IMG/VR virus record: IMGVR_UViG_3300021356_000030
Span: 1-50,491 of that record
Strand: one strand, 5' to 3'
Source of the DNA: a virus
DNA length: 50,491 nt
In this document: positions 1-50,491 of the stretch, piece by piece
Layout: each line of letters opens with the position of its first letter
Numbering within the stretch: the stretch's first letter is position 1
Made by a program: the position numbers and the translations under genes
The notes under the pieces: model-generated
Seen by the model: only the letters and a program-made list of their open reading frames with translations
Told to the model about the DNA's origin: nothing
Database searches by the model: none

Positions 1-1311
1 CCTCTTCAACAAAGGGTTGGGAGTCTTTGGTGCATTAGACATTGAGTTAGCTTTACCAAACCTTTCTGCAGCACCACCTGCTCTTGTTCCACCAGGTTTA
101 CTTCTTAGTTGATCATACTTCCTATTAATCGCTTGCTGTGCTGGAGAAAGGGTAGATCTGGGACCATATGCTCTCTCTTTAGCAGTTGGTGCAGGAGTCG
201 GGGTAGGAGTCGGTTTGGGAGTCGGTGTTGGAGTGGGGGTAGGAGTAGGCTTAACTTTGGGTTCTGGTTTTGGTTGAACTTTAGGTTCTACCTTTGGTTC
301 AACTTTGGTTTCTGGAGTAGGTGTTGTTGTTGGCTTTTCTGGCTTTGTTGTTGTTGTTGGCTTTTCTGGCTTTGTTGTTGTTGGCTTTGCTGGTGCTGTT
401 GTTCCAGTACCATCAGATCTGTTACCAGATCGATCTCTAGATGGAATATGAGGTTGTCTGATTCCACCAGTAGTAGGTTTTCTTTCACCACTTCTCACAG
501 TGGGTTCATTTGATTGTGATGGTGGGGGAGCAAGGAAATCAGTAGCTTTTTTAAATCTACTGCCTGCATTGCGGAGACCCTTGAGCCACTCCTCTCCACT
601 CTTAAGACGAACAAATTCATCAAGATTAGTATCTTCTCTCCAATTATAGAAGACTTCTTCATTATATTTCTTGTCAAACTTCTTCTCTTTCTTCTTGGCC
701 TTCTTAGCAAGTTTGTCTGCTTTCTTTTGTTTTTGGTCTGCTCGAATTTTAGATCCAACCGCAGCAACGGCACTTGCTGTACGTTTGATTGCAGTACCTG
801 CGTTAGAAGCCACTGCACCAACAGTATCGCTAAGACCTGTTCCTTCACCACTAGAAGAAGATGATGTCATACTTCCACTTGTCACGCCGCTTCCGTACTT
901 AGCGGTTTTCGCTTTCTGAGCATCTGCATTAGACTGAGCAGCAGCTGCTTTCTTTTGAACTTTCTTTAATCTTTTAGCGTCTTTGTTTTTCTCCCTCCTG
1001 TCTTGTTCTTTTTGTTGAGCTCTTTGATTTATAAGTTTATCTCTCTTTGCTTTGTCTTCGTCTCTCTTTTTTCTATTGGCTGCAGCATCAGCTAATCTTT
1101 CTTTTTGTCTTGCAGACCTTTCTTTTTCAACTTTTAATTTTCCTTTTGCTTCAACCTTTTTACCTTTCACCAAAGCATCAGAACGGTACTTAGTCGCTTG
1201 ATATCCAACCGACTGTTTTTTCTTCTGTGCTATTTCCTCATCAGAAAGAGGTCTAGCTCTAGATTTCCTCTGAGACCCTGCAGTAGGTTTCTTGGCCTCA
1301 GAGGGTTTTAC
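1..1311 (-). CDS. Minus-one-frame extension of the 554-residue late protein (partial)
   Basis: This reading frame is open from the -1 slip point at 1311 to the window edge, giving 437 codons with no stop. It has no ATG, GTG or TTG near its 5' end, and the frame is closed by a stop about 40 bases upstream of the slip point, so it looks like an extension made by frameshifting at the AAAAAAG heptamer. The product is K/A/E-rich and coiled-coil-like for about 200 residues. A globular-looking part with EEVFYNWRED follows, then a Pro/Thr/Lys tract (TPTPTPTPKPTPTPTPAPTA near 181-240), then a segment containing SPAQQAINRKYDQLR. I do not recognise a family. The Pro/Thr repeat creates spurious plus-strand ORFs. 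An internal start (TTG-GTG near 1176, ATG near 870) is an alternative. Confidence 0.75.
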
Positions 1312-1329
1312 TTTTTTGCGTTTAACTCC
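1267..1329 (-). promoter_or_regulatory. Predicted programmed -1 ribosomal frameshift signal
   Basis: Read on the minus strand the site has four parts. A Shine-Dalgarno-like GGAG lies at 1329-1326. After 8 nt comes the heptamer A_AAA_AAG at 1317-1311, in the correct phase (GCA AAA AAG). The zero-frame stop TAA at 1310-1308 follows at once. After a 6-nt spacer, a stem pairs 1304-1294 with 1277-1267: 11 pairs, one of them G-U, with a 16-nt loop. This matches the order and spacing of the E. coli dnaX signal. The -1 frame opens into at least 437 codons. The alternative is a homopolymer sequencing error (A6 for A7). Confidence 0.8.
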
Positions 1330-2972
1330 GCTCTCTGTTGTGCAGATGAAGCTTGACGATTAAGTTTTTTGTCTGCGGCAGTTTCTCTTCTTGCCTTTGC
1401 TACCATTCTTTGTACAGCACTTTCAATTAGAGACTCAACCAAGGGTGAAGAAACTTCTGGTTCTTCCTTCTTGACTTTCTCAGGAAGACCATCATGTTTG
1501 GTTCCCGCAAAATCCTTGAGATCCTTTTCCTTCATCTCTCTAGCCATTCTCGCAACTTGTGGAGTTACGGAAGACATTGGAGTGTCACCTCTCTTAACGG
1601 AGAGTGCAAGACCCATCAGTCTTTGTTGTGCCTTAGATTCTGCTTCTTCTACCACTGGGGTTTCTACTTCTTCTTTTTTACAGGAAGATTCACGTTTCTT
1701 TCTAGCCTTCTCCTTAAGACGTGCAGCAGCTGCAGATCTTTCCTCATCAGGAATAGTGAACATCTTACGTCCAGTCTTCAGTTTTTCTGCAGGTTGTCCA
1801 GGAGTTGCGGACTCTTTTGCATACTCAGGATGATCATCTACTTTGTGTCCACGCTTTTTCTCAAGGCGTTTCTTTCTTTCTTCGGTTCCCTTTTCTGAAT
1901 CTTCGTCGCGAATACCTTCTACTAGTTTACCGTCAAGTTCAGTTCCCTGACTGAGCATTTGGTTACGCTTCTTAAGTCTACCAGCAAGACCCGTTCCTTG
2001 TTCTGCATCCTTCTTGAACTTGTTCACTGTTTGCATACCTTTAATTGCTTTGTATCCAGCAAGACCAGCAGCAATTGCACCTGCACCAATAGCCATTGGG
2101 ATACCCTCATCAATTTGATCACCTTCTGGTTCAAAAGAATTCATTTGACTCTGTTGGTGGTGGCCGATCGTGTTCTGAGTTCGCACAGAAGGACGAGCAG
2201 TGCCACGACCAGATCCAACTGGTTTCAGTACATTACTTACAGCTTTACCAACTGGATTTTTCTTCATGAACTGAGAACCTCTATCAAGAGCACCAGTCAC
2301 TGCACCCTTGATATCGAGTTCCTGAAGTTCTACTTCTTCTTTCTGTTCTTTCTTCTTGAGATTTGCCTTACGATACTCAAGATCAGCGCGAGTTCCTTTG
2401 TCCATCTTGCCTTGGGACTTGGGTTTGGTCTTACCACCTTCATCAGGTTGAGAACCAGGATTTGCTGCCTTGACTCTACGACCATGAGTGTACTCAGCAC
2501 CACTCATCTTGGAGTCACCAGATACCATCTTACCGCCTTGGGAGCGATCATCCTTATACTCTTTCTCAGACTGTCCGTGCTTACCTTTGTAACGTTCGTC
2601 TACTAATTCAAACTCTTCTTTCTTAGTCTTCTTTTTCTTATCGTCTTTTTCAATGCGGGCAGACATCTTACGAATCTGGTCGATACTCATGTTACCGATA
2701 CCAGTGAATCCATCTTTAGAAGGATCGGTTTGTTTTTTAGAGTCGTCCTTATAACCACCAGCAGAACGAGCTGCACGACGATTCTCATCTAACTCAAGTT
2801 CTTCTTTACGAGTATCTTGACCGTCGGCCTTCTTACCCTTAGCGCGTTGAATAGCGTTATGAACTACCCCAGCATGTTCCTTAGAACCGCTTTCAACCTT
2901 ACCGTCGCCATCGTAATCTTTATTGGCTTTTTTCTCGGTAAGCTCTTGAGAGAAACTACTCCAACTTTTCAT
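1308..2972 (-). CDS. Long K/E-rich late protein, zero-frame product (554 aa), likely virion or internal head protein
   Basis: The protein is highly charged and low in complexity, with many KKK/EE stretches and a short hydrophobic Ala/Gly segment (GIPMAIGAGAIAAGLAGY). An EF-hand-like DYDGDGKVE sits near residue 20. It begins MKSWSSFSQELTE, resembling the T4 capsid-targeting peptide (MKTYQEFIAEA type) that ends in a gp21 cleavage motif; further L/I-x-E motifs recur (for example LVE, LIE). A GATAAATA late box lies about 30 bases upstream of the ATG. The zero frame ends immediately after a slippery heptamer. I do not recognise a family. Packaging in the capsid is an inference from the N terminus and the late promoter. 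Confidence 0.8.
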   Translation of the reverse strand: MKSWSSFSQELTEKKANKDYDGDGKVESGSKEHAGVVHNAIQRAKGKKADGQDTRKEELELDENRRAARSAGGYKDDSKKQTDPSKDGFTGIGNMSIDQIRKMSARIEKDDKKKKTKKEEFELVDERYKGKHGQSEKEYKDDRSQGGKMVSGDSKMSGAEYTHGRRVKAANPGSQPDEGGKTKPKSQGKMDKGTRADLEYRKANLKKKEQKEEVELQELDIKGAVTGALDRGSQFMKKNPVGKAVSNVLKPVGSGRGTARPSVRTQNTIGHHQQSQMNSFEPEGDQIDEGIPMAIGAGAIAAGLAGYKAIKGMQTVNKFKKDAEQGTGLAGRLKKRNQMLSQGTELDGKLVEGIRDEDSEKGTEERKKRLEKKRGHKVDDHPEYAKESATPGQPAEKLKTGRKMFTIPDEERSAAAARLKEKARKKRESSCKKEEVETPVVEEAESKAQQRLMGLALSVKRGDTPMSSVTPQVARMAREMKEKDLKDFAGTKHDGLPEKVKKEEPEVSSPLVESLIESAVQRMVAKARRETAADKKLNRQASSAQQRAELNAKK

Positions 2973-3000
2973 GTATCCGAAATCTGAGACTGCCTATGTT

Positions 3001-4212
3001 TTATTTATCAGATTTCTTTTTAGTCATGGTGGCAAGGACTCTAGTCTTATTGTATCTCGCAATCTTTTGACCTGGAGTTAATCCTTGGAGATATTCTCTA
3101 TACTCGTCTGTTGCAATTTCATGAGGTTTATCATTGTGTTCGATCAAATCTCTCAACCAAGACTTGAACATTACATCACTTTCAGTAACTGCAATGACAT
3201 AATTAGTTCCTCTTCTAAGAACCTTTCCTTTTAATCCAGTGTTGATATTTTCTACAATAGTACCGATAGAATAAATTTCTTCCTTGATGTATTGATTTCT
3301 TAGAGTCTCTTCATCAAACTTTGGAGCAATTTCCCAAGTTTCACTAATACCCATACTCTTACGAAGAGTATTGTAGAGTTCCATTTTCTTTTGATTATTA
3401 AGTGTACTTGGGACACCCTTGGCAAAAGATTTGAAATCACCTTCACTCGCTGCAAGTCTAAGTTTTGATGCAGACATACCTTCTGCACCTTCTGCATCAG
3501 GATCTCTATCTCCTGCAGAAACTACTTCTAGATTATCATAGTTATAAAGTTCACCATTATACTTATGACTTAGACCTTGGAACTCACCGAGACGGTCAGC
3601 ACCAACCATGATCTTCATATTCTTATGACCTTCTTCATTTGCTCCAACCATTACATTAAAAATAGTTTTGGAGTTCGCATCATCAACAATATTACCCGCA
3701 TACTTGGGGAACATCTGACGCATATAATCAATCTTAGCAGTTGCGTCTAGAGGATTCTTTTTCTTATCTTGACTTCTCGAAGGATAGATTCTCAGTTCGT
3801 ATCCGTTTTTTTCTGCTTCTTGTGCAGCTTTATTGAGTAACTTTTCGTGTCCGATTGTCGGAGGATTGAACCTACCAAAAACAATAACGACACCATTAGA
3901 CTCTGATTTTTCTTGCGATTCCTCTGCATCTCCAGATTTTTCTGGAGATACTTTTTTCGGTTGAGTCTCGGTGGATACTGATTTCTTAGCATCTGGTTTA
4001 GATGTTGTAGGTTTCTCTACATTGCTGTTCTCTTCTTTTGACTTCTTACCTTGTCCAAAGAACTTTAACTTACCACTAACAGTTTTAGCGACAAGAGTTC
4101 CATCTTTGTCATACCAGTCTCCATGACCATCGCCTTCCAACCCAAGTCTCTTCGCTTGAGCAGACGCAGAAGTTTCTACGGCTTCTTTAAGAAATTGGGA
4201 AAATGATTTCAT
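3001..4212 (-). CDS. Nucleotidyltransferase (HIGH superfamily) with capsid-targeting-like N terminus
   Basis: Residues 1-11 read MKSFSQFLKEA, very close to the T4 internal-protein targeting peptide and including an LKE|A site fitting the gp21 protease rule (L/I-x-E|A/G). A charged linker (about 55-105) leads to a cytidylyl/adenylyl-transferase domain: VVIVFGRFNPPTIGH (about 108-122) carries the TxGH nucleotide-binding motif, and MSASKLR near 245 corresponds to the second (ISSSxxR-like) motif. The C terminus (TGLKGKVLRRGTNYV) looks like a small KOW-like beta domain. A CTAAATA late box lies upstream. The domain resembles NMN adenylyltransferase or glycerol-phosphate cytidylyltransferase; the substrate is unknown. 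Delivery with the virion is an inference. Confidence 0.75.
   Translation of the reverse strand: MKSFSQFLKEAVETSASAQAKRLGLEGDGHGDWYDKDGTLVAKTVSGKLKFFGQGKKSKEENSNVEKPTTSKPDAKKSVSTETQPKKVSPEKSGDAEESQEKSESNGVVIVFGRFNPPTIGHEKLLNKAAQEAEKNGYELRIYPSRSQDKKKNPLDATAKIDYMRQMFPKYAGNIVDDANSKTIFNVMVGANEEGHKNMKIMVGADRLGEFQGLSHKYNGELYNYDNLEVVSAGDRDPDAEGAEGMSASKLRLAASEGDFKSFAKGVPSTLNNQKKMELYNTLRKSMGISETWEIAPKFDEETLRNQYIKEEIYSIGTIVENINTGLKGKVLRRGTNYVIAVTESDVMFKSWLRDLIEHNDKPHEIATDEYREYLQGLTPGQKIARYNKTRVLATMTKKKSDK
3002..3009 (-). promoter_or_regulatory. T4-type late promoter box GATAAATA
   Basis: Minus-strand GATAAATA lies 29 bases upstream of the ATG at 2972 and overlaps the stop of the preceding gene. It differs from the T4 late consensus TATAAATA at the first base. 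Confidence 0.6.
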
Positions 4213-4245
4213 TATTAATTTAAGTCAGGGGATCGTGACCTGTAG

Positions 4246-5310
4246 TTATTTAGGAATGTAGGCAGCAGGGCCTGCCTCAATATAAAATTTCAATTCTTTT
4301 ATTTTAAACTCTCCATTAATTGTTGCAGATCTATTCTTGAATCTTAACTGAAAGAGTTCTTTATTCTGGGGCATAATTTTGAACTTTAAATTATCTGATT
4401 TTTTCTCCACAGAAAATCCAGTAACTTTTTGTTCCAACTCATTGATATAATCAACTGTCATTTCTTTAATCTTTGTTTTGTCAATATCAACAACGTCTGC
4501 AAGGTCGTCACCGAAGGTAACGTCTCTAAAAAGTTTGAAAGCTTGTGATTTAAATGCAGATGTTCCTTGTTGATTTTTTAGAGAAGTTAGTACTTCGCCG
4601 TAAAGTTGTTTAATTAAATCAACTTTCATCTTCTTCTCTGCAGGAGTTCTTGCTTGTGCAAGAGTTCCACCAAGAGTTGCGGCATACATCTCACGGTCAG
4701 ACACCTGAGTTCCAAACCTCTGAAGGATATCCATCATACCATTATATGGACTAAGATTGGCAAGAGTTTTACTACCAGACTTCAATGAGAAATTTAAATT
4801 CTGGTTCATTGCTCGAGAACCATTAATATCCACCAAGACTTCCAAGTCCCCCTTAATCATACCACCAGAAGATTCCCCAGCAATGCCATCCGCAACAATT
4901 GTAATTACAACATTATCTGACTTATTATTATCAAGATAACTTTTTTTTACCTTCTCAACCATCTTGCGATAGTTTGTTGTTGTGTATTTTATTAGTTGAT
5001 CTATCTTTCTATCAAGGTTTCCAACATCATTACTCTGTTCATATAGTGGAGCATATTCTTCTCCGAATGCCATTCTTGTAGACTCATACTTCATCCGCAT
5101 CTCAAGATTAACTTCAATCTTATCCTCAGGTCTACCATCTCTAAATTTTCTGATTTGAGTTTTATATCTACCACTCCTAAAAAGACTTGCGTCTACTCTT
5201 CTCCTTACATTATTCAAACGAGTTTTTGATATACTTCCCCAGGCAAATAGTTCTCCGAGAGCAATGGCAAAGATGCCCTCCATTACGTCTCCTTCGTTTA
5301 ACTTTGCCAT
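4246..5310 (-). CDS. Conserved-type cyanophage protein of unknown function (354 aa)
   Basis: I do not recognise the family. The protein is soluble and mixed alpha/beta, with no signal or membrane segment. It has an N-terminal helical part (MAKLNEGDVMEGIFAIALGE), a basic stretch at about 28-55, a beta-rich centre (DNVVITIVADGIAG) and a C-terminal beta region. The ATG follows a G-rich Shine-Dalgarno (GGGGG) that is also the 3' arm of a hairpin. It comes just before two late genes and has its own AATAAATA late box, so a virion or late-assembly role is possible. Confidence 0.75.
   Translation of the reverse strand: MAKLNEGDVMEGIFAIALGELFAWGSISKTRLNNVRRRVDASLFRSGRYKTQIRKFRDGRPEDKIEVNLEMRMKYESTRMAFGEEYAPLYEQSNDVGNLDRKIDQLIKYTTTNYRKMVEKVKKSYLDNNKSDNVVITIVADGIAGESSGGMIKGDLEVLVDINGSRAMNQNLNFSLKSGSKTLANLSPYNGMMDILQRFGTQVSDREMYAATLGGTLAQARTPAEKKMKVDLIKQLYGEVLTSLKNQQGTSAFKSQAFKLFRDVTFGDDLADVVDIDKTKIKEMTVDYINELEQKVTGFSVEKKSDNLKFKIMPQNKELFQLRFKNRSATINGEFKIKELKFYIEAGPAAYIPK
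4247..4254 (-). promoter_or_regulatory. Late promoter box CCTAAATA
   Basis: Minus-strand CCTAAATA overlaps the stop of the preceding gene and lies 34 bases upstream of the ATG at 4212. It fits the degenerate [N]TAAATA late element of T4-like cyanophages. Confidence 0.5.
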
Positions 5311-5331
5311 AAAAAATCCCCCTTACGGGGG
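5311..5331 (-). terminator. Rho-independent terminator overlapping a late start region
   Basis: Minus strand: CCCCC, loop GTAA, GGGGG, then ATTTTTT. It follows the stop of the gene ending at 5340 and would end early transcripts of the MazG operon. Its 3' arm doubles as the ribosome-binding site of the next gene. Confidence 0.75.
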
Positions 5332-5339
5332 TATTTATT
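5332..5339 (-). promoter_or_regulatory. Late promoter box AATAAATA upstream of the hairpin
   Basis: AATAAATA on the minus strand abuts the 5' arm of the hairpin. By T4 geometry, transcription would start about 6 nt downstream, inside the hairpin, so late RNAs would lack the 5' arm and escape termination. Confidence 0.55.
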
Positions 5340-5498
5340 TTATTCTTTTGTTTCTATAGAGTTATCTAGTGCGTATATTACTTCTCTCAAAAGTTTCACA
5401 CGATCAGATGGAAACTCAACTGAATCATCTTTAGTGTGTAAAAGTAAAGCGTAGATAGCAGCTTTCGCTTGTTCTGTTGTAAGTTCTAGATTAATCAT
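5340..5498 (-). CDS. Small protein, 52 aa, paralogue B of a tandem pair
   Basis: It begins MINLELTTEQAKAAIYALLL and has no recognised domain. It aligns along its whole length with the 52-residue gene at 5731-5889: both start MINLEL and share TKD, an F-x-SD segment and a C-terminal R-x-I helix. The start at 5498 is chosen because AAGGAGG lies 6 nt upstream and the ATG overlaps the stop of the preceding gene as ATGA. The longer ORF start at 5522 has no such site. It is the last gene of the MazG operon and is followed by a terminator. Confidence 0.75.
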   Translation of the reverse strand: MINLELTTEQAKAAIYALLLHTKDDSVEFPSDRVKLLREVIYALDNSIETKE

Positions 5499-5734
5499 TT
5501 CCATCCTCCTTTTAGTACCCACTCATCGTGGTATTGGTTTTTCCAGTTTTTACTGATTCCGTAGGATGGTTGAATTACTTGCTCAATGTACCTACGATTT
5601 TCTCTGGCGATGTTTAGACTCTCCGCCTCAAGAGTTCTGACTCGTCCATCAATTTGAGAGGACCACCACACTGCACCTGCACCCTGAACTAAGAGAAAAG
5701 ATACGATAGCAAATGGAACTTTAAAATCTTTCAT
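5495..5734 (-). CDS. Small single-pass membrane protein (79 aa)
   Basis: Residues 6-24 (VPFAIVSFLLVQGAGAVWW) form one N-terminal membrane segment, followed by a helical, charged, probably extracytoplasmic or cytoplasmic tail. There is no lipobox. It is coupled by ATGA overlaps to a 52-residue paralogue on each side, so the three are probably co-translated. A Rz-like spanin or an inner-membrane modifier is conceivable, but nothing in the sequence proves it. Confidence 0.75.
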   Translation of the reverse strand: MKDFKVPFAIVSFLLVQGAGAVWWSSQIDGRVRTLEAESLNIARENRRYIEQVIQPSYGISKNWKNQYHDEWVLKGGWK

Positions 5735-5889
5735 GATTCACTCTCAAGTTGTTTGTCTATCTCTTGTGAAATCTCTCTAATTTTTAGGATGCCTTCATCA
5801 GAGAAGAAACCAGGATGATCCTTTGTATACAAGAACAGGTGATGACGCAAAACAATTGCGTCACGTCTATCCAATTCAAGGTTAATCAT
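5731..5889 (-). CDS. Small protein, 52 aa, paralogue A of a tandem pair
   Basis: The ORF reads MINLELDRRDAIVLRHHLFL and ends in ESES. Its ATG overlaps the MazG stop (ATGA) and its stop overlaps the ATG of the membrane protein. It has exactly the same length as the gene at 5340-5498 and shares MINLEL, YTKD, F-x-SD and a closing R-E-I-x-x-x-I-D helix, so the two are duplicates. Function unknown. Confidence 0.75.
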   Translation of the reverse strand: MINLELDRRDAIVLRHHLFLYTKDHPGFFSDEGILKIREISQEIDKQLESES

Positions 5890-6308
5890 AGGTCATCGTC
5901 AGCACGGTTCTCAGAATAATACACATCAAAAGAACCACCAGGATAGCGTTTCTCAAGTTTGGTTACATTACGTGCAACTACTTCATCGAGAGACACTTCA
6001 AGTGCCATACACGCCTGAGTGACATACCACATCAGATCACCAAGTTCGATAATCATGTGTTCTTTGTTATCTGCGTTGAAGGGTTTGCCCTGAAAAATCA
6101 TCTTCTTGATAATCTCAAGGAACTCTCCACCTTCAGCATTGATACCAACACCAGCGGTAAGGAGACGTTCAATGTTTGCACCCTTCTCATCCAGTTCAAC
6201 TAGACGATCGGACAGAGCAAGAAAATCAGTAGAAGCATCAGAAGTAACTGCGTTTACAAATTCAGAGTACTTTTGAAAATCAACAGATTTGGTCATAGTT
6301 TGGTTCAT
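5886..6308 (-). CDS. mazG: MazG-like nucleotide pyrophosphohydrolase
   Basis: An all-alpha NTP pyrophosphatase fold is indicated by EGGEFLEIIKK (about 57-67) and ELGDLMWYVTQ (about 88-98), which supply the acidic metal-binding residues of the MazG/dUTPase-like family. At 140 residues it is a single-domain phage type. Cyanophage MazG has been proposed to hydrolyse noncanonical or GC-type nucleotides or to alter stringent signalling; which applies here cannot be seen. A strong promoter (TTGACT, 17 bp, TATACT) precedes it. It heads a four-gene operon with overlapping stops and starts. Confidence 0.88.
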   Translation of the reverse strand: MNQTMTKSVDFQKYSEFVNAVTSDASTDFLALSDRLVELDEKGANIERLLTAGVGINAEGGEFLEIIKKMIFQGKPFNADNKEHMIIELGDLMWYVTQACMALEVSLDEVVARNVTKLEKRYPGGSFDVYYSENRADDDL

Positions 6309-6316
6309 TTTTGTTT

Positions 6317-6345
6317 AGTATAGTCGTGATTGGTCAAATAGTCAA
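6317..6345 (-). promoter_or_regulatory. Sigma70-type promoter for the mazG operon
   Basis: Minus strand: -35 TTGACT (6345-6340), a 17-bp spacer, -10 TATACT (6322-6317), 8 bases before the mazG ATG. The short leader suggests either a nearly leaderless mRNA or use of the second ATG (codon 5). The -35 overlaps the end of the upstream methyltransferase gene. Confidence 0.65.
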
Positions 6346-6983
6346 GTTTTTGATTCAAAGATCACATGAACTTCATTTTCGTTAAGATGCATATAATCTG
6401 AGACGGTGAAATTAGAAAGAAGTTCGGTTACTGTTTTTAGTGTAGAGTTACCAGCATATCTATTTGATCTGATGTTCACTTCACAATAGATTGATCTAAC
6501 GTTATTAATTTTGTTACCAAAACTACGAAGAACATTTGTCTCTGCTCCTTGAACATCTATCCAAACTAGATCAATTGGATCGTCATTCAAATATTCATTC
6601 ATTGATATGGAAGGAACCCAAGTTATTTTGTGTTCTTGATATGGGATAAGCATCGAAGATTGTCCCTGTTCACAAATATAAAATCTATTATCTCCTGGGT
6701 TGTCAGTAACCATTTTTTCCACCAGTGTAATACGATCTGATTTTGCACTATTCTCTCTACAAATCGGTAGAGTATTTGGATTACACTCAAATGATGTGAT
6801 ATGTGCATTCGGAAAAAGTCTTGTAAAAGTTAAAGACTCTTTGCAATCATATGCACCAAGTTCAATAATGTTCTTGAAGTCAAGAGGATTTACTTTTTCA
6901 AGATATCTTTCTAAGAAAAAGGTTTTATGCCAATCAATAGATTGACGTTCATCATTAATGATGACATCCTTTTTTAATTTCAT
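6342..6983 (-). CDS. FkbM-family SAM-dependent methyltransferase
   Basis: A Rossmann methyltransferase: ELGAYDCKES (about 41-50) is motif I, FECNP is the ribose-binding acidic strand, and IDVQGAE is the FkbM signature. FkbM enzymes O-methylate sugars or polyketides; in cyanophages the substrate (glycan or modified nucleotide) is unknown. The start at 6983 overlaps the helicase stop as TGATG, so it is translationally coupled to gp41. Confidence 0.85.
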   Translation of the reverse strand: MKLKKDVIINDERQSIDWHKTFFLERYLEKVNPLDFKNIIELGAYDCKESLTFTRLFPNAHITSFECNPNTLPICRENSAKSDRITLVEKMVTDNPGDNRFYICEQGQSSMLIPYQEHKITWVPSISMNEYLNDDPIDLVWIDVQGAETNVLRSFGNKINNVRSIYCEVNIRSNRYAGNSTLKTVTELLSNFTVSDYMHLNENEVHVIFESKT

Positions 6984-8368
6984 CAGAATTTGAATCCTTC
7001 AAATGATTTCCTAGGACCAGAACTCTTTTCTTGAGGAGTATACTCTTCATCCTGACCACTGTCCAGAATATCAGCCTGTGCAGATTGTTCACAATCATAT
7101 AGTCGCATCTTTGCACGATCAATGCCGACTACAAATCTTTTGTTCATCGTCGGATCATTGTATCGATTCTTCAACTGTTTAACCATTATCTGCCCAAGTG
7201 ATTCAAGTTCCTCAGTGCTAATAAGGGCAAACATAAGATCAGCAGTAGCAGGGAGACCAAAGGACTCACTAGTATCAGTAAGCTCAACATCAGAGCTACC
7301 ATAACCAGAGCGAGTGGTCTGCGTGGCAGATACGATAGGGACGTTTGTTTCAACAGCCAACCCTCGAAGCTCCTCTGCAATAGCCTTAATATACGAATAT
7401 GAATTGACAGAAAGATTACCGCGATATCGTGAGGAAGCACATATATTAAGGTAATCAATGAAAATAATATCAGGTCTAAATGACTTCTTAAGTGCAAGCT
7501 CGTTAAGAAGTGACTTAAAGTGTCCACTATGTGCAGTAGCGGTGGGATACTCTTTAATTATAAGAGTACCTTGAGTTTTTTTACTCAAGTTGGTTACTTT
7601 GTTTTCAAACATTGACTTAGGCATGTTTTGAATCTCTTGGATATTGACATTCAAAAGATTAGCGTCAATGCGTTCTGCGATCTTTTCTTCCGCCATCTCA
7701 CAGGTAATGTAGAGAACATTCTTACCTTGTAAGAGACAAGATGCAGCCATGTGACACATGAACAAAGACTTACCAACACCAGTGCCAGCAAGTGCAATAT
7801 TCAATGTCTTGTTAGGGAGACCACCTTTCGTAATCTTATTAAAGAACTCCAGATCGAAAGGAATCTTCTCTTCAGTCTGATGATAGAAATCATATCGTTC
7901 TTGATAGTCCTGAAGATAATCGTGACCTACGTTAGTATCAAAACTAACTGCAAGTGCATCCGATAGAATTGAAGGAATTGCATCCTTAGTTTTCTTATCA
8001 TCATTACCATCAACGATGGAGATAGACTCCATCAGGGCAAGATAAATTGCTTTATCCCTACACCACTTTTCAGTGATGTCACTCAACCAAGTGAAGTCTA
8101 GAACGGTCTTCTCTAGATTATTCACATAGTTAGTGACATCCTTGTAGGAAGTTTCATTGAGATCCGAACGACCATCAACTTCAACACGAAGTACTTCTTG
8201 CGTGGGAAGTTTATTGTACTTGAAGATAAATTTACAGATCTCCTCAAATACTACTTTTTCGGTATAATCTGTAAAATATTCAGACCTGATGAAAGGTAAT
8301 ACCTTTCTAGAGAACTCCTCATTATGAGCGAGACTCCTCAGGATTGTAGTTTCGATACGTTCGTCCAT
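6983..8368 (-). CDS. gp41: Replicative DNA helicase gp41 (DnaB type)
   Basis: A hexameric 5'-3' helicase of the T4 replisome. Walker A is ALAGTGVGKS, Walker B is IIFIDYLNI, and a DnaB-like N-terminal helical domain precedes them. The start is placed at 8368 (MDERIETTILRSL), which matches the gp41 N terminus and overlaps the preceding stop as TGATG; the longer ORF start at 8446 adds 26 unrelated residues. The product of 461 residues is the usual gp41 length. It lies two genes downstream of uvsX. Confidence 0.93.
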   Translation of the reverse strand: MDERIETTILRSLAHNEEFSRKVLPFIRSEYFTDYTEKVVFEEICKFIFKYNKLPTQEVLRVEVDGRSDLNETSYKDVTNYVNNLEKTVLDFTWLSDITEKWCRDKAIYLALMESISIVDGNDDKKTKDAIPSILSDALAVSFDTNVGHDYLQDYQERYDFYHQTEEKIPFDLEFFNKITKGGLPNKTLNIALAGTGVGKSLFMCHMAASCLLQGKNVLYITCEMAEEKIAERIDANLLNVNIQEIQNMPKSMFENKVTNLSKKTQGTLIIKEYPTATAHSGHFKSLLNELALKKSFRPDIIFIDYLNICASSRYRGNLSVNSYSYIKAIAEELRGLAVETNVPIVSATQTTRSGYGSSDVELTDTSESFGLPATADLMFALISTEELESLGQIMVKQLKNRYNDPTMNKRFVVGIDRAKMRLYDCEQSAQADILDSGQDEEYTPQEKSSGPRKSFEGFKF

Positions 8369-8934
8369 CAATAGTAGTGGCAATAGGTTGACATAATATA
8401 CTTGACTCCTTTCTTGACTTTTAATCCTGCATGAGGATATTGCCAAGTTGGGGGAAAGACAATCACCGAGCCAGTCTTCGGTGTAATCTTTCTACTGTGA
8501 TGCGGGAACTCAGTTTCCCCACCACTAAAATCTTCATTCAAATAGAAGAGGAATGCAAGATATCTTCTTGCAGAGGCATGATCCTGCACATCGACGTGTG
8601 GATCGAACCTGTCTTTGGTTCTGGCGTGATATTTCTTTACGCGAAACTCCTCCAAAAAAAGTCTTGAAGGATACCATCTAGTGTACTCTGGTAGTTCTCT
8701 TTTGTAAAGAGACAAAATAGTTTGAGTAACCCGTGACAACTGTGTAATTAGTTGTGGATTACTCTTGTTGATATTCAGTTGAGTAAAGTTTGGAGTTCCT
8801 CCATTCTTTACTATCTCTTTCGCATGACTCTGTTCAAAAAACTGAATCAGAATGTCACACTCTTTTTCACCCAAGGCGTCTTCATACAGTTTGATAAAAT
8901 CACCCGTAACGAAACTCTTGTTTTGCAATTTCAT
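8368..8934 (-). CDS. 2OG-Fe(II) oxygenase (prolyl-4-hydroxylase type)
   Basis: The double-stranded beta-helix motif is visible: DPHVDVQ supplies the HxD iron ligands, FLFYLNEDFSGGETEF the core strands, and YPHAGLKVKKGVKY the distal His plus a basic 2OG-binding residue. The start at 8934 has GGAG 7 nt upstream; an earlier ATG at 8997 would overlap uvsX by about 100 bases. Similar proteins in cyanophages are called phytanoyl or prolyl hydroxylases; the target is unknown. It lies between uvsX and gp41. Confidence 0.82.
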   Translation of the reverse strand: MKLQNKSFVTGDFIKLYEDALGEKECDILIQFFEQSHAKEIVKNGGTPNFTQLNINKSNPQLITQLSRVTQTILSLYKRELPEYTRWYPSRLFLEEFRVKKYHARTKDRFDPHVDVQDHASARRYLAFLFYLNEDFSGGETEFPHHSRKITPKTGSVIVFPPTWQYPHAGLKVKKGVKYIMSTYCHYY

Positions 8935-9901
8935 CAAGTTGCTCCATGACTTCGGGAGTAAAGTATTGTTCGGGATCCTTAAGGATCGCCTTTGCATAGA
9001 CTTTTTTGCCGCCTATCTCATAACGACCTGCAACGTTTTTCCAAAGTCCTCCAATCTCACCGAGTTCAAGAAGACCATAATATCGATCAAGACCACGCTC
9101 ATCGTAATACAAACGCACCGTAACATCTTTGTTCTCCTTACTTAAACGCGACTTAGCAGTCTTAGCTTTGATAAGGTTTCCGACGATTTCCGTTCCATCC
9201 TTTTCTTTCTTTTTGCTGAGATGGATGATTGTAGAAGCAGCATACTTGAGTCCGCTGCCTCCTCCCATTTCCTTTGTAGGGACATAAGCGCCGATGACAT
9301 CATAAGTGTGGTTGGTAACGATCATGGGAATGTTGGCTTGACCCAGTTTGAGGGTGATCATACGGAACGCACCTTTGACCAGTTGTGATTTGGTCATGTC
9401 GCGGACTTGTTTGTCGTTGAGTGCGTCAGTGATCTCCTTCTCCGTGGAAAGCATACCTAAAGAGTCTAACACAAACATGCAAGGAGCACGCTCTTCTTCA
9501 GGTTTCTTTAAGTATAGATCCACCGCTTTCAGGGCTTTACCACGAAAGTCTTCAATGGTCACAACGTTGACCACCACAAGTCTATTCAAGTCAATACCGC
9601 GATCTGCGAGAAGAGACTTGTTAACAGCGGCTTCAGTGTCAAAATATAGACAATAACCATCAGGGTTAGAATCAAGGAAGTTTTTGACGACAGCAAGGGA
9701 GAAAAAAGTTTTTCCAGTACTAGACTCGCCAGCAATGGCAGTAATCTTATTCCCAGATACACCACCAAATATAGACCCTGAAACAAGTCCGTTAAAAATG
9801 TACGAACCCGTGTCCACATAAGTTTCATGGTCGTCGATGTCTGAGGCGAGTTGTGTGTATTCACCGCCAATCTCCTTTACAATATCTTTAAGAAAATCCA
9901 T
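8900..9901 (-). CDS. uvsX: UvsX RecA-like recombinase
   Basis: Strand-exchange ATPase. Walker A is AGESSTGKT (about 54-62), Walker B is CMFVLDSLG, and the C-terminal half contains GGGSGLKYAAS, the RecA L2-like region. The length of 333 residues is slightly under T4 UvsX. It works with UvsY (38577-39005) and UvsW in recombination-dependent replication. It overlaps the 2OG oxygenase downstream. Confidence 0.95.
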   Translation of the reverse strand: MDFLKDIVKEIGGEYTQLASDIDDHETYVDTGSYIFNGLVSGSIFGGVSGNKITAIAGESSTGKTFFSLAVVKNFLDSNPDGYCLYFDTEAAVNKSLLADRGIDLNRLVVVNVVTIEDFRGKALKAVDLYLKKPEEERAPCMFVLDSLGMLSTEKEITDALNDKQVRDMTKSQLVKGAFRMITLKLGQANIPMIVTNHTYDVIGAYVPTKEMGGGSGLKYAASTIIHLSKKKEKDGTEIVGNLIKAKTAKSRLSKENKDVTVRLYYDERGLDRYYGLLELGEIGGLWKNVAGRYEIGGKKVYAKAILKDPEQYFTPEVMEQLDEIAKQEFRYG

Positions 9902-9904
9902 AGT

Positions 9905-10414
9905 TTAATCAAAAAATGTAGAAATAGTTATTCTGTATTTTGGACCTGCAACCGACTGCGGTCGGATCGCATGTGGGATGTCCCCATCAAATAGCAATAT
10001 TCTACCAGGAACATACAATGATGTAAATGCTACATCTTTAAGATCGTCACTGTAGAAAAAAGTTTCACCATACCATCCATCTCTCCACTCAAGATTTACA
10101 TAATACAAAATGCCTTTCTTGTAACAATGAGTATGAATTAAGTGAACATCATTTGGTCGAACTAAATTTAATACTGCTCTAGAAAATTTATTATATGTAA
10201 ACCATGGTGTATCTTTGATACACTCTTCAAAGTACTTCCATAATCCACAGGTAATTAGATTATCTAAATTCCAATCTCCGTAGAGATTCTGATAATTAAG
10301 TTCATTAATATGTTGGTCTCTCCAACCCAATCTTAGATTCGATTCTAAAGCGTAATGTAAAATTTCACCTCGGTCGTGACGAGCAACGGCATCATCATAA
10401 ACTTTAATATTCAT
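9905..10414 (-). CDS. Putative 2OG-Fe(II) oxygenase, small type
   Basis: A compact 169-residue protein with a beta-helix pattern: LIHTHCYKKGILYYVNLEW gives a candidate first His and core strand, YVPGRILLFDGDIPHAIRP gives the distal His, and KYRITISTFF the last strand with its Arg. The expected HxD is HTH-like here, so one iron ligand is unclear. It begins 1 base from the previous stop and lies between a cytidylyltransferase-like gene and uvsX. Catalytic activity is uncertain. Confidence 0.65.
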   Translation of the reverse strand: MNIKVYDDAVARHDRGEILHYALESNLRLGWRDQHINELNYQNLYGDWNLDNLITCGLWKYFEECIKDTPWFTYNKFSRAVLNLVRPNDVHLIHTHCYKKGILYYVNLEWRDGWYGETFFYSDDLKDVAFTSLYVPGRILLFDGDIPHAIRPQSVAGPKYRITISTFFD

Positions 10415-10875
10415 CAGATGCCCAATAATTTACGTTGACGTTCAAAATATCCTCGGAGAATCCAAGAACTACTATTCATTTTATCATCCCCGCCAACGCC
10501 AAATTCAAACTGGACTCGGGGATTGTCTCCATACATATCGAGTTCTGGTGTATTGCCTGATCCACGATCACCACCGTTGCAAAATACAACAGTCTCTGCA
10601 ATTTCTAGACACTTAGCAATTGCGCCACATGCAGATCCAACCTCATCGTCTGGAACAGTAACAACTGCATCGACCATATTGAGATGACGTACAATCTCTG
10701 CACGTTCAACCCAAGATAAAAAGTATTGACCTTTCTTTGCAGTCAACCATTCATTAGTATTCAGTCCCACTACAAGATAGTCAGAAAAATCTTTCGCTCT
10801 CTTGAAGTAAGATATATGTCCACTATGAATAGGATCAAATCCTCCTGTAACCAGACTCACTTTTTCAAAAAACAT
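10414..10875 (-). CDS. Cytidylyltransferase-like nucleotidyltransferase
   Basis: GGFDPIHSGH at residues 11-20 is the HxGH signature of the glycerol-3-phosphate cytidylyltransferase / RfaE-C superfamily, and LVVGLNTNEWL and SWVERAEIVRHL match the next two conserved blocks. At 153 residues it is a stand-alone catalytic domain. It transfers a nucleotide to a phosphorylated small molecule, but the substrate cannot be read from sequence. It overlaps its neighbour genes by one base on each side. It is distinct from the late nucleotidyltransferase at 3001-4212. Confidence 0.85.
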   Translation of the reverse strand: MFFEKVSLVTGGFDPIHSGHISYFKRAKDFSDYLVVGLNTNEWLTAKKGQYFLSWVERAEIVRHLNMVDAVVTVPDDEVGSACGAIAKCLEIAETVVFCNGGDRGSGNTPELDMYGDNPRVQFEFGVGGDDKMNSSSWILRGYFERQRKLLGI

Positions 10876-11045
10876 TAGATAACAAAACCAAACTTCTCTC
10901 TAGCAATTTTTTTATATGGACCGCCAGGATTCTCCTCGCGGATTTGCTTGATAGTATTTAGTTTCTGATAAAGAGCTGCATCTCCACCCAAACGCAGGGC
11001 GCTAACGATGGTATTCAATTCTTTATCGTTGATAGGAAGATCCAT
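10875..11045 (-). CDS. Small conserved-type hypothetical protein (56 aa)
   Basis: MDLPINDKELNTIVSALRLG begins an all-helical, basic protein of unknown function. The ATG at 11045 is preferred because the -10 box of a strong promoter overlaps the alternative TTG start at 11075. There is no clear Shine-Dalgarno. It is the first gene of the unit leading to the cytidylyltransferase, uvsX and gp41. Confidence 0.65.
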   Translation of the reverse strand: MDLPINDKELNTIVSALRLGGDAALYQKLNTIKQIREENPGGPYKKIAREKFGFVI

Positions 11046-11066
11046 ATTTTTTGTGTTGGTGAGATA

Positions 11067-11095
11067 ATTATACAAGAATTGGTTCGCTTTTGCAA
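11067..11095 (-). promoter_or_regulatory. Sigma70-type promoter for the uvsX-gp41 unit
   Basis: Minus strand: TTGCAA (11095-11090), a 17-bp spacer, TATAAT (11072-11067), 22 bases upstream of the ATG at 11045. The -35 and -10 hexamers and the spacing are the same as in the ndhD promoter. Confidence 0.75.
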
Positions 11096-11100
11096 ACGGA

Positions 11101-11694
11101 TTATTTAGTCTCGATGCGAATGTTGAATGCGATTGTCATCCTGGGTTCAAGACATTTGTGAGTGGACACGTAGTGTTGTAAAGTGCAAGGGAAAATTATT
11201 AATTGATTGTTCTTAGGTTGATAGGTCCACTGTTCATAATAAAAAGATTGTTCTTCAGTTTTTCTATAAAGTTGTTTATCTATGAAGTAAAGATTTTGAC
11301 TGGATGGATTCATAAAAATCAAATCAGTTTCTTCACATCCATCTAAGAAAATAACACCCGCAAATTCATTTCTTCTTTCAATAGAACCTAAGTGTGTATG
11401 TAGTTCTTGGCCAGTATTTTGTTCATAAAAATTCCACCAAAAGGCATGAATTTCATATGAATGTTCTGTCAGTCCCAGTTCTATGGTAAATTTTTCATAT
11501 TCTTCTCCAATTTCATCAAGTGGATAATTAATATTATGTTTTTGATGAATAGAAGTCTTGCAAGAACAATTAACCCCAGGATTTTGATAATCATTTAGAA
11601 TATCTAAATGTATATCTCCAACCAATTTTTGATAAGTTCTATCCGATAAAAAATTATCACATACCCAGAAAGGAACTCCAAATAAATTTTTCAT
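11101..11694 (-). CDS. 2OG-Fe(II) oxygenase-like protein, paralogue 2
   Basis: MKNLFGVPFWVCDNFLSD begins a protein of the PF13759-like putative 2OG-Fe(II) oxygenase family. LHTHLG gives HxH/HxD-type ligands, FAGVIFLDG the core strand, and IIFPCTLQHYVSTHK the distal His. It aligns throughout with the upstream gene (11691-12302): same length, same His positions and the same closing (A/S)FNI strand, so the two are a tandem duplication. Its ATG overlaps the preceding stop. Confidence 0.8.
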   Translation of the reverse strand: MKNLFGVPFWVCDNFLSDRTYQKLVGDIHLDILNDYQNPGVNCSCKTSIHQKHNINYPLDEIGEEYEKFTIELGLTEHSYEIHAFWWNFYEQNTGQELHTHLGSIERRNEFAGVIFLDGCEETDLIFMNPSSQNLYFIDKQLYRKTEEQSFYYEQWTYQPKNNQLIIFPCTLQHYVSTHKCLEPRMTIAFNIRIETK

Positions 11695-12302
11695 TCTATA
11701 AGTTCGATGTTGAAGCTAATAGTAATTCTAGGTGTATCAAATCTATGTGCTGGAACGTAGTGTGACAGATATGATGGAAAAAATATAATCTGATTATCTC
11801 TTGGTTCATGAACATACTTACTCATAACATACGAATGTTCTGGAATATTTTTATGAATTTTAGCAACAGGATGGTGTGTATCATAACTATGATAGTTTAA
11901 CCAATTTTGAGATGGATTGGAAAAAACTATTCTTGTATTATCAGTTCCTTTTAAAAAATATACACCACTGAACATACAGTTCGGTGTACCCAAGTGTGTA
12001 TGCGGTTCTTGATTTTGACCTTTAGTGTAAAAGTTATACCAAGGATGTATCAACTCATATTGATGTTCTGAAAGATGTAACTGCGATGAGAATTCTTCAT
12101 ATGCTTCTTTAAAAGAAAACATAGGATAAGTCACACTATCATCTCTTTGAGCAGAAGTGTTTACCAAACAGTCCCACTGTGAATTCACATATCCTTCGTT
12201 CTTTGAAACATCTTCTAGTATTTGATTATGAAGATCTTTAACTGCATCTTCAGACAAAAAATTATCTATACCAAAAAATGGAGTTGGAAATAAAAAATTC
12301 AT
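11691..12302 (-). CDS. 2OG-Fe(II) oxygenase-like protein, paralogue 1
   Basis: MNFLFPTPFFGIDNFLSE starts a 203-residue protein with PHTHLGTPN, SGVYFLKG and IIFFPSYLSHYVPAH, the expected pattern for the PF13759-like oxygenases. Family members are common in T4-like cyanophages and their substrates are unknown. It overlaps gp43 by 4 bases, so expression is coupled to the DNA polymerase; a role in modifying DNA, nucleotides or a replication protein is only inference. Confidence 0.8.
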   Translation of the reverse strand: MNFLFPTPFFGIDNFLSEDAVKDLHNQILEDVSKNEGYVNSQWDCLVNTSAQRDDSVTYPMFSFKEAYEEFSSQLHLSEHQYELIHPWYNFYTKGQNQEPHTHLGTPNCMFSGVYFLKGTDNTRIVFSNPSQNWLNYHSYDTHHPVAKIHKNIPEHSYVMSKYVHEPRDNQIIFFPSYLSHYVPAHRFDTPRITISFNIELIE

Positions 12303-14797
12303 GCAAAGAATGATTCAAGACTTACTTTCTTTTCAACAGACCAACCAATCGCATTAAGAATGATCTTCATTGGTTCTACAAAAGATTTGTTGAACTGTGC
12401 ATCATAATCAATATACTTTTCAAGATCCAGTTCTTTCGGAAACTCTTGGATGAAAGAGAAAACATTCTCTTGAATAGTATTCGGTGTTTTCAAATAACAG
12501 AACTTGATCTTCTCACCACTCTGGATTGCTGCATACTTCTTATCAAGTCCAGCCTTCTTAGTGTAGTGATTGTAGAGGATTGCACCACGAACATGGATGG
12601 GACAACCTTTGTTATACATGTCAGTCCGAGATTCCCATTTCTTGATTTCAGATACACTACGGGGAAATGCGATTTCATCAGGACGAAGATTCTTGAACTC
12701 TTTACGAGCGTTCTCAATGAAGTCAATGACATCATCCTCTTCTTTCGTCATGATGATCTCAAGCGCATCTTTAATGTATTGACGACAAGGTGCAGGAGTT
12801 GAGGTTTTGATTGCCTCAATACCCATCATCTTCAGTTTGGGTTTCTCATAACGAACACCTTCACTGTCCCACACACGAAGGATATAACGTTTCTTACCTG
12901 TCCAAATTCCACGTTCCGCGATGTTCTCGCGTTTCATCACCATTTTGTTTTCGTAGGCGTTGAGGTAGTCCGCCAACTCTTCGTAAGAACTTTCAATATA
13001 CTTCTCAAGTTCCATGTGAGACACCTTATCAAGGAAATTGACAATCTCTTCAGTAGAAGCCTCTCTTCCCTTGAATACAGCGTCAACAAAAGGACCCATA
13101 TTAAGGTAAATAGAATCGGTATCAATAGCAATGACATAATCTACTCCATCAGATTTCAAGACTTTGTTCAGATAACTATTCATCTTCTCTTCGATCCACT
13201 GAATCGATACCTGTCCCGATAGAGTGATCGCCTCTGCATTTGCAAGTTTGTAGTATCGGAAATATTCATTACCAATCGCACCATAAGCAGAGTTCAGTGC
13301 AATCTTTTTAGCCATCTGAATATTGTCACAACGTGAGATCTCCTTCTCCAATGCTTTGGTGGGAGTCTTCTCATACGCTTTCTTCGCCTCGATCATCTTC
13401 TTCTTGAAGATGACACGTTCACTATACATCTTCTCCATAAGTTCTGGTAGGAACCCACGGACATCCTTGCGATACATTGCACCATTAGCGCAGACCGCAC
13501 TGTCTTTATACATCTCAAAGGTAAGTTCTTTCTTCAGAACTTTATCAACAGTCACACTGGGGTGACGTTGTTCAATCAAAGTCTCTGGTGAGATGTTGTA
13601 CTGCATGATCAAGTGGGGATACAGTGAGTTAAGGTCAAAGTTGACTACCCACTCATATGCACCTGGGATGGGTTCTTTCACGAACGCACCCGCATACTTT
13701 TCACTCTTACTATTGCGTTCCTTCTGTGGAATCACAATATTCTTCTTGAGGAGATAGTTGTAGATAATAGCATCCCAGGTTCGTACCTGATATGCAATGT
13801 CATTGAAGTTCACCTTAGCGTCAAACGCACGGGTGAAACACAAGTCAATCAGACGTAGTTTATCCTCAAGACGGTCAACCAGTTCCACGTCAACGATGTT
13901 ATATTCAACGAACTTCTGCCAATCGTTTGTATAGAACTCTCGGAAGGTATCGTATTCGGAGTGATCTAGTTTGTTCTGACCCAACTCCATGAAGGCGATA
14001 TGATCCAATCGATAACTCTCTTGGTTTGGGGTTGCAGGAGACTTTTTATACAGGTCCAAGTAATCCAGAATAGACACACCCGCAATCTCTGTACTGAGTT
14101 GTTTCCGACCCATGATCGTGACCTCTTTGACACGCACCACATTCCACGGAGAGAGACGTTTGGCGTACTTCTCTCCCATCAGACGGGTGATCCTACCAAC
14201 CAGGTAAGGCATGTCATACAGTTCGTTATTCCACCCTGTGACGACCTCTGGCGTGTTATTCTGCCACCAGTCCATGAACTTGGTGATGAGTTCATACTCA
14301 CCATCACAGTACACAAATCTGACATTCTTCTGATCAACCTTTGCTGGACGAGATCCAAAGGTAGTAATCTGTTTGGTATTATAATCCTGAACTGTAATCA
14401 GTAGAAGTTCTTCAGCGCAGTTGAATACATCGGGGAATCCACTCTCCGCTGCAACCTCAATATCGATTGTAATAACTTTGATCTTTGAGATATCAAATTT
14501 GATTTCTTCCTCAGGATAATTCTGAGCAATGTATTGATACACGAATCGGTCATTCCCATAGACCTTGAATCCATTCACATCATTATACTTGTCCAAGAAT
14601 TCGCGACACTCTCGGATAGTACCAGGGCGAATGGGTTCTACATCTTGACCATCAAGGGTTTTATATTTACTTTCTCGTTTAGACGGAACGAAGAACCTAG
14701 GTTGAAAGGGTTCACGTTTCGTGAAGTGTTTGCCGTTTTCATATCCACGGACAAGGATATCATTACCAAGGAGAACAACGCTCGTGTAGAACTTCAT
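12299..14797 (-). CDS. gp43: DNA polymerase gp43 (family B)
   Basis: Replicative polymerase, 832 residues. The exonuclease domain shows ITIDIEVA (Exo I), GWNNELYDMPYL (Exo II) and YNIVDVELV (Exo III). The polymerase domain shows FDLNSLYPHLI (motif A), KKIALNSAYGA (motif B) and AIDTDS (motif C), followed by KKRYILR. All catalytic acidic residues are present, so it should be active in both synthesis and proofreading. It is slightly shorter than T4 gp43, as is usual in cyanophages. It follows two small Sm-like genes and is followed by tandem oxygenases. Confidence 0.97.
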   Translation of the reverse strand: MKFYTSVVLLGNDILVRGYENGKHFTKREPFQPRFFVPSKRESKYKTLDGQDVEPIRPGTIRECREFLDKYNDVNGFKVYGNDRFVYQYIAQNYPEEEIKFDISKIKVITIDIEVAAESGFPDVFNCAEELLLITVQDYNTKQITTFGSRPAKVDQKNVRFVYCDGEYELITKFMDWWQNNTPEVVTGWNNELYDMPYLVGRITRLMGEKYAKRLSPWNVVRVKEVTIMGRKQLSTEIAGVSILDYLDLYKKSPATPNQESYRLDHIAFMELGQNKLDHSEYDTFREFYTNDWQKFVEYNIVDVELVDRLEDKLRLIDLCFTRAFDAKVNFNDIAYQVRTWDAIIYNYLLKKNIVIPQKERNSKSEKYAGAFVKEPIPGAYEWVVNFDLNSLYPHLIMQYNISPETLIEQRHPSVTVDKVLKKELTFEMYKDSAVCANGAMYRKDVRGFLPELMEKMYSERVIFKKKMIEAKKAYEKTPTKALEKEISRCDNIQMAKKIALNSAYGAIGNEYFRYYKLANAEAITLSGQVSIQWIEEKMNSYLNKVLKSDGVDYVIAIDTDSIYLNMGPFVDAVFKGREASTEEIVNFLDKVSHMELEKYIESSYEELADYLNAYENKMVMKRENIAERGIWTGKKRYILRVWDSEGVRYEKPKLKMMGIEAIKTSTPAPCRQYIKDALEIIMTKEEDDVIDFIENARKEFKNLRPDEIAFPRSVSEIKKWESRTDMYNKGCPIHVRGAILYNHYTKKAGLDKKYAAIQSGEKIKFCYLKTPNTIQENVFSFIQEFPKELDLEKYIDYDAQFNKSFVEPMKIILNAIGWSVEKKVSLESFFA

Positions 14798-15045
14798 TTA
14801 GTGAGGGTCAAATAATCATTAAGTAGGTCTTCTTTGGGATCAACCAAAGTCAAGATCTTATCCGATGAAATCATAATGTCATCGGTCTGGTCAGTCAAGT
14901 TTTCCAACCAAGGTCGGAGACCATCCACAACATGCGGACGAATCAAACGACAATCTGGTTCACCGAGTTCAGAAACAACTTGACCAATTTTTGAAATAAG
15001 AATTGTCCCGTCAACCAGAACAATTATCTGAATTAAATCATCCAT
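14794..15045 (-). CDS. Small Sm-like-fold protein, likely paralogue (83 aa)
   Basis: MDDLIQIIVLVDGTILISKI resembles the first strands of the cyanophage Sm-like family (V-K-L-x-SGEEI-I-A), in a degenerate form. The C terminus DPKEDLLNDYLTL matches TPKEDVLNSYQDR of the adjacent gene, so the two are tandem relatives. It overlaps gp43 by 4 bases. RNA binding is possible by analogy with Sm/Hfq proteins but is not shown. Confidence 0.6.
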   Translation of the reverse strand: MDDLIQIIVLVDGTILISKIGQVVSELGEPDCRLIRPHVVDGLRPWLENLTDQTDDIMISSDKILTLVDPKEDLLNDYLTLTK

Positions 15046-15397
15046 TTAGTACCTCAAAGTTATCTACAAGTGTTTCGCCTTCTTCAGGTTCTTCTCCCAT
15101 CCTATCTTGATAAGAATTAAGAACGTCTTCTTTGGGAGTTGTAAATGATACAATCCAATCTGGATTTACTTTAATTTCCTCATCATCCGTCAGAGGCATC
15201 CAGGACCAAAATCTTATTGCATATTCCTTTTCAACTTCACCTTCCTCTGCATCAAAATCAACAGATGGAGTTACCAGTTCTACACAGAAAGGATCTTTGA
15301 AAGCAATAGAAACTACCCTATCATTTTGATCCACTTTCGCTTGAACATCAGCAATGACTGTTTCTCCTGACTTCAGAAGAGCTAATTTAATCGACAT
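15038..15397 (-). CDS. Sm-like protein (119 aa)
   Basis: MSIKLALLKSGETVIADVQA is the N-terminal signature of the cyanophage Sm-like family; a crystal structure of an Sm-like protein of putative cyanophage origin is known. Acidic insertions follow, then NPDWIVSFTTPKEDVLNSY. An AGAGGT Shine-Dalgarno lies upstream of the ATG. A TTGACA-17-TATCCT promoter embedded in the ndhD terminator drives it, making it the first gene of the polymerase unit. Confidence 0.7.
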   Translation of the reverse strand: MSIKLALLKSGETVIADVQAKVDQNDRVVSIAFKDPFCVELVTPSVDFDAEEGEVEKEYAIRFWSWMPLTDDEEIKVNPDWIVSFTTPKEDVLNSYQDRMGEEPEEGETLVDNFEVLNG

Positions 15398-15418
15398 AAC
15401 TACAGTTTACCTCTCACT

Positions 15419-15447
15419 AGGATACCACAAAAAAAGGAAGGTGTCAA
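15419..15447 (-). promoter_or_regulatory. Sigma70-type promoter embedded in the ndhD terminator
   Basis: Minus strand: TTGACA (15447-15442, consensus), a 17-bp spacer, TATCCT (15424-15419), 22 bases upstream of the ATG at 15397. The -35 box is at the end and loop of the terminator hairpin and the U-tract makes up part of the spacer. Confidence 0.7.
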
Positions 15448-15456
15448 ACCTTCCTT
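15429..15456 (-). terminator. Rho-independent terminator of ndhD
   Basis: Minus strand: AAGGAAGGT, loop TTGAC, ACCTTCCTT, running into a T-tract of seven. It begins 7 bases after the ndhD stop. Confidence 0.88.
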
Positions 15457-15462
15457 GATAAT

Positions 15463-17010
15463 TTATACAGTTGGTGGAGTGAATGTTCTGACCAGTTGCG
15501 GTCGAACTAACGCAATCTTATCCCTGTTAACCAAGGCATCAATAGAGGTTTTGTAAGTATCCGTCATAATCCTGGGGAACAATCCAATTCCAATGATGGG
15601 AACCAAAAGACAACTAATGATGTAGATCTCTCTGGGTTCTGCATCAACAAGGTTTGTGTGATTGACAAGTTCCAAGTTCTCTTTACCAAAGAAGATTTCC
15701 CGCAACATGGACAGGAGATAAATCGGAGTCAGGATCACACCGATCGCAGCAAGAATACAAATGAATGCACGGAAAGGAACAGAATACATCGTATCAGTTG
15801 CAAATCCAGCAAAGACCATCAGTTCACTTGCGAATCCACTCATACCTGGCAGTGCCAAGGATGCCATGGAACACACTACCCACATTGCAAACATGATCTT
15901 CATACTCTTACCAACTCCACCCATTTCAGCGAGTTCAAGAGTATGAGTCCTATCGTAGGTTGCACCCACAAGGAAGAATAGAGAAGCACCGATCAGACCG
16001 TGACTGACCATCTGAAGCATCGCACCACTCGTTCCGAGGGCACTGTAACTACCGATGCCAATGAGAACGAATCCCATGTGACTGATCGAACTGTATGCGA
16101 TCTTCCGTTTGAGATTCCTTTGTGCAAAGGACGTGAGTGCAGCATAGATGATATTAACAACACCAAGGACGATAAGGACTGGAGCGAATACTGAATGTGC
16201 ATCAGGCAAAAGTTGACAGTTGAATCGCAGAAGTGCATATCCACCCATCTTCAACAGAATACCTGCAAGCAACATGTGAACTGGTGCAGTTGCTTCACCG
16301 TGTGCATCGGGTAACCAAGTATGCAAAGGCACGATTGGAAGTTTGACACCAAAGGCAATCAAGAATCCTGCATAACACCAGAGTTGGAAGTTCTTAGGAA
16401 ATCCCTGATTCATAAGGTAAGTGTATTCAAAGTTCGGAGCACCGTTGGATGCCCAAAATCCCATTGCAAGTCCTGCAATAAGAATGAATAGAGAACTACC
16501 TGCGGTGTAAATAATGAACTTAGTCGCGGCATACTGGCGTTTCTTACCACCCCAGATCGCCAACATCAGATAAACAGGAACAAGTTCCAACTCCCATGAT
16601 AAGAAGAATAGAATAAGATCCTGAACTGCAAAGACTGCAATCTGACCACCATCCATCAACAGGAGGAGGAAGTAAAACAGTTTTGGTTTGAATCTAAGAG
16701 GCCACGCAGCAAGTGCTGCAAGACTCGTAATAAAACTCGTCAGAAGGATCAGAGGCATCGATAGACCGTCTGCACCCACAGACCAAGTTAGACCTAGTTG
16801 AGGTAACCAACTAATCCTCTCAGACATCTGTAGACCGCTTACTGAGGGATCATATCCATTCAGATACCCAGCAACGGTAATTAGAAACGTGATCAACGTG
16901 ATTGATAGTCCATACCACCGAACAACTTTCCCGTCTCCTTTATCAGGCAGAAGAGGGATACCAAGTGCGGCAGCAATTGGAAACAATATTGATAAACTCA
17001 ACCAAGGCAT
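15463..17010 (-). CDS. ndhD: NAD(P)H-quinone oxidoreductase (NDH-1) subunit D / chain 4
   Basis: A 515-residue polytopic membrane protein of the NuoM/NdhD antiporter-like family, about the length of cyanobacterial NdhD1. Key residues for proton translocation are intact: E140 in [10 protein letters not shown]223 in FGVKLPI, K254 in LLKMGGY and E396 in GFASELMVF, together with the [12 protein letters not shown] loop. In the host it belongs to the NDH-1 complex of cyclic electron flow and respiration. It is unlike its neighbours: a single gene with terminators on both sides and its own near-consensus promoter, the mark of an acquired moron. The ATG is the first in frame and [11 protein letters not shown] is the normal N terminus. 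An auxiliary metabolic role is inferred. Confidence 0.95.
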
Positions 17011-17037
17011 AATATGGTTTACAAAGTTTCATTGTAT

Positions 17038-17066
17038 ATTATAACGCAAAAAAATAGGGGTTGCAA
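17038..17066 (-). promoter_or_regulatory. ndhD: Sigma70-type promoter of ndhD
   Basis: Minus strand: TTGCAA (17066-17061), a 17-bp spacer, TATAAT (17043-17038), 28 bases before the ndhD ATG. The -35 lies inside the upstream terminator stem and the U-tract is in the spacer. Confidence 0.8.
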
Positions 17067-17089
17067 CTGGATTTTGCCAGTTGCTCCCC
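17048..17089 (-). terminator. Rho-independent terminator upstream of ndhD
   Basis: Minus strand: GGGGAGCAACTGG, loop CAAAAT, CCAGTTGCAACCCC, then TATTTTTTT. It is a strong 13-pair stem with one bulge. It insulates ndhD from hsp20 transcription. Confidence 0.88.
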
Positions 17090-17090
17090 T

Positions 17091-17304
17091 GCGGCGACGA
17101 TATTCGCTAGTATTTATTCAGGATGTATCATGGTAACATCGGCGATAGTGATGCCCAACTAAAAAGAGATAGTACCGATCCCAAGACTAGAGTTGAAACG
17201 GTTAAGTTCATTTCGTGCGATCTCCGTAGTACATAATTATATAGATTATACTGTATCAACGTGATACAGTTCTGTATAAATCGGCACAAAAATCTGTCAG
17301 AAAA
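17091..17304 (-). other. Intergenic region between hsp20 and ndhD
   Basis: The longest stretch without a convincing gene. It holds a 21-bp palindrome (17250-17270), AT-rich -10-like boxes next to it, and two weak tiny ORFs: a hydrophobic 27-codon minus-strand ORF (starts MNLTVSTLVLG, with GGAG 10 nt upstream) and a 37-codon plus-strand ORF (starts MYHGNIGDSD). Neither matches a family I know, and they overlap each other. No tRNA is seen. Confidence 0.5.
17250..17270. repeat. 21-bp perfect inverted repeat, operator-like
   Basis: ACTGTATCA, centre ACG, TGATACAGT: 9-bp arms with no mismatch, flanked by AT-rich sequence. It could bind a dimeric regulator, or form a short RNA hairpin in the hsp20 3' region. 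No U-tract follows, so it is not a typical terminator. Confidence 0.7.
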
Positions 17305-17739
17305 TCATAACCAATCTTTTCTCTTATAGTGGTCGGGTACAACCTTGCCTAGTTTGATACTCAGTAACCCATCTTCAAAGCTGACTGATGCAATCTCCTG
17401 ATCGTCTGAGATTGTCCATGCTCTCTTAAATGATCTTTGAGCAACTCCACGGTGGATGTACTGATGGTCATTCTTCTTGTCGTCTTTTGTCCCCTCGACA
17501 AAAAGTTTACCATATTCTGTGTAAACATTGACTTCATCTTGTTTAAATCCTGCGAGCGCTAATTCTAACACTGTCTCGACATTATTTAACTGTATCACAT
17601 TATACGGCGGATAATTTTGCGTACTTTCGTGAACTTTAAAGAGTCGGTCAAAGTATTCATCCATTCCGATGCTGTTCTTATTCAATCGTTCTAAGAGCGC
17701 AGGAAGGTCTGACGCATTGAAGCGCATTAGGTCTGTCAT
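17305..17739 (-). CDS. hsp20: Small heat-shock protein (Hsp20 / IbpA family)
   Basis: An alpha-crystallin domain spans about residues 35-130: YPPYNVIQLNNVETVLELAL, then ELALAGFKQDEVNVY, and LSIKLGKVVP as the late beta strand; HRGVAQRSFKRAW matches the conserved R-G-I-A-x-R-x-F of the family. The start at 17739 (MTDLMRFN) is chosen for an AAGGAG Shine-Dalgarno 7 nt upstream; an earlier in-frame start would read through it. T4-like cyanophages commonly carry hsp20, presumably for folding or assembly of virion proteins. A GTTAAATA late-type box lies upstream. Confidence 0.93.
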   Translation of the reverse strand: MTDLMRFNASDLPALLERLNKNSIGMDEYFDRLFKVHESTQNYPPYNVIQLNNVETVLELALAGFKQDEVNVYTEYGKLFVEGTKDDKKNDHQYIHRGVAQRSFKRAWTISDDQEIASVSFEDGLLSIKLGKVVPDHYKRKDWL

Positions 17740-17795
17740 GTGGTTCTCCTTGATTAAGCGAGTAACGTTGTGTGGACCCCGAAGGCATCCAATAC

Positions 17796-17803
17796 TATTT
17801 AAC
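17796..17803 (-). promoter_or_regulatory. Late-type promoter box GTTAAATA for hsp20
   Basis: Minus-strand GTTAAATA lies 57 bases upstream of the hsp20 ATG and just after a terminator, fitting the relaxed cyanophage late element. Confidence 0.45.
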
Positions 17804-17812
17804 CACAAAACG

Positions 17813-17846
17813 AAAAAAAGAGGCAGGGTGACAACCGTACCTCTTT
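17813..17846 (-). terminator. Rho-independent terminator after the regA operon
   Basis: Minus strand: AAAGAGG pairs with CCTCTTT around a 16-nt imperfect inner part, followed by a run of T. It separates early gp44-gp62-regA transcription from hsp20. Confidence 0.7.
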
Positions 17847-17892
17847 ATATGGGTTTCCGACTTTTGAAGCGACCGCACGAAAGATCGCAATA

Positions 17893-18129
17893 TTATTTAT
17901 GCTCGTTGTAGTGAAAGTTATAATCAGTCATTCCCATGAAAAGTTTATTTCTCATGTACTTGATGAACTCTTGTTCGTCTGGAGGTCTCCTAGGAGAACC
18001 TGGCCAGATCTCAAGATAATGATCTAAAGAACTGTACAGACTGCGAACTGCATTGATGTCAAGATCTAATGACATCATCCACCCGTCTTCTTCGGGTTCT
18101 GGAAAATACAGTTCGTCTTCGTCGTTCAT
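17893..18129 (-). CDS. Small acidic hypothetical protein (78 aa)
   Basis: MNDEDELYFPEPEEDGWMMS begins an acidic N terminus, followed by a helical centre (DLDINAVRSLYSSLDHYLEIWPG) and a more basic tail. The ATG overlaps the regA stop as ATGA, so it is coupled to regA and is the last gene before a terminator. I do not recognise a family. Confidence 0.7.
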   Translation of the reverse strand: MNDEDELYFPEPEEDGWMMSLDLDINAVRSLYSSLDHYLEIWPGSPRRPPDEQEFIKYMRNKLFMGMTDYNFHYNEHK

Positions 18130-18557
18130 GATGCTGGTTTCTTTTTCTTACCGATATTATACTTGGATTCTAGAATCCAATCATTTTTATCTTTATATGA
18201 TAACACCTTAATCTGATTTAGTGGTGCAACATCTAATACAGAATCTGGATTCAAGATAGTAATCAGTCCCCAATCGGATAGGAGATTGATGATACGATTC
18301 CTACGCTGCACATCATTAACAGTGAGATTAGCGTGTTTGCCGTCCAATGCAAAGAGTTCTTTGAAGTGAACGATGTAATACTTACCCTGTTTATGTAGGA
18401 TGTGACAAGATTGATAAATCTTTTTCTCTTTGCGGGAGGCGACTCCGATACGAGTCAAGGTCTCTCTTACTTTTAGAAAATCGTCTGGTTCATTCAGAAC
18501 CACTTCGATCATTTGGTCTTGCGACCAGGAAACCTCAGGTTCAACAAAGGCACTCAT
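18126..18557 (-). CDS. regA: RegA translational repressor
   Basis: It aligns along its length with T4 RegA: EVVLNEPDDFLKVRETLTRI, YQSCHILHKQGKYYIVHFKE, and LLSDWGLI before a C terminus ending KYNIGK. RegA binds ribosome-binding regions of early phage mRNAs and shuts off their translation. The position next to gp62 and near gp44/gp45 is the T4 order. It starts in an ATGA overlap with gp62. Confidence 0.95.
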   Translation of the reverse strand: MSAFVEPEVSWSQDQMIEVVLNEPDDFLKVRETLTRIGVASRKEKKIYQSCHILHKQGKYYIVHFKELFALDGKHANLTVNDVQRRNRIINLLSDWGLITILNPDSVLDVAPLNQIKVLSYKDKNDWILESKYNIGKKKKPAS

Positions 18558-18943
18558 CTTTTACCTCCAACATCAAGCTTTTCTTTTATAAATGAGATTT
18601 GTTCTTTGGTAAGAATCTTCAGAGCTTGTTGAGCCTTTTCATTACTATAACCATAGTATGATTTTACTGCATCAAGGTCATTAATCTTATCCTTTTTTAG
18701 CCACGGAGAAAATCTTTTCCGTTTCCTAACGGTATTTATAAAGAAATCATATTGGAGACGAGATGGTAGTTGGTGATTGACATTCATCTCGTTTGCAAAC
18801 ATAACAGTGTCGATAAAACCAGACAGACACTTATTGATAATAAAGGGAGGATATTTCTTTTCCCAGATGGGATCCTCATCACTCATAAGATATTCTTTTG
18901 TGAAGTTAATGGAATTCAGATAGTCTTTCAGTTCGTAGCTCAT
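18554..18943 (-). CDS. gp62: Clamp loader small subunit gp62
   Basis: A 129-residue helical protein with LKDYLNSINFTKEYLM at its start and RKRKRFSPWLKKD in the middle, recalling the RGKRYGKWAKL tail of T4 gp62. It is shorter than T4 gp62, as is usual in cyanophages. With gp44 it loads the gp45 clamp. Position directly upstream of regA supports the call. In this phage gp62 is separated from gp44 by about 2.6 kb of small genes. Confidence 0.82.
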   Translation of the reverse strand: MSYELKDYLNSINFTKEYLMSDEDPIWEKKYPPFIINKCLSGFIDTVMFANEMNVNHQLPSRLQYDFFINTVRKRKRFSPWLKKDKINDLDAVKSYYGYSNEKAQQALKILTKEQISFIKEKLDVGGKR

Positions 18944-19086
18944 TATTTAAATACCGCAGTTACACTAATAACAGTAGAGTTGGGATTCCTTGCAAGTGCA
19001 ACTTGTCTTGCATCTTGATAATCCCTTGCAATCACAGTCTCTTTATAGACAGTACCCGCTTTGAATAAAGTGACTTCACATTTCAT
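18943..19086 (-). CDS. Small hypothetical protein (47 aa)
   Basis: MKCEVTLFKAGTVYKETVIA starts a compact alpha/beta protein whose ending NSTVISVTAVFK suggests strands around one helix (YQDARQVALARN). The start at 19086 overlaps the preceding gene by 11 bases and has GGGAAGAG upstream; the longer ORF reading would overlap by about 85 bases. Function unknown. Confidence 0.65.
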   Translation of the reverse strand: MKCEVTLFKAGTVYKETVIARDYQDARQVALARNPNSTVISVTAVFK

Positions 19087-19738
19087 ACTTCTCTTCCCTT
19101 TCGTCTGGTGTAGTCCAGAAATAGTCATCACAATCACCAAGTCTTCCCCACTTGACACCATTCTCTACCTGATAGAACTGGGTAGACACTTTGAAGTCTG
19201 GCATCTTGGGTTCTTGGGGAGTCATCGAGATATCATAAATTCGACACCTGTTATTTGGATACAATGCATACTGTCCATTTTTGAGTTCAATCAAATTGAA
19301 TGACTTATGTTCATCAGGAAGTTCGCTTGTAGATGCATCAATGTTGTCAATATTTTCATGATAATTATCCAATGTACAGATATATGTACCTTTGATATTT
19401 CCGAAGTGTCTTGTTCGGACTTCCCACTCCATCGATGCAACAATACTTTTTTCAATAGCAGTTACACCATAATCCATACAGTTCCAAAACTGTAGATTAG
19501 GTAGATCTAAATCTGGATCTGGCGTTTCTGGACGAGAAACAAAAGCACTGATGGGGAGTTTATCGTACATAGCTCCATACTCGGGGAGGTATGTCTCAAA
19601 GTAAAAAGCACGACCAGGAATACTCTTAGCAGATACCCAAAGACCTTCAACAAACTCACCATGACCACTTTGGTGATCCGTCAGATACTCTTTACGAACC
19701 CAAACTTTCTCTGATGGTAGATTGCATATTAGAGTCAT
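19076..19738 (-). CDS. Conserved-type cyanophage protein of unknown function (220 aa)
   Basis: A soluble acidic protein rich in Trp, Tyr and Asp, mostly beta. Notable parts are VWVRKEYLTD, KSIPGRAFYFETYLPEYGA and a C-terminal GDCDDYFWTTPDE. No catalytic motif is recognised. It lies in the early operon with gp44 and gp62, so an early takeover role is possible. Confidence 0.7.
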   Translation of the reverse strand: MTLICNLPSEKVWVRKEYLTDHQSGHGEFVEGLWVSAKSIPGRAFYFETYLPEYGAMYDKLPISAFVSRPETPDPDLDLPNLQFWNCMDYGVTAIEKSIVASMEWEVRTRHFGNIKGTYICTLDNYHENIDNIDASTSELPDEHKSFNLIELKNGQYALYPNNRCRIYDISMTPQEPKMPDFKVSTQFYQVENGVKWGRLGDCDDYFWTTPDEREEKYEM

Positions 19739-19749
19739 AAATTTCTTAA

Positions 19750-20880
19750 TTATCTAATAATATCTATCTCATCAGGATTTGAATTCCAAGTCTCTACCTT
19801 GGTACGGAGTCTACCTTCAGACTTCAGTTTCTCATATCGATTAGATGCTTTCTTCTTCCACCACTTAATCAAGTTCTCGGTATGGAACTTTTCATAATTT
19901 TGGCCAGGAGTAAGAGTTTCTTGTTCACCCATAATAACTTCACGAGCGTTGCTGAATCCATAATCAGACATGTAGAAACGTTTTTGTTCAGTCAGGTTTT
20001 TTGCACTTACAATCGCAGTTGTGAACTCCGCAACCTTGTGAGAAGGTAAGCTTTTCTTGATCACTGCGATCATCTTCTGTTGGGTTTTGAGTTTGCGACT
20101 GGATGCGTCTTCCTTCACCAGACTCTTGTCCCCATTGCGTGCTATGAACCATTTGTTTAACTCCTGAAAGATTTCATCATGTAGGAGAGGCGTGAAATCA
20201 CTCTGTGTGAGTCCTTTATATCTCATGTATGGTTTGAGACCGTCATACTGCGAGGAGGACTTTGTAGACCCGTAGAGCGACGTTGTTTCAAACAGACAGA
20301 TGTCTGCGTCATACTTACTATTTAATGTCTCACGGGCCTGATGAGAACAACACAGGAGCGCCAGGAGTTTACCACCCAGATAGTTGAAACCGAATGGTTG
20401 AGTCGGGACAATAATGAATCCCATGATCGCATGACGATTGAATCGTGTCAGTTCTGGAACACTACCCAACCACTCATTGCGAGGTTTACTATTAATAGTA
20501 GGAGAACCAAATCTACAGAATCCTAAGATCTTATTTGTGTTCATTTCTTTGACAATCCACTTCAAGGACTTACCAGGAATGGAGTCTTCAATAGCGTGAG
20601 ATGTAGTGACTTGCAATCTCTCGCTAAAGTATTCGTTACTAAAACCACCCTTGACACCTGCAGGATACACTCGGATGTCCATGTCTTGGGGGTGCATATC
20701 AAATGCGTCAAACATATCATCCTCTGGACCCATACCCAGAATGGATGTTTGCATTTGACTCATTCTGTCAAGTTTCACATTACGCAGATATTCATCGATA
20801 CGTCCCATGTTAGAGAAGTAATCGATGAATTTGTCAGCTGCATAAATTGCATCATCAAGTTCTAATTGCATATCAAACAA
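19750..20880 (-). CDS. Putative DruA/DUF4338-like protein (376 aa)
   Basis: The central segment resembles DUF4338: KILGFCRFGSPTIN, NEWLGS, RHAIMGFIIVPTQPFGFN, YLGGKLLALLCCS, then DICLFETTSLYGSTK and YDGLKPYMRYKGLT. DUF4338 includes DruA of the Druantia anti-phage system, whose chemistry is unknown. I assign this from pattern only. The C-terminal part is basic. It sits in the early replication operon and overlaps the Sm-like gene by 8 bases. Confidence 0.45.
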   Translation of the reverse strand: MFDMQLELDDAIYAADKFIDYFSNMGRIDEYLRNVKLDRMSQMQTSILGMGPEDDMFDAFDMHPQDMDIRVYPAGVKGGFSNEYFSERLQVTTSHAIEDSIPGKSLKWIVKEMNTNKILGFCRFGSPTINSKPRNEWLGSVPELTRFNRHAIMGFIIVPTQPFGFNYLGGKLLALLCCSHQARETLNSKYDADICLFETTSLYGSTKSSSQYDGLKPYMRYKGLTQSDFTPLLHDEIFQELNKWFIARNGDKSLVKEDASSRKLKTQQKMIAVIKKSLPSHKVAEFTTAIVSAKNLTEQKRFYMSDYGFSNAREVIMGEQETLTPGQNYEKFHTENLIKWWKKKASNRYEKLKSEGRLRTKVETWNSNPDEIDIIR

Positions 20881-21166
20881 TCAATTTCTTACTCTCAGGA
20901 GTAATCAACTTACTCCCAAACATTTCATTATACTTCTTTCCGACATTTTCTTCAACTTCTGCGACGTAAACTACATGTCGCATATCCATTGTAATCTCGG
21001 GGTTCTCTTTACTGATGACAGTTGCCCAAGGAGCGAATCCTACATTCTGAGCACTAGGAAGAACTACAAGACCATTCTTCACAGTGATAGTATTTTCATC
21101 CTGTGAAACTAGTTCTGCAATAATCTCTTCGCCAGTAACGATACGAATCAGTTTTACATCAATCAT
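20873..21166 (-). CDS. Sm-like protein (97 aa)
   Basis: MIDVKLIRIVTGEEIIAELV and TITVKNGLVVLP give the Sm1-type strands, and MRHVVYVAEVEENV the Sm2-type strand, in the cyanophage Sm-like family. Of the four relatives in the window it is the clearest. It probably forms a ring, and RNA binding is plausible but unproved. It is translationally coupled to the upstream membrane peptide. Confidence 0.75.
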   Translation of the reverse strand: MIDVKLIRIVTGEEIIAELVSQDENTITVKNGLVVLPSAQNVGFAPWATVISKENPEITMDMRHVVYVAEVEENVGKKYNEMFGSKLITPESKKLIV

Positions 21167-21329
21167 CTTTTTTTACCTCAACTCGAACGGAATCATTTTT
21201 AATAGTATCTACAATGTTTACATATGCCCATGCAGTGAAAACCTGAGGGACAATGAATGCAACCATTGCGACAATCCAGAACCAATAATAATAGTTCTCT
21301 TTAGTCTGTGTCCTTTTCTTCTTTTTCAT
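21159..21329 (-). CDS. Small membrane protein (56 aa)
   Basis: Starts MKKKKRTQTKENYYYWFWIV and has one membrane segment (about residues 14-38: aromatic entry, then IVAMVAFIVPQVFTAWAYV), with a strongly basic cytoplasmic N terminus and a short charged C terminus. The start overlaps the purS stop as TAATG and the end overlaps the Sm-like start, so it belongs to the operon. Function unknown. Confidence 0.75.
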   Translation of the reverse strand: MKKKKRTQTKENYYYWFWIVAMVAFIVPQVFTAWAYVNIVDTIKNDSVRVEVKKDD

Positions 21330-21580
21330 TACACACTCCAGACTTTAAACTCAAAATCTTCAATGACTTCGTTAGCAAGAAATCGTTTACAGAGTTTCTC
21401 CACTTCTTGATTAGCATACTCTTCGTTGTCTGCCTCAAAATCAATCTCAATCAACTTACCCAATCGTAACTTGTTAAAAGTCATATCGGAAAGTTTACCA
21501 CATGCTGCACGTACAGCATTACCCGCAGAGTCATCAACTGCGGCTCTCAAACGAACGTAAACCTTTGCTTTAAAATTCAT
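21329..21580 (-). CDS. purS: PurS subunit of phosphoribosylformylglycinamidine synthase
   Basis: An 83-residue ferredoxin-like fold: KAKVYVRLRAAVDDSAGNAV, GKLIEIDFEAD and FLANEVIEDFEFKV match PurS, which bridges PurL and PurQ in the fourth step of purine synthesis. No purL or purQ is in this window, so the phage subunit may act with the host enzyme or with phage genes elsewhere. It overlaps the gp44 stop as ATGA. Some annotators could mistake it for gp62 from its position. Confidence 0.88.
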   Translation of the reverse strand: MNFKAKVYVRLRAAVDDSAGNAVRAACGKLSDMTFNKLRLGKLIEIDFEADNEEYANQEVEKLCKRFLANEVIEDFEFKVWSV

Positions 21581-22527
21581 TTGAACTCACACTCCACCAT
21601 AATCTCAGTCAACGCTGCGAGAAGGTTTATCTCCTGATCCGCCACAAATGCCACTTGATACTGATACTTAGCAATAACAAGCACAGCAGCAGGAATACTA
21701 CTCGGAACCAAGGAATCATAACAAGCATCGTAAATACGACGCAGAAGTACAGTAGGATCATTGTCCAGGTTGTTGACACACCATTTACGTACTTCGGAAA
21801 AATTCTTTTCCTTGAGGTATTTAACCAACGTGTTAGTGTTGACATCAGAAAACTCCGTCAAAATTGCAGAATCAATCTTCCCACTTGCGGAGTATCTTTG
21901 ACACTCATTCAACACCCGACGCCAGTCTGGGAAGTGTTTGTTAATAAGTTCTACCAGGACCTTGTTATCATATTCAACACCTTCTGTATCCAGGATTTGT
22001 TGGATGCGTCCGAAGAACTTTGCAGCGATGGCTGGTTTTTGTTTGCCAGTGATGGAGAAATCAACACAGGCGCATCGACTGTGGAGGGGTTCGATGATCT
22101 TGTTTTTGTAGTTACAGGTGAAGATGAATCGACAGTTGTTATAAAATGCCTCAATATTTGCCCGTAGGAGGAGCTGTACGTCGTGGGTCGTGTTGTCAGC
22201 TTCGTCAATAATGATGACTTTGTGCTTTGCATCAGTTGCAGATAGTGAGACGGTCGAAGCGAAGTTCTTGGCCTGGTTCCGTACCGTGTCCAGGAATCGT
22301 CCCTCATCGGATCCATTGATGACATAATAGTCTACTCCAAGTTCATGACAAAGAGCCTTTGCAACCGTAGTCTTACCAATACCAGGAGGACCAGAAAGTA
22401 GAAGGTTGGGGATCTCTTTCTTATTTAGAAACTCCTGAAACATCTGTTTGGCAGAGTCGGGAAGAATACAATCTTCAATGGTTTGAGGACGATACTTCTC
22501 AACCCAAAGAAAGTCAGTTTTGTTCAT
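21577..22527 (-). CDS. gp44: Clamp loader ATPase gp44
   Basis: An AAA+ RFC-type ATPase: FLWVEKYRPQTIEDCILP at the N terminus (box II), GPPGIGKTT Walker A (about 44-52), IIDEADN Walker B and a SRC-type arginine finger in LHSRCACVDF. At 316 residues it has the T4 gp44 length. It loads gp45 with gp62. It lies downstream of gp45 with two small genes between. Confidence 0.96.
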   Translation of the reverse strand: MNKTDFLWVEKYRPQTIEDCILPDSAKQMFQEFLNKKEIPNLLLSGPPGIGKTTVAKALCHELGVDYYVINGSDEGRFLDTVRNQAKNFASTVSLSATDAKHKVIIIDEADNTTHDVQLLLRANIEAFYNNCRFIFTCNYKNKIIEPLHSRCACVDFSITGKQKPAIAAKFFGRIQQILDTEGVEYDNKVLVELINKHFPDWRRVLNECQRYSASGKIDSAILTEFSDVNTNTLVKYLKEKNFSEVRKWCVNNLDNDPTVLLRRIYDACYDSLVPSSIPAAVLVIAKYQYQVAFVADQEINLLAALTEIMVECEFK

Positions 22528-22533
22528 AATAAA

Positions 22534-23058
22534 TTAAACCCAGTCAGGTTTTCGTTGTGGCATTCGCAGGTAATTATCCCTTACCCAGGGTTTGGATGAA
22601 ATATACATCTTATACTTCGTGTATATATCAACAGTTTCATCATACTTGAACTCATCAGGCCCTGCAAATATGAAAGGCGTAGGTTCTCCACCGCGACCTT
22701 GCGAATCTACACAAGGAAGGATTTCATTTGCAGCCTGAAGAGTATTGAAACAGGTATGTGGTTTACCATACCGTAGTGAGTATTCATTGCACAGAGCAAA
22801 CCCATGAGCAAGTAACCATCTCCAGTTACTCACAAAAGAGTTTGCCCAGATAGTGCATGGGTGATTACGAAAGGCACCCTTCTCAGTGGCATAGGGAGTA
22901 CCATCTGCCTTGGGAAGAGTGCCGAATCCATGACCCCATTTGTCAGAGCATACAATAGCAAGCATCTGACAAGTCTCCAGTGGCATCTTGACAATATGTT
23001 TGTCAGGAAGAACCTTGGCCGACTTCAAGGGATCGGGGTCAGTAACAAAGATGTTCAT
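22534..23058 (-). CDS. Conserved protein, possible pyrimidine-dimer glycosylase relative (174 aa)
   Basis: Pattern MNIFVTDPDPLKSAKVLPDK, then HIVKMPLETCQMLAIV, NHPCTIWANSFVSNWRWLL and YSLRYGKPHTC is shared with a widespread phage and protist-virus family. I recall members being annotated as distant DenV-type pyrimidine-dimer DNA glycosylases, but I cannot confirm this and see no assured catalytic N terminus. Location beside gp45 and gp44 suits DNA repair. Confidence 0.6.
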   Translation of the reverse strand: MNIFVTDPDPLKSAKVLPDKHIVKMPLETCQMLAIVCSDKWGHGFGTLPKADGTPYATEKGAFRNHPCTIWANSFVSNWRWLLAHGFALCNEYSLRYGKPHTCFNTLQAANEILPCVDSQGRGGEPTPFIFAGPDEFKYDETVDIYTKYKMYISSKPWVRDNYLRMPQRKPDWV

Positions 23059-23273
23059 AATGAAAGTTGAATAATCTTGGATGCATCAATCACCGCAAAA
23101 AATGTTTGAAGTCCAACGACATCCCAAGTTTTGATTGAGATGGCGAATGGAAGCATGAAGCACCCACCGATCAATCTGAATGTACAACCAATTCTAACAT
23201 CCAGATAGAGAAGAAGGAAGTAACCAATCAAAAGACTGGCACTTCCCACAATACGCAATCTATTTGCGTTCAT
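23055..23273 (-). CDS. Small two-pass membrane protein (72 aa)
   Basis: Two hydrophobic helices: IVGSASLLIGYFLLLYL (about 8-24) and FRLIGGCFMLPFAISI (about 33-48), with a Cys in the connecting stretch. It overlaps the gp45 stop and the following ATG by 4 bases each. Function unknown; a membrane role during early infection is possible. Confidence 0.7.
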   Translation of the reverse strand: MNANRLRIVGSASLLIGYFLLLYLDVRIGCTFRLIGGCFMLPFAISIKTWDVVGLQTFFAVIDASKIIQLSL

Positions 23274-23950
23274 TCATCATAGGTGGAATCTGGTTCCAGT
23301 GCAATGTAATACACAAGATTCTTATCTTCGGAAACAAAACGAGAAAGTAGTTTGCTGGAGATAGTCACGTTGTAGGAACCAGGGAGGATCTTGATGTTCT
23401 CAACCTTGAAGTTAAGACAGAAAGATGCAGCAGTTTCACCAACTACGACAGCATAGTCATTAGAAGTATCGTTCTTCTTATCACGAACAACGATCTTAAC
23501 CACACCGTTCTCACCGATTACGGAAAGATCGGGAACACCATAAACTGCAGCAGCCTTCAAGAGTTTGTCCAACTGTTGAGTATTCAGTTCAAAACTCACA
23601 TCCTCAGAGGGCAGAGTAATGGACTTATCTGGAGGAGTAACGATAACTGCAGGATCTGCAAAGAAATACTTGGAACGAGTCTTACCTTCTCGGATAGAAA
23701 CATAACTTTCATTCTTGAAATCCAACTGAGGATCTTGATACAAAGACATTGCGTTCAAGAACTCATTCAGATTGTAGATACCGAAGTCGCGTTCAAACTC
23801 TTCGTCAATGTTGACTTCTGCAAGAATATTTTTCATCACACTAATAGTGCGAATAGTCTTGCCTTGTTTGAAAAGAATAGATTGATTGATACCCGCAAAG
23901 TTCTTCAGAAGGTTGAGGGTTTTGTCAGAGAGTTGCATATTAGTTGTCAT
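23270..23950 (-). CDS. gp45: Sliding clamp gp45
   Basis: A 226-residue processivity clamp matching T4 gp45: MQLSDKTLNLLKNFAGINQS at the N terminus, DFGIYNLNEFLNAMSL, and VKIVVRDKKNDTSNDYAV in the second domain. It forms a trimeric ring that tethers gp43 and, with gp55, activates late transcription. It overlaps the DUF3310 gene upstream by 4 bases. Confidence 0.95.
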   Translation of the reverse strand: MTTNMQLSDKTLNLLKNFAGINQSILFKQGKTIRTISVMKNILAEVNIDEEFERDFGIYNLNEFLNAMSLYQDPQLDFKNESYVSIREGKTRSKYFFADPAVIVTPPDKSITLPSEDVSFELNTQQLDKLLKAAAVYGVPDLSVIGENGVVKIVVRDKKNDTSNDYAVVVGETAASFCLNFKVENIKILPGSYNVTISSKLLSRFVSEDKNLVYYIALEPDSTYDE

Positions 23951-24435
23951 TGATTGTAGGTTTCGGTGATAGAGTTCTTGTCGTTGAAGTGCATCAGGAG
24001 GACTGCATAGTGGAGAATCTTCATGATATCTCGACGTGCAGTGCCTTTCTTATCGTATCGAGATGCATACTTCAGGATGTTACTACGACAGAAAGATTCA
24101 CCATCACCACAAGCTTCAATCAGATCCAGAGTTTGAATCTTGTCGTCACCAGCAGAATAGTGAGCGTTATATGTACCAGAAATATATTCTTTCAACTCTT
24201 GGAGGATTCGATCCTCACTATATTTGTATCGATTGGGGTCGTTGTTCATAGTCAAATCAATGGAATAATCACTCTCGGTATCAAAAGTAATGTAATCAGT
24301 TCCTGCACCACCGAAGATACCATCCATATCAACAGGTTGTGCAGCACCAATCAGAGTGTCTTCAGAGAAAACACTACCAGTGAAGGTAATGGTATCATCG
24401 GACATACCACCTAACGTAGTCATTGCAGTGTTCAT
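23947..24435 (-). CDS. DUF3310 domain protein (162 aa)
   Basis: The C-terminal half carries the DUF3310 pattern: KIQTLDLIEACGDGESFCR, then NILKYASRYDKKGT and DIMKILHYAVLLMHF. The N-terminal 80 residues are acidic and Gly/Thr-rich. DUF3310 proteins are common in phages and sometimes labelled nucleotide kinase, though their activity is not established. The gene lies between cobS and gp45. Confidence 0.82.
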   Translation of the reverse strand: MNTAMTTLGGMSDDTITFTGSVFSEDTLIGAAQPVDMDGIFGGAGTDYITFDTESDYSIDLTMNNDPNRYKYSEDRILQELKEYISGTYNAHYSAGDDKIQTLDLIEACGDGESFCRSNILKYASRYDKKGTARRDIMKILHYAVLLMHFNDKNSITETYNQ

Positions 24436-24456
24436 AATGTAACCTCAGTAATTGTA

Positions 24457-25614
24457 TCAAGAAAAGGGAACGTCGTCAACATTCTCAGAAGGCATCTGGA
24501 AGTCAACATCAACTTTGTCATACAGTTCCATGAAGGACTGTTTGGTTTCATCATCAAAACGATTCAGACAAACTTGCATTGCTTTGGCTTTGTCCTTAAA
24601 GATTGAATATGCCCTGACAATGTGAACCAGACGACGGGTACTGATCACCTCTTCGATACCACCATCATAGAAAGTCTTGCGGATGATGTCTGCCCAGTCA
24701 GCAAGACGTTTGTAGAAATCAACCTCTGCAAGACCAAGTTCGACACCGACCTTGTAGAGAATTTTGAATTCAGTGGCAGCAGTGGGATATTCCTGTTCAA
24801 AAGTAACAGGGAATCGTTCTAGGAACGCTTCGTTGAGCACGTTAGTTCCAATGAATCGTCCGTCGTCTGAACCCTTACCCTTAGTGTTGGCTGTGGCAAT
24901 GACGTTGAATCCACTTGCAGGAGAAACCCATCGTCCGATTTTCTTAAGGAAAACTCCTTTCCCTTCAAGGATACTTTGGAGACAGAGAATTTTGTTAGAA
25001 GCGAGGTCGATCTCATCAAGGAGCAAAACAGCTCCTCGTTCGAGGGCTTCAATGACTGGGCCATTGTGCCAGACGGTGTTACCATCAATAAGGCGGAAAC
25101 CGCCAATAAGATCATCTTCATCGGTTTCAATAGTAATGTTTACACGGATGAGTTCCCGACCCAGTTGAGCACACGCTTGCTCAACCGAGAACGTTTTGCC
25201 GTTACCAGAAAGACCCGTAATGAACGTTGGATAGAATAGACGGGACTGAATAATTTTTTTAACATCAGAGAAGTTGCCAAACTTGATGAAGGAATCATCT
25301 TTCTGTGGGATAAGGTTTTGTTCAATTGCAGGCATAGCTGCAGGTGAATTATAAGTTACTTCCAGATCCTGAACTGTCTCTTTTGTAACTTCCAGGTTCC
25401 ACTTCCCGTGACCTACCTTGTAGTTGGCAAGACGACGGGAGACAGTCTGGTAACTCATACTGTTCATTGCACACCAGGCTTTGATGTCAGCACTGGTGAC
25501 GGATTCTCCGTAGAGATCTTTAAGGGAGTCAATCAGTTGATCGTCGGTCATCTTGAGGCGAGTCATGAGTTGTGTCGTTTCAACAAATAAATTATAACGC
25601 ACTTCCTCCGCCAT
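24457..25614 (-). CDS. cobS: CobS-type AAA+ ATPase
   Basis: A MoxR/CobS-type AAA+ protein: Walker A TGLSGNGKT, Walker B VLLLDEIDLA, a sensor region NVIATANTKGKG and an arginine-finger region LNEAFLERFP. Residues 1-110 form an added helical region. The gene is widespread in T4-like cyanophages and called cobS after the cobaltochelatase subunit. No other cobalamin gene is visible here, but a VWA/MIDAS partner-like protein lies 4 kb downstream. The first ATG lacks a clear Shine-Dalgarno; codon 17 (MTRLKMTDD) is an alternative start. Confidence 0.88.
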   Translation of the reverse strand: MAEEVRYNLFVETTQLMTRLKMTDDQLIDSLKDLYGESVTSADIKAWCAMNSMSYQTVSRRLANYKVGHGKWNLEVTKETVQDLEVTYNSPAAMPAIEQNLIPQKDDSFIKFGNFSDVKKIIQSRLFYPTFITGLSGNGKTFSVEQACAQLGRELIRVNITIETDEDDLIGGFRLIDGNTVWHNGPVIEALERGAVLLLDEIDLASNKILCLQSILEGKGVFLKKIGRWVSPASGFNVIATANTKGKGSDDGRFIGTNVLNEAFLERFPVTFEQEYPTAATEFKILYKVGVELGLAEVDFYKRLADWADIIRKTFYDGGIEEVISTRRLVHIVRAYSIFKDKAKAMQVCLNRFDDETKQSFMELYDKVDVDFQMPSENVDDVPFS

Positions 25615-25636
25615 GGGACAGTCTATGGACAGTTCC

Positions 25637-27748
25637 TCAACTGTCTATGAGATCCTTCACCTTACCATACTTCCATCGATTCCAGTAATCATACAGAGTT
25701 ACTTCGATTTCGGGATCAATCAAATAAAGATTGAATAGACATCTCTGTTGGGCGAGTTGGACCTCAGTGTGACCGTATAGAAGATTTGTTGCGTCTGTAG
25801 AAAAGATGTTTGATAGGTTTACAAACTTTCTACCTTTACCTGCGAATATCTTACAGAACTTGTCCGTTTCTTTGTAGAGATCAATCTTCTTGAACTCCAC
25901 ATTGCAAGCTCTGAACCATGTCCAATAATTTATAAAGTTTTGAGATCCACCAAAATAATTGATAGTATCTTTCAGAGATTTGATGAATGAAACATCTTTG
26001 AATATAGTCATGTCATCATGTTGATCACCCTGTTCATCGGGAGGGAGATGAGTTTTGCCAATCCAAGTGAAGTTTTCTTTATATTGGAATGTCTTCATAC
26101 ACTCAAGTAGATTTAGATGTCGTTTGCCCAAATCATCTTGCACAAACCCAGGTGTACTACCCCACTCATATAAGTGTCTATACCAAGCGAGACTTCGTTG
26201 ATTAAAATCATAAACAACAATTTTGGATTTTGGATTAAGTTTCTCTTGTCTAAAGAGATCAAAAATCTTAAATCCACTTGCAGTATTTACAGCAAGATCA
26301 AAAGTACCTTCATTTGATATACGCATATCCTCACTATTAAACAACCAAATCTGATCCTTTACAGATAAAGCGTCTTCAATAGATTTCTTTTGATTCCAGT
26401 TCTGACTATCGTAAGTAGTCATAGTTTTCAATGACTGTTCATATCGAGCAGTCTCATGTTCTGGATAATGGTAAAACTTATTATGTCTTAGGGTTTCATT
26501 CAACATAACAACGGACCAACCACCTTCAAACATTGCTTTGAGAAGTTCCCACCCCTGGCCAGCAAATGGTTGTTTGGTTCTCTTCTTATCTTTATTAACT
26601 CTTACCCATAGAGGAGTATAGTCATGATGGAAGTTCTCTTCACTCCTTTCCAAAACAGGCAGAAGTTCTTCAGACTCACCCTGCCATGTACCAAAGTCAG
26701 GTCTATCAACTTCCTTCCATGCATGAAGATTGACAATAAAGAACTGATGATGAAGTTCTGCCCAATGATCTGGTTTCATTAGACAATGACCAGCAACACC
26801 AAAGTCCTTATCCTTCATGATAAAGTTTCGGATCTCTCTATCATATTCAAAACTTTTGAGAATAGTTCCTGCAGCAAGAACGACACAATAATCATACCCA
26901 GCATCTGCGGTTGTCTCTAGGAGTTCTTTGATAGAGTCTCCAAAGAAAATATCAGATTGTTTGTGTGCTCTCTTGAGGTAGAACAATGAAGAACCTTTGA
27001 ATCGAAGATACATTGCAGTATTCTCAATTCTATCAAGTTGATTGTAGATCCCATAACAGATCTTTCTATCCTTGTCTTCCAGCCTCATCTGAAGTTGTTT
27101 ATATGCACCCTCAACCAACTTAGGGTTTACATCCCCGTGGACTATGAAATGATACCTGGGTTTATTACTGTTGTTATAAACGGCATGAGTGTTTCCAATG
27201 TCCAAAAACATTCCTCTGCCTTGTTTGAATGGAACTTCCCCATGATCTTTGAAGTAGAAACCACATCCCTGTGGATTATTGATTGCAATGTTTAGAGGTC
27301 CAAAGATTCTACCTTCCCCATCATCATGAGGCATGATGTGACCACCAGGTTCGATTTTCATGATCCGAACTCGATCAAATCTGCGATACCCAAGTTTCTT
27401 CAAGAATTTTACACATGCAGGAAATTTTTCACATGCACTCGTCCATCGGTATTGATTTGGAGTTCCACCATACTGATCATAATTTTCAGTAGCATCTGGA
27501 CGTAGACCATGTAAGGTCAACCCCTTCCATCCCTCATGAGAGTAACTGAGGTGTTTGTCTTTTTCTCTATGCCCGACAAACATGTCATCATTCTGGACAC
27601 ACTCGCGATACATTTCCGCAAAATTGTCCTTAAAGTCTATGCTTAGATAAGGCCAATCCGAATCCCAAATATCTTCAGGTAAAGGTAATGTAGGTTCCCA
27701 CTCATTAGATTTAGATGTGGAAATAAATTTTTCAAGAATCTGATTCAT
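25637..27748 (-). CDS. Large multidomain protein with N-terminal Asp/Asn-hydroxylase-type 2OG domain
   Basis: Residues about 45-215 carry a 2OG-Fe(II) beta-helix with MPHDDGEGR as HxD and IGNTHAVYNN plus RYHFIVHGD supplying the distal His and Arg, like aspartyl/asparaginyl hydroxylases. A middle region (about 235-430) with FGDSIKELL and YCVVLAAGTILKSF resembles GT-A-type transferases. A C-terminal region (about 470-700), with SKIVVYDFNQRSLAWYRHL, looks Rossmann-like. The ATG at 27748 is preferred to a TTG at 27766. It overlaps the upstream gene. The domain names beyond the first are inference. Confidence 0.72.
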   Translation of the reverse strand: MNQILEKFISTSKSNEWEPTLPLPEDIWDSDWPYLSIDFKDNFAEMYRECVQNDDMFVGHREKDKHLSYSHEGWKGLTLHGLRPDATENYDQYGGTPNQYRWTSACEKFPACVKFLKKLGYRRFDRVRIMKIEPGGHIMPHDDGEGRIFGPLNIAINNPQGCGFYFKDHGEVPFKQGRGMFLDIGNTHAVYNNSNKPRYHFIVHGDVNPKLVEGAYKQLQMRLEDKDRKICYGIYNQLDRIENTAMYLRFKGSSLFYLKRAHKQSDIFFGDSIKELLETTADAGYDYCVVLAAGTILKSFEYDREIRNFIMKDKDFGVAGHCLMKPDHWAELHHQFFIVNLHAWKEVDRPDFGTWQGESEELLPVLERSEENFHHDYTPLWVRVNKDKKRTKQPFAGQGWELLKAMFEGGWSVVMLNETLRHNKFYHYPEHETARYEQSLKTMTTYDSQNWNQKKSIEDALSVKDQIWLFNSEDMRISNEGTFDLAVNTASGFKIFDLFRQEKLNPKSKIVVYDFNQRSLAWYRHLYEWGSTPGFVQDDLGKRHLNLLECMKTFQYKENFTWIGKTHLPPDEQGDQHDDMTIFKDVSFIKSLKDTINYFGGSQNFINYWTWFRACNVEFKKIDLYKETDKFCKIFAGKGRKFVNLSNIFSTDATNLLYGHTEVQLAQQRCLFNLYLIDPEIEVTLYDYWNRWKYGKVKDLIDS

Positions 27749-28688
27749 CTCTAATTTCAATACCAATAAACTCTTCTATCTTAGAAAAAACTTCAATGTT
27801 CCAACGTTTTTGTAATTCTGGATCATGTCTCCATGCATTCAAGTCGGGATTAAATCTTGTAAAGGTTTCATCAATAATGACTCTACCAAGGTGATACCTA
27901 CCAAGAGCAAGTTTATCCCTATCGTGAATAGGAATCATTACCCTAGTTTCTTCATCTTGTTTCAAATACCACTGATAAAAATCTTGTTCCATACTCTTAT
28001 ACATGTATGGTGTTTGAGAGAAATTTAACCAACACTCAGTGCTGTACAAGGTTTGAATTTTTACTTGATCATTCTGAATTACACGAACATCATCGTCACA
28101 CATCGCATGAGAGTAATCTTTACCTAAAGTATTATATCCAAGATATAAAGATCCCCAAGCAAATTCACTATCTAAGAATAATTTATCTCCTTCATCAAGT
28201 GGTTCGCCTGGATATGGAGGATATATTGAACAGAGACAACTATAACATGGAAACATATCAGGAGATGTCTTCATAGCAATCTCAGTAATATGAATCCACT
28301 CATTTAAACTCAACCAAGTATCGTGAGCCTCTTCACTAAGAAACCTTTCTGGATCTAAAGACTCTTCTCCATACTCTTCAAACATCTCATGGAGATAATT
28401 CAGTTTGTCCTGATCGATCTCACTAGGATCTCCCTCCAAAAAAGGAAGTCGATCAGTTTCATACAGTTTATTGATATGAGAAACAATACTGTTTAGTTTG
28501 TTTTTTAAGTATGGAAGATCTTCAACATTCTTATTGGTAATCTTAAGATTCAGATATGCATCTTCTTCCTGTTCTTTGATTCGGATTTGTTCAATCCATT
28601 TTTCCCTAAGACTATTTGGTTGCAAGTCAAAGGTGATTGGAAGGATTTTACCACCCTCCATCCTGAAATAGAATACTGCAAATTTCAT
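27732..28688 (-). CDS. Conserved-type hypothetical protein (318 aa)
   Basis: An acidic, Trp/Tyr-rich soluble protein with no motif I recognise. Segments include PCYSCLCSIYPPYPGEPLDE with a three-Cys cluster and GRYHLGRVIIDETFTRFNPD near the C terminus. It is transcribed just before and overlaps the multidomain hydroxylase, suggesting a joint task. Confidence 0.7.
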   Translation of the reverse strand: MKFAVFYFRMEGGKILPITFDLQPNSLREKWIEQIRIKEQEEDAYLNLKITNKNVEDLPYLKNKLNSIVSHINKLYETDRLPFLEGDPSEIDQDKLNYLHEMFEEYGEESLDPERFLSEEAHDTWLSLNEWIHITEIAMKTSPDMFPCYSCLCSIYPPYPGEPLDEGDKLFLDSEFAWGSLYLGYNTLGKDYSHAMCDDDVRVIQNDQVKIQTLYSTECWLNFSQTPYMYKSMEQDFYQWYLKQDEETRVMIPIHDRDKLALGRYHLGRVIIDETFTRFNPDLNAWRHDPELQKRWNIEVFSKIEEFIGIEIRDESDS

Positions 28689-28704
28689 AACAAAAGTTCA
28701 GTTT

Positions 28705-29064
28705 TTACTTTTTGTCCTCTTTTTTATCCTTTTTCTTTTTGGTGTCCATAATTGCACCTTTACCGTATTTCTTTTCGATGTCTGCTCTTACTTTTTCTAC
28801 CGCAGACATACCGTCATACTTCTTTTTCTTACCACCAGTAGGACCAGCTGCGAACTTTGGTGCCTTTCTATAGTTGGTGTTACCATCAACACCACCACGT
28901 TCCATGCGTTGGTCTCTCAGGCGATCTGCCTCTTCTTCATTAATTTGTTGGAACCAGGACTCCTCCATATTGAGAATAATAGTGTTTGCTTCCTCTTCTG
29001 TAGTTGCAAACTTTTTCTCTAGAAGATAGTTTTTAATAACTTCGTAAGTTTGGAGGGCGTCCAT
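28705..29064 (-). CDS. Small Lys-rich hypothetical protein (119 aa)
   Basis: MDALQTYEVIKNYLLEKKFA starts a helical N-terminal domain (about 1-60). A flexible basic tail ends in KKKKDKKEDKK. The ATG at 29064 follows a GTG used by a longer reading. An AATAAATA late box lies 20 bases upstream, so it is likely a late, virion-linked or nucleic-acid-binding protein. Not recognised. Confidence 0.68.
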   Translation of the reverse strand: MDALQTYEVIKNYLLEKKFATTEEEANTIILNMEESWFQQINEEEADRLRDQRMERGGVDGNTNYRKAPKFAAGPTGGKKKKYDGMSAVEKVRADIEKKYGKGAIMDTKKKKDKKEDKK

Positions 29065-29083
29065 GGTTCTCACTGTTTTCTTT

Positions 29084-29091
29084 TATTTATT
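29084..29091 (-). promoter_or_regulatory. Late promoter box AATAAATA
   Basis: Minus-strand AATAAATA overlaps the stop of the 64-residue gene and lies 20 bases upstream of the ATG at 29064. Confidence 0.5.
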
Positions 29092-29281
29092 CGTCTTCGG
29101 ATCCGAGTGCTTCAGAAGAAGCGGTATCCATACCTTCACCCTTTAATTCTTTGGGTTCTGGTTTTGCAACTGGCTTTGGTGCAGCCTTTGCTACTGGTTT
29201 TGGTGCAGGTGCTGGTGCTGGTTCACCACCACCCAATAATTCTCTAGAGAGTCTTCCCATGGGTTTACCTATTGATTTCAT
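29087..29281 (-). CDS. Small Pro/Ala-rich hypothetical protein (64 aa)
   Basis: A short basic N terminus (MKSIGKPMGRLSRELLGGG) is followed by a Pro-Ala-Lys repeat (PAPAPAPKPVAK, then PKPVAKPEPK) and an acidic tail. Its first residues MKSIGKPMGRLSREL loosely recall the MKSF/MKSW starts of the late proteins at 3 kb. A CATAAATA box lies directly upstream but too close to the ATG for certainty. Function unknown. Confidence 0.6.
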   Translation of the reverse strand: MKSIGKPMGRLSRELLGGGEPAPAPAPKPVAKAAPKPVAKPEPKELKGEGMDTASSEALGSEDE

Positions 29282-29286
29282 AATAT

Positions 29287-31428
29287 TTATGCAACCAGGT
29301 CAACGAATTCACCAAGAACTCTCTTGTTCATTTTCTTAGAATTTAGAGACTTTTTGAAAGCACTTTTGATCTGTGCCTTGGTTGCATCTTCTTTCACTTC
29401 AAACTCAGAGTCAGAGGAAAGTGCAGTTGAAGACAATCCGAAATACTTTTGATATCCAGAACCGTCGATAGAGAAAGATTTGTTTTTCTTCCATTCTGCA
29501 AGTTTATCATAGTAACCATTTGCACCATAGTATCGACGAATGAAACTACTTGCATCTCGACCATCCAAAACACGAATACCAATAAGGTTAGTGTTGGGGA
29601 AGTTATCTCGAAGATTTTCAAGCATTACATTAGTGAACTGAGTAAATTCTCCAGTGAAAGCATAAGTCTTTCCAAGTTTACGATCTCGGAGAGTAATTTC
29701 ATTGTAGTAAGGAGAATTCAAACCAATGTAAGGTTCACCAGACTCAGACTTTCGTGTCGGAAACTCTTTGTAGTACTTCAGAGCATTTGCCTCGCCATCA
29801 GTAAGAACAACACACTGAACTTTCTGGACTTCGTTTTGAATTTTGAACTGAGGGATAATCTGATGCAGTGAGATAATAGCTTCGTTAAGAGGAGTTCCAG
29901 AAAGACTCAGACGATTGGGATACTGATAAAGATAACCCGACCAGTTGCGGCAGCTGAAGTGTGCAGCAATCCTAAACATGTTGATCATCTGGTGTTCAAG
30001 ATCCCGACCATTAGTTTTATGAGTGAACAGATTCATGAGATTGAAAGTTTCATCCACTTTGAAGAAACCAGGAATCTTTTCCACATAATATTCTTTGTCA
30101 TAATCACGATAGGACCACTCATTAGTGAAAGCATAAACCTCAAAGGGAATAGAAACTTTCTTGCAGAACCAGATCAGGTTATAAAGTTGTTTAATAGTGT
30201 CAAGCATTACACTACCCATAGATCCAGACCAATCAAGAACAAAAATCAATCCATGATTTTTACCATCAGGAAGGAGAGTCACTTTCCTGAAAAGATCTTC
30301 ATTGTACTTGTAAGTATGAAGTTTAGAACAATCCAGAACACCAGTGCGAGCCGTAGATGCTCGTGAATATGCATCTGCAGATTTCTTCATTTCAAACTCT
30401 TTGACGAGATAACTTACTTCTTTCTGTGCAGACTTCTTGAATTTTTTGAACTCTGTGTCTACACCGCTGAACAATTTTTCATAAGCATCAGGTTCCCCAT
30501 AGTGTTCTTCGGTTTTTCTCCACCACTCATTGATCTCTTGATGAATGTCAGAGTTGGAAACAATGACCTTCTTGAGATCTACTTTGGGAATTTCTACATA
30601 GAAAGTTTCGATAGCATTGGAATCTACCAGATCACGAATTTTTTCTTGAAGACCATCAACAGTCTTTACGTCCAGATCATCAGAAGTGTTGTCCTCCAAT
30701 TCAATCTGTTCCTCTTCAACCTCTTCGTCTTCCCATTCTTGACCCTGTTCCTTCTCATCAGACTCAGACTTCTGTTCTGAATCAGTGGGGTTTGGAACCA
30801 TCGGTTCATTCTTACTTTCTTCGTTATTGCTTGCAGAAGGAACCTGTGCAGGAGGTTGAACCTCAGCCTGTTTTTCCTCTTTCTTCTGATTGCAATAATC
30901 GTACATGCGTTGTGCAGCGATCAGAGCTTCTTCAAAAGTCTCTGCATCTCCAATCTGTTTGACAATATCTTTTTCTTCATCATTGTGGAAAGGAACTTCA
31001 ATGAAGTTACCAATCTTGAAATACAGATTCACTCGATCCGCCAGTCCCATCTTAGAAACATTCTGACCCTCAAGATCAAAGAAGTCTTTCTCAGACAGTT
31101 CCTGATATCCACTGTAGAAGGACTTACGCAGACCAGGATATTTGCGTTTCATCAGTTTCTCGATCCGTGCATCTTCTGCGATATTGAAGAATGAAGGATT
31201 CATGTAGTACCGATCCAACCAGTTCTCGTCAAGAGTATAGAGAGCATGGCCGACCTCATGACCTACCAACATATCATAGACACTATTGGATGCCTTCTCC
31301 CACATAGGAAGGGTCAGGACACGACTGTGAACGTTGAAGGATGCAGTCTCTACGTGTTTGTGTTCAACCACCAGATCCTCAGTCGCGAGGAGTTTGGCGA
31401 GTTGAGATTTGATTTGGTGGCGATTCAT
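29287..31428 (-). CDS. CobT-like protein: HExxH metallopeptidase-like region plus VWA (MIDAS) domain (713 aa)
   Basis: MLVGHEVGHALY (H57, E58, H61) is a zinc-peptidase HExxH motif. A very acidic linker follows (about 200-260). A von Willebrand A domain begins near residue 390 with FVLDWSGSMGS, the DxSxS metal site, and continues with SLSGTPLNEA and CVVLTDGEAN. This order resembles CobT-like VWA partners of MoxR/CobS AAA+ ATPases. cobS lies 3.7 kb away in the same direction. A TATAAT box sits upstream, inside a terminator-promoter unit. Substrate unknown. Confidence 0.82.
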   Translation of the reverse strand: MNRHQIKSQLAKLLATEDLVVEHKHVETASFNVHSRVLTLPMWEKASNSVYDMLVGHEVGHALYTLDENWLDRYYMNPSFFNIAEDARIEKLMKRKYPGLRKSFYSGYQELSEKDFFDLEGQNVSKMGLADRVNLYFKIGNFIEVPFHNDEEKDIVKQIGDAETFEEALIAAQRMYDYCNQKKEEKQAEVQPPAQVPSASNNEESKNEPMVPNPTDSEQKSESDEKEQGQEWEDEEVEEEQIELEDNTSDDLDVKTVDGLQEKIRDLVDSNAIETFYVEIPKVDLKKVIVSNSDIHQEINEWWRKTEEHYGEPDAYEKLFSGVDTEFKKFKKSAQKEVSYLVKEFEMKKSADAYSRASTARTGVLDCSKLHTYKYNEDLFRKVTLLPDGKNHGLIFVLDWSGSMGSVMLDTIKQLYNLIWFCKKVSIPFEVYAFTNEWSYRDYDKEYYVEKIPGFFKVDETFNLMNLFTHKTNGRDLEHQMINMFRIAAHFSCRNWSGYLYQYPNRLSLSGTPLNEAIISLHQIIPQFKIQNEVQKVQCVVLTDGEANALKYYKEFPTRKSESGEPYIGLNSPYYNEITLRDRKLGKTYAFTGEFTQFTNVMLENLRDNFPNTNLIGIRVLDGRDASSFIRRYYGANGYYDKLAEWKKNKSFSIDGSGYQKYFGLSSTALSSDSEFEVKEDATKAQIKSAFKKSLNSKKMNKRVLGEFVDLVA

Positions 31429-31449
31429 AGGTTTGTCTCGTATGAATCA

Positions 31450-31455
31450 ATTATA
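31450..31455 (-). promoter_or_regulatory. Probable -10 box (TATAAT) for the HExxH/VWA gene
   Basis: TATAAT on the minus strand follows the U-tract of the preceding terminator and is 22 bases upstream of the ATG. The matching -35 position (GGGTTT at 17 bp) is poor, so an activator may be needed. Confidence 0.5.
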
Positions 31456-31456
31456 C

Positions 31457-31481
31457 AAAAAAAGGAGGGCAGAAACCCTCC
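31457..31481 (-). terminator. Rho-independent terminator after the glutaredoxin-like gene
   Basis: Minus strand: GGAGGG, loop TTTCTG, CCCTCC, then TTTTTTT. It lies 14 bases after the stop. Confidence 0.88.
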
Positions 31482-31495
31482 GAGTAGACAGTTCG

Positions 31496-31741
31496 TCAAG
31501 CGAACACTCCTTGTTCTTTCATATACTGCAGTGCCTCTTTAAGACTACCAATATGTTTTGCTCCGATGGCGACTTGAGGATATTCAGCCTCTGGACCAAA
31601 TTCTGCTTCAAATCCTCTTTGAGTAAAATGTTGATTTAAACGATACTCATGATATTCACCACCAAGATGTTTCAATAACGCACAAACTCTTTCACACTCT
31701 TGACTACCGTTAGTGTAAACTACGCAAGCGTTGTCGATCAT
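31496..31741 (-). CDS. Glutaredoxin-like protein lacking the first active-site Cys
   Basis: An 81-residue thioredoxin fold: CVVYTNGSQECERVCALL aligns with the glutaredoxin active-site strand and helix, with S13-x-x-C16 where dithiol enzymes have CxxC; C20 is an extra Cys. YPQVAIGAKHIGSLKEALQY matches the cis-Pro and GSH-binding region. Phage NrdC-type proteins reduce ribonucleotide reductase; without the first Cys a monothiol mode is likelier. An ATGA overlap couples it to the preceding 47-residue gene, and GAGGA lies upstream. Confidence 0.78.
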   Translation of the reverse strand: MIDNACVVYTNGSQECERVCALLKHLGGEYHEYRLNQHFTQRGFEAEFGPEAEYPQVAIGAKHIGSLKEALQYMKEQGVFA

Positions 31742-31881
31742 TTTTGTTTTTCCTCTTCGTATTCGATTACAATTCTTTTATATTCTCTACCTGTATGATC
31801 CACACAGGTGATATGAGTTAACTTACCATTTAATTGGTCGGAAATTTCGTGCAACTTACCCCAGGGAATCCTTTTCTCCAC
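31738..31881 (-). CDS. Small hypothetical protein (47 aa), GTG start
   Basis: The ORF reads MEKRIPWGKLHEISDQLNGK and ends EYEEEKQK. The stop overlaps the glutaredoxin-like start (ATGA). A GTG at 31881 is preferred because GGAGG lies 4 nt upstream; an ATG five codons earlier would place that GGAGG inside the gene. The upstream neighbour has the same GGAGG-NAAC-GTG arrangement. It is a short alpha/beta protein of unknown function. Confidence 0.6.
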   Translation of the reverse strand: MEKRIPWGKLHEISDQLNGKLTHITCVDHTGREYKRIVIEYEEEKQK

Positions 31882-31999
31882 GTTTCCTCCACTCATCAAT
31901 TTCTTCTTGGGTTGGAATATTTATTCGGAAAGCGAGCCCATCTTCTTCAAACTCCTTGTTCATTTTTTCGTAGGTTTCGGGTGTAATCTTTTCAGTCAC
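31856..31999 (-). CDS. Small hypothetical protein (47 aa), GTG start
   Basis: MTEKITPETYEKMNKEFEED begins a protein ending EWRKRGEKDSLG. The GTG start has GGAGG 4 nt upstream and overlaps the preceding stop by 8 bases (GTGACTGA). ATG codons further upstream would overlap the neighbour more deeply. Function unknown; probably co-translated with its neighbours. Confidence 0.6.
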   Translation of the reverse strand: MTEKITPETYEKMNKEFEEDGLAFRINIPTQEEIDEWRKRGEKDSLG

Positions 32000-32306
32000 G
32001 TTGCCTCCAATCATCTGGTTTATCTCTTCCAAACCACTCATTAATATCATCTGCGCCATCAAATCCCGTTTTATAATTAGATGGGTCGGGATCACCTAAT
32101 CCCATCCTATTCATAAAATCATCAATGCTACCTTCTTGAATATCCTGTGCTGCATGACGACGTGCTTTATTCAACCAGTCTCTGGCGGTTGTATGTGCCT
32201 TAGCAAGTTTTTCCGCCCAGATCATATCTTCTAGTGGCACTTGCTCTTTATTAGCAATACACTGACAGATAGATTCTAGTCGGAGACGATATGCGGTAGA
32301 TAGCAT
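31992..32306 (-). CDS. Small hypothetical protein (104 aa)
   Basis: MLSTAYRLRLESICQCIANK starts a helical protein with VPLEDMIWAEKLAKAHTTAR, ARRHAAQDI and a C-terminal acidic part (GDPDPSNYKTGFDGADDINE). No family recognised. It sits in the run of tiny genes driven by the promoter at 32545-32573. Confidence 0.7.
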   Translation of the reverse strand: MLSTAYRLRLESICQCIANKEQVPLEDMIWAEKLAKAHTTARDWLNKARRHAAQDIQEGSIDDFMNRMGLGDPDPSNYKTGFDGADDINEWFGRDKPDDWRQRD

Positions 32307-32327
32307 AAAGTTGAATTCCTAACTGTG

Positions 32328-32522
32328 TTATTTAGATTCTAACATAGATTCCAATTCATTCAAGCGAGTGAATTCATTGTATGCTTTCTCTGACCGTTCA
32401 TTCAGGATAGTCAGAATGTCAGTAAGAATTACTTCGTTATCAACATATTCATTGAGGTACGTATCCAAAGCCTCTTTGAGATATCGATATCTATTCCACT
32501 CGGGGGAGTAGGGTTTATACAT
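32328..32522 (-). CDS. Small hypothetical protein (64 aa)
   Basis: MYKPYSPEWNRYRYLKEALD starts an all-helical acidic protein ending LNELESMLESK. It is the first gene after a strong promoter and is 22 bases from its -10 box. Not recognised; an early host-takeover peptide is possible. Confidence 0.7.
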   Translation of the reverse strand: MYKPYSPEWNRYRYLKEALDTYLNEYVDNEVILTDILTILNERSEKAYNEFTRLNELESMLESK

Positions 32523-32544
32523 GATAAAAAGGTACTATGGTCGT

Positions 32545-32573
32545 ATTATATATCATGGCACGACTCATGGCAA
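32545..32573 (-). promoter_or_regulatory. Sigma70-type promoter for the small-gene operon
   Basis: Minus strand: TTGCCA (32573-32568), a 17-bp spacer, TATAAT (32550-32545), 22 bases upstream of the ATG at 32522. Confidence 0.75.
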
Positions 32574-32574
32574 G

Positions 32575-33141
32575 TTAGAATCTGGAGTAGATCCAACCCG
32601 TGCAAATATATTTGTCTTTGTACGTAGGAGGAATTCCACGATGGACGTGAGACCAGTCTGCAGGAAACAAAATTAATTTACCAGCTTCTGGTTTTACCGA
32701 TTCACCGTTAGCAAACTCAGTGTATCCACCATAATCAATAGTATTAAGATACCAGATATAAGTAAGAACTCTGATTGCAATCGCACCAGTGTCTTCTCTA
32801 GTTACAACAAAGTCATGGTGCCAAGTATATCCAACCGACTCTGGTTTTGTTCTTTGAATTTGATATCCAGTATCAAAATAACTTTCAAAGTCTTGAGAAG
32901 GAAATGGATATTTCTTAGAATGCTCTTCAGTATATAATTTTAGTGTATTGTAAAAAATTTTATCTTCTTTTTGCCAATCAGGCCAATTTGATAGATGCAA
33001 ATCCATAGAATCTTTGATGTCGGTTCTAACGTTTCCGTCACCAATCAATCCCTGGTCTTTTCTATTATCTCTTTCAAATTTCCATATACAATGGTTACAA
33101 AACTGAGAACTGAGAGTGTTCTCATAGATATCAATAATCAT
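32575..33141 (-). CDS. 2OG-Fe(II) oxygenase (188 aa)
   Basis: WHHDFVVTRED gives the HxD ligands, LTYIWYLNTIDYGGYTEF the core strands, and FPADWSHVHRGIPP the distal His. It is the prolyl-4-hydroxylase-like type common in T4-like cyanophages. It overlaps the gp46 stop by 4 bases and ends 2 bases before a promoter. Target unknown; it is the sixth oxygenase-type domain in the window. Confidence 0.82.
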   Translation of the reverse strand: MIIDIYENTLSSQFCNHCIWKFERDNRKDQGLIGDGNVRTDIKDSMDLHLSNWPDWQKEDKIFYNTLKLYTEEHSKKYPFPSQDFESYFDTGYQIQRTKPESVGYTWHHDFVVTREDTGAIAIRVLTYIWYLNTIDYGGYTEFANGESVKPEAGKLILFPADWSHVHRGIPPTYKDKYICTGWIYSRF

Positions 33142-34853
33142 ACTACTTTACTAAATCCCTTCACCTTATCAAACTTGATTATACGATCAAATTTATCCAT
33201 CAACTCATCTGTCTTATGTGAAATAACAAAGACATGTGCGTCTTGTATTACAAATTTGATAATAGTAGTAAAGAAGTCAGTACCAGCACCATCCAGAGAA
33301 CTATCAAAAATCTCATCCAATATAAGAAGATTGGTGCTGGCAGAGTTACGCATTTTTGCGATGTCTCTCCAAGTAAAAAGGAGAGACAAGTCTATTCTCA
33401 TTTTTTCTCCCTCAGAGAAAGAATCATAACTAAAGTCTTCGTGAATCGGAGACCTGATTGATTCTTTGAACTCTTCATCCAGTGAGAAGTTAATATAGAA
33501 GTCCATCATCTGTAGATATTTGTTTATCTGCTGATTCATCAAAGGCAGATACTTTTTGATGATCTTGGACTTAACTCCACCATCCTTCATCAAGGAATGA
33601 GCAAAGTCTAGGTAAGATACTTCTTCTCTCTGAGAGGATCTTTCTTTTTCAGTTTTGTCTAAATCCTCCTTGAGGTTTTTAAGGGTCTCTCGTTCAGTAT
33701 TTCTGTTTGATACTTGATCGGCAACGTCTTGAATTTCCTTTCTAAGATTCTTGATTTGTTTGTTAATCCCAGAAATTCTAACATTGTTTGTTGAAATGTC
33801 ATTGTTGAGTCTGTTAATCTCCGAAGAACAATTTGTGAATTCGATATCTTTTTCTTGTTCTACATTGATTGCAGCCTCCAGTTCTTTGTACCCTTCATTT
33901 AGTTCTTTAGATTTCTCCTGAATGTCTACAACTTTATCTAGGCGAAATTGTTCTTCTAAAGGTTGGGTGCAGGTAGGGCAAACCGTATTGTCTTCAAAAA
34001 ACTTATGTTCTTCTACAATGTTTTGTATCTTTTGTTCTAGTTTTACTTTAATTGTATTGAGTTTCTTAAGAGTTTTTTTAGTATTGTTAAGATTCTCTAA
34101 CTTTGGTTGCAACTCATCCATAATCTTCAAAGTCTTTTCATCATTTTCATCCATGATGACATCAACTTCTTTGTGAAGATTTTCTACTTGTTTCTCTTTT
34201 CTATCAATTCTTTCTTTACCAGACTTCTCAATATCTCTAATAAAACTTTCTTGCATTTCAATCTTGTCTTCGATCATATCTTTTCGGATCGAAGCTTCAC
34301 GAATAACTTCATTACAAGAACGAACTCTATCCTTAAGTATTCCATTCATTGTAGAAAAGATTTTAATATCCAAAAGATCTTCCACAATGTCTCTACGATT
34401 TGCAGATGTCAACTGCATGAAGGGAACAAATGTGGCAGATCCAAGAATGACAGTCTGAGTAAAAGACTTATAGTTTAGTTTGAGAATACCTTCTTCAAGT
34501 TTTTTCTGTTGATCAGCCTGGGCTGCGTCTTGATTCTGAACCTTACCGTCTATCCAGATCTCAAAAACGTTTGGTTTAATTCCACGAATTACTTTATACT
34601 CTCTAGATCCAATAGAAAATTCAATCTCTACTAGACAATCTTTTTCATTGACAGAATTTACAAGTTGGGGTTTATTGATCTTACGAAATGGTTTATTATA
34701 CAAAACAAAAGTAAGAGCATCCAAAATGGTGCTCTTACCCGAACCATTTGATCCCATGATCAAATTAGTATTTGACTTTTGAAAATCAACCTCGGTAAAA
34801 TTATTCCCCGTGCTCAGGAAGTTCTTCCAACGAATCGTCTTGAAAAGAATCAT
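33138..34853 (-). CDS. gp46: Recombination nuclease subunit gp46 (Rad50-like ATPase)
   Basis: An SMC-like ATPase: MGSNGSGKST Walker A (about 33-42), a long coiled coil with a central CPTC zinc hook, and a C-terminal FSEGEKMRIDLSLL signature with NLLILDEIFD Walker B. With gp47 it resects DNA ends and processes host DNA. At 571 residues it has T4-like length. It overlaps the DUF3110 gene by 53 bases; its start matches the family N terminus. Confidence 0.95.
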   Translation of the reverse strand: MILFKTIRWKNFLSTGNNFTEVDFQKSNTNLIMGSNGSGKSTILDALTFVLYNKPFRKINKPQLVNSVNEKDCLVEIEFSIGSREYKVIRGIKPNVFEIWIDGKVQNQDAAQADQQKKLEEGILKLNYKSFTQTVILGSATFVPFMQLTSANRRDIVEDLLDIKIFSTMNGILKDRVRSCNEVIREASIRKDMIEDKIEMQESFIRDIEKSGKERIDRKEKQVENLHKEVDVIMDENDEKTLKIMDELQPKLENLNNTKKTLKKLNTIKVKLEQKIQNIVEEHKFFEDNTVCPTCTQPLEEQFRLDKVVDIQEKSKELNEGYKELEAAINVEQEKDIEFTNCSSEINRLNNDISTNNVRISGINKQIKNLRKEIQDVADQVSNRNTERETLKNLKEDLDKTEKERSSQREEVSYLDFAHSLMKDGGVKSKIIKKYLPLMNQQINKYLQMMDFYINFSLDEEFKESIRSPIHEDFSYDSFSEGEKMRIDLSLLFTWRDIAKMRNSASTNLLILDEIFDSSLDGAGTDFFTTIIKFVIQDAHVFVISHKTDELMDKFDRIIKFDKVKGFSKVV

Positions 34854-35106
34854 AATGAGGTATAACTAACTCGTTTGGACTTATAATCGAATACCTATAA
34901 TTATACTTGTTACACATGGATATTGCAAGTTCGGAATCTACTTCCACTACATCCATTTCTGGAAAATCATCTGCTTCCAACTGCATGGCATAACGTTCTG
35001 CATCATCCTCTTCCTGGAAGAAAAAGAGGGTCTTATCGCCGTAGCCATCTTCTACAGCATATGCACCTTCTTCTTCTTGACCAGAAATTGTGAGGATATA
35101 CATCAT
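34801..35106 (-). CDS. DUF3110 domain protein (cyanobacterial type)
   Basis: LFFFQEEDDAERYAMQLEAD, then DFPEMDVVEVDSE, is the DUF3110 signature otherwise known from cyanobacteria and plastids, suggesting a host origin. The N terminus MMYILTISGQEEEGAYAV and the closing PHYDSFQDDSLEELPEHGE flank it. The ATG at 35106 overlaps the gp47 stop as ATGA. It is inserted between gp47 and gp46. Function of the family is unknown. Confidence 0.78.
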   Translation of the reverse strand: MMYILTISGQEEEGAYAVEDGYGDKTLFFFQEEDDAERYAMQLEADDFPEMDVVEVDSELAISMCNKYNYRYSIISPNELVIPHYDSFQDDSLEELPEHGE

Positions 35107-36149
35107 TCGACCTCGCAAGCTTGTTGATAAACTTCCCTCAGAAGTTGTTTTACTCGTTCTTTGTTAAGATCAAAATCCGAGTCTTCAACATATTTATTGA
35201 GAATTGTTATCGTGTCTTCAATCTTTTCTCCATCAAAATCAACATCGTCATCGTTGACTTCAAAGTTTTCTACTATCTTGAGATCATGAATGCCCGACTT
35301 GTAAACCTTATCGATAAACTTATCGAACATTAAAGGATCGGACTTCTTTCTTACTACTACCTTTACAATCTTATCTTTAAGATTTCTAGTATCAAAAAGT
35401 TTTGCATTCTGATCTTCGTAGTAGATTCTTTCAAAGATGTTGTATGGATTCTGAACAAACTCTAAACTAAAATCTTCAGTGTCAAAGAAATTGAATCCTC
35501 TCTTATCGTCTACATCATTCCAGAACAACTGATAGGGATTGCCAATGTAAAAGATCTTTCCGTCATTTGATCTGGTGTGATAATGACCAGAACAAGTGAT
35601 TCTGAACTTTTGGAACATGTCTACACCCATACCATGTTGTTGAACATGCCCAGGATATGTAGAGAATCCATTGAGTTCTAGGTGGCCAAATGCAGCCTTT
35701 GCTTTGGTTTTTGCGATTTTTTCTTGCGTCTCTTCAAAATTTTCTTGAGAGATCCAAGGAACCATGAATGCTTTGAATCCGTCAATATTATACTCACCAG
35801 GACCAGAGATGGGAATAACATTATCGTATTCAGACAAAAGAGAATCAATCGAGTTGACCTCATTCGTGTTCTTATAATATGCATCATGATTACCAACTAA
35901 CTGATAAACAGTGACACCTAGATCTTTGAATCTGTCATATACATTTTCTTTTGCCCAGTTGAGACACCAAAAGTCAACAGACTTTCTACTATCAAATGCA
36001 TCACCAAGGTGAATACAGTTTTTGATATTACGTTTCTCTAGTTCTGGAAAAAAGATGTCTTCATAAAACTTTCTGAAATACTCGTGGAAGTTTTTACTTC
36101 CTTTACGTCCACCGTAATGAGTATCAGTAATCAGTGCAATAGAACTCAT
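35103..36149 (-). CDS. gp47: Recombination nuclease subunit gp47 (Mre11-like)
   Basis: A metallophosphoesterase: ITDTHYGGR, HLGDAFDSRK, VGNHDAYY and CSGHYHTRS supply the phosphoesterase motifs for two metals. At 348 residues it has the T4 gp47 length. It works with gp46 in double-strand-end processing. Its start overlaps the gp55 stop. Confidence 0.95.
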   Translation of the reverse strand: MSSIALITDTHYGGRKGSKNFHEYFRKFYEDIFFPELEKRNIKNCIHLGDAFDSRKSVDFWCLNWAKENVYDRFKDLGVTVYQLVGNHDAYYKNTNEVNSIDSLLSEYDNVIPISGPGEYNIDGFKAFMVPWISQENFEETQEKIAKTKAKAAFGHLELNGFSTYPGHVQQHGMGVDMFQKFRITCSGHYHTRSNDGKIFYIGNPYQLFWNDVDDKRGFNFFDTEDFSLEFVQNPYNIFERIYYEDQNAKLFDTRNLKDKIVKVVVRKKSDPLMFDKFIDKVYKSGIHDLKIVENFEVNDDDVDFDGEKIEDTITILNKYVEDSDFDLNKERVKQLLREVYQQACEVE

Positions 36150-36619
36150 TGATACATCTTTGTTTGAATAGCATCCTTAATAGAATTATACTCTGCAGAA
36201 TTATAATTGTCACCATCTACAGTGAACACTTCGTCGTAACCAGACCTCTCAATGATTTTGGTACGGATCTCCATTTGTTTCTTCTCCTTCTGGATTCTAC
36301 GGAGAAACGCATAATGAATGATCTGCGTAAAGTAAGCAAAAGGATTCGAGGATTTCTCAGGATTAAAATTATGAATGTACTGAACGCAATTTTCGATTCC
36401 ATCACAGATCATGTCCTCACGGAACATATAATTGACAAAGTTTGGTTTGTAAGAAAGATGGGTAGCGATCTTCAAGAAACACTCACCAAGGTAATTAGTA
36501 ATACGTGGTTTCGGTTCACCTTTCTCTGCAGCCTCTGCAACGTCGTTCTTGTACTTAACGATTGCTTCTAGAAACTCTTTGTTATTAACGTAATGTTCTG
36601 ATCTCTTGCGTTTTTGCAT
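36146..36619 (-). CDS. gp55: Late-transcription sigma factor gp55
   Basis: A small sigma70-family protein: GECFLKIATHLSYKPNFVNY, DMICDGIENCVQYIHNF and NPFAYFTQIIHYAFLRRIQ match region 2 (core binding and -10 recognition). At 157 residues it lacks region 4, as T4 gp55 does. It directs host RNA polymerase to the TATAAATA-type boxes seen upstream of the structural genes here. An AAAGGA site precedes the ATG and a TTGTCA-17-TACAAT promoter lies upstream. Confidence 0.92.
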   Translation of the reverse strand: MQKRKRSEHYVNNKEFLEAIVKYKNDVAEAAEKGEPKPRITNYLGECFLKIATHLSYKPNFVNYMFREDMICDGIENCVQYIHNFNPEKSSNPFAYFTQIIHYAFLRRIQKEKKQMEIRTKIIERSGYDEVFTVDGDNYNSAEYNSIKDAIQTKMYQ

Positions 36620-36645
36620 CTCATGGGTCCTTTGTTAATGTTTAG

Positions 36646-36674
36646 ATTGTAACACAAAGTCGAGCTGTTGACAA
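36646..36674 (-). promoter_or_regulatory. Sigma70-type promoter of gp55-gp47-gp46
   Basis: Minus strand: TTGTCA (36674-36669), a 17-bp spacer, TACAAT (36651-36646), 26 bases before the gp55 ATG. Confidence 0.68.
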
Positions 36675-36711
36675 CACCCTAAGATATTGTGTACAATGAC
36701 TCTGTGGAGTT

Positions 36712-37119
36712 TCAAAGATCAGCTTTCTTTTTATAAAGCTTTTCAAACATTATTCTTGCTTCGGATACTTTTGAAACATATCCAACAACTTCAGTGGTAT
36801 CTTGAGCCCCTTCAGTTGGACTCTTCTTATCTTTTTGTCTGATGAACTTGTGATAAATCTGAATAGACTCTTCACTTTTCACTTCACTGATAGTCATTAC
36901 TCTATCCATATTTAAAAGAAAACAATCGTCATCAGCAAACTTCAACCAAGGATCAATCTTATATCCTTGTACACCTCTTGAAGCAATAGTTATAACTTCT
37001 ATCGTCACTGGATTATGAAGAACCAACATGGTTCTATCTTCATGTTCTTCTGGAGAAACGATTGCAAATATCTCTTCTCCAGATATTAATTTTATGACCG
37101 CATAGAAATCTTCTTCCAT
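36712..37119 (-). CDS. Sm-like protein (135 aa)
   Basis: MEEDFYAVIKLISGEEIFAI is the Sm-like N terminus of the cyanophage family, TMLVLHNPVTIEV the next strand, and FLLNMDRVMTISEV the Sm2-type strand. A charged C-terminal extension of about 45 residues is not seen in the other copies. It sits one base from uvsW and upstream of gp55. Confidence 0.72.
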   Translation of the reverse strand: MEEDFYAVIKLISGEEIFAIVSPEEHEDRTMLVLHNPVTIEVITIASRGVQGYKIDPWLKFADDDCFLLNMDRVMTISEVKSEESIQIYHKFIRQKDKKSPTEGAQDTTEVVGYVSKVSEARIMFEKLYKKKADL

Positions 37120-37120
37120 A

Positions 37121-38584
37121 TTACTCTTTTAGATTTACTTGGATGAATTCATAGTTAAATTGTTCTTCGTTGTATATTTTTACCCTTTCAATTAAATGAT
37201 TGAGAGTGTAGTTTTTTCTATTCTGTTTTGTGCAGTCGTCGGCAATATCATATAAAACTGCTTGATTCTTACCATTTCCTTTTCTTAGAACCCTACCAAT
37301 AGACTGTAGATTCCTGATTCTAGATTTGGATGGTGATGCAAAGATCACATTATGTAAGTTTTTAATATTAATTCCAGTTGAGAAAGTTCCATAAGAGGCA
37401 ACAATAATTGCATTATTTTCTTTTTCAGTAATTTCTCTTACAAGTTCTCTTTCTTCTGCATTCACTCCTCCGTGAACATAGAATACTTTTCTTCCTTTCT
37501 CCGCAGAACTATTTATCGATTCATAAAGAGGGAGTCCGTGCGATTCAACCCTAGCAAATAATACTAAAGTGTTTCCCTTTAGATCTAGTGCAAGATTTTT
37601 TACAAAATTATTTCTTTTTTCATGTCCAATAATAAATTGAACCTCATCTTCAAATGCCTCAAATACTTGAGGATTGTGTCTCATGATAAGGATTTTAATT
37701 TGTAACTTAGACAAATGTCCTTTATCAATGAGTTCTTTTGTTTGAGTAACTTTATATGATGGACCGAACAGTCCTTCCAATACCCACTTATGTGTTTGTG
37801 TTCCGTCTAGAGTTCCAGTAAAACCATATCTATACTTTGCATCTGCAAGTTTAGTCATGATACCCACTAGAGATTTTGATTTAAACTGGTGGGCCTCATC
37901 ACCAATTACTACATCAAAACCATCAAAGAACTTTCTAGGTAGTTTGTAGATAGACTGCCAAGTAGTAATAACCACAGGGAACTCATTCGTCTTCTCACGT
38001 CCACTGTAGATGCGGTGGCAGAAGTCTTCAGCGTTCCAACCATAGTCCTCAAAGTCTTTGTACATTTGTTCCACCAGGGACGTTGTAGGGACCACTAGGA
38101 GAATCTTTTTATTTCTCTCTGCAAAATACCTAACAACAGAATAAATCATCAAAGATTTACCTGATGCGGTTGGTGAAATAAGTAATTTACGATTATATTT
38201 TAGTGCGTCATATACTGCTTCAATTTGATAATCTCTTGGTTTATACTTAGATATTCTTGTCATGTAATCTTTTACACCTTCATATGAGATCATCTCATTT
38301 TCTTCAAAAGGTGTTCCGTAGAATTTATTATCTTCAAATTCTACTTGGTAGTCCCACTTGTTTGCCCATGAAACTACTTTATCCAAAAGTCCAACGTAGA
38401 TCTCTCCAGTGTGTGGAGAAAATAGTCGAATCTTTCCATCCCAATATTTACTGCGATACTGGGGCATAAACTTTGCACCTGGTACATCAAAAGTAAAGTG
38501 TTCAGAAAGTTCTTGAAATACGTGTGGTTCTGCCTTTAACTTTAGAAATACTTCGTTCTTTTTTCCAATTACAATATCAGTCAT
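37121..38584 (-). CDS. uvsW: UvsW DNA helicase
   Basis: A superfamily 2 helicase: SPTASGKSLM (motif I), VIGDEAHQFK (DEAH, motif II), GFTGTL (motif III) and SIGRVLRKGNG (motif VI). It unwinds R-loops and recombination branches and in T4 drives the origin-to-recombination replication switch. The start at 38584 (MTDIVIGKK) overlaps the uvsY stop by 8 bases; the longer ORF start at 38617 is less likely. Product 487 residues. Confidence 0.93.
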   Translation of the reverse strand: MTDIVIGKKNEVFLKLKAEPHVFQELSEHFTFDVPGAKFMPQYRSKYWDGKIRLFSPHTGEIYVGLLDKVVSWANKWDYQVEFEDNKFYGTPFEENEMISYEGVKDYMTRISKYKPRDYQIEAVYDALKYNRKLLISPTASGKSLMIYSVVRYFAERNKKILLVVPTTSLVEQMYKDFEDYGWNAEDFCHRIYSGREKTNEFPVVITTWQSIYKLPRKFFDGFDVVIGDEAHQFKSKSLVGIMTKLADAKYRYGFTGTLDGTQTHKWVLEGLFGPSYKVTQTKELIDKGHLSKLQIKILIMRHNPQVFEAFEDEVQFIIGHEKRNNFVKNLALDLKGNTLVLFARVESHGLPLYESINSSAEKGRKVFYVHGGVNAEERELVREITEKENNAIIVASYGTFSTGINIKNLHNVIFASPSKSRIRNLQSIGRVLRKGNGKNQAVLYDIADDCTKQNRKNYTLNHLIERVKIYNEEQFNYEFIQVNLKE

Positions 38585-39005
38585 ATCCTCTAATAAACTT
38601 TTGCCACTCAATCGCATTTTTAAGCTGATATGTTCTATTTAAGATAGTTTTGATAATGCTATCTAGATAGTCCAACATCATTTGATAGTAATCAATCTTG
38701 GTGAGACACTTGATAATATCTTCGTCTGCATCGAGATATTTGTCTAAGTCTCCTTTTAGAACTTTGTGGTCAAAAGGATATTCTGCATATACTTCTGGTT
38801 CTGCTCTACCAGTATAGTATTGCCATTTTTCTTTTTTTAAAATCTTATATTTGTTCTCTTGAGATTTCTTAAGAACAAGGATGTTATTATAAAGTTTATA
38901 GTATTTTGAATGAAGACTCGGAATCTTTGTAGATTCTGAATGTAAGTTATCATCATCGATCTTGGAATCTTGTTCCCAAAGATCTTGTATCATGTCAAGA
39001 TTCAT
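38577..39005 (-). CDS. uvsY: UvsY recombination mediator
   Basis: A 142-residue helical protein matching T4 UvsY: an N-terminal acidic helix (MNLDMIQDLWEQD), KYKILKKEKWQYYTGRAEPE and LDADEDIIKCLTKIDYYQMM align with YYSGR and LSADKDVLKV of T4. It loads UvsX on single-stranded DNA. The start at 39005 matches the family; the longer ORF adds residues overlapping the preceding gene. Confidence 0.88.
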   Translation of the reverse strand: MNLDMIQDLWEQDSKIDDDNLHSESTKIPSLHSKYYKLYNNILVLKKSQENKYKILKKEKWQYYTGRAEPEVYAEYPFDHKVLKGDLDKYLDADEDIIKCLTKIDYYQMMLDYLDSIIKTILNRTYQLKNAIEWQKFIRGYD

Positions 39006-39528
39006 ACTTTTCAATGTCATAAAGATCATACTTAAATGTAGCCTCAGCAACTACATATTCCACATCAGTTGTAGCGGAATCAAAACTAACAGTTGTTAAT
39101 GAAGTGGGGAAAAGTCCCCTAAAGTTTACTTTAGCATTAACTCTGAAGTTACTATTATATATCAACAAAGTTCCATCGGAGACATTAGGGTCTGCAGCAA
39201 GTTCGTCCCCTTTAATCCAACTTTGATATTCTGCAATAGAATCTGGATATCCAAGACCTCTTATCCAGTTATGGATTTCCATATAATTTTCAAGGTCTTC
39301 ATCTACAATAAATCGAAGAACAAAATCTCCATATTGTATTTTATCTCCTGGAACAGCACGGTCCTTGAGGTATGACGATTGAATCGCAACACCCATTCCA
39401 ATCTCAGGAATGTTTGCAGCCTGTGCAAGGAAATCAACCTTCGGCGTTCTTGCTAAAGTAAATTTAAATCCAGTTGGGGCAAGAAAGTTTCTGTTAGAAA
39501 TTTGTCTTGCGAACGCAGAGAATGACAT
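38995..39528 (-). CDS. Tail protein at the gp3 position (tail completion / tube-like)
   Basis: A 177-residue beta-rich protein: NFLAPTGFKFTLARTPKVDF, then FLAQAANIPEIGMG and YGDFVLRFIVDEDLENYMEI follow the tail-tube (gp19/gp54-like) pattern, as does LFPTSLTTVSFD near the end. In T4-like cyanophages the gene between gp23 and uvsY is named gp3 (tail completion and sheath stabiliser). It has its own late box, AATAAATA. Confidence 0.75.
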   Translation of the reverse strand: MSFSAFARQISNRNFLAPTGFKFTLARTPKVDFLAQAANIPEIGMGVAIQSSYLKDRAVPGDKIQYGDFVLRFIVDEDLENYMEIHNWIRGLGYPDSIAEYQSWIKGDELAADPNVSDGTLLIYNSNFRVNAKVNFRGLFPTSLTTVSFDSATTDVEYVVAEATFKYDLYDIEKYES

Positions 39529-39541
39529 AGCGTTTTATCTT

Positions 39542-39549
39542 TATTTATT
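39542..39549 (-). promoter_or_regulatory. Late promoter box AATAAATA
   Basis: Minus-strand AATAAATA lies 14 bases upstream of the ATG at 39528, directly after the gp23 terminator. Confidence 0.55.
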
Positions 39550-39553
39550 TGCA

Positions 39554-39580
39554 TAAAAAAAGAGGTCCCGAAGGACCTCT
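39554..39580 (-). terminator. Strong terminator after gp23 with TTCG tetraloop
   Basis: Minus strand: AGAGGTCC, loop TTCG, GGACCTCT, then TTTTTT. The stem is perfect and UUCG loops are very stable. It ends the major capsid transcript. Confidence 0.93.
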
Positions 39581-39599
39581 GGAGATATGTGAGAAGAGA

Positions 39600-40967
39600 T
39601 CACATGAGGTTAGCAACCTTGACTCTTCTGTAGTAACGGTTTGCGTTGATGCGGAGTCTTCCGAGACCTGCGGTAGTTCCTTCTGCGAATGGGTTAGCAA
39701 CAATACCGTAACGGGTCTTGAAGCCAATCTTGGGCTGGAAGGTGTCCTGACCGACGGCACGAACCATCTGGAGAGGAACATATGGGCAGTAGAAGAGACC
39801 TGCGTCGTATGCGCTAGAACCCTTATAACCAACAACGTAGTACTGATCAGCAGCAACGTTTGCAGCATAAGGATCGATGTAGACACGATACTTACCTTGG
39901 AGAACACCAGCGAAGGTGTTGCCAGAGTCATCAACGTTAAGGTTAGCGTTGAGTGCAGGGGTGTAATCGAGTACACCAGCCATGGTTAGAGCGGAAGCAA
40001 CGTCTGCGGAACAGATGATGGTGTTGCCCTTTCCTCTACGAGTTCTTTGTGCGATTGCGTTGGCATCGCGCTCGATTTGGAACAGAAGACCCTTGAACTT
40101 CTCAACAGACCAACGACCGTTGGAGTCAACGTCGAGGTCGAAAGTACCTGCGGTTGCAACGTTTGCAGTTGCACCCTGCTCAGCAACCTTGTAGATGGTT
40201 CTGATGACTTCGCGGTTGATTTCAGCGAGGATCTCAGTTGACAGGATGTTTGCCAACTCAGCCTCAGCGTTCAGACCGTGAATCGCCTTGAGGTCTTGTG
40301 CCAGTTCCAAGGAGTACTCAGCTTTGAGTGCTCTGGACTTAGCGGTTACAGTGACTTTCTCGATCGAGAATGCCATCTGGTTGAAGTGGTTAGAAGCACC
40401 GTCTCCGAGAGCTTCAGACTCACCAGTGGACATACCCTGACCAACGGTGTAACCGAGGGAGTTTGCGGAACCAACTGGGTTCAGCGCACTTGGGTTAGTA
40501 CCTGCTTGTGCATCAGTACCCATACCAGCAGCGGCATCAGAGAAGCCACCAGTGAGGGAATCTGCACTGTTCTGACCAGAGAATGCGGAATCGACTTCAT
40601 CGAAGAAGGTCTCGGTTCCAGTCTGGCTGTCCTGACGGGAGCGCATTGCGAAGATAAGTCCAGTAGGACCACTCATTGGCTGAACGCCGCAGATATCGTA
40701 TGCGATCAGGTTAGGCATGGAGCGTCTGATCAAGGAGATCAGAACGGGATCGAAGCCAGCAACGTTAGCGCCTGCAGGTGCATGACCTGAGTTGGTTGGT
40801 GCAGCTTCTCCAAGGAAGGAAGCAGTCTCTTGGGACTCTTTCTCTTGGTTCTCTAGGAGCTGTGCAACAACTCCTCTCTTGTGGGAATCGGCAATATCAC
40901 TGAAACTTTCGTGGTTCAGGATAGGAGCCCACTTCTCCTGTAATTGTTGTAGGTTTTGTCCGTCCAT
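39600..40967 (-). CDS. gp23: Major capsid protein gp23
   Basis: An HK97-fold capsid protein of T4 type, 455 residues: SLIRRSMPNLIAYDICGVQP and MSGPTGLIFAMRSR are gp23 hallmarks, as is VRTIYKVAEQG-like ending with KIGFKTRYGIVANPFAEG. A prohead-protease site FLGE|A at residues 51-54 fits L-x-E|A, removing about 54 residues on maturation. Late expression is expected; a GATAATAC stretch about 45 bases upstream may be a degenerate late box. A TTCG terminator follows. Confidence 0.97.
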   Translation of the reverse strand: MDGQNLQQLQEKWAPILNHESFSDIADSHKRGVVAQLLENQEKESQETASFLGEAAPTNSGHAPAGANVAGFDPVLISLIRRSMPNLIAYDICGVQPMSGPTGLIFAMRSRQDSQTGTETFFDEVDSAFSGQNSADSLTGGFSDAAAGMGTDAQAGTNPSALNPVGSANSLGYTVGQGMSTGESEALGDGASNHFNQMAFSIEKVTVTAKSRALKAEYSLELAQDLKAIHGLNAEAELANILSTEILAEINREVIRTIYKVAEQGATANVATAGTFDLDVDSNGRWSVEKFKGLLFQIERDANAIAQRTRRGKGNTIICSADVASALTMAGVLDYTPALNANLNVDDSGNTFAGVLQGKYRVYIDPYAANVAADQYYVVGYKGSSAYDAGLFYCPYVPLQMVRAVGQDTFQPKIGFKTRYGIVANPFAEGTTAGLGRLRINANRYYRRVKVANLM

Positions 40968-41025
40968 TTTACTTTTCTATACCTCGTAAGATGTTGTTAG
41001 GTGCGGTTTGAGTATTATCTAAAAC

Positions 41026-42237
41026 TCACTTTTTAGCAACGGTGGAAAGAGCGCGAACATAAGCGTCCATGGTAGAAGATACTTCTTCCATTGGTGCCGC
41101 TTCCTCGGTTAGTGTTTCTTCCGTTTCGTTTGCTGGAGTACCAGCGTTTCTTGGGAAGTATGACTCCCTAAGAGTTACCAGCTTCTGGTAATAGTCATTT
41201 TCACTCTCAAACTCAACATTCTCTACGAGGGACTGAAGCTTATCCTTTTGGGAAACAGCAAGACCTTCGCAAACTCTGTTGAAAACAGATTCAGCTGTGG
41301 ATTCACCAAGCTGCTTATTGAGAGAAATATTCTTCTCAATCTGTTCGTTGAGTTTTGTCTCCATTTCATCTAATTTCTGTACCATGCTCTCTAGTACATC
41401 ATATTTTTCTTCAGGCATTGATACATAATGTTCTTCAAAGAGACCCTTCATACCAGTGATGAAGGATTCGGTGATCTCAGACTTGAGACCATTTTCAATA
41501 GATAGAGCATTTTCTTCTAACCACTCAGCAGAAACATACTCAAGGTATGAATCTACACGTTCGGTTAGTTCTACTTTGATTTCAGCAACTTCCTCAGAAA
41601 GTGCAGTAGCATACTGCTCTTCGAGTTCTGCAGAGATTTCCTTGGCTTTGGCGCCCAGAGCAGCTTCAAAAACTAGTTTTGCCTTTTCTCTGAACTCCTC
41701 GGAAAGTGACTCGTCGCCAGAAAGAAGTGCGTTAACATCTTCTTCAATTGCGGAATCGAGTTCTTCACCAGTAAGAATTTCTTCTTCGGTGGTTTCCTCG
41801 GACTCAGCTACGACTTCTGTCTCGTCGGTGGTTTCGGTTGTCTCCTCTTCAGAAACAACTGCTTCTTCAGCAGTCTCTTCTTCAGCGACGACTTCGCCTT
41901 CGGCTTCAACCTCTTCCATTTTACCGCCTTGACCTGGGGTAGAAACTGGAGTTGCAGAACTACCTGCTGCATCAGCAGGGGCTGCACCCTTGTTTACTAC
42001 ATCTTTGACCTGCTTCAGCGTAGCACCAGGTGTCTTCAGCGCATTGCTGTTATCATCTGGTTTGCTGTTTTCTGGAGTTGGTCCACCCAGATCCTCGTAA
42101 GATGCTGCCTGTCCAGGGGTCGCAACAGGAGTTGCACTGGTTTCAGGTGCTGCAGCGGGAGCCGCTTTAGCATTAACAGCGGTTTTGGATTGAGTTGTGC
42201 CTACTTCCATTTCTTGTAAATCGTTACCACTGGACAT
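41026..42237 (-). CDS. gp22: Prohead scaffold core protein gp22
   Basis: A 403-residue acidic, coiled-coil scaffold. The N-terminal 110 residues are Ala/Pro/Thr-rich and hold two copies of SATPV(A/S)TPGQ. An extremely acidic Glu/Thr/Val tract follows (about 110-165), then the helical gp22-like domain (LSEEFREKAKLVFEAALGAK) with LESMVQKLDEMETKLNEQIE. Multiple L-x-E sites fit digestion by gp21. It is longer at the N terminus than T4 gp22. TATAAATA lies 35 bases upstream. Confidence 0.9.
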   Translation of the reverse strand: MSSGNDLQEMEVGTTQSKTAVNAKAAPAAAPETSATPVATPGQAASYEDLGGPTPENSKPDDNSNALKTPGATLKQVKDVVNKGAAPADAAGSSATPVSTPGQGGKMEEVEAEGEVVAEEETAEEAVVSEEETTETTDETEVVAESEETTEEEILTGEELDSAIEEDVNALLSGDESLSEEFREKAKLVFEAALGAKAKEISAELEEQYATALSEEVAEIKVELTERVDSYLEYVSAEWLEENALSIENGLKSEITESFITGMKGLFEEHYVSMPEEKYDVLESMVQKLDEMETKLNEQIEKNISLNKQLGESTAESVFNRVCEGLAVSQKDKLQSLVENVEFESENDYYQKLVTLRESYFPRNAGTPANETEETLTEEAAPMEEVSSTMDAYVRALSTVAKK

Positions 42238-42271
42238 TTGTACTCTCCGATTACCTTGTATAATCTGTATT

Positions 42272-42279
42272 TATTTATA
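42272..42279 (-). promoter_or_regulatory. Late promoter box TATAAATA (consensus)
   Basis: The exact T4 late consensus on the minus strand, 35 bases upstream of the gp22 ATG. Confidence 0.8.
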
Positions 42280-42291
42280 AGTTAAAGCAAC

Positions 42292-42942
42292 TTATAGTGA
42301 CGACAGGAAGTCATTGAACAGATTTAACTTCTGTTCGTCGAGTCTTCCTTGGTCTACGAGGGTATTTATACGGGTCTTAGTTATTTCCGCTTTCTTTTCG
42401 CGAAGGAGACTGCCTTCCCATACCCACTCTTTTCCTTCCATGATTCCATCAACAAAAGCATCAGGTGCAGAAGGATCCGCTACGATGTCAGCAGCAGTTG
42501 CTAACATGAAGTCTTCACCAACAACTTTGATGCCATCAGTGTCTTCTTTTAGTGAACCGATACCACGGGAAGAGACTCCTAGTTTTACACCTTCACCTAA
42601 AAGTGATTGTGCAATTTTACCCATGGGAGTAGAAAGAATTTTTGCCTTTCCGTAGAAGTTATCACCTCTTTGCTCAAGCATCGTGATCTTGTGAGAAACA
42701 CGATCAAGGTTCACAGTAGGTCCATCGGGGTGACCGAGTTCTCCTAATGCACGACCTTTTCCAGTGAAGTTTTCGTTATAACGATGCACTTCTTTTGCTA
42801 GAGTTTCGACGGGATACATGCGACCATTACGGTTCTTGATTCCGCCTTGTAGAAATACACCTTCGATGTAAAGGGATTTTTTTCCACCCTTAGATTCGAC
42901 GATAACGTCTACACTCTCTATTTCTTCCCTGATTAGTTTCAT
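42292..42942 (-). CDS. gp21: Prohead core protease gp21
   Basis: A 216-residue prohead serine protease: KNRNGRMYPVETLAKEVHRY, GELGHPDGPTVNLDRVSHKI with the catalytic His and KLGVSSRGIGSL with the Ser are the herpes-type prohead protease motifs. It cleaves scaffold, capsid and internal proteins after L/I-x-E. CATAAATA lies 27 bases upstream of the ATG. Confidence 0.96.
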   Translation of the reverse strand: MKLIREEIESVDVIVESKGGKKSLYIEGVFLQGGIKNRNGRMYPVETLAKEVHRYNENFTGKGRALGELGHPDGPTVNLDRVSHKITMLEQRGDNFYGKAKILSTPMGKIAQSLLGEGVKLGVSSRGIGSLKEDTDGIKVVGEDFMLATAADIVADPSAPDAFVDGIMEGKEWVWEGSLLREKKAEITKTRINTLVDQGRLDEQKLNLFNDFLSSL

Positions 42943-42968
42943 TTCACTATTGGTAGAGTCTTATATTT

Positions 42969-42976
42969 TATTTATG
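42969..42976 (-). promoter_or_regulatory. Late promoter box CATAAATA for gp21
   Basis: Minus-strand CATAAATA lies 27 bases before the gp21 ATG, in the short gap after the 90-residue gene. Confidence 0.65.
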
Positions 42977-42977
42977 A

Positions 42978-43250
42978 CTATGGACTAGTTATCGCGTTAT
43001 TACTAGAATCATGTCTTTGATAAGTACCCACACCAACCGCCTGATTATTTTCATCGTGACGTTGATATGAAGCAGGAGTTCTAGTTCCCACTCCAGCATT
43101 ACTGTTATAAGTGTATGCAATATAATCAGAATTAAAATTTTGATATGTCACTGTTGACCAACCAGTCGTACCGCCAAGATAGGAAACAGTAGTAACTCCT
43201 GGTTGAGTTGAGTCCTGAGTATTGCTTTCGTCGTGGCGGATATATGACAT
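42978..43250 (-). CDS. Repeat protein YxRHDxxN at the gp68 position (90 aa)
   Basis: A low-complexity polar protein, rich in Thr, Ser, Asn, Tyr and Gly, with three copies of an octapeptide-like unit: YIRHDESN (residues 3-10), YQRHDENN (about 62-69) and YQRHDSSN (about 77-84). Between the first two is a beta-rich segment (GVTTVSYLGGTTGWSTVTYQ). It starts in a one-base overlap with the gp67-like gene, so it is made with the prohead core. I do not recognise a family; it is unlike T4 gp68. Confidence 0.75.
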   Translation of the reverse strand: MSYIRHDESNTQDSTQPGVTTVSYLGGTTGWSTVTYQNFNSDYIAYTYNSNAGVGTRTPASYQRHDENNQAVGVGTYQRHDSSNNAITSP

Positions 43251-43495
43251 TAGTCAGTTTCCTCTTCTGGAGTTGGTTCTTCTTCAGTCTCTGTTTCTGC
43301 AGAAGCTTCTGGAGTTTCCTCTTCTTCGGCGTCAGTTTCGACTTCTGCTTTAGTTGCACCGAACATTGAAGCAGCAACTTGTGGTCTTACTTCGTCAATG
43401 TTTGCAGCAGACTTCTGCATCAAAATGTCTTTCAAACGATCACTAACTTCAGATGCCGAAGCACCCTTAGCAATCATATCAACTACGTCATCCAT
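43250..43495 (-). CDS. gp67: Prohead core protein gp67-like
   Basis: At 81 residues, with a helical N-terminal half (MDDVVDMIAKGASASEVSDR) and a highly acidic C-terminal half of Glu, Thr and Pro, it has the same size and architecture as T4 gp67 and the same position between portal and protease. Primary identity is low, so the name rests on context. A consensus TATAAATA box lies 28 bases upstream. Confidence 0.72.
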   Translation of the reverse strand: MDDVVDMIAKGASASEVSDRLKDILMQKSAANIDEVRPQVAASMFGATKAEVETDAEEEETPEASAETETEEEPTPEEETD

Positions 43496-43522
43496 GTTCT
43501 TAAAATAATAAGTAACTCAAAT

Positions 43523-43530
43523 TATTTATA
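43523..43530 (-). promoter_or_regulatory. Late promoter box TATAAATA (consensus)
   Basis: Exact T4 late consensus on the minus strand, at the gp20 stop codon and 28 bases upstream of the gp67-like ATG. Confidence 0.78.
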
Positions 43531-45178
43531 TCTCGCCACCATCTGGTAGTTCCGTGACAGATCCGTCAACCTCTGGATCTTGTGGATTACCACCAGCACC
43601 TAGGTTAGTAGTGTCTAGAGGTAGTCCCGTATTTGGATCTACTGGTTGACTTGGGTCTGGAATAATTCCGTCTTTGATTTCTTTTTTTATCTGTTTATCA
43701 ATTTCTATGATCTCTTGATCAGTCTGTTTGAACACATGTCTTCTTACATAATCTGCAGAATAATATCTACCAATGTAAGGTTCGAGTGCAGTTGCAGTTT
43801 GAACTCTTTCATTCATCAACTCATTCTCTTTTAGTTCGGAGAAATGATTATCATAAACGTAGTCATATTGAATATGTTCTGATAATGCATCCCAATCTTC
43901 CATAGAAACAATGTTCTTGAGGAGTAATTGAGTTCTCAACATATCATGGAAAATTTGTGAGAATCTCTTTCTCATTCTTCCGACAAATTTTGTGAACTTA
44001 ATTTCGTCTCTTAGAATTTCAGAAGAACGACCAAGATTAAATCCAGTTCCCGATGCAAGTCTAGATTCAGGAACACCTAGTGCCCTGTATAGTTTCTTTT
44101 GGAAATACTCAATATCTGCAAGTTCGCCAAGATTTTGTCCACCAGGTAAGGTAGTAATCTCTGTTCCACGGCCACCTTCGCGACGAGGGAGCCAGAAATC
44201 TTCTAACATACTCATCATCTTGCGATCATCACGAACCTCTCCAGTGTTCGCATCATAAACTAACTTATTACGATAGCGGTTCATGACTTCACGCAGATAT
44301 TGTTCTGCTTTGATCTTTGGTAGATTACCAACATCAATATAGAAAATTCTACGTTCTGGTGCTCTTGATAGTCTGTAGATAACTAAAGAGTCTTCAATCA
44401 TTCTAAGTTGATTGAGTGCCTTAATCGCTTTGTGGAGATATGAAAGAACTGTATTCTTATTTCTATCTACCAGACCAGAGTGAACATAGGTGATTGCATC
44501 TTTCGAGATCCTGGTTACTGCACCAGCACCAGTTTTAAATGATCCCGCTTGTTTACCCATACGTCCATTAGGATCGTATTCGTAATATTCTTCGATTTGC
44601 GGAGCAGAAACTTCACCAGCACCTTTTACAGTTGAAATTGCTGGACCAAGTGGATTATTTTTATCTTTTTTAATTCTTCTAATATGACGAATCTTTTGTG
44701 GATCTATGTATCTTAGTTCCTGAATACCTTGTTCTGGTTTTTTAAAGTCAATTACTTTATGATAGTAAATACGTCCATCAACATACCAGTTTCTTAAAAT
44801 CTCATGACACCTATCATCAAAGTGTAATAGAGATTTAATGTTTTTGAATTCTTCTCTGATTAAACCTTTCAGTTTATCCGTGCAAGGGGCATTCTCCAGG
44901 TCAATCTCAACAGGAGAATCATTCTGATCGGAAACGATCGCTTCGTTTATTACGTCTTCAATGGCTCCATCCACCTCAGGATGTAATGCCATTTCTCGAT
45001 ATCTTTTGATTAAGTCAAACTCAGACTTATATACACCTTCAATATCAACGTACTGTCCATAAAAACCGCTAGAAACATAATAATCCGAAGAATCTTCTTG
45101 ATTCTCCGGCACAGGAGAGACGACGGACTTTTTAGATCCGTCGTCTTCCTTGAATTTAAAACCAAATAATTTAGGCAT
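43526..45178 (-). CDS. gp20: Portal vertex protein gp20
   Basis: A 550-residue portal matching T4 gp20: YGQYVDIEGVYKSEFDLIKR, IEDVINEAIVSDQNDSPVEI, the PLGPAIS insert, YRLSRAPERRIFYIDVGNLP and GRSSEILRDEIKFTKFVGR are hallmark segments widely used in cyanophage surveys. It forms the dodecameric head entrance to which gp17 docks. CATAAATA lies 30 bases upstream. Confidence 0.97.
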   Translation of the reverse strand: MPKLFGFKFKEDDGSKKSVVSPVPENQEDSSDYYVSSGFYGQYVDIEGVYKSEFDLIKRYREMALHPEVDGAIEDVINEAIVSDQNDSPVEIDLENAPCTDKLKGLIREEFKNIKSLLHFDDRCHEILRNWYVDGRIYYHKVIDFKKPEQGIQELRYIDPQKIRHIRRIKKDKNNPLGPAISTVKGAGEVSAPQIEEYYEYDPNGRMGKQAGSFKTGAGAVTRISKDAITYVHSGLVDRNKNTVLSYLHKAIKALNQLRMIEDSLVIYRLSRAPERRIFYIDVGNLPKIKAEQYLREVMNRYRNKLVYDANTGEVRDDRKMMSMLEDFWLPRREGGRGTEITTLPGGQNLGELADIEYFQKKLYRALGVPESRLASGTGFNLGRSSEILRDEIKFTKFVGRMRKRFSQIFHDMLRTQLLLKNIVSMEDWDALSEHIQYDYVYDNHFSELKENELMNERVQTATALEPYIGRYYSADYVRRHVFKQTDQEIIEIDKQIKKEIKDGIIPDPSQPVDPNTGLPLDTTNLGAGGNPQDPEVDGSVTELPDGGEI

Positions 45179-45207
45179 TAATTCTCAAATAGAACTCTTC
45201 GTTCTAT

Positions 45208-45215
45208 TATTTATG
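45208..45215 (-). promoter_or_regulatory. Late promoter box CATAAATA for gp20
   Basis: Minus-strand CATAAATA lies 30 bases upstream of the gp20 ATG, in the gp19-gp20 gap. Confidence 0.65.
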
Positions 45216-45224
45216 TGATATTAA

Positions 45225-45845
45225 TTAGGTAGCTGCGGGTTCTTCCGTTGCGATTTGAGTATCGCCATTAGAATTCTGTGCATCCCACCACTGAACTTGT
45301 AAAGTTACAGTAAACTCTTCAATGATATCTGAAGAATCATAAGAGACTTCGATTTCACTGACGTTTGTTGGGAAAACACCGTAGAATTCGTACTGCTTTA
45401 GAACTGGAATAGAATCAGTTCCAGACGCTCTACCAAGTTGCTTAACATGAGCCTGTCTTTGATAATCAACTGGATTGATAAGACCAGAGTTATCATCATG
45501 CTTGTTAATTCCGTTCATCCACTTTTCAAAAGCAGTTCTGATTCTGAAATCAACGTCGTTAACAACAGTGATGGTCCATGGATCGAAAGTACGATCTCCT
45601 GCGACCTTCAGAACTCTACCTCTAAAAGGAACGGGAATTTCTGCAACATTGGATGCAGGAAGTTGTGCAGCCTTACACATGAATCTGGTGATTTCATTGA
45701 CGCCTGCTTCACTATCCCCCTCAGGAATTGCAAAGTCTGGGAAGTTAATATCACATTCAAACAGATTAGGGCGAGCGCCGCCCCCAATCAGTCTTGATTT
45801 AAAATCCTCTAATGTTCTTTCTGAAAATTTTGGTGCATTGGCCAT
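45225..45845 (-). CDS. gp19: Tail tube protein gp19
   Basis: A 206-residue tube protein: FMCKAAQLPASNVAEIPVPF, VAGDRTFDPWTITVVND and YEFYGVFPTNVSEIEVSYDS align with T4 gp19 (VAGDRTFDDWTVTVMND). Hexamers stack inside the contractile sheath. It lies directly after gp18. No clear late box is seen, so it may share the gp18 transcript. Confidence 0.95.
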   Translation of the reverse strand: MANAPKFSERTLEDFKSRLIGGGARPNLFECDINFPDFAIPEGDSEAGVNEITRFMCKAAQLPASNVAEIPVPFRGRVLKVAGDRTFDPWTITVVNDVDFRIRTAFEKWMNGINKHDDNSGLINPVDYQRQAHVKQLGRASGTDSIPVLKQYEFYGVFPTNVSEIEVSYDSSDIIEEFTVTLQVQWWDAQNSNGDTQIATEEPAAT

Positions 45846-45890
45846 TGAACGTTACCTGTAGAATAGGGTTATAAGATAAGAAAAGTTTAA

Positions 45891-48323
45891 TTAGACAGTT
45901 CCAACAACTTCTTCAAAGCTAATTCCAGTTCGGTTAGCAACGAAGGTGAGACCGATGAAGTTGATTGATCTCGCAGGTTTAACAAAAATGTCAGCCCTAA
46001 ACTGATTTGCGTCAATAACATCTGGAGTGTTATTTGACTCGTCGCAAACAACGAGGAACTCAGTGATACCTCTCTTTGCTTTAACATCACGGAGATATGG
46101 TTCAACAATGTTAACAAAATTAGATCTTGTCAATGCATCGTTGAATTCAAAGAGTTGATCTCTTGCTGCTCTCTGGATGGTATCTTCGATGGTGAGGAAG
46201 AGACGACGAACGTTGATTCTATCGAATGCAGATGCATAAGAAAGACCAGTCTTATCGCCGAATAGAATAATTCCAGAACCAGGTGAGAAGATAACAGGGT
46301 TAATTCTCTTAGGATAGAGAAGATCTCTTTGTCCCTGAGTTGGGTTATATGCAAGTTTGATTGCGTTATTAATAACACCTCTCTGGGCACCTGCTGGAGA
46401 GAACCATGGATAGTTATTGATGGAAGTTCTTGCCATCAAACCAGCAATGTCAGCATTCAATGGAACATATCTGAACTGATTGTTAAATCTGTCAAACATG
46501 TACTTATAACCACTGTCAAATACAGCGTAAGAACTTGACGTAACAGAATCAAAGAAGTTAATGATATTATCTGTTTGGGTTGTTGGGTTTGTTACGTTAA
46601 CAACTCCCGCTCTATGTGGAGAGATGACTGCAACACAATCCTTTCTACCTTCTGCAATTGCAATTAGTTTGTTTGCTTTTGCTTGTGATTCAAACAGAGT
46701 ATCACCACCACTTGGTCCTTGAATAAGGAAGTTTACATCATATTCTGCAGGATTTTCTAGAATTGTATAACTAGAAATTACGTTTGCGAGTGTTGGTTCA
46801 AATCCATTAGTTGCACCATAATCTGCACCATTATCAAGGGTGTATGTCTTATTTCCAAGAAGACCGAAGGTGGTTCCACTCGCTTCTTGACCCCATGTGA
46901 TATCCGCACCACTAGCGAGGACATATCCAGCTAGAGATGTGAATTCTGGTGATGCGAGAGAATCTACTGCACCTGCAAAGAGATAATTTGAATTGTTCTC
47001 AATGTAGTTCTTATAGTAGATATTCTCACTTGGAGTAATTCTTGCATCAGTAGCCTTAGAAAGGTTAGTGAACTTCTCAAGAATGTTTCCAGAAATACCA
47101 CTTACAGATCCATTGTCATCAACAACGACAACGTGCATCTCATCATTTTTACCACTTCTAGCATCAGCATACTGTGAAGTACCTGGTCTAGGAGCAATGT
47201 TCTTCCAGTAAACTGTAGAATTATCTAATCCTAAAGTTTGTTGATCATACCAGTCATTTACTGGGTTTGCTGATGCGGTTGGAAGTAAACCTTCTCCGTT
47301 GTCATCAGTAGAATCGCTGACATCTCTAGTGTAAGTAACGACTAAAGTTGTAGCTGCGAGTGCAACTGGTGCTGCAGTGTCAACAATAATTCCGCCAGTT
47401 GTGAATCCAACAACTCTTGCAGAATAAGTTCCGTTCAGGGATCTAATTAAGTCTCCTGGGAAATCTACGGTCTTTTCCTTAATTCTAGTTTGAATATCAG
47501 GATTGCTGGTGGTAATGACAGTTGTACCAAGTCCTACGGAAGCGTCATTTTCAATTCTGAACTTCTCAAGAGAAGTTGCAGCACCAACACTATTAAACGC
47601 TTGCCAATAAGTACTAGTTTCTAGTTCTACCTGAGCAAATATTCTATTAAGTCCAGAGTCTGCATAATCGATTGCACTGGTTACTCCAGTAGCATTATCG
47701 GTTCTGCTGAGCATCTTAACATCAACAGATCCGTTATTAACCTTAGTGATGATACCTTTTGTATAACCACTAAATGTTTTTACCGTTCCGTCGAATGGAT
47801 CAGCATAATTGGTTGAGAATCCACAAGTGAGTCCCATTCCAACAGATAGACCAAAAGTACCAATAGAAACTCTTTGGTCAGCAGCTGAGTCAATAGCACA
47901 AACTTTCAGTTTGTTTGCCCAACTTCCAGCTTGTCTTGAAGCGTAATACCACTCTGTAGCAGATGAATATGCATTAGCGTAATCTTCTTGCGACTTAATC
48001 TTTAGGGAAAGAACAGTACCAGCAACACCCGTATGTGCGTTGACCAGGTTATCGTCATCTGTTCTGATGACTCTTAGTGTTCCACCATAAGAAAGGTAAG
48101 AGGATGCACTCATCCAATATTCATATTGACCATCGGTATTTTGTGGTTTACCGAAGGTATTAAGAAGGTCTTGTTCTGTTTCCACCAGTACAGGTACTCC
48201 GATTGGACCTCTGGCAAAAGGACCTGCAATTGCTCCCACCTGATCGTTTACTGCATCAATTCTGCCTACAGTAAGATCAACTTCTCTAACTTTTACGCCT
48301 GGTGATACTAAGTTTAGCGACAT
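45891..48323 (-). CDS. gp18: Tail sheath protein gp18
   Basis: An 810-residue contractile sheath monomer: an N-terminal LVSPGVKVREVDLTVGRID, and a C-terminal core with YPKRINPVIFSPGSGIILFG, RINVRRLFLTIEDTIQRAAR and LRDVKAKRGITEFLVVCD, as in T4 gp18. The middle part is the variable outer domain. It is longer than T4 gp18 (659 residues), the excess lying in the outer domain. A TCTAAATA late box is 37 bases upstream. Confidence 0.97.
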   Translation of the reverse strand: MSLNLVSPGVKVREVDLTVGRIDAVNDQVGAIAGPFARGPIGVPVLVETEQDLLNTFGKPQNTDGQYEYWMSASSYLSYGGTLRVIRTDDDNLVNAHTGVAGTVLSLKIKSQEDYANAYSSATEWYYASRQAGSWANKLKVCAIDSAADQRVSIGTFGLSVGMGLTCGFSTNYADPFDGTVKTFSGYTKGIITKVNNGSVDVKMLSRTDNATGVTSAIDYADSGLNRIFAQVELETSTYWQAFNSVGAATSLEKFRIENDASVGLGTTVITTSNPDIQTRIKEKTVDFPGDLIRSLNGTYSARVVGFTTGGIIVDTAAPVALAATTLVVTYTRDVSDSTDDNGEGLLPTASANPVNDWYDQQTLGLDNSTVYWKNIAPRPGTSQYADARSGKNDEMHVVVVDDNGSVSGISGNILEKFTNLSKATDARITPSENIYYKNYIENNSNYLFAGAVDSLASPEFTSLAGYVLASGADITWGQEASGTTFGLLGNKTYTLDNGADYGATNGFEPTLANVISSYTILENPAEYDVNFLIQGPSGGDTLFESQAKANKLIAIAEGRKDCVAVISPHRAGVVNVTNPTTQTDNIINFFDSVTSSSYAVFDSGYKYMFDRFNNQFRYVPLNADIAGLMARTSINNYPWFSPAGAQRGVINNAIKLAYNPTQGQRDLLYPKRINPVIFSPGSGIILFGDKTGLSYASAFDRINVRRLFLTIEDTIQRAARDQLFEFNDALTRSNFVNIVEPYLRDVKAKRGITEFLVVCDESNNTPDVIDANQFRADIFVKPARSINFIGLTFVANRTGISFEEVVGTV

Positions 48324-48360
48324 GTCTTTCCCCTCTAAAGAAGATTCATATGACTGAAAC

Positions 48361-48368
48361 TATTTAGA
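48361..48368 (-). promoter_or_regulatory. Late promoter box TCTAAATA for gp18
   Basis: Minus-strand TCTAAATA lies 37 bases upstream of the gp18 ATG, matching the relaxed late element. Confidence 0.5.
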
Positions 48369-48408
48369 AATTTGGATGCTTCAAATGGGGAAACAATGCA
48401 TGAACACC

Positions 48409-48636
48409 CTACCAATCAGGATATTCCCAATAAACTTGTTTATTTTTAGTTCTTGATATTCTAATTCTCTTCACAGTACACTCTTTACATTCATAAGAAT
48501 ATGCGGATGGTAGAGTACCTCGATCTTTTCTTGTTAGATAAAAATCATTCAACAAATTTTTTGTTTTACCACAAGATCTACACTTCCTTTCATTGAGAAA
48601 TAAGTGTTCTAGTTCAAATGACTCTTCAAAAGTCAT
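48409..48636 (-). CDS. Zinc-ribbon small protein (75 aa)
   Basis: Two CxxC pairs (C19-x-x-C22 in KCRSCGKTK and C50-x-x-C53 in YECKECTVK) about 28 residues apart form a zinc knuckle, with a basic C terminus (RIRISRTKNKQ). It resembles the zinc-binding half of HNH-type proteins but no HNH catalytic His is present. It overlaps the gp17 stop by one base. It may bind nucleic acid during packaging; that is inference. Confidence 0.72.
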   Translation of the reverse strand: MTFEESFELEHLFLNERKCRSCGKTKNLLNDFYLTRKDRGTLPSAYSYECKECTVKRIRISRTKNKQVYWEYPDW

Positions 48637-50282
48637 CAGTTATACTCCCACATATATGACATATCACCATACTCATCTGTCTTCCATATTGTTCCATCAT
48701 TTTCTACGATGGTTCCTTCATCATCCAAACCATCACTGATAAATCCAAATGGTGCCATGTCAGCTTCAATCTGATCCCTTTGATCTTCATATATTTTTTT
48801 ACGAACATCGTTGTCCGTCATTTCTTTAAAGTAATCCTGTTGAACTAACCATGCAAATATAACAAGACACATTGCAAGGTCATCATTACAACCTTCTTCT
48901 GCCTCAAATGAACCTGACTTTTGAATGAATGTAGTTAACTCACTGATTACATCTAGATCAGATACAAGTAACTTGTCGTCCTCAATTAATGCTTTTAAAT
49001 TTAGAGATCCAATCTTCTTTACGGTCTTGGACATCTTGACACCTAATTGTGTCTTCTTACCTGAGAATCCTTGACCAACTACTTGGCCTGCACGACCCCT
49101 CATGGAACACATGAGTATATTGTCATACTCCAAGTCCATATGAATGATGGATGCTACTTGATCTCCAATGTCATTAACTTCTACTAATATGAATGCCTGA
49201 TTATATGCCTTCGATACATCTCTGATGATGTTCGGAAACAAGATTGGTTTGATCGTATTATTTCTATACTTAGCAACTAATCTATAGGGAAATGACGTTG
49301 TGTCACATACACAAAATGCAGAGTAGTCTTTTTCTACACCTCTTGCAACGTCAACGGTAACAACATATGTGTGATCTTCTTTTGGTTCTTCATAGATATC
49401 CAATCCTGCATTTCTCTTGATTGGATCATCATAAACAAGAGACTTTAATTTCGCTGCGGTAATCAAAGTATCAATAGATCCTAAGAACTCGCACTCAAAC
49501 TCAATTTTGAACTGTTGTTCTGATGTGTTCTTAATTGTTTGTTCTTTCCACTCCAAATCCCTACCAGGGACTTCGGACCAGTGAACATCAGTTGGAATAT
49601 AATCGTTCTTACTCTTTTCCGCATCATGCCACATACGGTAGAAGTGATTCATACCGTGTGGGGTGGATACGATGATTACTTTGGTGTTTTTACCAGAAGT
49701 AATAGTAGGATAAACAGAGGCAAAGAAGTCATCAGCAACGTGATTTGGGACGAACGCGAACTCGTCGAGAAAGAGGACGTTGAATGACATACCTCGGACA
49801 GCACTTGCAGACGTAGAAGCTGCCAATATCTTACTGCCATTTTCCAACTCCATCGATCCTTTGTTCCAGGCTATAATACCCTGTTGCATCCATTTAGGTA
49901 AGTTCTCGTATGCAGTTTGTAACCTTCCGAGAAGTTCTCTTGCGGTTGCCGCCTTGTTTGCGAGAATACCAATGTTGACACTATCGTTGAAAACTGCATA
50001 GTGCAAAAGATAAGACACCACGGTGGTAGACTTACCCGTCTGTCGTGGCATCTTACAGATATTAAATCGATTCTCATGAAATCGATTAATCAGTTTCTCT
50101 TGGAAATGATATGGATGGAATTGTGTTAAACCTTCGTCTAGTGAAACAATCTTGATATAATTGTTTGCGAAATAAACAGGATCTTCTTTACACTTGAGGA
50201 ACTCAATAACCTGTTCCTCTGTAAATTCAATCGGTGTATTCGCTTTTTTTAGATTAGGATTACCAAGATATACGTCACTCAT
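48636..50282 (-). CDS. gp17: Terminase large subunit gp17
   Basis: A DNA-packaging motor of 548 residues: Walker A CKMPRQTGKSTT (about 77-87), Walker B VLFLDEFAFV (about 169-178), coupling motif IIVSTP, and a C-terminal RNase H-like nuclease with VTVDVARGVEKDYSAF and the later conserved acidic residues. It docks on portal gp20 and cuts concatemers. The start at 50282 gives a normal N terminus for cyanophage gp17. Confidence 0.97.
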   Translation of the reverse strand: MSDVYLGNPNLKKANTPIEFTEEQVIEFLKCKEDPVYFANNYIKIVSLDEGLTQFHPYHFQEKLINRFHENRFNICKMPRQTGKSTTVVSYLLHYAVFNDSVNIGILANKAATARELLGRLQTAYENLPKWMQQGIIAWNKGSMELENGSKILAASTSASAVRGMSFNVLFLDEFAFVPNHVADDFFASVYPTITSGKNTKVIIVSTPHGMNHFYRMWHDAEKSKNDYIPTDVHWSEVPGRDLEWKEQTIKNTSEQQFKIEFECEFLGSIDTLITAAKLKSLVYDDPIKRNAGLDIYEEPKEDHTYVVTVDVARGVEKDYSAFCVCDTTSFPYRLVAKYRNNTIKPILFPNIIRDVSKAYNQAFILVEVNDIGDQVASIIHMDLEYDNILMCSMRGRAGQVVGQGFSGKKTQLGVKMSKTVKKIGSLNLKALIEDDKLLVSDLDVISELTTFIQKSGSFEAEEGCNDDLAMCLVIFAWLVQQDYFKEMTDNDVRKKIYEDQRDQIEADMAPFGFISDGLDDEGTIVENDGTIWKTDEYGDMSYMWEYN

Positions 50283-50286
50283 AAAA

Positions 50287-50454
50287 TCACATGTTTGCTA
50301 TAGAACTTATTACTTCCTGTTGTTTAAAGTAGAGTTTTAAATAAGACTTCGCGAACTCTCTCGCTTCAGTTAGAGTCATCTTATCAATCTCTCTAGCCTG
50401 ACGTTCATATTCAAGTGCTTTTGACAAATTTGAAAGTTCGATGTCGTCTTGCAT
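50287..50454 (-). CDS. NblA-like small protein (phycobilisome degradation adaptor), candidate
   Basis: A 55-residue ORF with an excellent AAGGAG site 6 nt before the ATG. With one gap it follows the NblA pattern: IELS at residues 5-8, a helix, then M26 in the MTLTEAREF segment (NblA has MS-x-x-Q-A-K/R-D-F), and a second amphipathic helix ending KLYFKQQ. NblA recruits Clp protease to phycobilisomes, and functional viral versions are known from marine cyanophages. It lies just upstream of gp17, where a small terminase might be sought, but it does not resemble T4 gp16. The match is by eye only. Confidence 0.5.
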   Translation of the reverse strand: MQDDIELSNLSKALEYERQAREIDKMTLTEAREFAKSYLKLYFKQQEVISSIANM

Positions 50455-50456
50455 AA

Positions 50457-50489
50457 TCAACTCCTTGTAGAAACAATAATTGGTTTACC
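50457..50489 (-). other. Possible C-terminal end of an upstream gene
   Basis: The frame reads GKPIIVSTRS then TGA, ending just before the NblA-like Shine-Dalgarno region. It is open to the window edge and could be the tail of another protein, perhaps gp16, but it is too short to identify. Confidence 0.3.
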
Positions 50490-50491
50490 TG

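Follow-up and report, generated by a model that had tools for sequence, protein, structure and literature searches.

A conserved candidate -1 frameshift signal at the end of a mosaic gene in T4-like cyanophages

Conserved -1 frameshifting very probably gives rise to two forms, a short one and a long one bearing DUF6321, of a mosaic protein that is probably virion-associated. The gene lies on the minus strand of a 50,491-nucleotide stretch of DNA from a marine cyanobacterial virus (the complete IMG/VR record IMGVR_UViG_3300021356_000030; hereafter, the window), for which the first-pass annotation had proposed a programmed -1 frameshift yielding a 554-residue product plus a longer fusion. That proposal remains the best explanation and now has comparative backing in the form of a conserved signal and a selected -1 frame. 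That shifting occurs, and with what efficiency, is what we infer from sequence. Programmed -1 frameshifting is itself of a known kind; the gene family for which it is proposed here is a new one for it. In related viruses the same modules are found in a single ORF, in ORFs that overlap stop on start, or in frameshift-linked ORFs, and these three arrangements make it directly testable why a virus would meter two forms of a particle protein. Additionally, long products of this kind escape standard annotation as well as standard virion proteomic searches.

The signal at the end of ORF1

The elements of the putative signal, the two reading frames that it would link, and the upstream neighbour are as follows.

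3001-4212, minus strand: upstream neighbour, a cytidylyltransferase/NMNAT-like gene
2972-1308, minus strand: ORF1, zero-frame product of 554 aa, with a GKHGQ module and with DUF3008 near the C-terminus
1329-1326, minus strand: GGAG, putative Shine-Dalgarno-like stimulator, 8 nt before the heptamer
1325-1318, minus strand: 8-nt spacer between GGAG and the heptamer
1317-1311, minus strand: slippery heptamer A_AAA_AAG, in phase with ORF1
1310-1308, minus strand: zero-frame stop codon TAA, immediately 3' of the heptamer
1310-1305, minus strand: 6-nt spacer UAAAAC between heptamer and stem, including the stop codon
1304-1294, minus strand: putative stimulatory stem, 5' arm CCUCUGAGGCC
1277-1267, minus strand: putative stimulatory stem, 3' arm GGUCUCAGAGG
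1-1313, minus strand: ORF2, the -1 extension of 437 codons, which runs off the contig end; the first shifted codon is GTA at 1311-1313

The 3' end of ORF1 reads GCGGAGTTAAACGC AAAAAAG TAA AAC and is followed by a stem of 11 pairs, one of which is G-U. The heptamer has the X_XXY_YYZ form of a -1 frameshift signal and lies in the phase of the zero frame. All of the elements first described here, from GGAG through the 8 nt, A_AAA_AAG, TAA and the 6 nt to the 11-pair stem, were found again at the positions and distances assigned to them.

A search of IMG/VR with ORF1 as query recovered four sister contigs that span the junction (L002, L004, L005, and L006). All four keep A_AAA_AAG directly followed by TAA, together with the stem, and in all of them 8 nt separate the heptamer from an upstream purine block, which is GGAG in three of them and GGGG, with G-U pairing possible, in L006. 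Shine-Dalgarno-like elements are expected roughly 7-14 nt upstream, and GGAG stands at 8 nt in four contigs. The expectation that an alignment of homologues would preserve heptamer, spacing, and stem was thus borne out in the four sisters, with three compensatory pairs in L006. It had also been recognized that reads with seven A residues would undo the claim; six A, G, and the stop codon were found in five of five contigs, which come from different metagenome records. It should be noted that the cassette group consists of these five contigs only, that four of them are close to each other at the junction, and that the compensatory changes come from L006 alone.

When the final 130 codons of the five ORF1 3' ends were compared codon by codon, the last nine showed no synonymous difference in 78 comparisons, versus 119 in 874 over most of the remainder, and none of the 93 other nine-codon stretches examined was free of synonymous differences. 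The stem, which lies in ORF2 only, was compared with 2000 recodings per contig that keep the ORF2 peptide. The 48 nt downstream in the window fold at -19.9 kcal/mol versus -6.5 +/- 2.9 kcal/mol for the synonymous recodings, and the number of recodings (per 2000) that fold as well was 0 for the window, 1 for L002, 0 for L004, 0 for L005, and 30 for L006. A stable structure about 5-9 nt downstream of the heptamer is therefore present beyond what chance and coding constraint would give. Relative to L002, the stem of L006 carries one U-A to C-G change and two inner C-G to G-C changes and has lost one outer pair, so that three pairs are kept by compensatory change among few independent sequences. 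In the window, 6 nt have been inserted into the 5' arm, and the stem has been rebuilt with 11 pairs to the 3' arm.

The -1 frame and its modules in related viruses

The -1 frame of the window is open from 1359, just after the last upstream stop, to base 1. In line with the first description of a frame of at least 437 codons with no nearby start, 437 codons follow the shift and the earliest candidate starts are a TTG at codon 47 and a GTG at codon 48, neither preceded by a Shine-Dalgarno-like sequence; no ATG occurs until codon 148. Because the window is the complete record, ORF2 is truncated where the contig stops. In the sisters, the -1 ORFs comprise 334-360 codons and each ends in DUF6321 (PF19846), the sole copy of this domain found in the respective record, and DUF3008 (PF11450) is present in ORF1 of all five contigs. 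For the DUF6321 region, AlphaFold gave a low-confidence model (pLDDT 62). The first part of the PHROG profile phrog_10538 matches DUF3008 and the remainder matches DUF6321, indicating that these two domains co-occur in one protein elsewhere.

No start codon is common to the ORF2 of all five contigs, and none has ATG, GTG, or TTG near the stop. A GTG is present at codons 46-48 in four of the five, without a Shine-Dalgarno-like sequence, and the first ATG, GTG, or TTG of L006 is codon 120. ORF2 dN/dS ranges from 0.29 to 0.61 across pairs (dS 0.26-1.3), and over the 44 codons from the shift to the GTG dN is lower than dS in six of six pairs tested. The -1 ORF is therefore conserved as protein without a conserved start of its own. 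These ratios, the constraint on the 44 codons, and the start-free stretch of L006 speak against both internal initiation and the decay of a broken gene.

The second of two ORFs in the phage Sf-FS3 (Sf-FS3_168) is collinear with window ORF2, including a Pro/Thr region, and then continues to DUF6321. Given this collinearity and the DUF6321 endings of four of four sisters, the complete window fusion would probably comprise about 1,160 residues, i.e., about 170 residues past the contig end. The comparison thus supports a 554-residue product and a fusion of more than 990 residues, as first suggested, but the Pro/Thr tail is probably not where the fusion ends. At window positions 1-640 (minus strand), following EEVFYNWRE, ORF2 departs from the DUF6321 ending of the sisters into the Pro/Thr-rich region that it has in common with Sf-FS3_168, which appears to be a domain swap inside the -1 frame.

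The closest isolate by DNA polymerase (92.7% identical), S-SCSM2R, encodes at the same locus, directly after an NMNAT/cytidylyltransferase gene, one unbroken 815-aa ORF (S-SCSM2R_176). Its order of DUF3008 near the N-terminus (score 22.5, slightly below the Pfam cut-off of 24), WR-E/EVE/GKN module, and C-terminal DUF6321 is collinear with the window family. Homology on the ORF1 side extends nearly to the shift site, and the coil that follows the junction (first 110 residues, L006 ORF2) is not significantly similar to S-SCSM2R_176 when judged against shuffles; continuity across the junction is therefore argued from domain order. S-SCSM2R_176 shares locus and DUF3008-to-DUF6321 architecture with the window gene but, being uninterrupted, would make the long form only. 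In addition to this long fused gene (L189, 1466-3913), S-SCSM2R has a match to the GKHGQ module at another locus (SSCSM2R_205; L108, 4750-6342), which indicates that modules of this gene family move between genes. In a further IMG/VR contig (L160, 2927-5077), reading of the sequence likewise placed DUF3008, the GKHGQ module, and a C-terminus resembling DUF6321 in a single ORF of 716 aa, which is a relative of the frameshift fusion without a break.

Sf-FS3 encodes the two parts as separate ORFs linked through TGATG, in which the start lies on the stop codon, and S-SM2 likewise has TGATG. That homologues might be encoded by separate genes with an intervening start codon had been named as a finding that would count against frameshifting, and those of Sf-FS3 do point that way; on the other side, the five cassette contigs share no start and S-SCSM2R has one continuous ORF. 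For these two reasons, the separate genes of Sf-FS3 are another way to express the same modules and no refutation of frameshifting. The GKHGQ module of S-SM2 gp186 (T4-GC_1222) is 88% identical to that of the window, and this gene, too, is positioned after a cytidylyltransferase gene, as are ORF92 and ORF93 of S-SCSM1. By its shared modules and its place after the cytidylyltransferase gene, the window gene belongs to the gp186-type family. Unlike the window, S-SM2 and S-SCSM1 have no frameshift cassette, and their modules are spread over separate genes.

In isolates, homologues of the upstream neighbour (3001-4212) stand ahead of the gene that corresponds to the window gene, and they also occur in virions. 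For S-SCSM1, mass spectrometry of particles purified on CsCl is reported to have identified 45 proteins, ORF91 named among them (PMC9602691); the NMNAT-like ORF91, ORF92, and ORF93 (a free-standing DUF3008) carry the annotation of virion proteins in this phage. Cytidylyltransferases have repeatedly been found in cyanophage virions (PMC10665884). On this basis, the short and long forms of the ORF1 product would be virion-associated and probably inside the capsid. The other window neighbours include MazG and a DnaB-like helicase. The gene had been called a late gene, and here the evidence divides: its location among replication and nucleotide genes speaks against that description, and the virion protein encoded by its positional homologue speaks indirectly for it. 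In S-SKS1, the cytidylyltransferase homologue was matched in two pieces with no annotated gene (L192, about 7510-8735; HQ633071.1, 72009-73234), which suggests a frame break or an annotation gap.

Mechanism, alternatives, and known frameshift systems

Under the proposed mechanism, ribosomes reading ORF1 would arrive at GCA AAA AAG UAA, where they would be assisted by the upstream purine-rich block, able to bind the anti-Shine-Dalgarno sequence, and delayed by the stem, which begins 6-8 nt further downstream. A fraction would re-pair tRNA-Lys from A_AAA_AAG to AAA_AAA_G and go on in the -1 frame. Two proteins with a common N-terminus would result, of which the short form would stop after DUF3008 and the long form would add a basic coil and, in the relatives, the C-terminal DUF6321 domain. 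The frameshift would thereby fix the proportion of protein that carries the basic DUF6321 tail.

Three other explanations bear on the same junction. ORF2 could be a separate protein whose translation begins at a start codon within the -1 frame, or through re-initiation once ribosomes have passed the ORF1 stop; the heptamer would then be incidental. The use of TGATG for separate proteins in Sf-FS3 and S-SM2 and the GTG located 46-48 codons into ORF2 in four contigs would suit this explanation, which we nevertheless regard as quite improbable: five contigs have no possible start near the stop, one of them has none before codon 120, the GTG has no Shine-Dalgarno-like sequence before it, the codons that precede it are under purifying selection, and both the synonymous freeze and the stem would be left unexplained. 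Transcriptional slippage, in which RNA polymerase adds or drops an A on the A run such that part of the mRNA encodes the fusion, would draw on the homopolymer of six A at the junction. However, six A and then a G make a short run for such slippage, and the purine block and the stem, neither of which it needs, are both conserved, making this explanation less probable again.

The smallest probability of all is given to a single gene split by a sequencing or assembly error or by a recent frameshift mutation, even though the closest isolate has a continuous ORF here and the junction contains six consecutive A. In five contigs from different metagenome records these six A recur, together with the G and the stop, despite the ORF2 dS of up to 1.3 (from 0.26), the isolate genome S-BM3 has a junction of the same kind (see below), and neither a stem nor frozen codons would be expected from an error. 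Programmed -1 frameshifting thus remains the preferred reading.

The signal had been likened to that of Escherichia coli dnaX, and in layout the likeness holds. The dnaX element, fetched as a yardstick, consists of AGGGAG, 10 nt, A_AAA_AAG, and a stem 5-6 nt downstream; the window has the same heptamer, a purine block at 8 rather than 10 nt, and a stem at 6 nt. The outcome is opposite. The shift in E. coli dnaX yields a shorter product, whereas the window shift would lengthen the product; moreover, the window gene and stem are unrelated to those of dnaX and the zero-frame stop comes right after the heptamer. The window signal is therefore not a dnaX element proper.

IS3-type elements and lambda G-GT make a short zero-frame product and a longer -1 fusion. 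Like these systems, frameshifts of the IS3-family transposase and lambda G-GT type (reviewed in PMC5009743), the window has its signal where the first ORF terminates and a -1 product that would be the longer fusion. Unlike them, its gene is neither a transposase nor a tail assembly chaperone and is neighbored by cytidylyltransferase and replication genes. Annotated phage frameshifts are mostly those of tail assembly chaperones (PMC10885494). A G/GT pair is defined as a chaperone-type gene pair placed before the tape measure gene; a lambda-type tail chaperone was considered for the window gene and rejected, the neighbors being a cytidylyltransferase, MazG, and a DnaB-like helicase and no tail-chaperone profile matching it. 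Frameshifts in virion proteins are known for T7 gene 10A/10B and for capsid and tail proteins of Lactobacillus phage A2 (cited in PMC5009743). These resemble what is proposed for the window in that a particle protein is also made in a longer, minor form, but they concern major capsid or tail proteins and not a lysine-rich T4-like cyanophage mosaic family with DUF3008 and DUF6321. In the literature searched, no frameshift was reported for cyanophages and DUF6321 was not named.

Distribution and a second cassette

A survey covered 1,207 ends of ORFs of at least 150 codons in the fetched loci, counted redundantly, for a heptamer no more than 10 codons from the stop, a -1 extension of at least 100 codons, and no start in the first 12 codons. 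Only the window group and a second group, that of the isolate S-BM3, had this combination, both in one gene family, and no further cassette was found at the 61 gp186-like ORF ends surveyed in 80 other loci. From these counts, the frameshift cassette is a lineage-specific device and not general to the gp186-like family. As an IMG/VR query, ORF2, whose query peptides are variable, returned no relatives, while an alignment of the fused junction returned the same four sister contigs from IMG/VR and no match among GTDB genomes. A generic DNA pattern combining the heptamer, a stop codon, and a CTGAG...CTCAG stem matched 45 stretches, comprising the four sisters, unrelated matches, and a weak match in L042, where the zero frame has just 62 codons. 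No Rfam family matched the window at gathering score. Elsewhere in the window, the long ORFs at 15463-17010 and 25637-27766 (both minus strand; 515 and 709 aa) had no PHROG match at E 1e-5.

The second cassette was observed at the end of a gp186-like gene in S-BM3 (OQ319121.1; L022, 5036-5120) and in two further loci (L078 and L079, both 3060-3140). In all three the gene ends in AAGGAG, 8 nt, A_AAA_AAG, and TAG. The -1 frame continues without a stop for 258-297 codons, and downstream lie two hairpins that differ from the stem of the window; synonymous recodings folded as well in only 0-1 of 2000. The C-terminal part of this -1 ORF has 70% identity to the C-terminus of S-SCSM1 ORF92, a virion protein encoded by a single ORF. 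In this group an in-frame ATG, which has no well-placed Shine-Dalgarno sequence, lies 13 codons past the shift and offers an alternative to frameshifting. The cassette of the S-BM3 group may be independent of that of the window or may share its heptamer core.

Tentatively, and with somewhat less than even confidence, it could be proposed that one and the same capsid-associated mosaic gene, whose modules elsewhere form one ORF or overlapping ORFs, has gained such a terminal cassette at least twice in T4-like cyanophages, the window and S-BM3 groups having different stems and -1 extensions; selection would therefore act on the short-to-long ratio of a packaged, possibly injected protein. In S-BM3, the annotated next gene, SBM3_00119, lies in the -1 frame and may itself be the frameshift extension.

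Follow-up and report, generated by a model that had tools for sequence, protein, structure and literature searches.

In phage T4, the first 10 residues of the internal protein IPIII suffice for targeting to the head (PMC9026906, a review, section 2.6), and mutagenesis has assigned residues 4 and 7 to targeting and residues 8 and 10 to processing (PMC9026906). The T4 ADP-ribosyltransferase Alt is a head enzyme that undergoes gp21 processing and is delivered along with the DNA (PMC5694885, PMC9026906), and the capsid targeting sequence (CTS) has been suggested, in general terms, to let T4-like phages package varied proteins (PMC9026906).

A cytidylyltransferase/NMNAT-like enzyme has turned up time and again in cyanophage virions without explanation; it is a nucleotidyltransferase (NTase) whose family is a cyanophage core gene (PMC3037559). 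It was detected by mass spectrometry as T4-GC190 in S-SM1 (PMC3037559), ORF91 in S-SCSM1 (PMC9602691), S-SZBM1_140, together with its neighbour _139, in S-SZBM1 (PMC9146016) and ORF154 in S-CREM2 (PMC10665884). The authors could not separate packaging from contamination, noting that abundant soluble proteins may accompany particles purified on CsCl (PMC10665884, PMC9602691). No neo-N-terminus has been reported for these orthologues, and the literature open to full-text search (subscription papers lie outside it) holds no paper tying the virion NTases to a CTS. Here we describe an orthologue in a 50,491-base fragment of one virus record, the whole of which is referred to as the window.

Results and discussion

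Late-gene setting

Counterparts of the T4-like late genes for the large terminase, gp18, gp19, gp20, gp21, gp22 and gp23 lie on the minus strand of the window, named from gene order or, for gp23, by alignment. The relatives of the window are Kyanoviridae, with S-SCSM2R the closest named NTase homologue (57% identity), and its phage is of the T4-like marine cyanophage kind. The late box [CA]TAAATA has 23 copies on the coding (minus) strand and none on the plus strand, and it also precedes gp18, gp20, gp21 and gp22. A sequence-only reading of this DNA had pointed to two adjacent late genes with CTS-like N-termini, the NTase gene and the one following it (the second gene), and the late boxes it noted are present ahead of both (Table 1). 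A short inverted repeat (GGTCA...TGACT; 4213-4242, minus strand) stands immediately ahead of the NTase start, and in relatives L010-L054 it reads GGTTA...TAACT, with apparent compensatory changes.

Table 1. Features of the window, with positions in window coordinates
Feature	Position	Strand	Basis or remark
-1 frame extension, 437 codons to window edge	1..1311	-	no start codon in first 45 codons
Hairpin just downstream of slippery heptamer	1267..1304	-	one covarying pair, U-A to C-G, in L013
Second late gene, 554 aa, modular, charged, starts MKSWSSFSQELTEKKA	1308..2972	-	ORF reading
Second-gene modules: EF-hand-like DYDGDGKVESGS; module at residues 123-204; DUF3008 at 444-500			
Slippery heptamer A AAA AAG directly before stop TAA (1308-1310)	1311..1317	-	also in L010, L012, L013, L015
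GGAG upstream of slippery heptamer	1326..1329	-	GGAG or GGGG in L010, L012, L013, L015
Variant tag MKSWSSFSQELTE (W4, F7; possible cut after E13)	2934..2972	-	relatives keep W4, F7, [LIV]xE13
NTase gene, 403 aa, starts MKSFSQFLKEAVET	3001..4212	-	ORF reading
NTase parts: tag 1-10; GDGHG(D/G)WYD module about 16-53, then variable linker; NTase domain about 106-285; C-terminal domain about 290-390			
Late box ATAAATA, second gene	3002..3008	-	36 nt before start
Tag MKSFSQFLKE, capsid-targeting type, predicted gp21 cut after E10 (FLKE/A)	4183..4212	-	conservation in orthologues
Upstream late gene, 354 aa, no tag	4246..5310	-	E11, D155 (KGD155), SxK177 conserved
Late box CTAAATA, NTase gene	4247..4253	-	41 nt before start
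gp23 major capsid protein gene	39600..40967	-	aligned with T4 and Kyanoviridae gp23
FLGE, gp23 residues 51-54, predicted maturation site	40806..40817	-	aligned to T4 FLTE/A
gp21-type prohead protease gene	42292..42942	-	translation reading and gene order, between gp20 and gp22/gp23 genes

The protease gene occupies a position homologous to that of the annotated prohead protease of S-SCSM1. T4 gp23 is cut at FLTE/A, where the slash marks the cut, and the sites aligned with it are FLGE/A in the window, FLAE/A in S-SCSM1 and S-CRM01, FLSE/A in P-SSM2 and ILTE/A in S-SZBM1. From this alignment cyanophage gp23 would be cut at an FLxE/A-type site, and the FLKE/A of the NTase tag is of the same type as the FLGE/A of the window's gp23.

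The N-terminal tag of the nucleotidyltransferase

Conservation of the tag was assessed in 32 distinct N-terminal 14-mers from NTase homologues that had been retrieved through matches to other parts of the protein. M1, K2, F4, F7 and E10 are invariant in all 32, while position 8 is L, F or I (L/I in 25, F in 7), position 11 is A in 28, and positions 3, 5, 6, 9 and 12-14 vary. M1, F4, F7 and E10 are also invariant in an alignment of 23 diverged orthologues, and the tag pattern is present in 81/81 further loci of S-SM1 and S-CREM2 type, the viral contigs containing one S-CREM2-type relative. The NTase of S-SSM7 starts at GTG, giving (M)KSFGQFLTEA, and the tag of S-SZBM1 (MRFRQFIIEA) has one residue fewer ahead of the pattern. 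In S-SZBM1, S-CREM2 and S-CRM01, which lack residues about 15-100 (the 90-residue module and linker), the NTase domain follows the tag almost immediately; the tag persists where these residues are missing, so it is a separate unit. The jumbo-phage homologue L055, which begins at the NTase domain, and the window's other CTP_transf-like gene (10414-10875) have no tag.

The residues conserved in the NTase tag are the very ones that T4 work has shown to be critical. The retrieved sequences of T4 IPII and IPIII both begin MKTYQEFIAEA, the peptide given in the sequence-only reading, and the fit it proposed between the NTase and the L/I-x-E cleavage site also holds, with L8, E10 and A11 in place. There is good support for its view of the NTase as a capsid-targeted protein: the T4-critical positions are kept, gp23 has an FLxE/A site, and orthologues (at 36-48% identity, from phages other than the window's) were detected in purified virions. 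S-SCSM1 ORF91 is flagged as a virion protein in GenBank, as are all of S-SCSM1_89 to _93, the genes around the NTase.

We posit that the NTase very probably carries a CTS of the T4 internal-protein type, by which it would be loaded into the prohead, cut by gp21 and ejected with the DNA. Late in infection, F4 and F7 would dock the enzyme onto the prohead scaffold core, and after shell closure the gp21-type protease would cut it after E10. The mature NTase would then lie loose in the head with DNA packed around it; by analogy with Alt and the internal proteins of T4, it would enter the new host together with the DNA and act there immediately. The conserved T4-type tag and the matching protease site thus offer a specific mechanism for the NTase in particles: its orthologues would recur in purified particles because the tag loads the enzyme into the head.

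Enzyme domain

The earlier recognition of a nucleotidyltransferase with a TxGH domain is borne out by the Pfam CTP_transf_like match (26.9 bits vs a cut-off of 21), by PHROG 395 (E=1.7e-98) and by the motif GRFNPPTIGH, which the domain contains along with SRSQDKKKNPL and SASKxR. All three, the second in the form SRSxDxKKNPL, are kept across the aligned orthologues. Homologues occur in 532 phage records, and identity to the S-SCSM1 orthologue is 45%. In one contig (L020, 3701-7204, plus strand) the NTase and the following gene are apparently fused in a single 1167-aa frame.

Scores for the NCBIfam NMN adenylyltransferase models (NadM/NadR/NadD) stay below threshold, with TIGR00482 at 14.7-25.3 bits vs a cut-off of 112 and TIGR01526 no higher than 20 bits vs 341. 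The best PDB match of the NTase profile is an NMNAT chain at E=0.026, too weak to name a substrate. NMNAT identity is therefore at best a faint suggestion at superfamily level; the nucleotidyltransferase superfamily is the sole secure assignment that can be drawn from the sequence, with catalysis presumed. An NAD+ salvage pathway was considered and rejected, no NAMPT-type partner (PF04095) being found in 10 relatives.

Occurrence of the tag beyond the NTase

The strict pattern M..[FYW]..[FY][LIFVM].E was counted in nine Kyanoviridae genomes, with ORFs called by a simple script and starts uncurated. It matched 12/2437 N-termini vs 1/8982 internal methionines (Fisher p=9e-8), making it about 45 times commoner at N-termini; the corresponding counts in T4 are 3/265 and 0/969. 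A degenerate-DNA scan of viral contigs for MK[ST..]Fx[QKE..]F[LF]xEA returned at least 120 stretches, and two codon-permuted control patterns, in which the same codons were reordered, returned 0 and 0. The observation on the NTase is thus real and well above chance. At least 123 tagged N-termini, in about 38 unrelated protein clusters, were found among the matches listed, and these are taken as true starts since 120 of the 123 have at most 40 open codons upstream.

Among the other proteins that bear the tag are a GNAT acetyltransferase, a DPBB/RlpA-like protein, a DUF5661 protein and a weak match to M78-type metallopeptidases, which lends support to the tag as a general cargo code. We give an even chance to the proposal that the T4 CTS serves T4-like marine phages in this way, a cleavable tag of about 11 residues loading dozens of unrelated proteins for delivery. 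Its cargo would comprise nucleotidyltransferase, acetyltransferase, metallopeptidase-like, RlpA-like and PD-(D/E)XK-like proteins and unknowns, with presence in the virion predicted for those other than the NTase, a roster to which we attach the same even odds. If this is true, the proteins injected by a phage could be read from its genome, including those of many uncultured T4-like phages. S-SCSM1 has two strict tags, one of them on a flagged virion protein, which is too few for an enrichment test; S-SCSM1_30 (MKTFKQFMSES..., 106 aa) is tagged and lacks the flag, and its homologue S-SZBM1_191 is absent from the S-SZBM1 virion list (PMC9146016).

By pattern, T4 gp61.1 (NC_000866 18966-19130, minus strand, L065; 54 aa), which starts MKTFKEFIKED, would be a further CTS-type protein. 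In S-CRM01 (NC_015569 99424-104425, minus strand, L114-L115) most of a run of consecutive late genes have tag-like N-termini (MNFSEFLEA, MISFDQFLSEK, MKKLDQFLTEK, MKLFNQFFKEA and, from a possible GTG start, MKLSLDSFIKEA), and one gene of the run encodes a free-standing GDGHG-module protein.

The second gene and its possible frameshift

The sequence-only reading had assigned the tag to both neighbouring genes. Both ORFs exist and the NTase tag is canonical, but the exact tag is not found in the second gene, which has W4 and F7 but S8, as do all relatives compared. The canonical 10-residue tag, with a hydrophobic residue 8 and a cut at E10, is thus absent there, and with S at residue 8 no cleavage is predicted after E10. 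An alternative site, LTE/K, follows E13. The N-termini of relatives from two clades, MKSWNSFSxELTE/K and MASWEEFSRIVAE/A, keep W4, F7 and [LIV]xE13; with this motif in place of E10, the cut would be shifted by three residues. No clear tag is present on the proteins that occupy this place in S-SCSM1, S-SZBM1 and S-SM1, two of which are nonetheless virion proteins. Capsid targeting of the second gene product, as first proposed, is plausible given W4 and F7, but it would be non-canonical, with the cut at E13, and the feature is not kept in distant relatives. On balance we favour a W4/F7 variant of the tag, cut after E13.

The second gene product could also be read as a gp21-cut polyprotein: LxE is mildly enriched in it (9 vs 4.4 expected, p=0.02), an enrichment absent in many relatives, and gp22 has 15 such sites vs 7.7 expected (p=0.0015). 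Modules move between proteins of the cluster. Residues 123-204 of the second gene product (82 residues) form a module with as much as 94% identity in other phages, and this module precedes the NTase in S-SCSM1 (S-SCSM1_89), where DUF3008 is a separate virion protein (S-SCSM1_93).

The second gene ends GCA AAA AAG TAA and is apparently joined by a programmed -1 frameshift to a long ORF, which continues beyond the window edge. The features of a dnaX-type site are present, namely an in-frame A AAA AAG, GGAG upstream, a hairpin downstream and an open -1 frame without its own start (Table 1). In the window and in L010, L012, L013 and L015 the hairpin is strong and begins at most 6 nt after the stop; in these four contigs the -1 frame is open for 334-360 codons without a nearby start, and the extension ends RRRWNC, similar to the RRWNC/RAWNC end of the single-frame gene in a sister clade. 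A site of this kind was found in 0/9 other genomes. The evidence comes from one small clade, since an exact-site scan matched only the same four contigs.

Neighbouring genes

The conserved residues of the upstream gene (Table 1) suggest a PD-(D/E)XK-like fold, as in PD-(D/E)XK nucleases; this reading drew no support from a PDB profile search or from hhalign comparisons with L222 and S-SCSM1_90. Unrelated proteins with similar E/D/SxK patterns stand at the same place in other cyanophages, S-SCSM1_90 among them being a virion protein, and the position upstream of the NTase has the look of a cassette with variable content. In S-CREM2, a virion protein encoded two genes beyond the NTase (OR473000 126012-126725, L064) has an NTP_transf_2 match of 21.4 bits and by that match is a second, unrelated type of nucleotidyltransferase in the particle. 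DUF6267 proteins with a ligase-like KxDG motif (VKWDGAPAI) adjoin the NTase in S-SZBM1 (S-SZBM1_141; L056 33478-34671, minus strand) and S-SM1 (147295-148269), and DUF6267 is found in 9/10 relatives searched.

Alternative explanations

The NTase might instead be a soluble late enzyme of the producing cell, carried over into particle preparations, its N-terminus being simply part of the enzyme. The authors of the virion studies allow for such carry-over (PMC10665884, PMC9602691), and peptides of the orthologue were few, with 3 in S-CREM2 (PMC10665884) and 2 in S-SZBM1 (PMC9146016). Against it, however, stand the detection of the enzyme by different groups in no fewer than four independent phages and a tag that also occurs on unrelated proteins and that keeps exactly the positions of the T4 CTS, even though the ~90 residues next to it are present in some orthologues and missing from others; we consider carry-over quite improbable. 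That the peptide resembles a CTS by chance is scarcely credible: although only five to six motif positions are constrained, the excess at N-termini, the empty control scans and the invariance across NTase orthologues contradict it.

It is also conceivable that the tag does dock the NTase on the prohead core but that the protein, instead of being an ejected effector, functions in assembling or maturing the head. T4 core proteins are likewise cut by gp21, and the family belongs to the cyanophage core genes, unlike variable genes of the defence type (PMC3037559). The active site of a nucleotidyltransferase, with HIGH and SASKxR motifs conserved, is nevertheless hard to reconcile with a scaffold, and the tag is of the type that is removed, as in the T4 internal proteins, so that an assembly role seems unlikely beside packaging of the NTase as an ejected enzyme.

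Comparison with known systems

The window NTase is an orthologue of the NMNAT-like/cytidylyltransferase proteins of cyanophage virions (T4-GC190, PHROG 395), in reports of which no targeting tag or cleavage site was identified and for which the NMNAT name is weakly founded. Like T4 Alt, it is an enzyme for which head packaging, gp21 processing and delivery are proposed, though its fold is unrelated to that of Alt. With T4 IPI, IPII and IPIII it shares a 10-residue peptide with an aromatic residue 4, F7, a hydrophobic residue 8 and E10, followed by A11, and its phage has the late-box gene, the gp21-type protease and the gp23 FLxE/A site. Unlike the T4 internal proteins, which are small, variable and basic, the cargo here is a conserved 403-aa enzyme with predicted processing.

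Follow-up and report, generated by a model that had tools for sequence, protein, structure and literature searches.

A 55-residue protein encoded by a T4-like Synechococcus myovirus, a predicted helical hairpin, is a member of a phage family annotated by others as NblA

The stretch of DNA analysed here (the window, a record of 50,491 bases) comes from a T4-like Synechococcus myovirus, of which it is a fragment, and the small protein encoded close to its end belongs to a family of cyanomyovirus proteins to which others have given the name NblA. As this label was published earlier (for S-SCSM2R and in PMC9602691), the gene adds a further, new sequence to a family already described, PHROG 27081. 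The product is a small, selectively maintained, predicted helix-loop-helix protein of T4-like Synechococcus phages, whose gene is tightly packed with terL in the clade of the window. Two defining features of NblA, a match to the profile PF04485 and the helix-1 motif, are missing from it, and we have therefore not filed it as an NblA member. An NblA-like role in dismantling the host antenna is plausible, with a likelihood that we place somewhat below one half.

The open reading frame runs on the minus strand from an ATG to a TGA (50454..50287) and specifies a product of 55 aa, MQDDIELSNLSKALEYERQAREIDKMTLTEAREFAKSYLKLYFKQQEVISSIANM. A Shine-Dalgarno sequence, AAGGAG (50461..50466, minus strand), is located 6 nt 5' of the ATG, and AAGGAG or AAGAAG is found at the equivalent spot in most contigs of the window clade. 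The TTG at 50460 is an alternative start that would yield 57 residues, but it would abut the Shine-Dalgarno sequence, and we therefore prefer the ATG. Four bases, TTTT, lie between the TGA and the ATG (50282) of terL, which encodes the terminase large subunit (48636..50282, minus strand; PF03237 1.6e-23, PF17289 4e-13, phrog_2) and is a neighbour, not part of the function. The earlier note, made from the letters alone, had described a 55-residue frame with a strong Shine-Dalgarno sequence, and start, signal and length were all borne out; its two motifs, IELS near the start and M[ST]xxxA[RK][DE]F in mid-protein, are likewise present, as residues 5-8 and, in the form M-T-x-x-x-A-R-E-F, residues 26-34. 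An AlphaFold2 monomer model based on 25 contig sequences (mean pLDDT 86, pTM 0.50) predicts a helix-loop-helix, with helix 1 at residues 7-24 (50383..50436, minus strand) and helix 2 at residues 28-53 (50296..50373, minus strand). The best-conserved stretch of the family in the alignment, KLYFKQQE (residues 40-47; 50314..50337, minus strand), lies within helix 2 and overlaps a DUF7212-like stretch.

The frame and its start, the PHROG match, the identity to an S-SCSM2R protein and the signs of purifying selection confirm that it is a real gene. Relatives were found at 51 viral-contig loci and in 23 phage records representing 17 distinct isolates, every one of the 23 being a Synechococcus phage or a 'cyanophage'. 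Comparison of the window gene with contig L031 gave a dN of 0.07 and a dS of 0.76, and with contig L024 a dN of 0.04 and a dS of 0.57, whereas for S-SCSM2R dN was 0.12 and dS was near saturation. Judged from these substitution rates, with dN/dS well below 1, the gene is under strong purifying selection. That so short a frame arose by chance, for which its shortness is the one argument, is hardly credible given the Shine-Dalgarno sequence; conservation across the 51 loci and the isolates, together with dN/dS, led us to reject this option. The residues that are invariant in the family alignment (I5, K40, Y42, Q46 and E47) are mostly in helix 2. The M[ST]xxxA[RK][DE]F pattern is restricted to the window's own clade; other members have, for example, DVETLKEML at that place. 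When bacterial and archaeal genomes were scanned for copies in hosts, only two 'Euryarchaeota' MAG contigs (L063 and L064) came up, and the divergent nblA-like genes of picocyanobacteria, cited from Nadel et al., were not among the results. These are probably mis-binned cyanophage contigs.

The isolate nearest to the window is S-SCSM2R, with 78% nucleotide identity and 59% of a 25-kb stretch covered. The hairpin protein matches PHROG 27081 with an E-value of 5.5e-17 (residues 5-54 on profile positions 4-54 of 59), a family marked 'unknown function' in the PHROG library. The S-SCSM2R protein SSCSM2R_118, 87% identical to the window protein, was annotated 'NblA' by its depositors, and the S-SCSM1 relative is likewise annotated NblA. 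In PMC9602691, ORF237 of S-SCSM1 was named nblA via HHpred and cyanomyovirus homologs were reported; that paper cites Nadel et al. 2019 both for the nblA of S-TIM5 and for functional tests on marine metagenomic nblA genes. The same paper reports that the metagenomic marine phage NblA clusters with podovirus sequences, so that the functional evidence would not be directly transferable to the family of the window.

The profile check named in the earlier note went against its NblA proposal. PF04485, with a curated cut-off of 25 bits, gave no match in the window protein, the 11 isolate genomes or the 239-kb contig, and the positive controls (the NblAs of the freshwater phages PaV-LD and Ma-LMM01 and those of S. 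elongatus and T. vulcanus) were all matched. In the NblA alignment L7, E10, Q11 and F13 are invariant and constitute the helix-1 motif L-x-x-E-Q-x-F; it is missing from the window protein, which has IELSNLSKALEYE, and from the consensus of the family alignment, IELxxxSKxFEYE. A highly conserved N-terminal motif of NblA has been reported to contact ClpC. The fold check fared better, as the predicted AlphaFold2 monomer has an NblA-like helical pair; it follows the layout of NblA, a helix-loop-helix of about 60 residues, which is common to many unrelated hairpins. Searches of the PDB with the sequence and with profiles gave no match, and Foldseek (PDB, BFVD) and VIA-align returned nothing usable for a hairpin of 55 residues.

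Other comparisons revealed a weak similarity. An HMM based on 38 canonical NblA sequences placed proteins of the window clade at ranks 1-10 among 1,282 ORFs drawn from the same kind of loci, the top one with 14.0 bits (E 0.003) and the window protein at rank 5 with 9.5 bits (E 0.07). In the reverse search with the family HMM the NblAs came at rank 53 of 1,060 (7.7 bits), soon after the block of DUF7212 proteins and above most other ORFs. Alignment of the family to canonical NblA by hhalign was in register, with a probability of 4-10% and scores of 16.7-19.3, as high as which 1-2 out of 200 column shuffles came; the score drops once podovirus NblA sequences are added. At the C-terminus, I52 stands opposite L51 of NblA and, when the alignment is extended, N54 opposite K53, in a region where the alignment is unreliable. 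In Anabaena NblA, L51 and K53 reportedly form the C-terminal phycobiliprotein-binding motif.

The NblA-like label of the earlier note thus survives in part: it has the depositors' annotation, PMC9602691, the predicted fold and the weak HMM similarity on its side, and a PF04485 match and the EQ-x-F motif are lacking. In favour of an NblA-like role we count the length and layout of NblA, ranks 1-10 in the HMM search, the in-register profile alignment, the annotations in S-SCSM2R, S-SCSM1 and PMC9602691, the hosts of the 23 Synechococcus phage or cyanophage records, which possess phycobilisomes, and the scatter of the homologs over unrelated genome positions, in part amid metabolic genes. Against it we count the missing PF04485 match and L-x-x-E-Q-x-F motif, the low hhalign probability, the position of the invariant residues in helix 2, the better local match to DUF7212 and the packing among late genes in the window clade. 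If the role is real, the protein would act as an NblA-like adaptor, probably as a dimer, that loosens the host phycobilisomes or passes them to the Clp protease, and the loss of phycobilisomes would free amino acids and cut the light input during infection. Lacking the NblA helix-1 motif, such an adaptor would need other residues for its contacts to Clp and the antenna, most likely on the conserved face of helix 2.

The same helix connects the family to DUF7212 (PF23848). Comparison by hhalign gave a score of 30.6 (P 9e-6) that was reached by 0 of 200 shuffles, and the top non-family matches of the family HMM were DUF7212 proteins, with E-values of about 1e-4. DUF7212 itself is found in 377 phage records, nearly all of Synechococcus phages or cyanophages, and has no similarity to NblA by hhalign. 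Together with the helix-2 position of the invariant residues, this argues for a cyanophage-specific helical hairpin with a function unrelated to NblA, a distant relative of DUF7212 that binds some other host or phage protein via the shared helix-2 motif K-x-Y-x-K-L-Y-F-K and owes the NblA label to generic hairpin similarity. We regard this explanation as almost as likely as the NblA-like role. The similarity, which takes in the helix-2 stretch D-x6-x-K-x-Y-x-K-L-Y-F-K, covers only 19 residues and may be convergent, the N-terminal halves cannot be aligned, and the NblA profile still puts the window clade first. Moreover, the DUF7212 profile (curated cut-off 27 bits) does not match the window protein, the best family member reaching 15.2 bits. 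It is conceivable, if less likely than not, that the published cyanomyovirus 'NblA' is no NblA and constitutes a separate host-takeover family of helical hairpins, distantly related to DUF7212, that acts on a host complex via helix 2, its conserved part, and carries an SH3-like fusion in some phages. At a group of loci (L040, L044, L045, L046 and L056-L061; e.g. L044:1969-2370) the hairpin protein has a further domain of some 70 residues, phrog_3426, fused to it at the C-terminus, which has an SH3/KOW-like look in a low-confidence model (pLDDT 64) and no significant match in the PDB.

The genomic context raises the question of packaging. In the longer contigs L012 and L023 the hairpin gene is located between an ORF of 451 to 737 residues and terL; the stop of the upstream ORF ends two bases before the hairpin ATG, with the Shine-Dalgarno sequence inside the upstream gene. 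This upstream ORF measures 451 aa in L012 (2643-3998) and 737 aa in L023 (1785-3998), a difference in length between close relatives that is due to internal insertions or deletions. In S-SCSM2R the NblA gene is found one small gene upstream of terL. A comparison of L017, L020 and L022 with L018, L019 and L021 showed that after the hairpin gene some have an extra small gene of the kind found in S-SCSM2R (ATGAATATAGTAAAATTATTAGG or similar), whereas others have terL directly, which represents a presence/absence difference between near-identical phages. The possibility that the frame is a fragment of TerS was rejected, as S-SCSM2R has a separate TerS gene upstream and L023 a 142-aa ORF in the same place.

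The position immediately ahead of terL in the window clade, and that of the homologs in S-SM2, Bellamy, SynMITS9220M01 and S-SRM01 before the neck genes gp13/gp14, would fit a small late protein that takes part in virion assembly or packaging with its neighbours. This is improbable, considering that S-TIM5, S-SCSM1, Sf-FS3, S-B43 and DSL-LC03 have the homolog in unrelated regions that are not structural, the first four of these and S-SKS1 having it amid small and metabolic genes. Moreover, a related TerL is present in 438 'Synechococcus' or 'Cyanophage' records as against the 23 with the hairpin gene, so that the protein is not needed for assembly. Occurrence in several unrelated positions, some amid metabolic genes, is as expected of an accessory gene; the varied positions and the 23 versus 438 records therefore speak for a movable accessory gene that is not a part of packaging, with terL as a probably incidental neighbour. 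In the window clade this neighbourhood would nonetheless predict late expression.

The ndhD that the earlier note had mentioned is real (PF00361 1e-63): the window gene at 15463-17010 (minus strand) encodes a full-length NdhD-type subunit of NDH-1. Among phage records this protein has three close matches and no others, NdhD of S-SCSM2R at 90% identity and proteins of S-8S53 and S-8S56 at 85%. S-SCSM2R carries the hairpin gene and ndhD together, as does the window, and the combination is therefore not new; any coordination of the two is speculation. Elsewhere in the window, between phage replication genes, a protein (19750-20880, minus strand) matches the DruA (Druantia) domain PF14236 at 1.2e-9, with weak PADLOC matches to DruA.

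If NblA-like, the protein would place a further marine myovirus among those that may dismantle the antennae of their hosts, as already anticipated in print. Caution is in place with an 'nblA' annotation in myoviruses that goes without EQ-x-F and without an NblA profile match, and it needs testing before it is counted among the auxiliary metabolic genes. The marine viral NblA whose activity is cited alongside the myovirus 'nblA' belongs, according to PMC9602691, to a different (podovirus) branch.

In comparison with NblA itself (PF04485; Anabaena 1OJH, T. vulcanus 2Q8V, S. elongatus 3CS5, PaV-LD), the window protein shares the length, the helix-loop-helix, the IELS-like start and the MTxxxAREF stretch, but it lacks EQ-x-F and a profile match, and its helix 1/loop is one residue longer. 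The conserved residues are in helix 1 in NblA, whereas they are in helix 2 in the window family. The NblA-type proteins of marine cyanopodoviruses (S-CBP1 and relatives) are, like the window protein, small putative NblAs of marine cyanophages, but they keep EQQF, and similarity to the window family is not detectable; the S-CBP1 protein clearly matches canonical NblA in the profile-profile test (score 39, P 9e-8). The EQQF-bearing ORFs, mostly unnamed, lie beside an exonuclease gene in S-CBP1 (NC_025456, 12063-12227) and relatives, and extend even to podoviruses of Prochlorococcus, for example P-SSP7, the hosts of which have no phycobilisomes. DUF7212, a small protein of T4-like cyanophages, has K-x-Y-x-K-L-Y-F-K near its C-terminus in common with the window family, whereas its N-terminal half (GGRP...LLLISEMEG) does not align. 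Closest are the cyanomyovirus 'NblA' proteins of PHROG 27081, with identities to the window protein of 87% (S-SCSM2R), 55% (S-SCSM1 ORF237) and 49% (S-TIM5 F417_gp189) at 88-96% query cover. Sequences of the window clade have one residue less in the loop, where they read TLTEAREF, and in S-SCSM1 and S-TIM5 the gene occupies another genome position, but the KLYxKQQE core is common to all of them.
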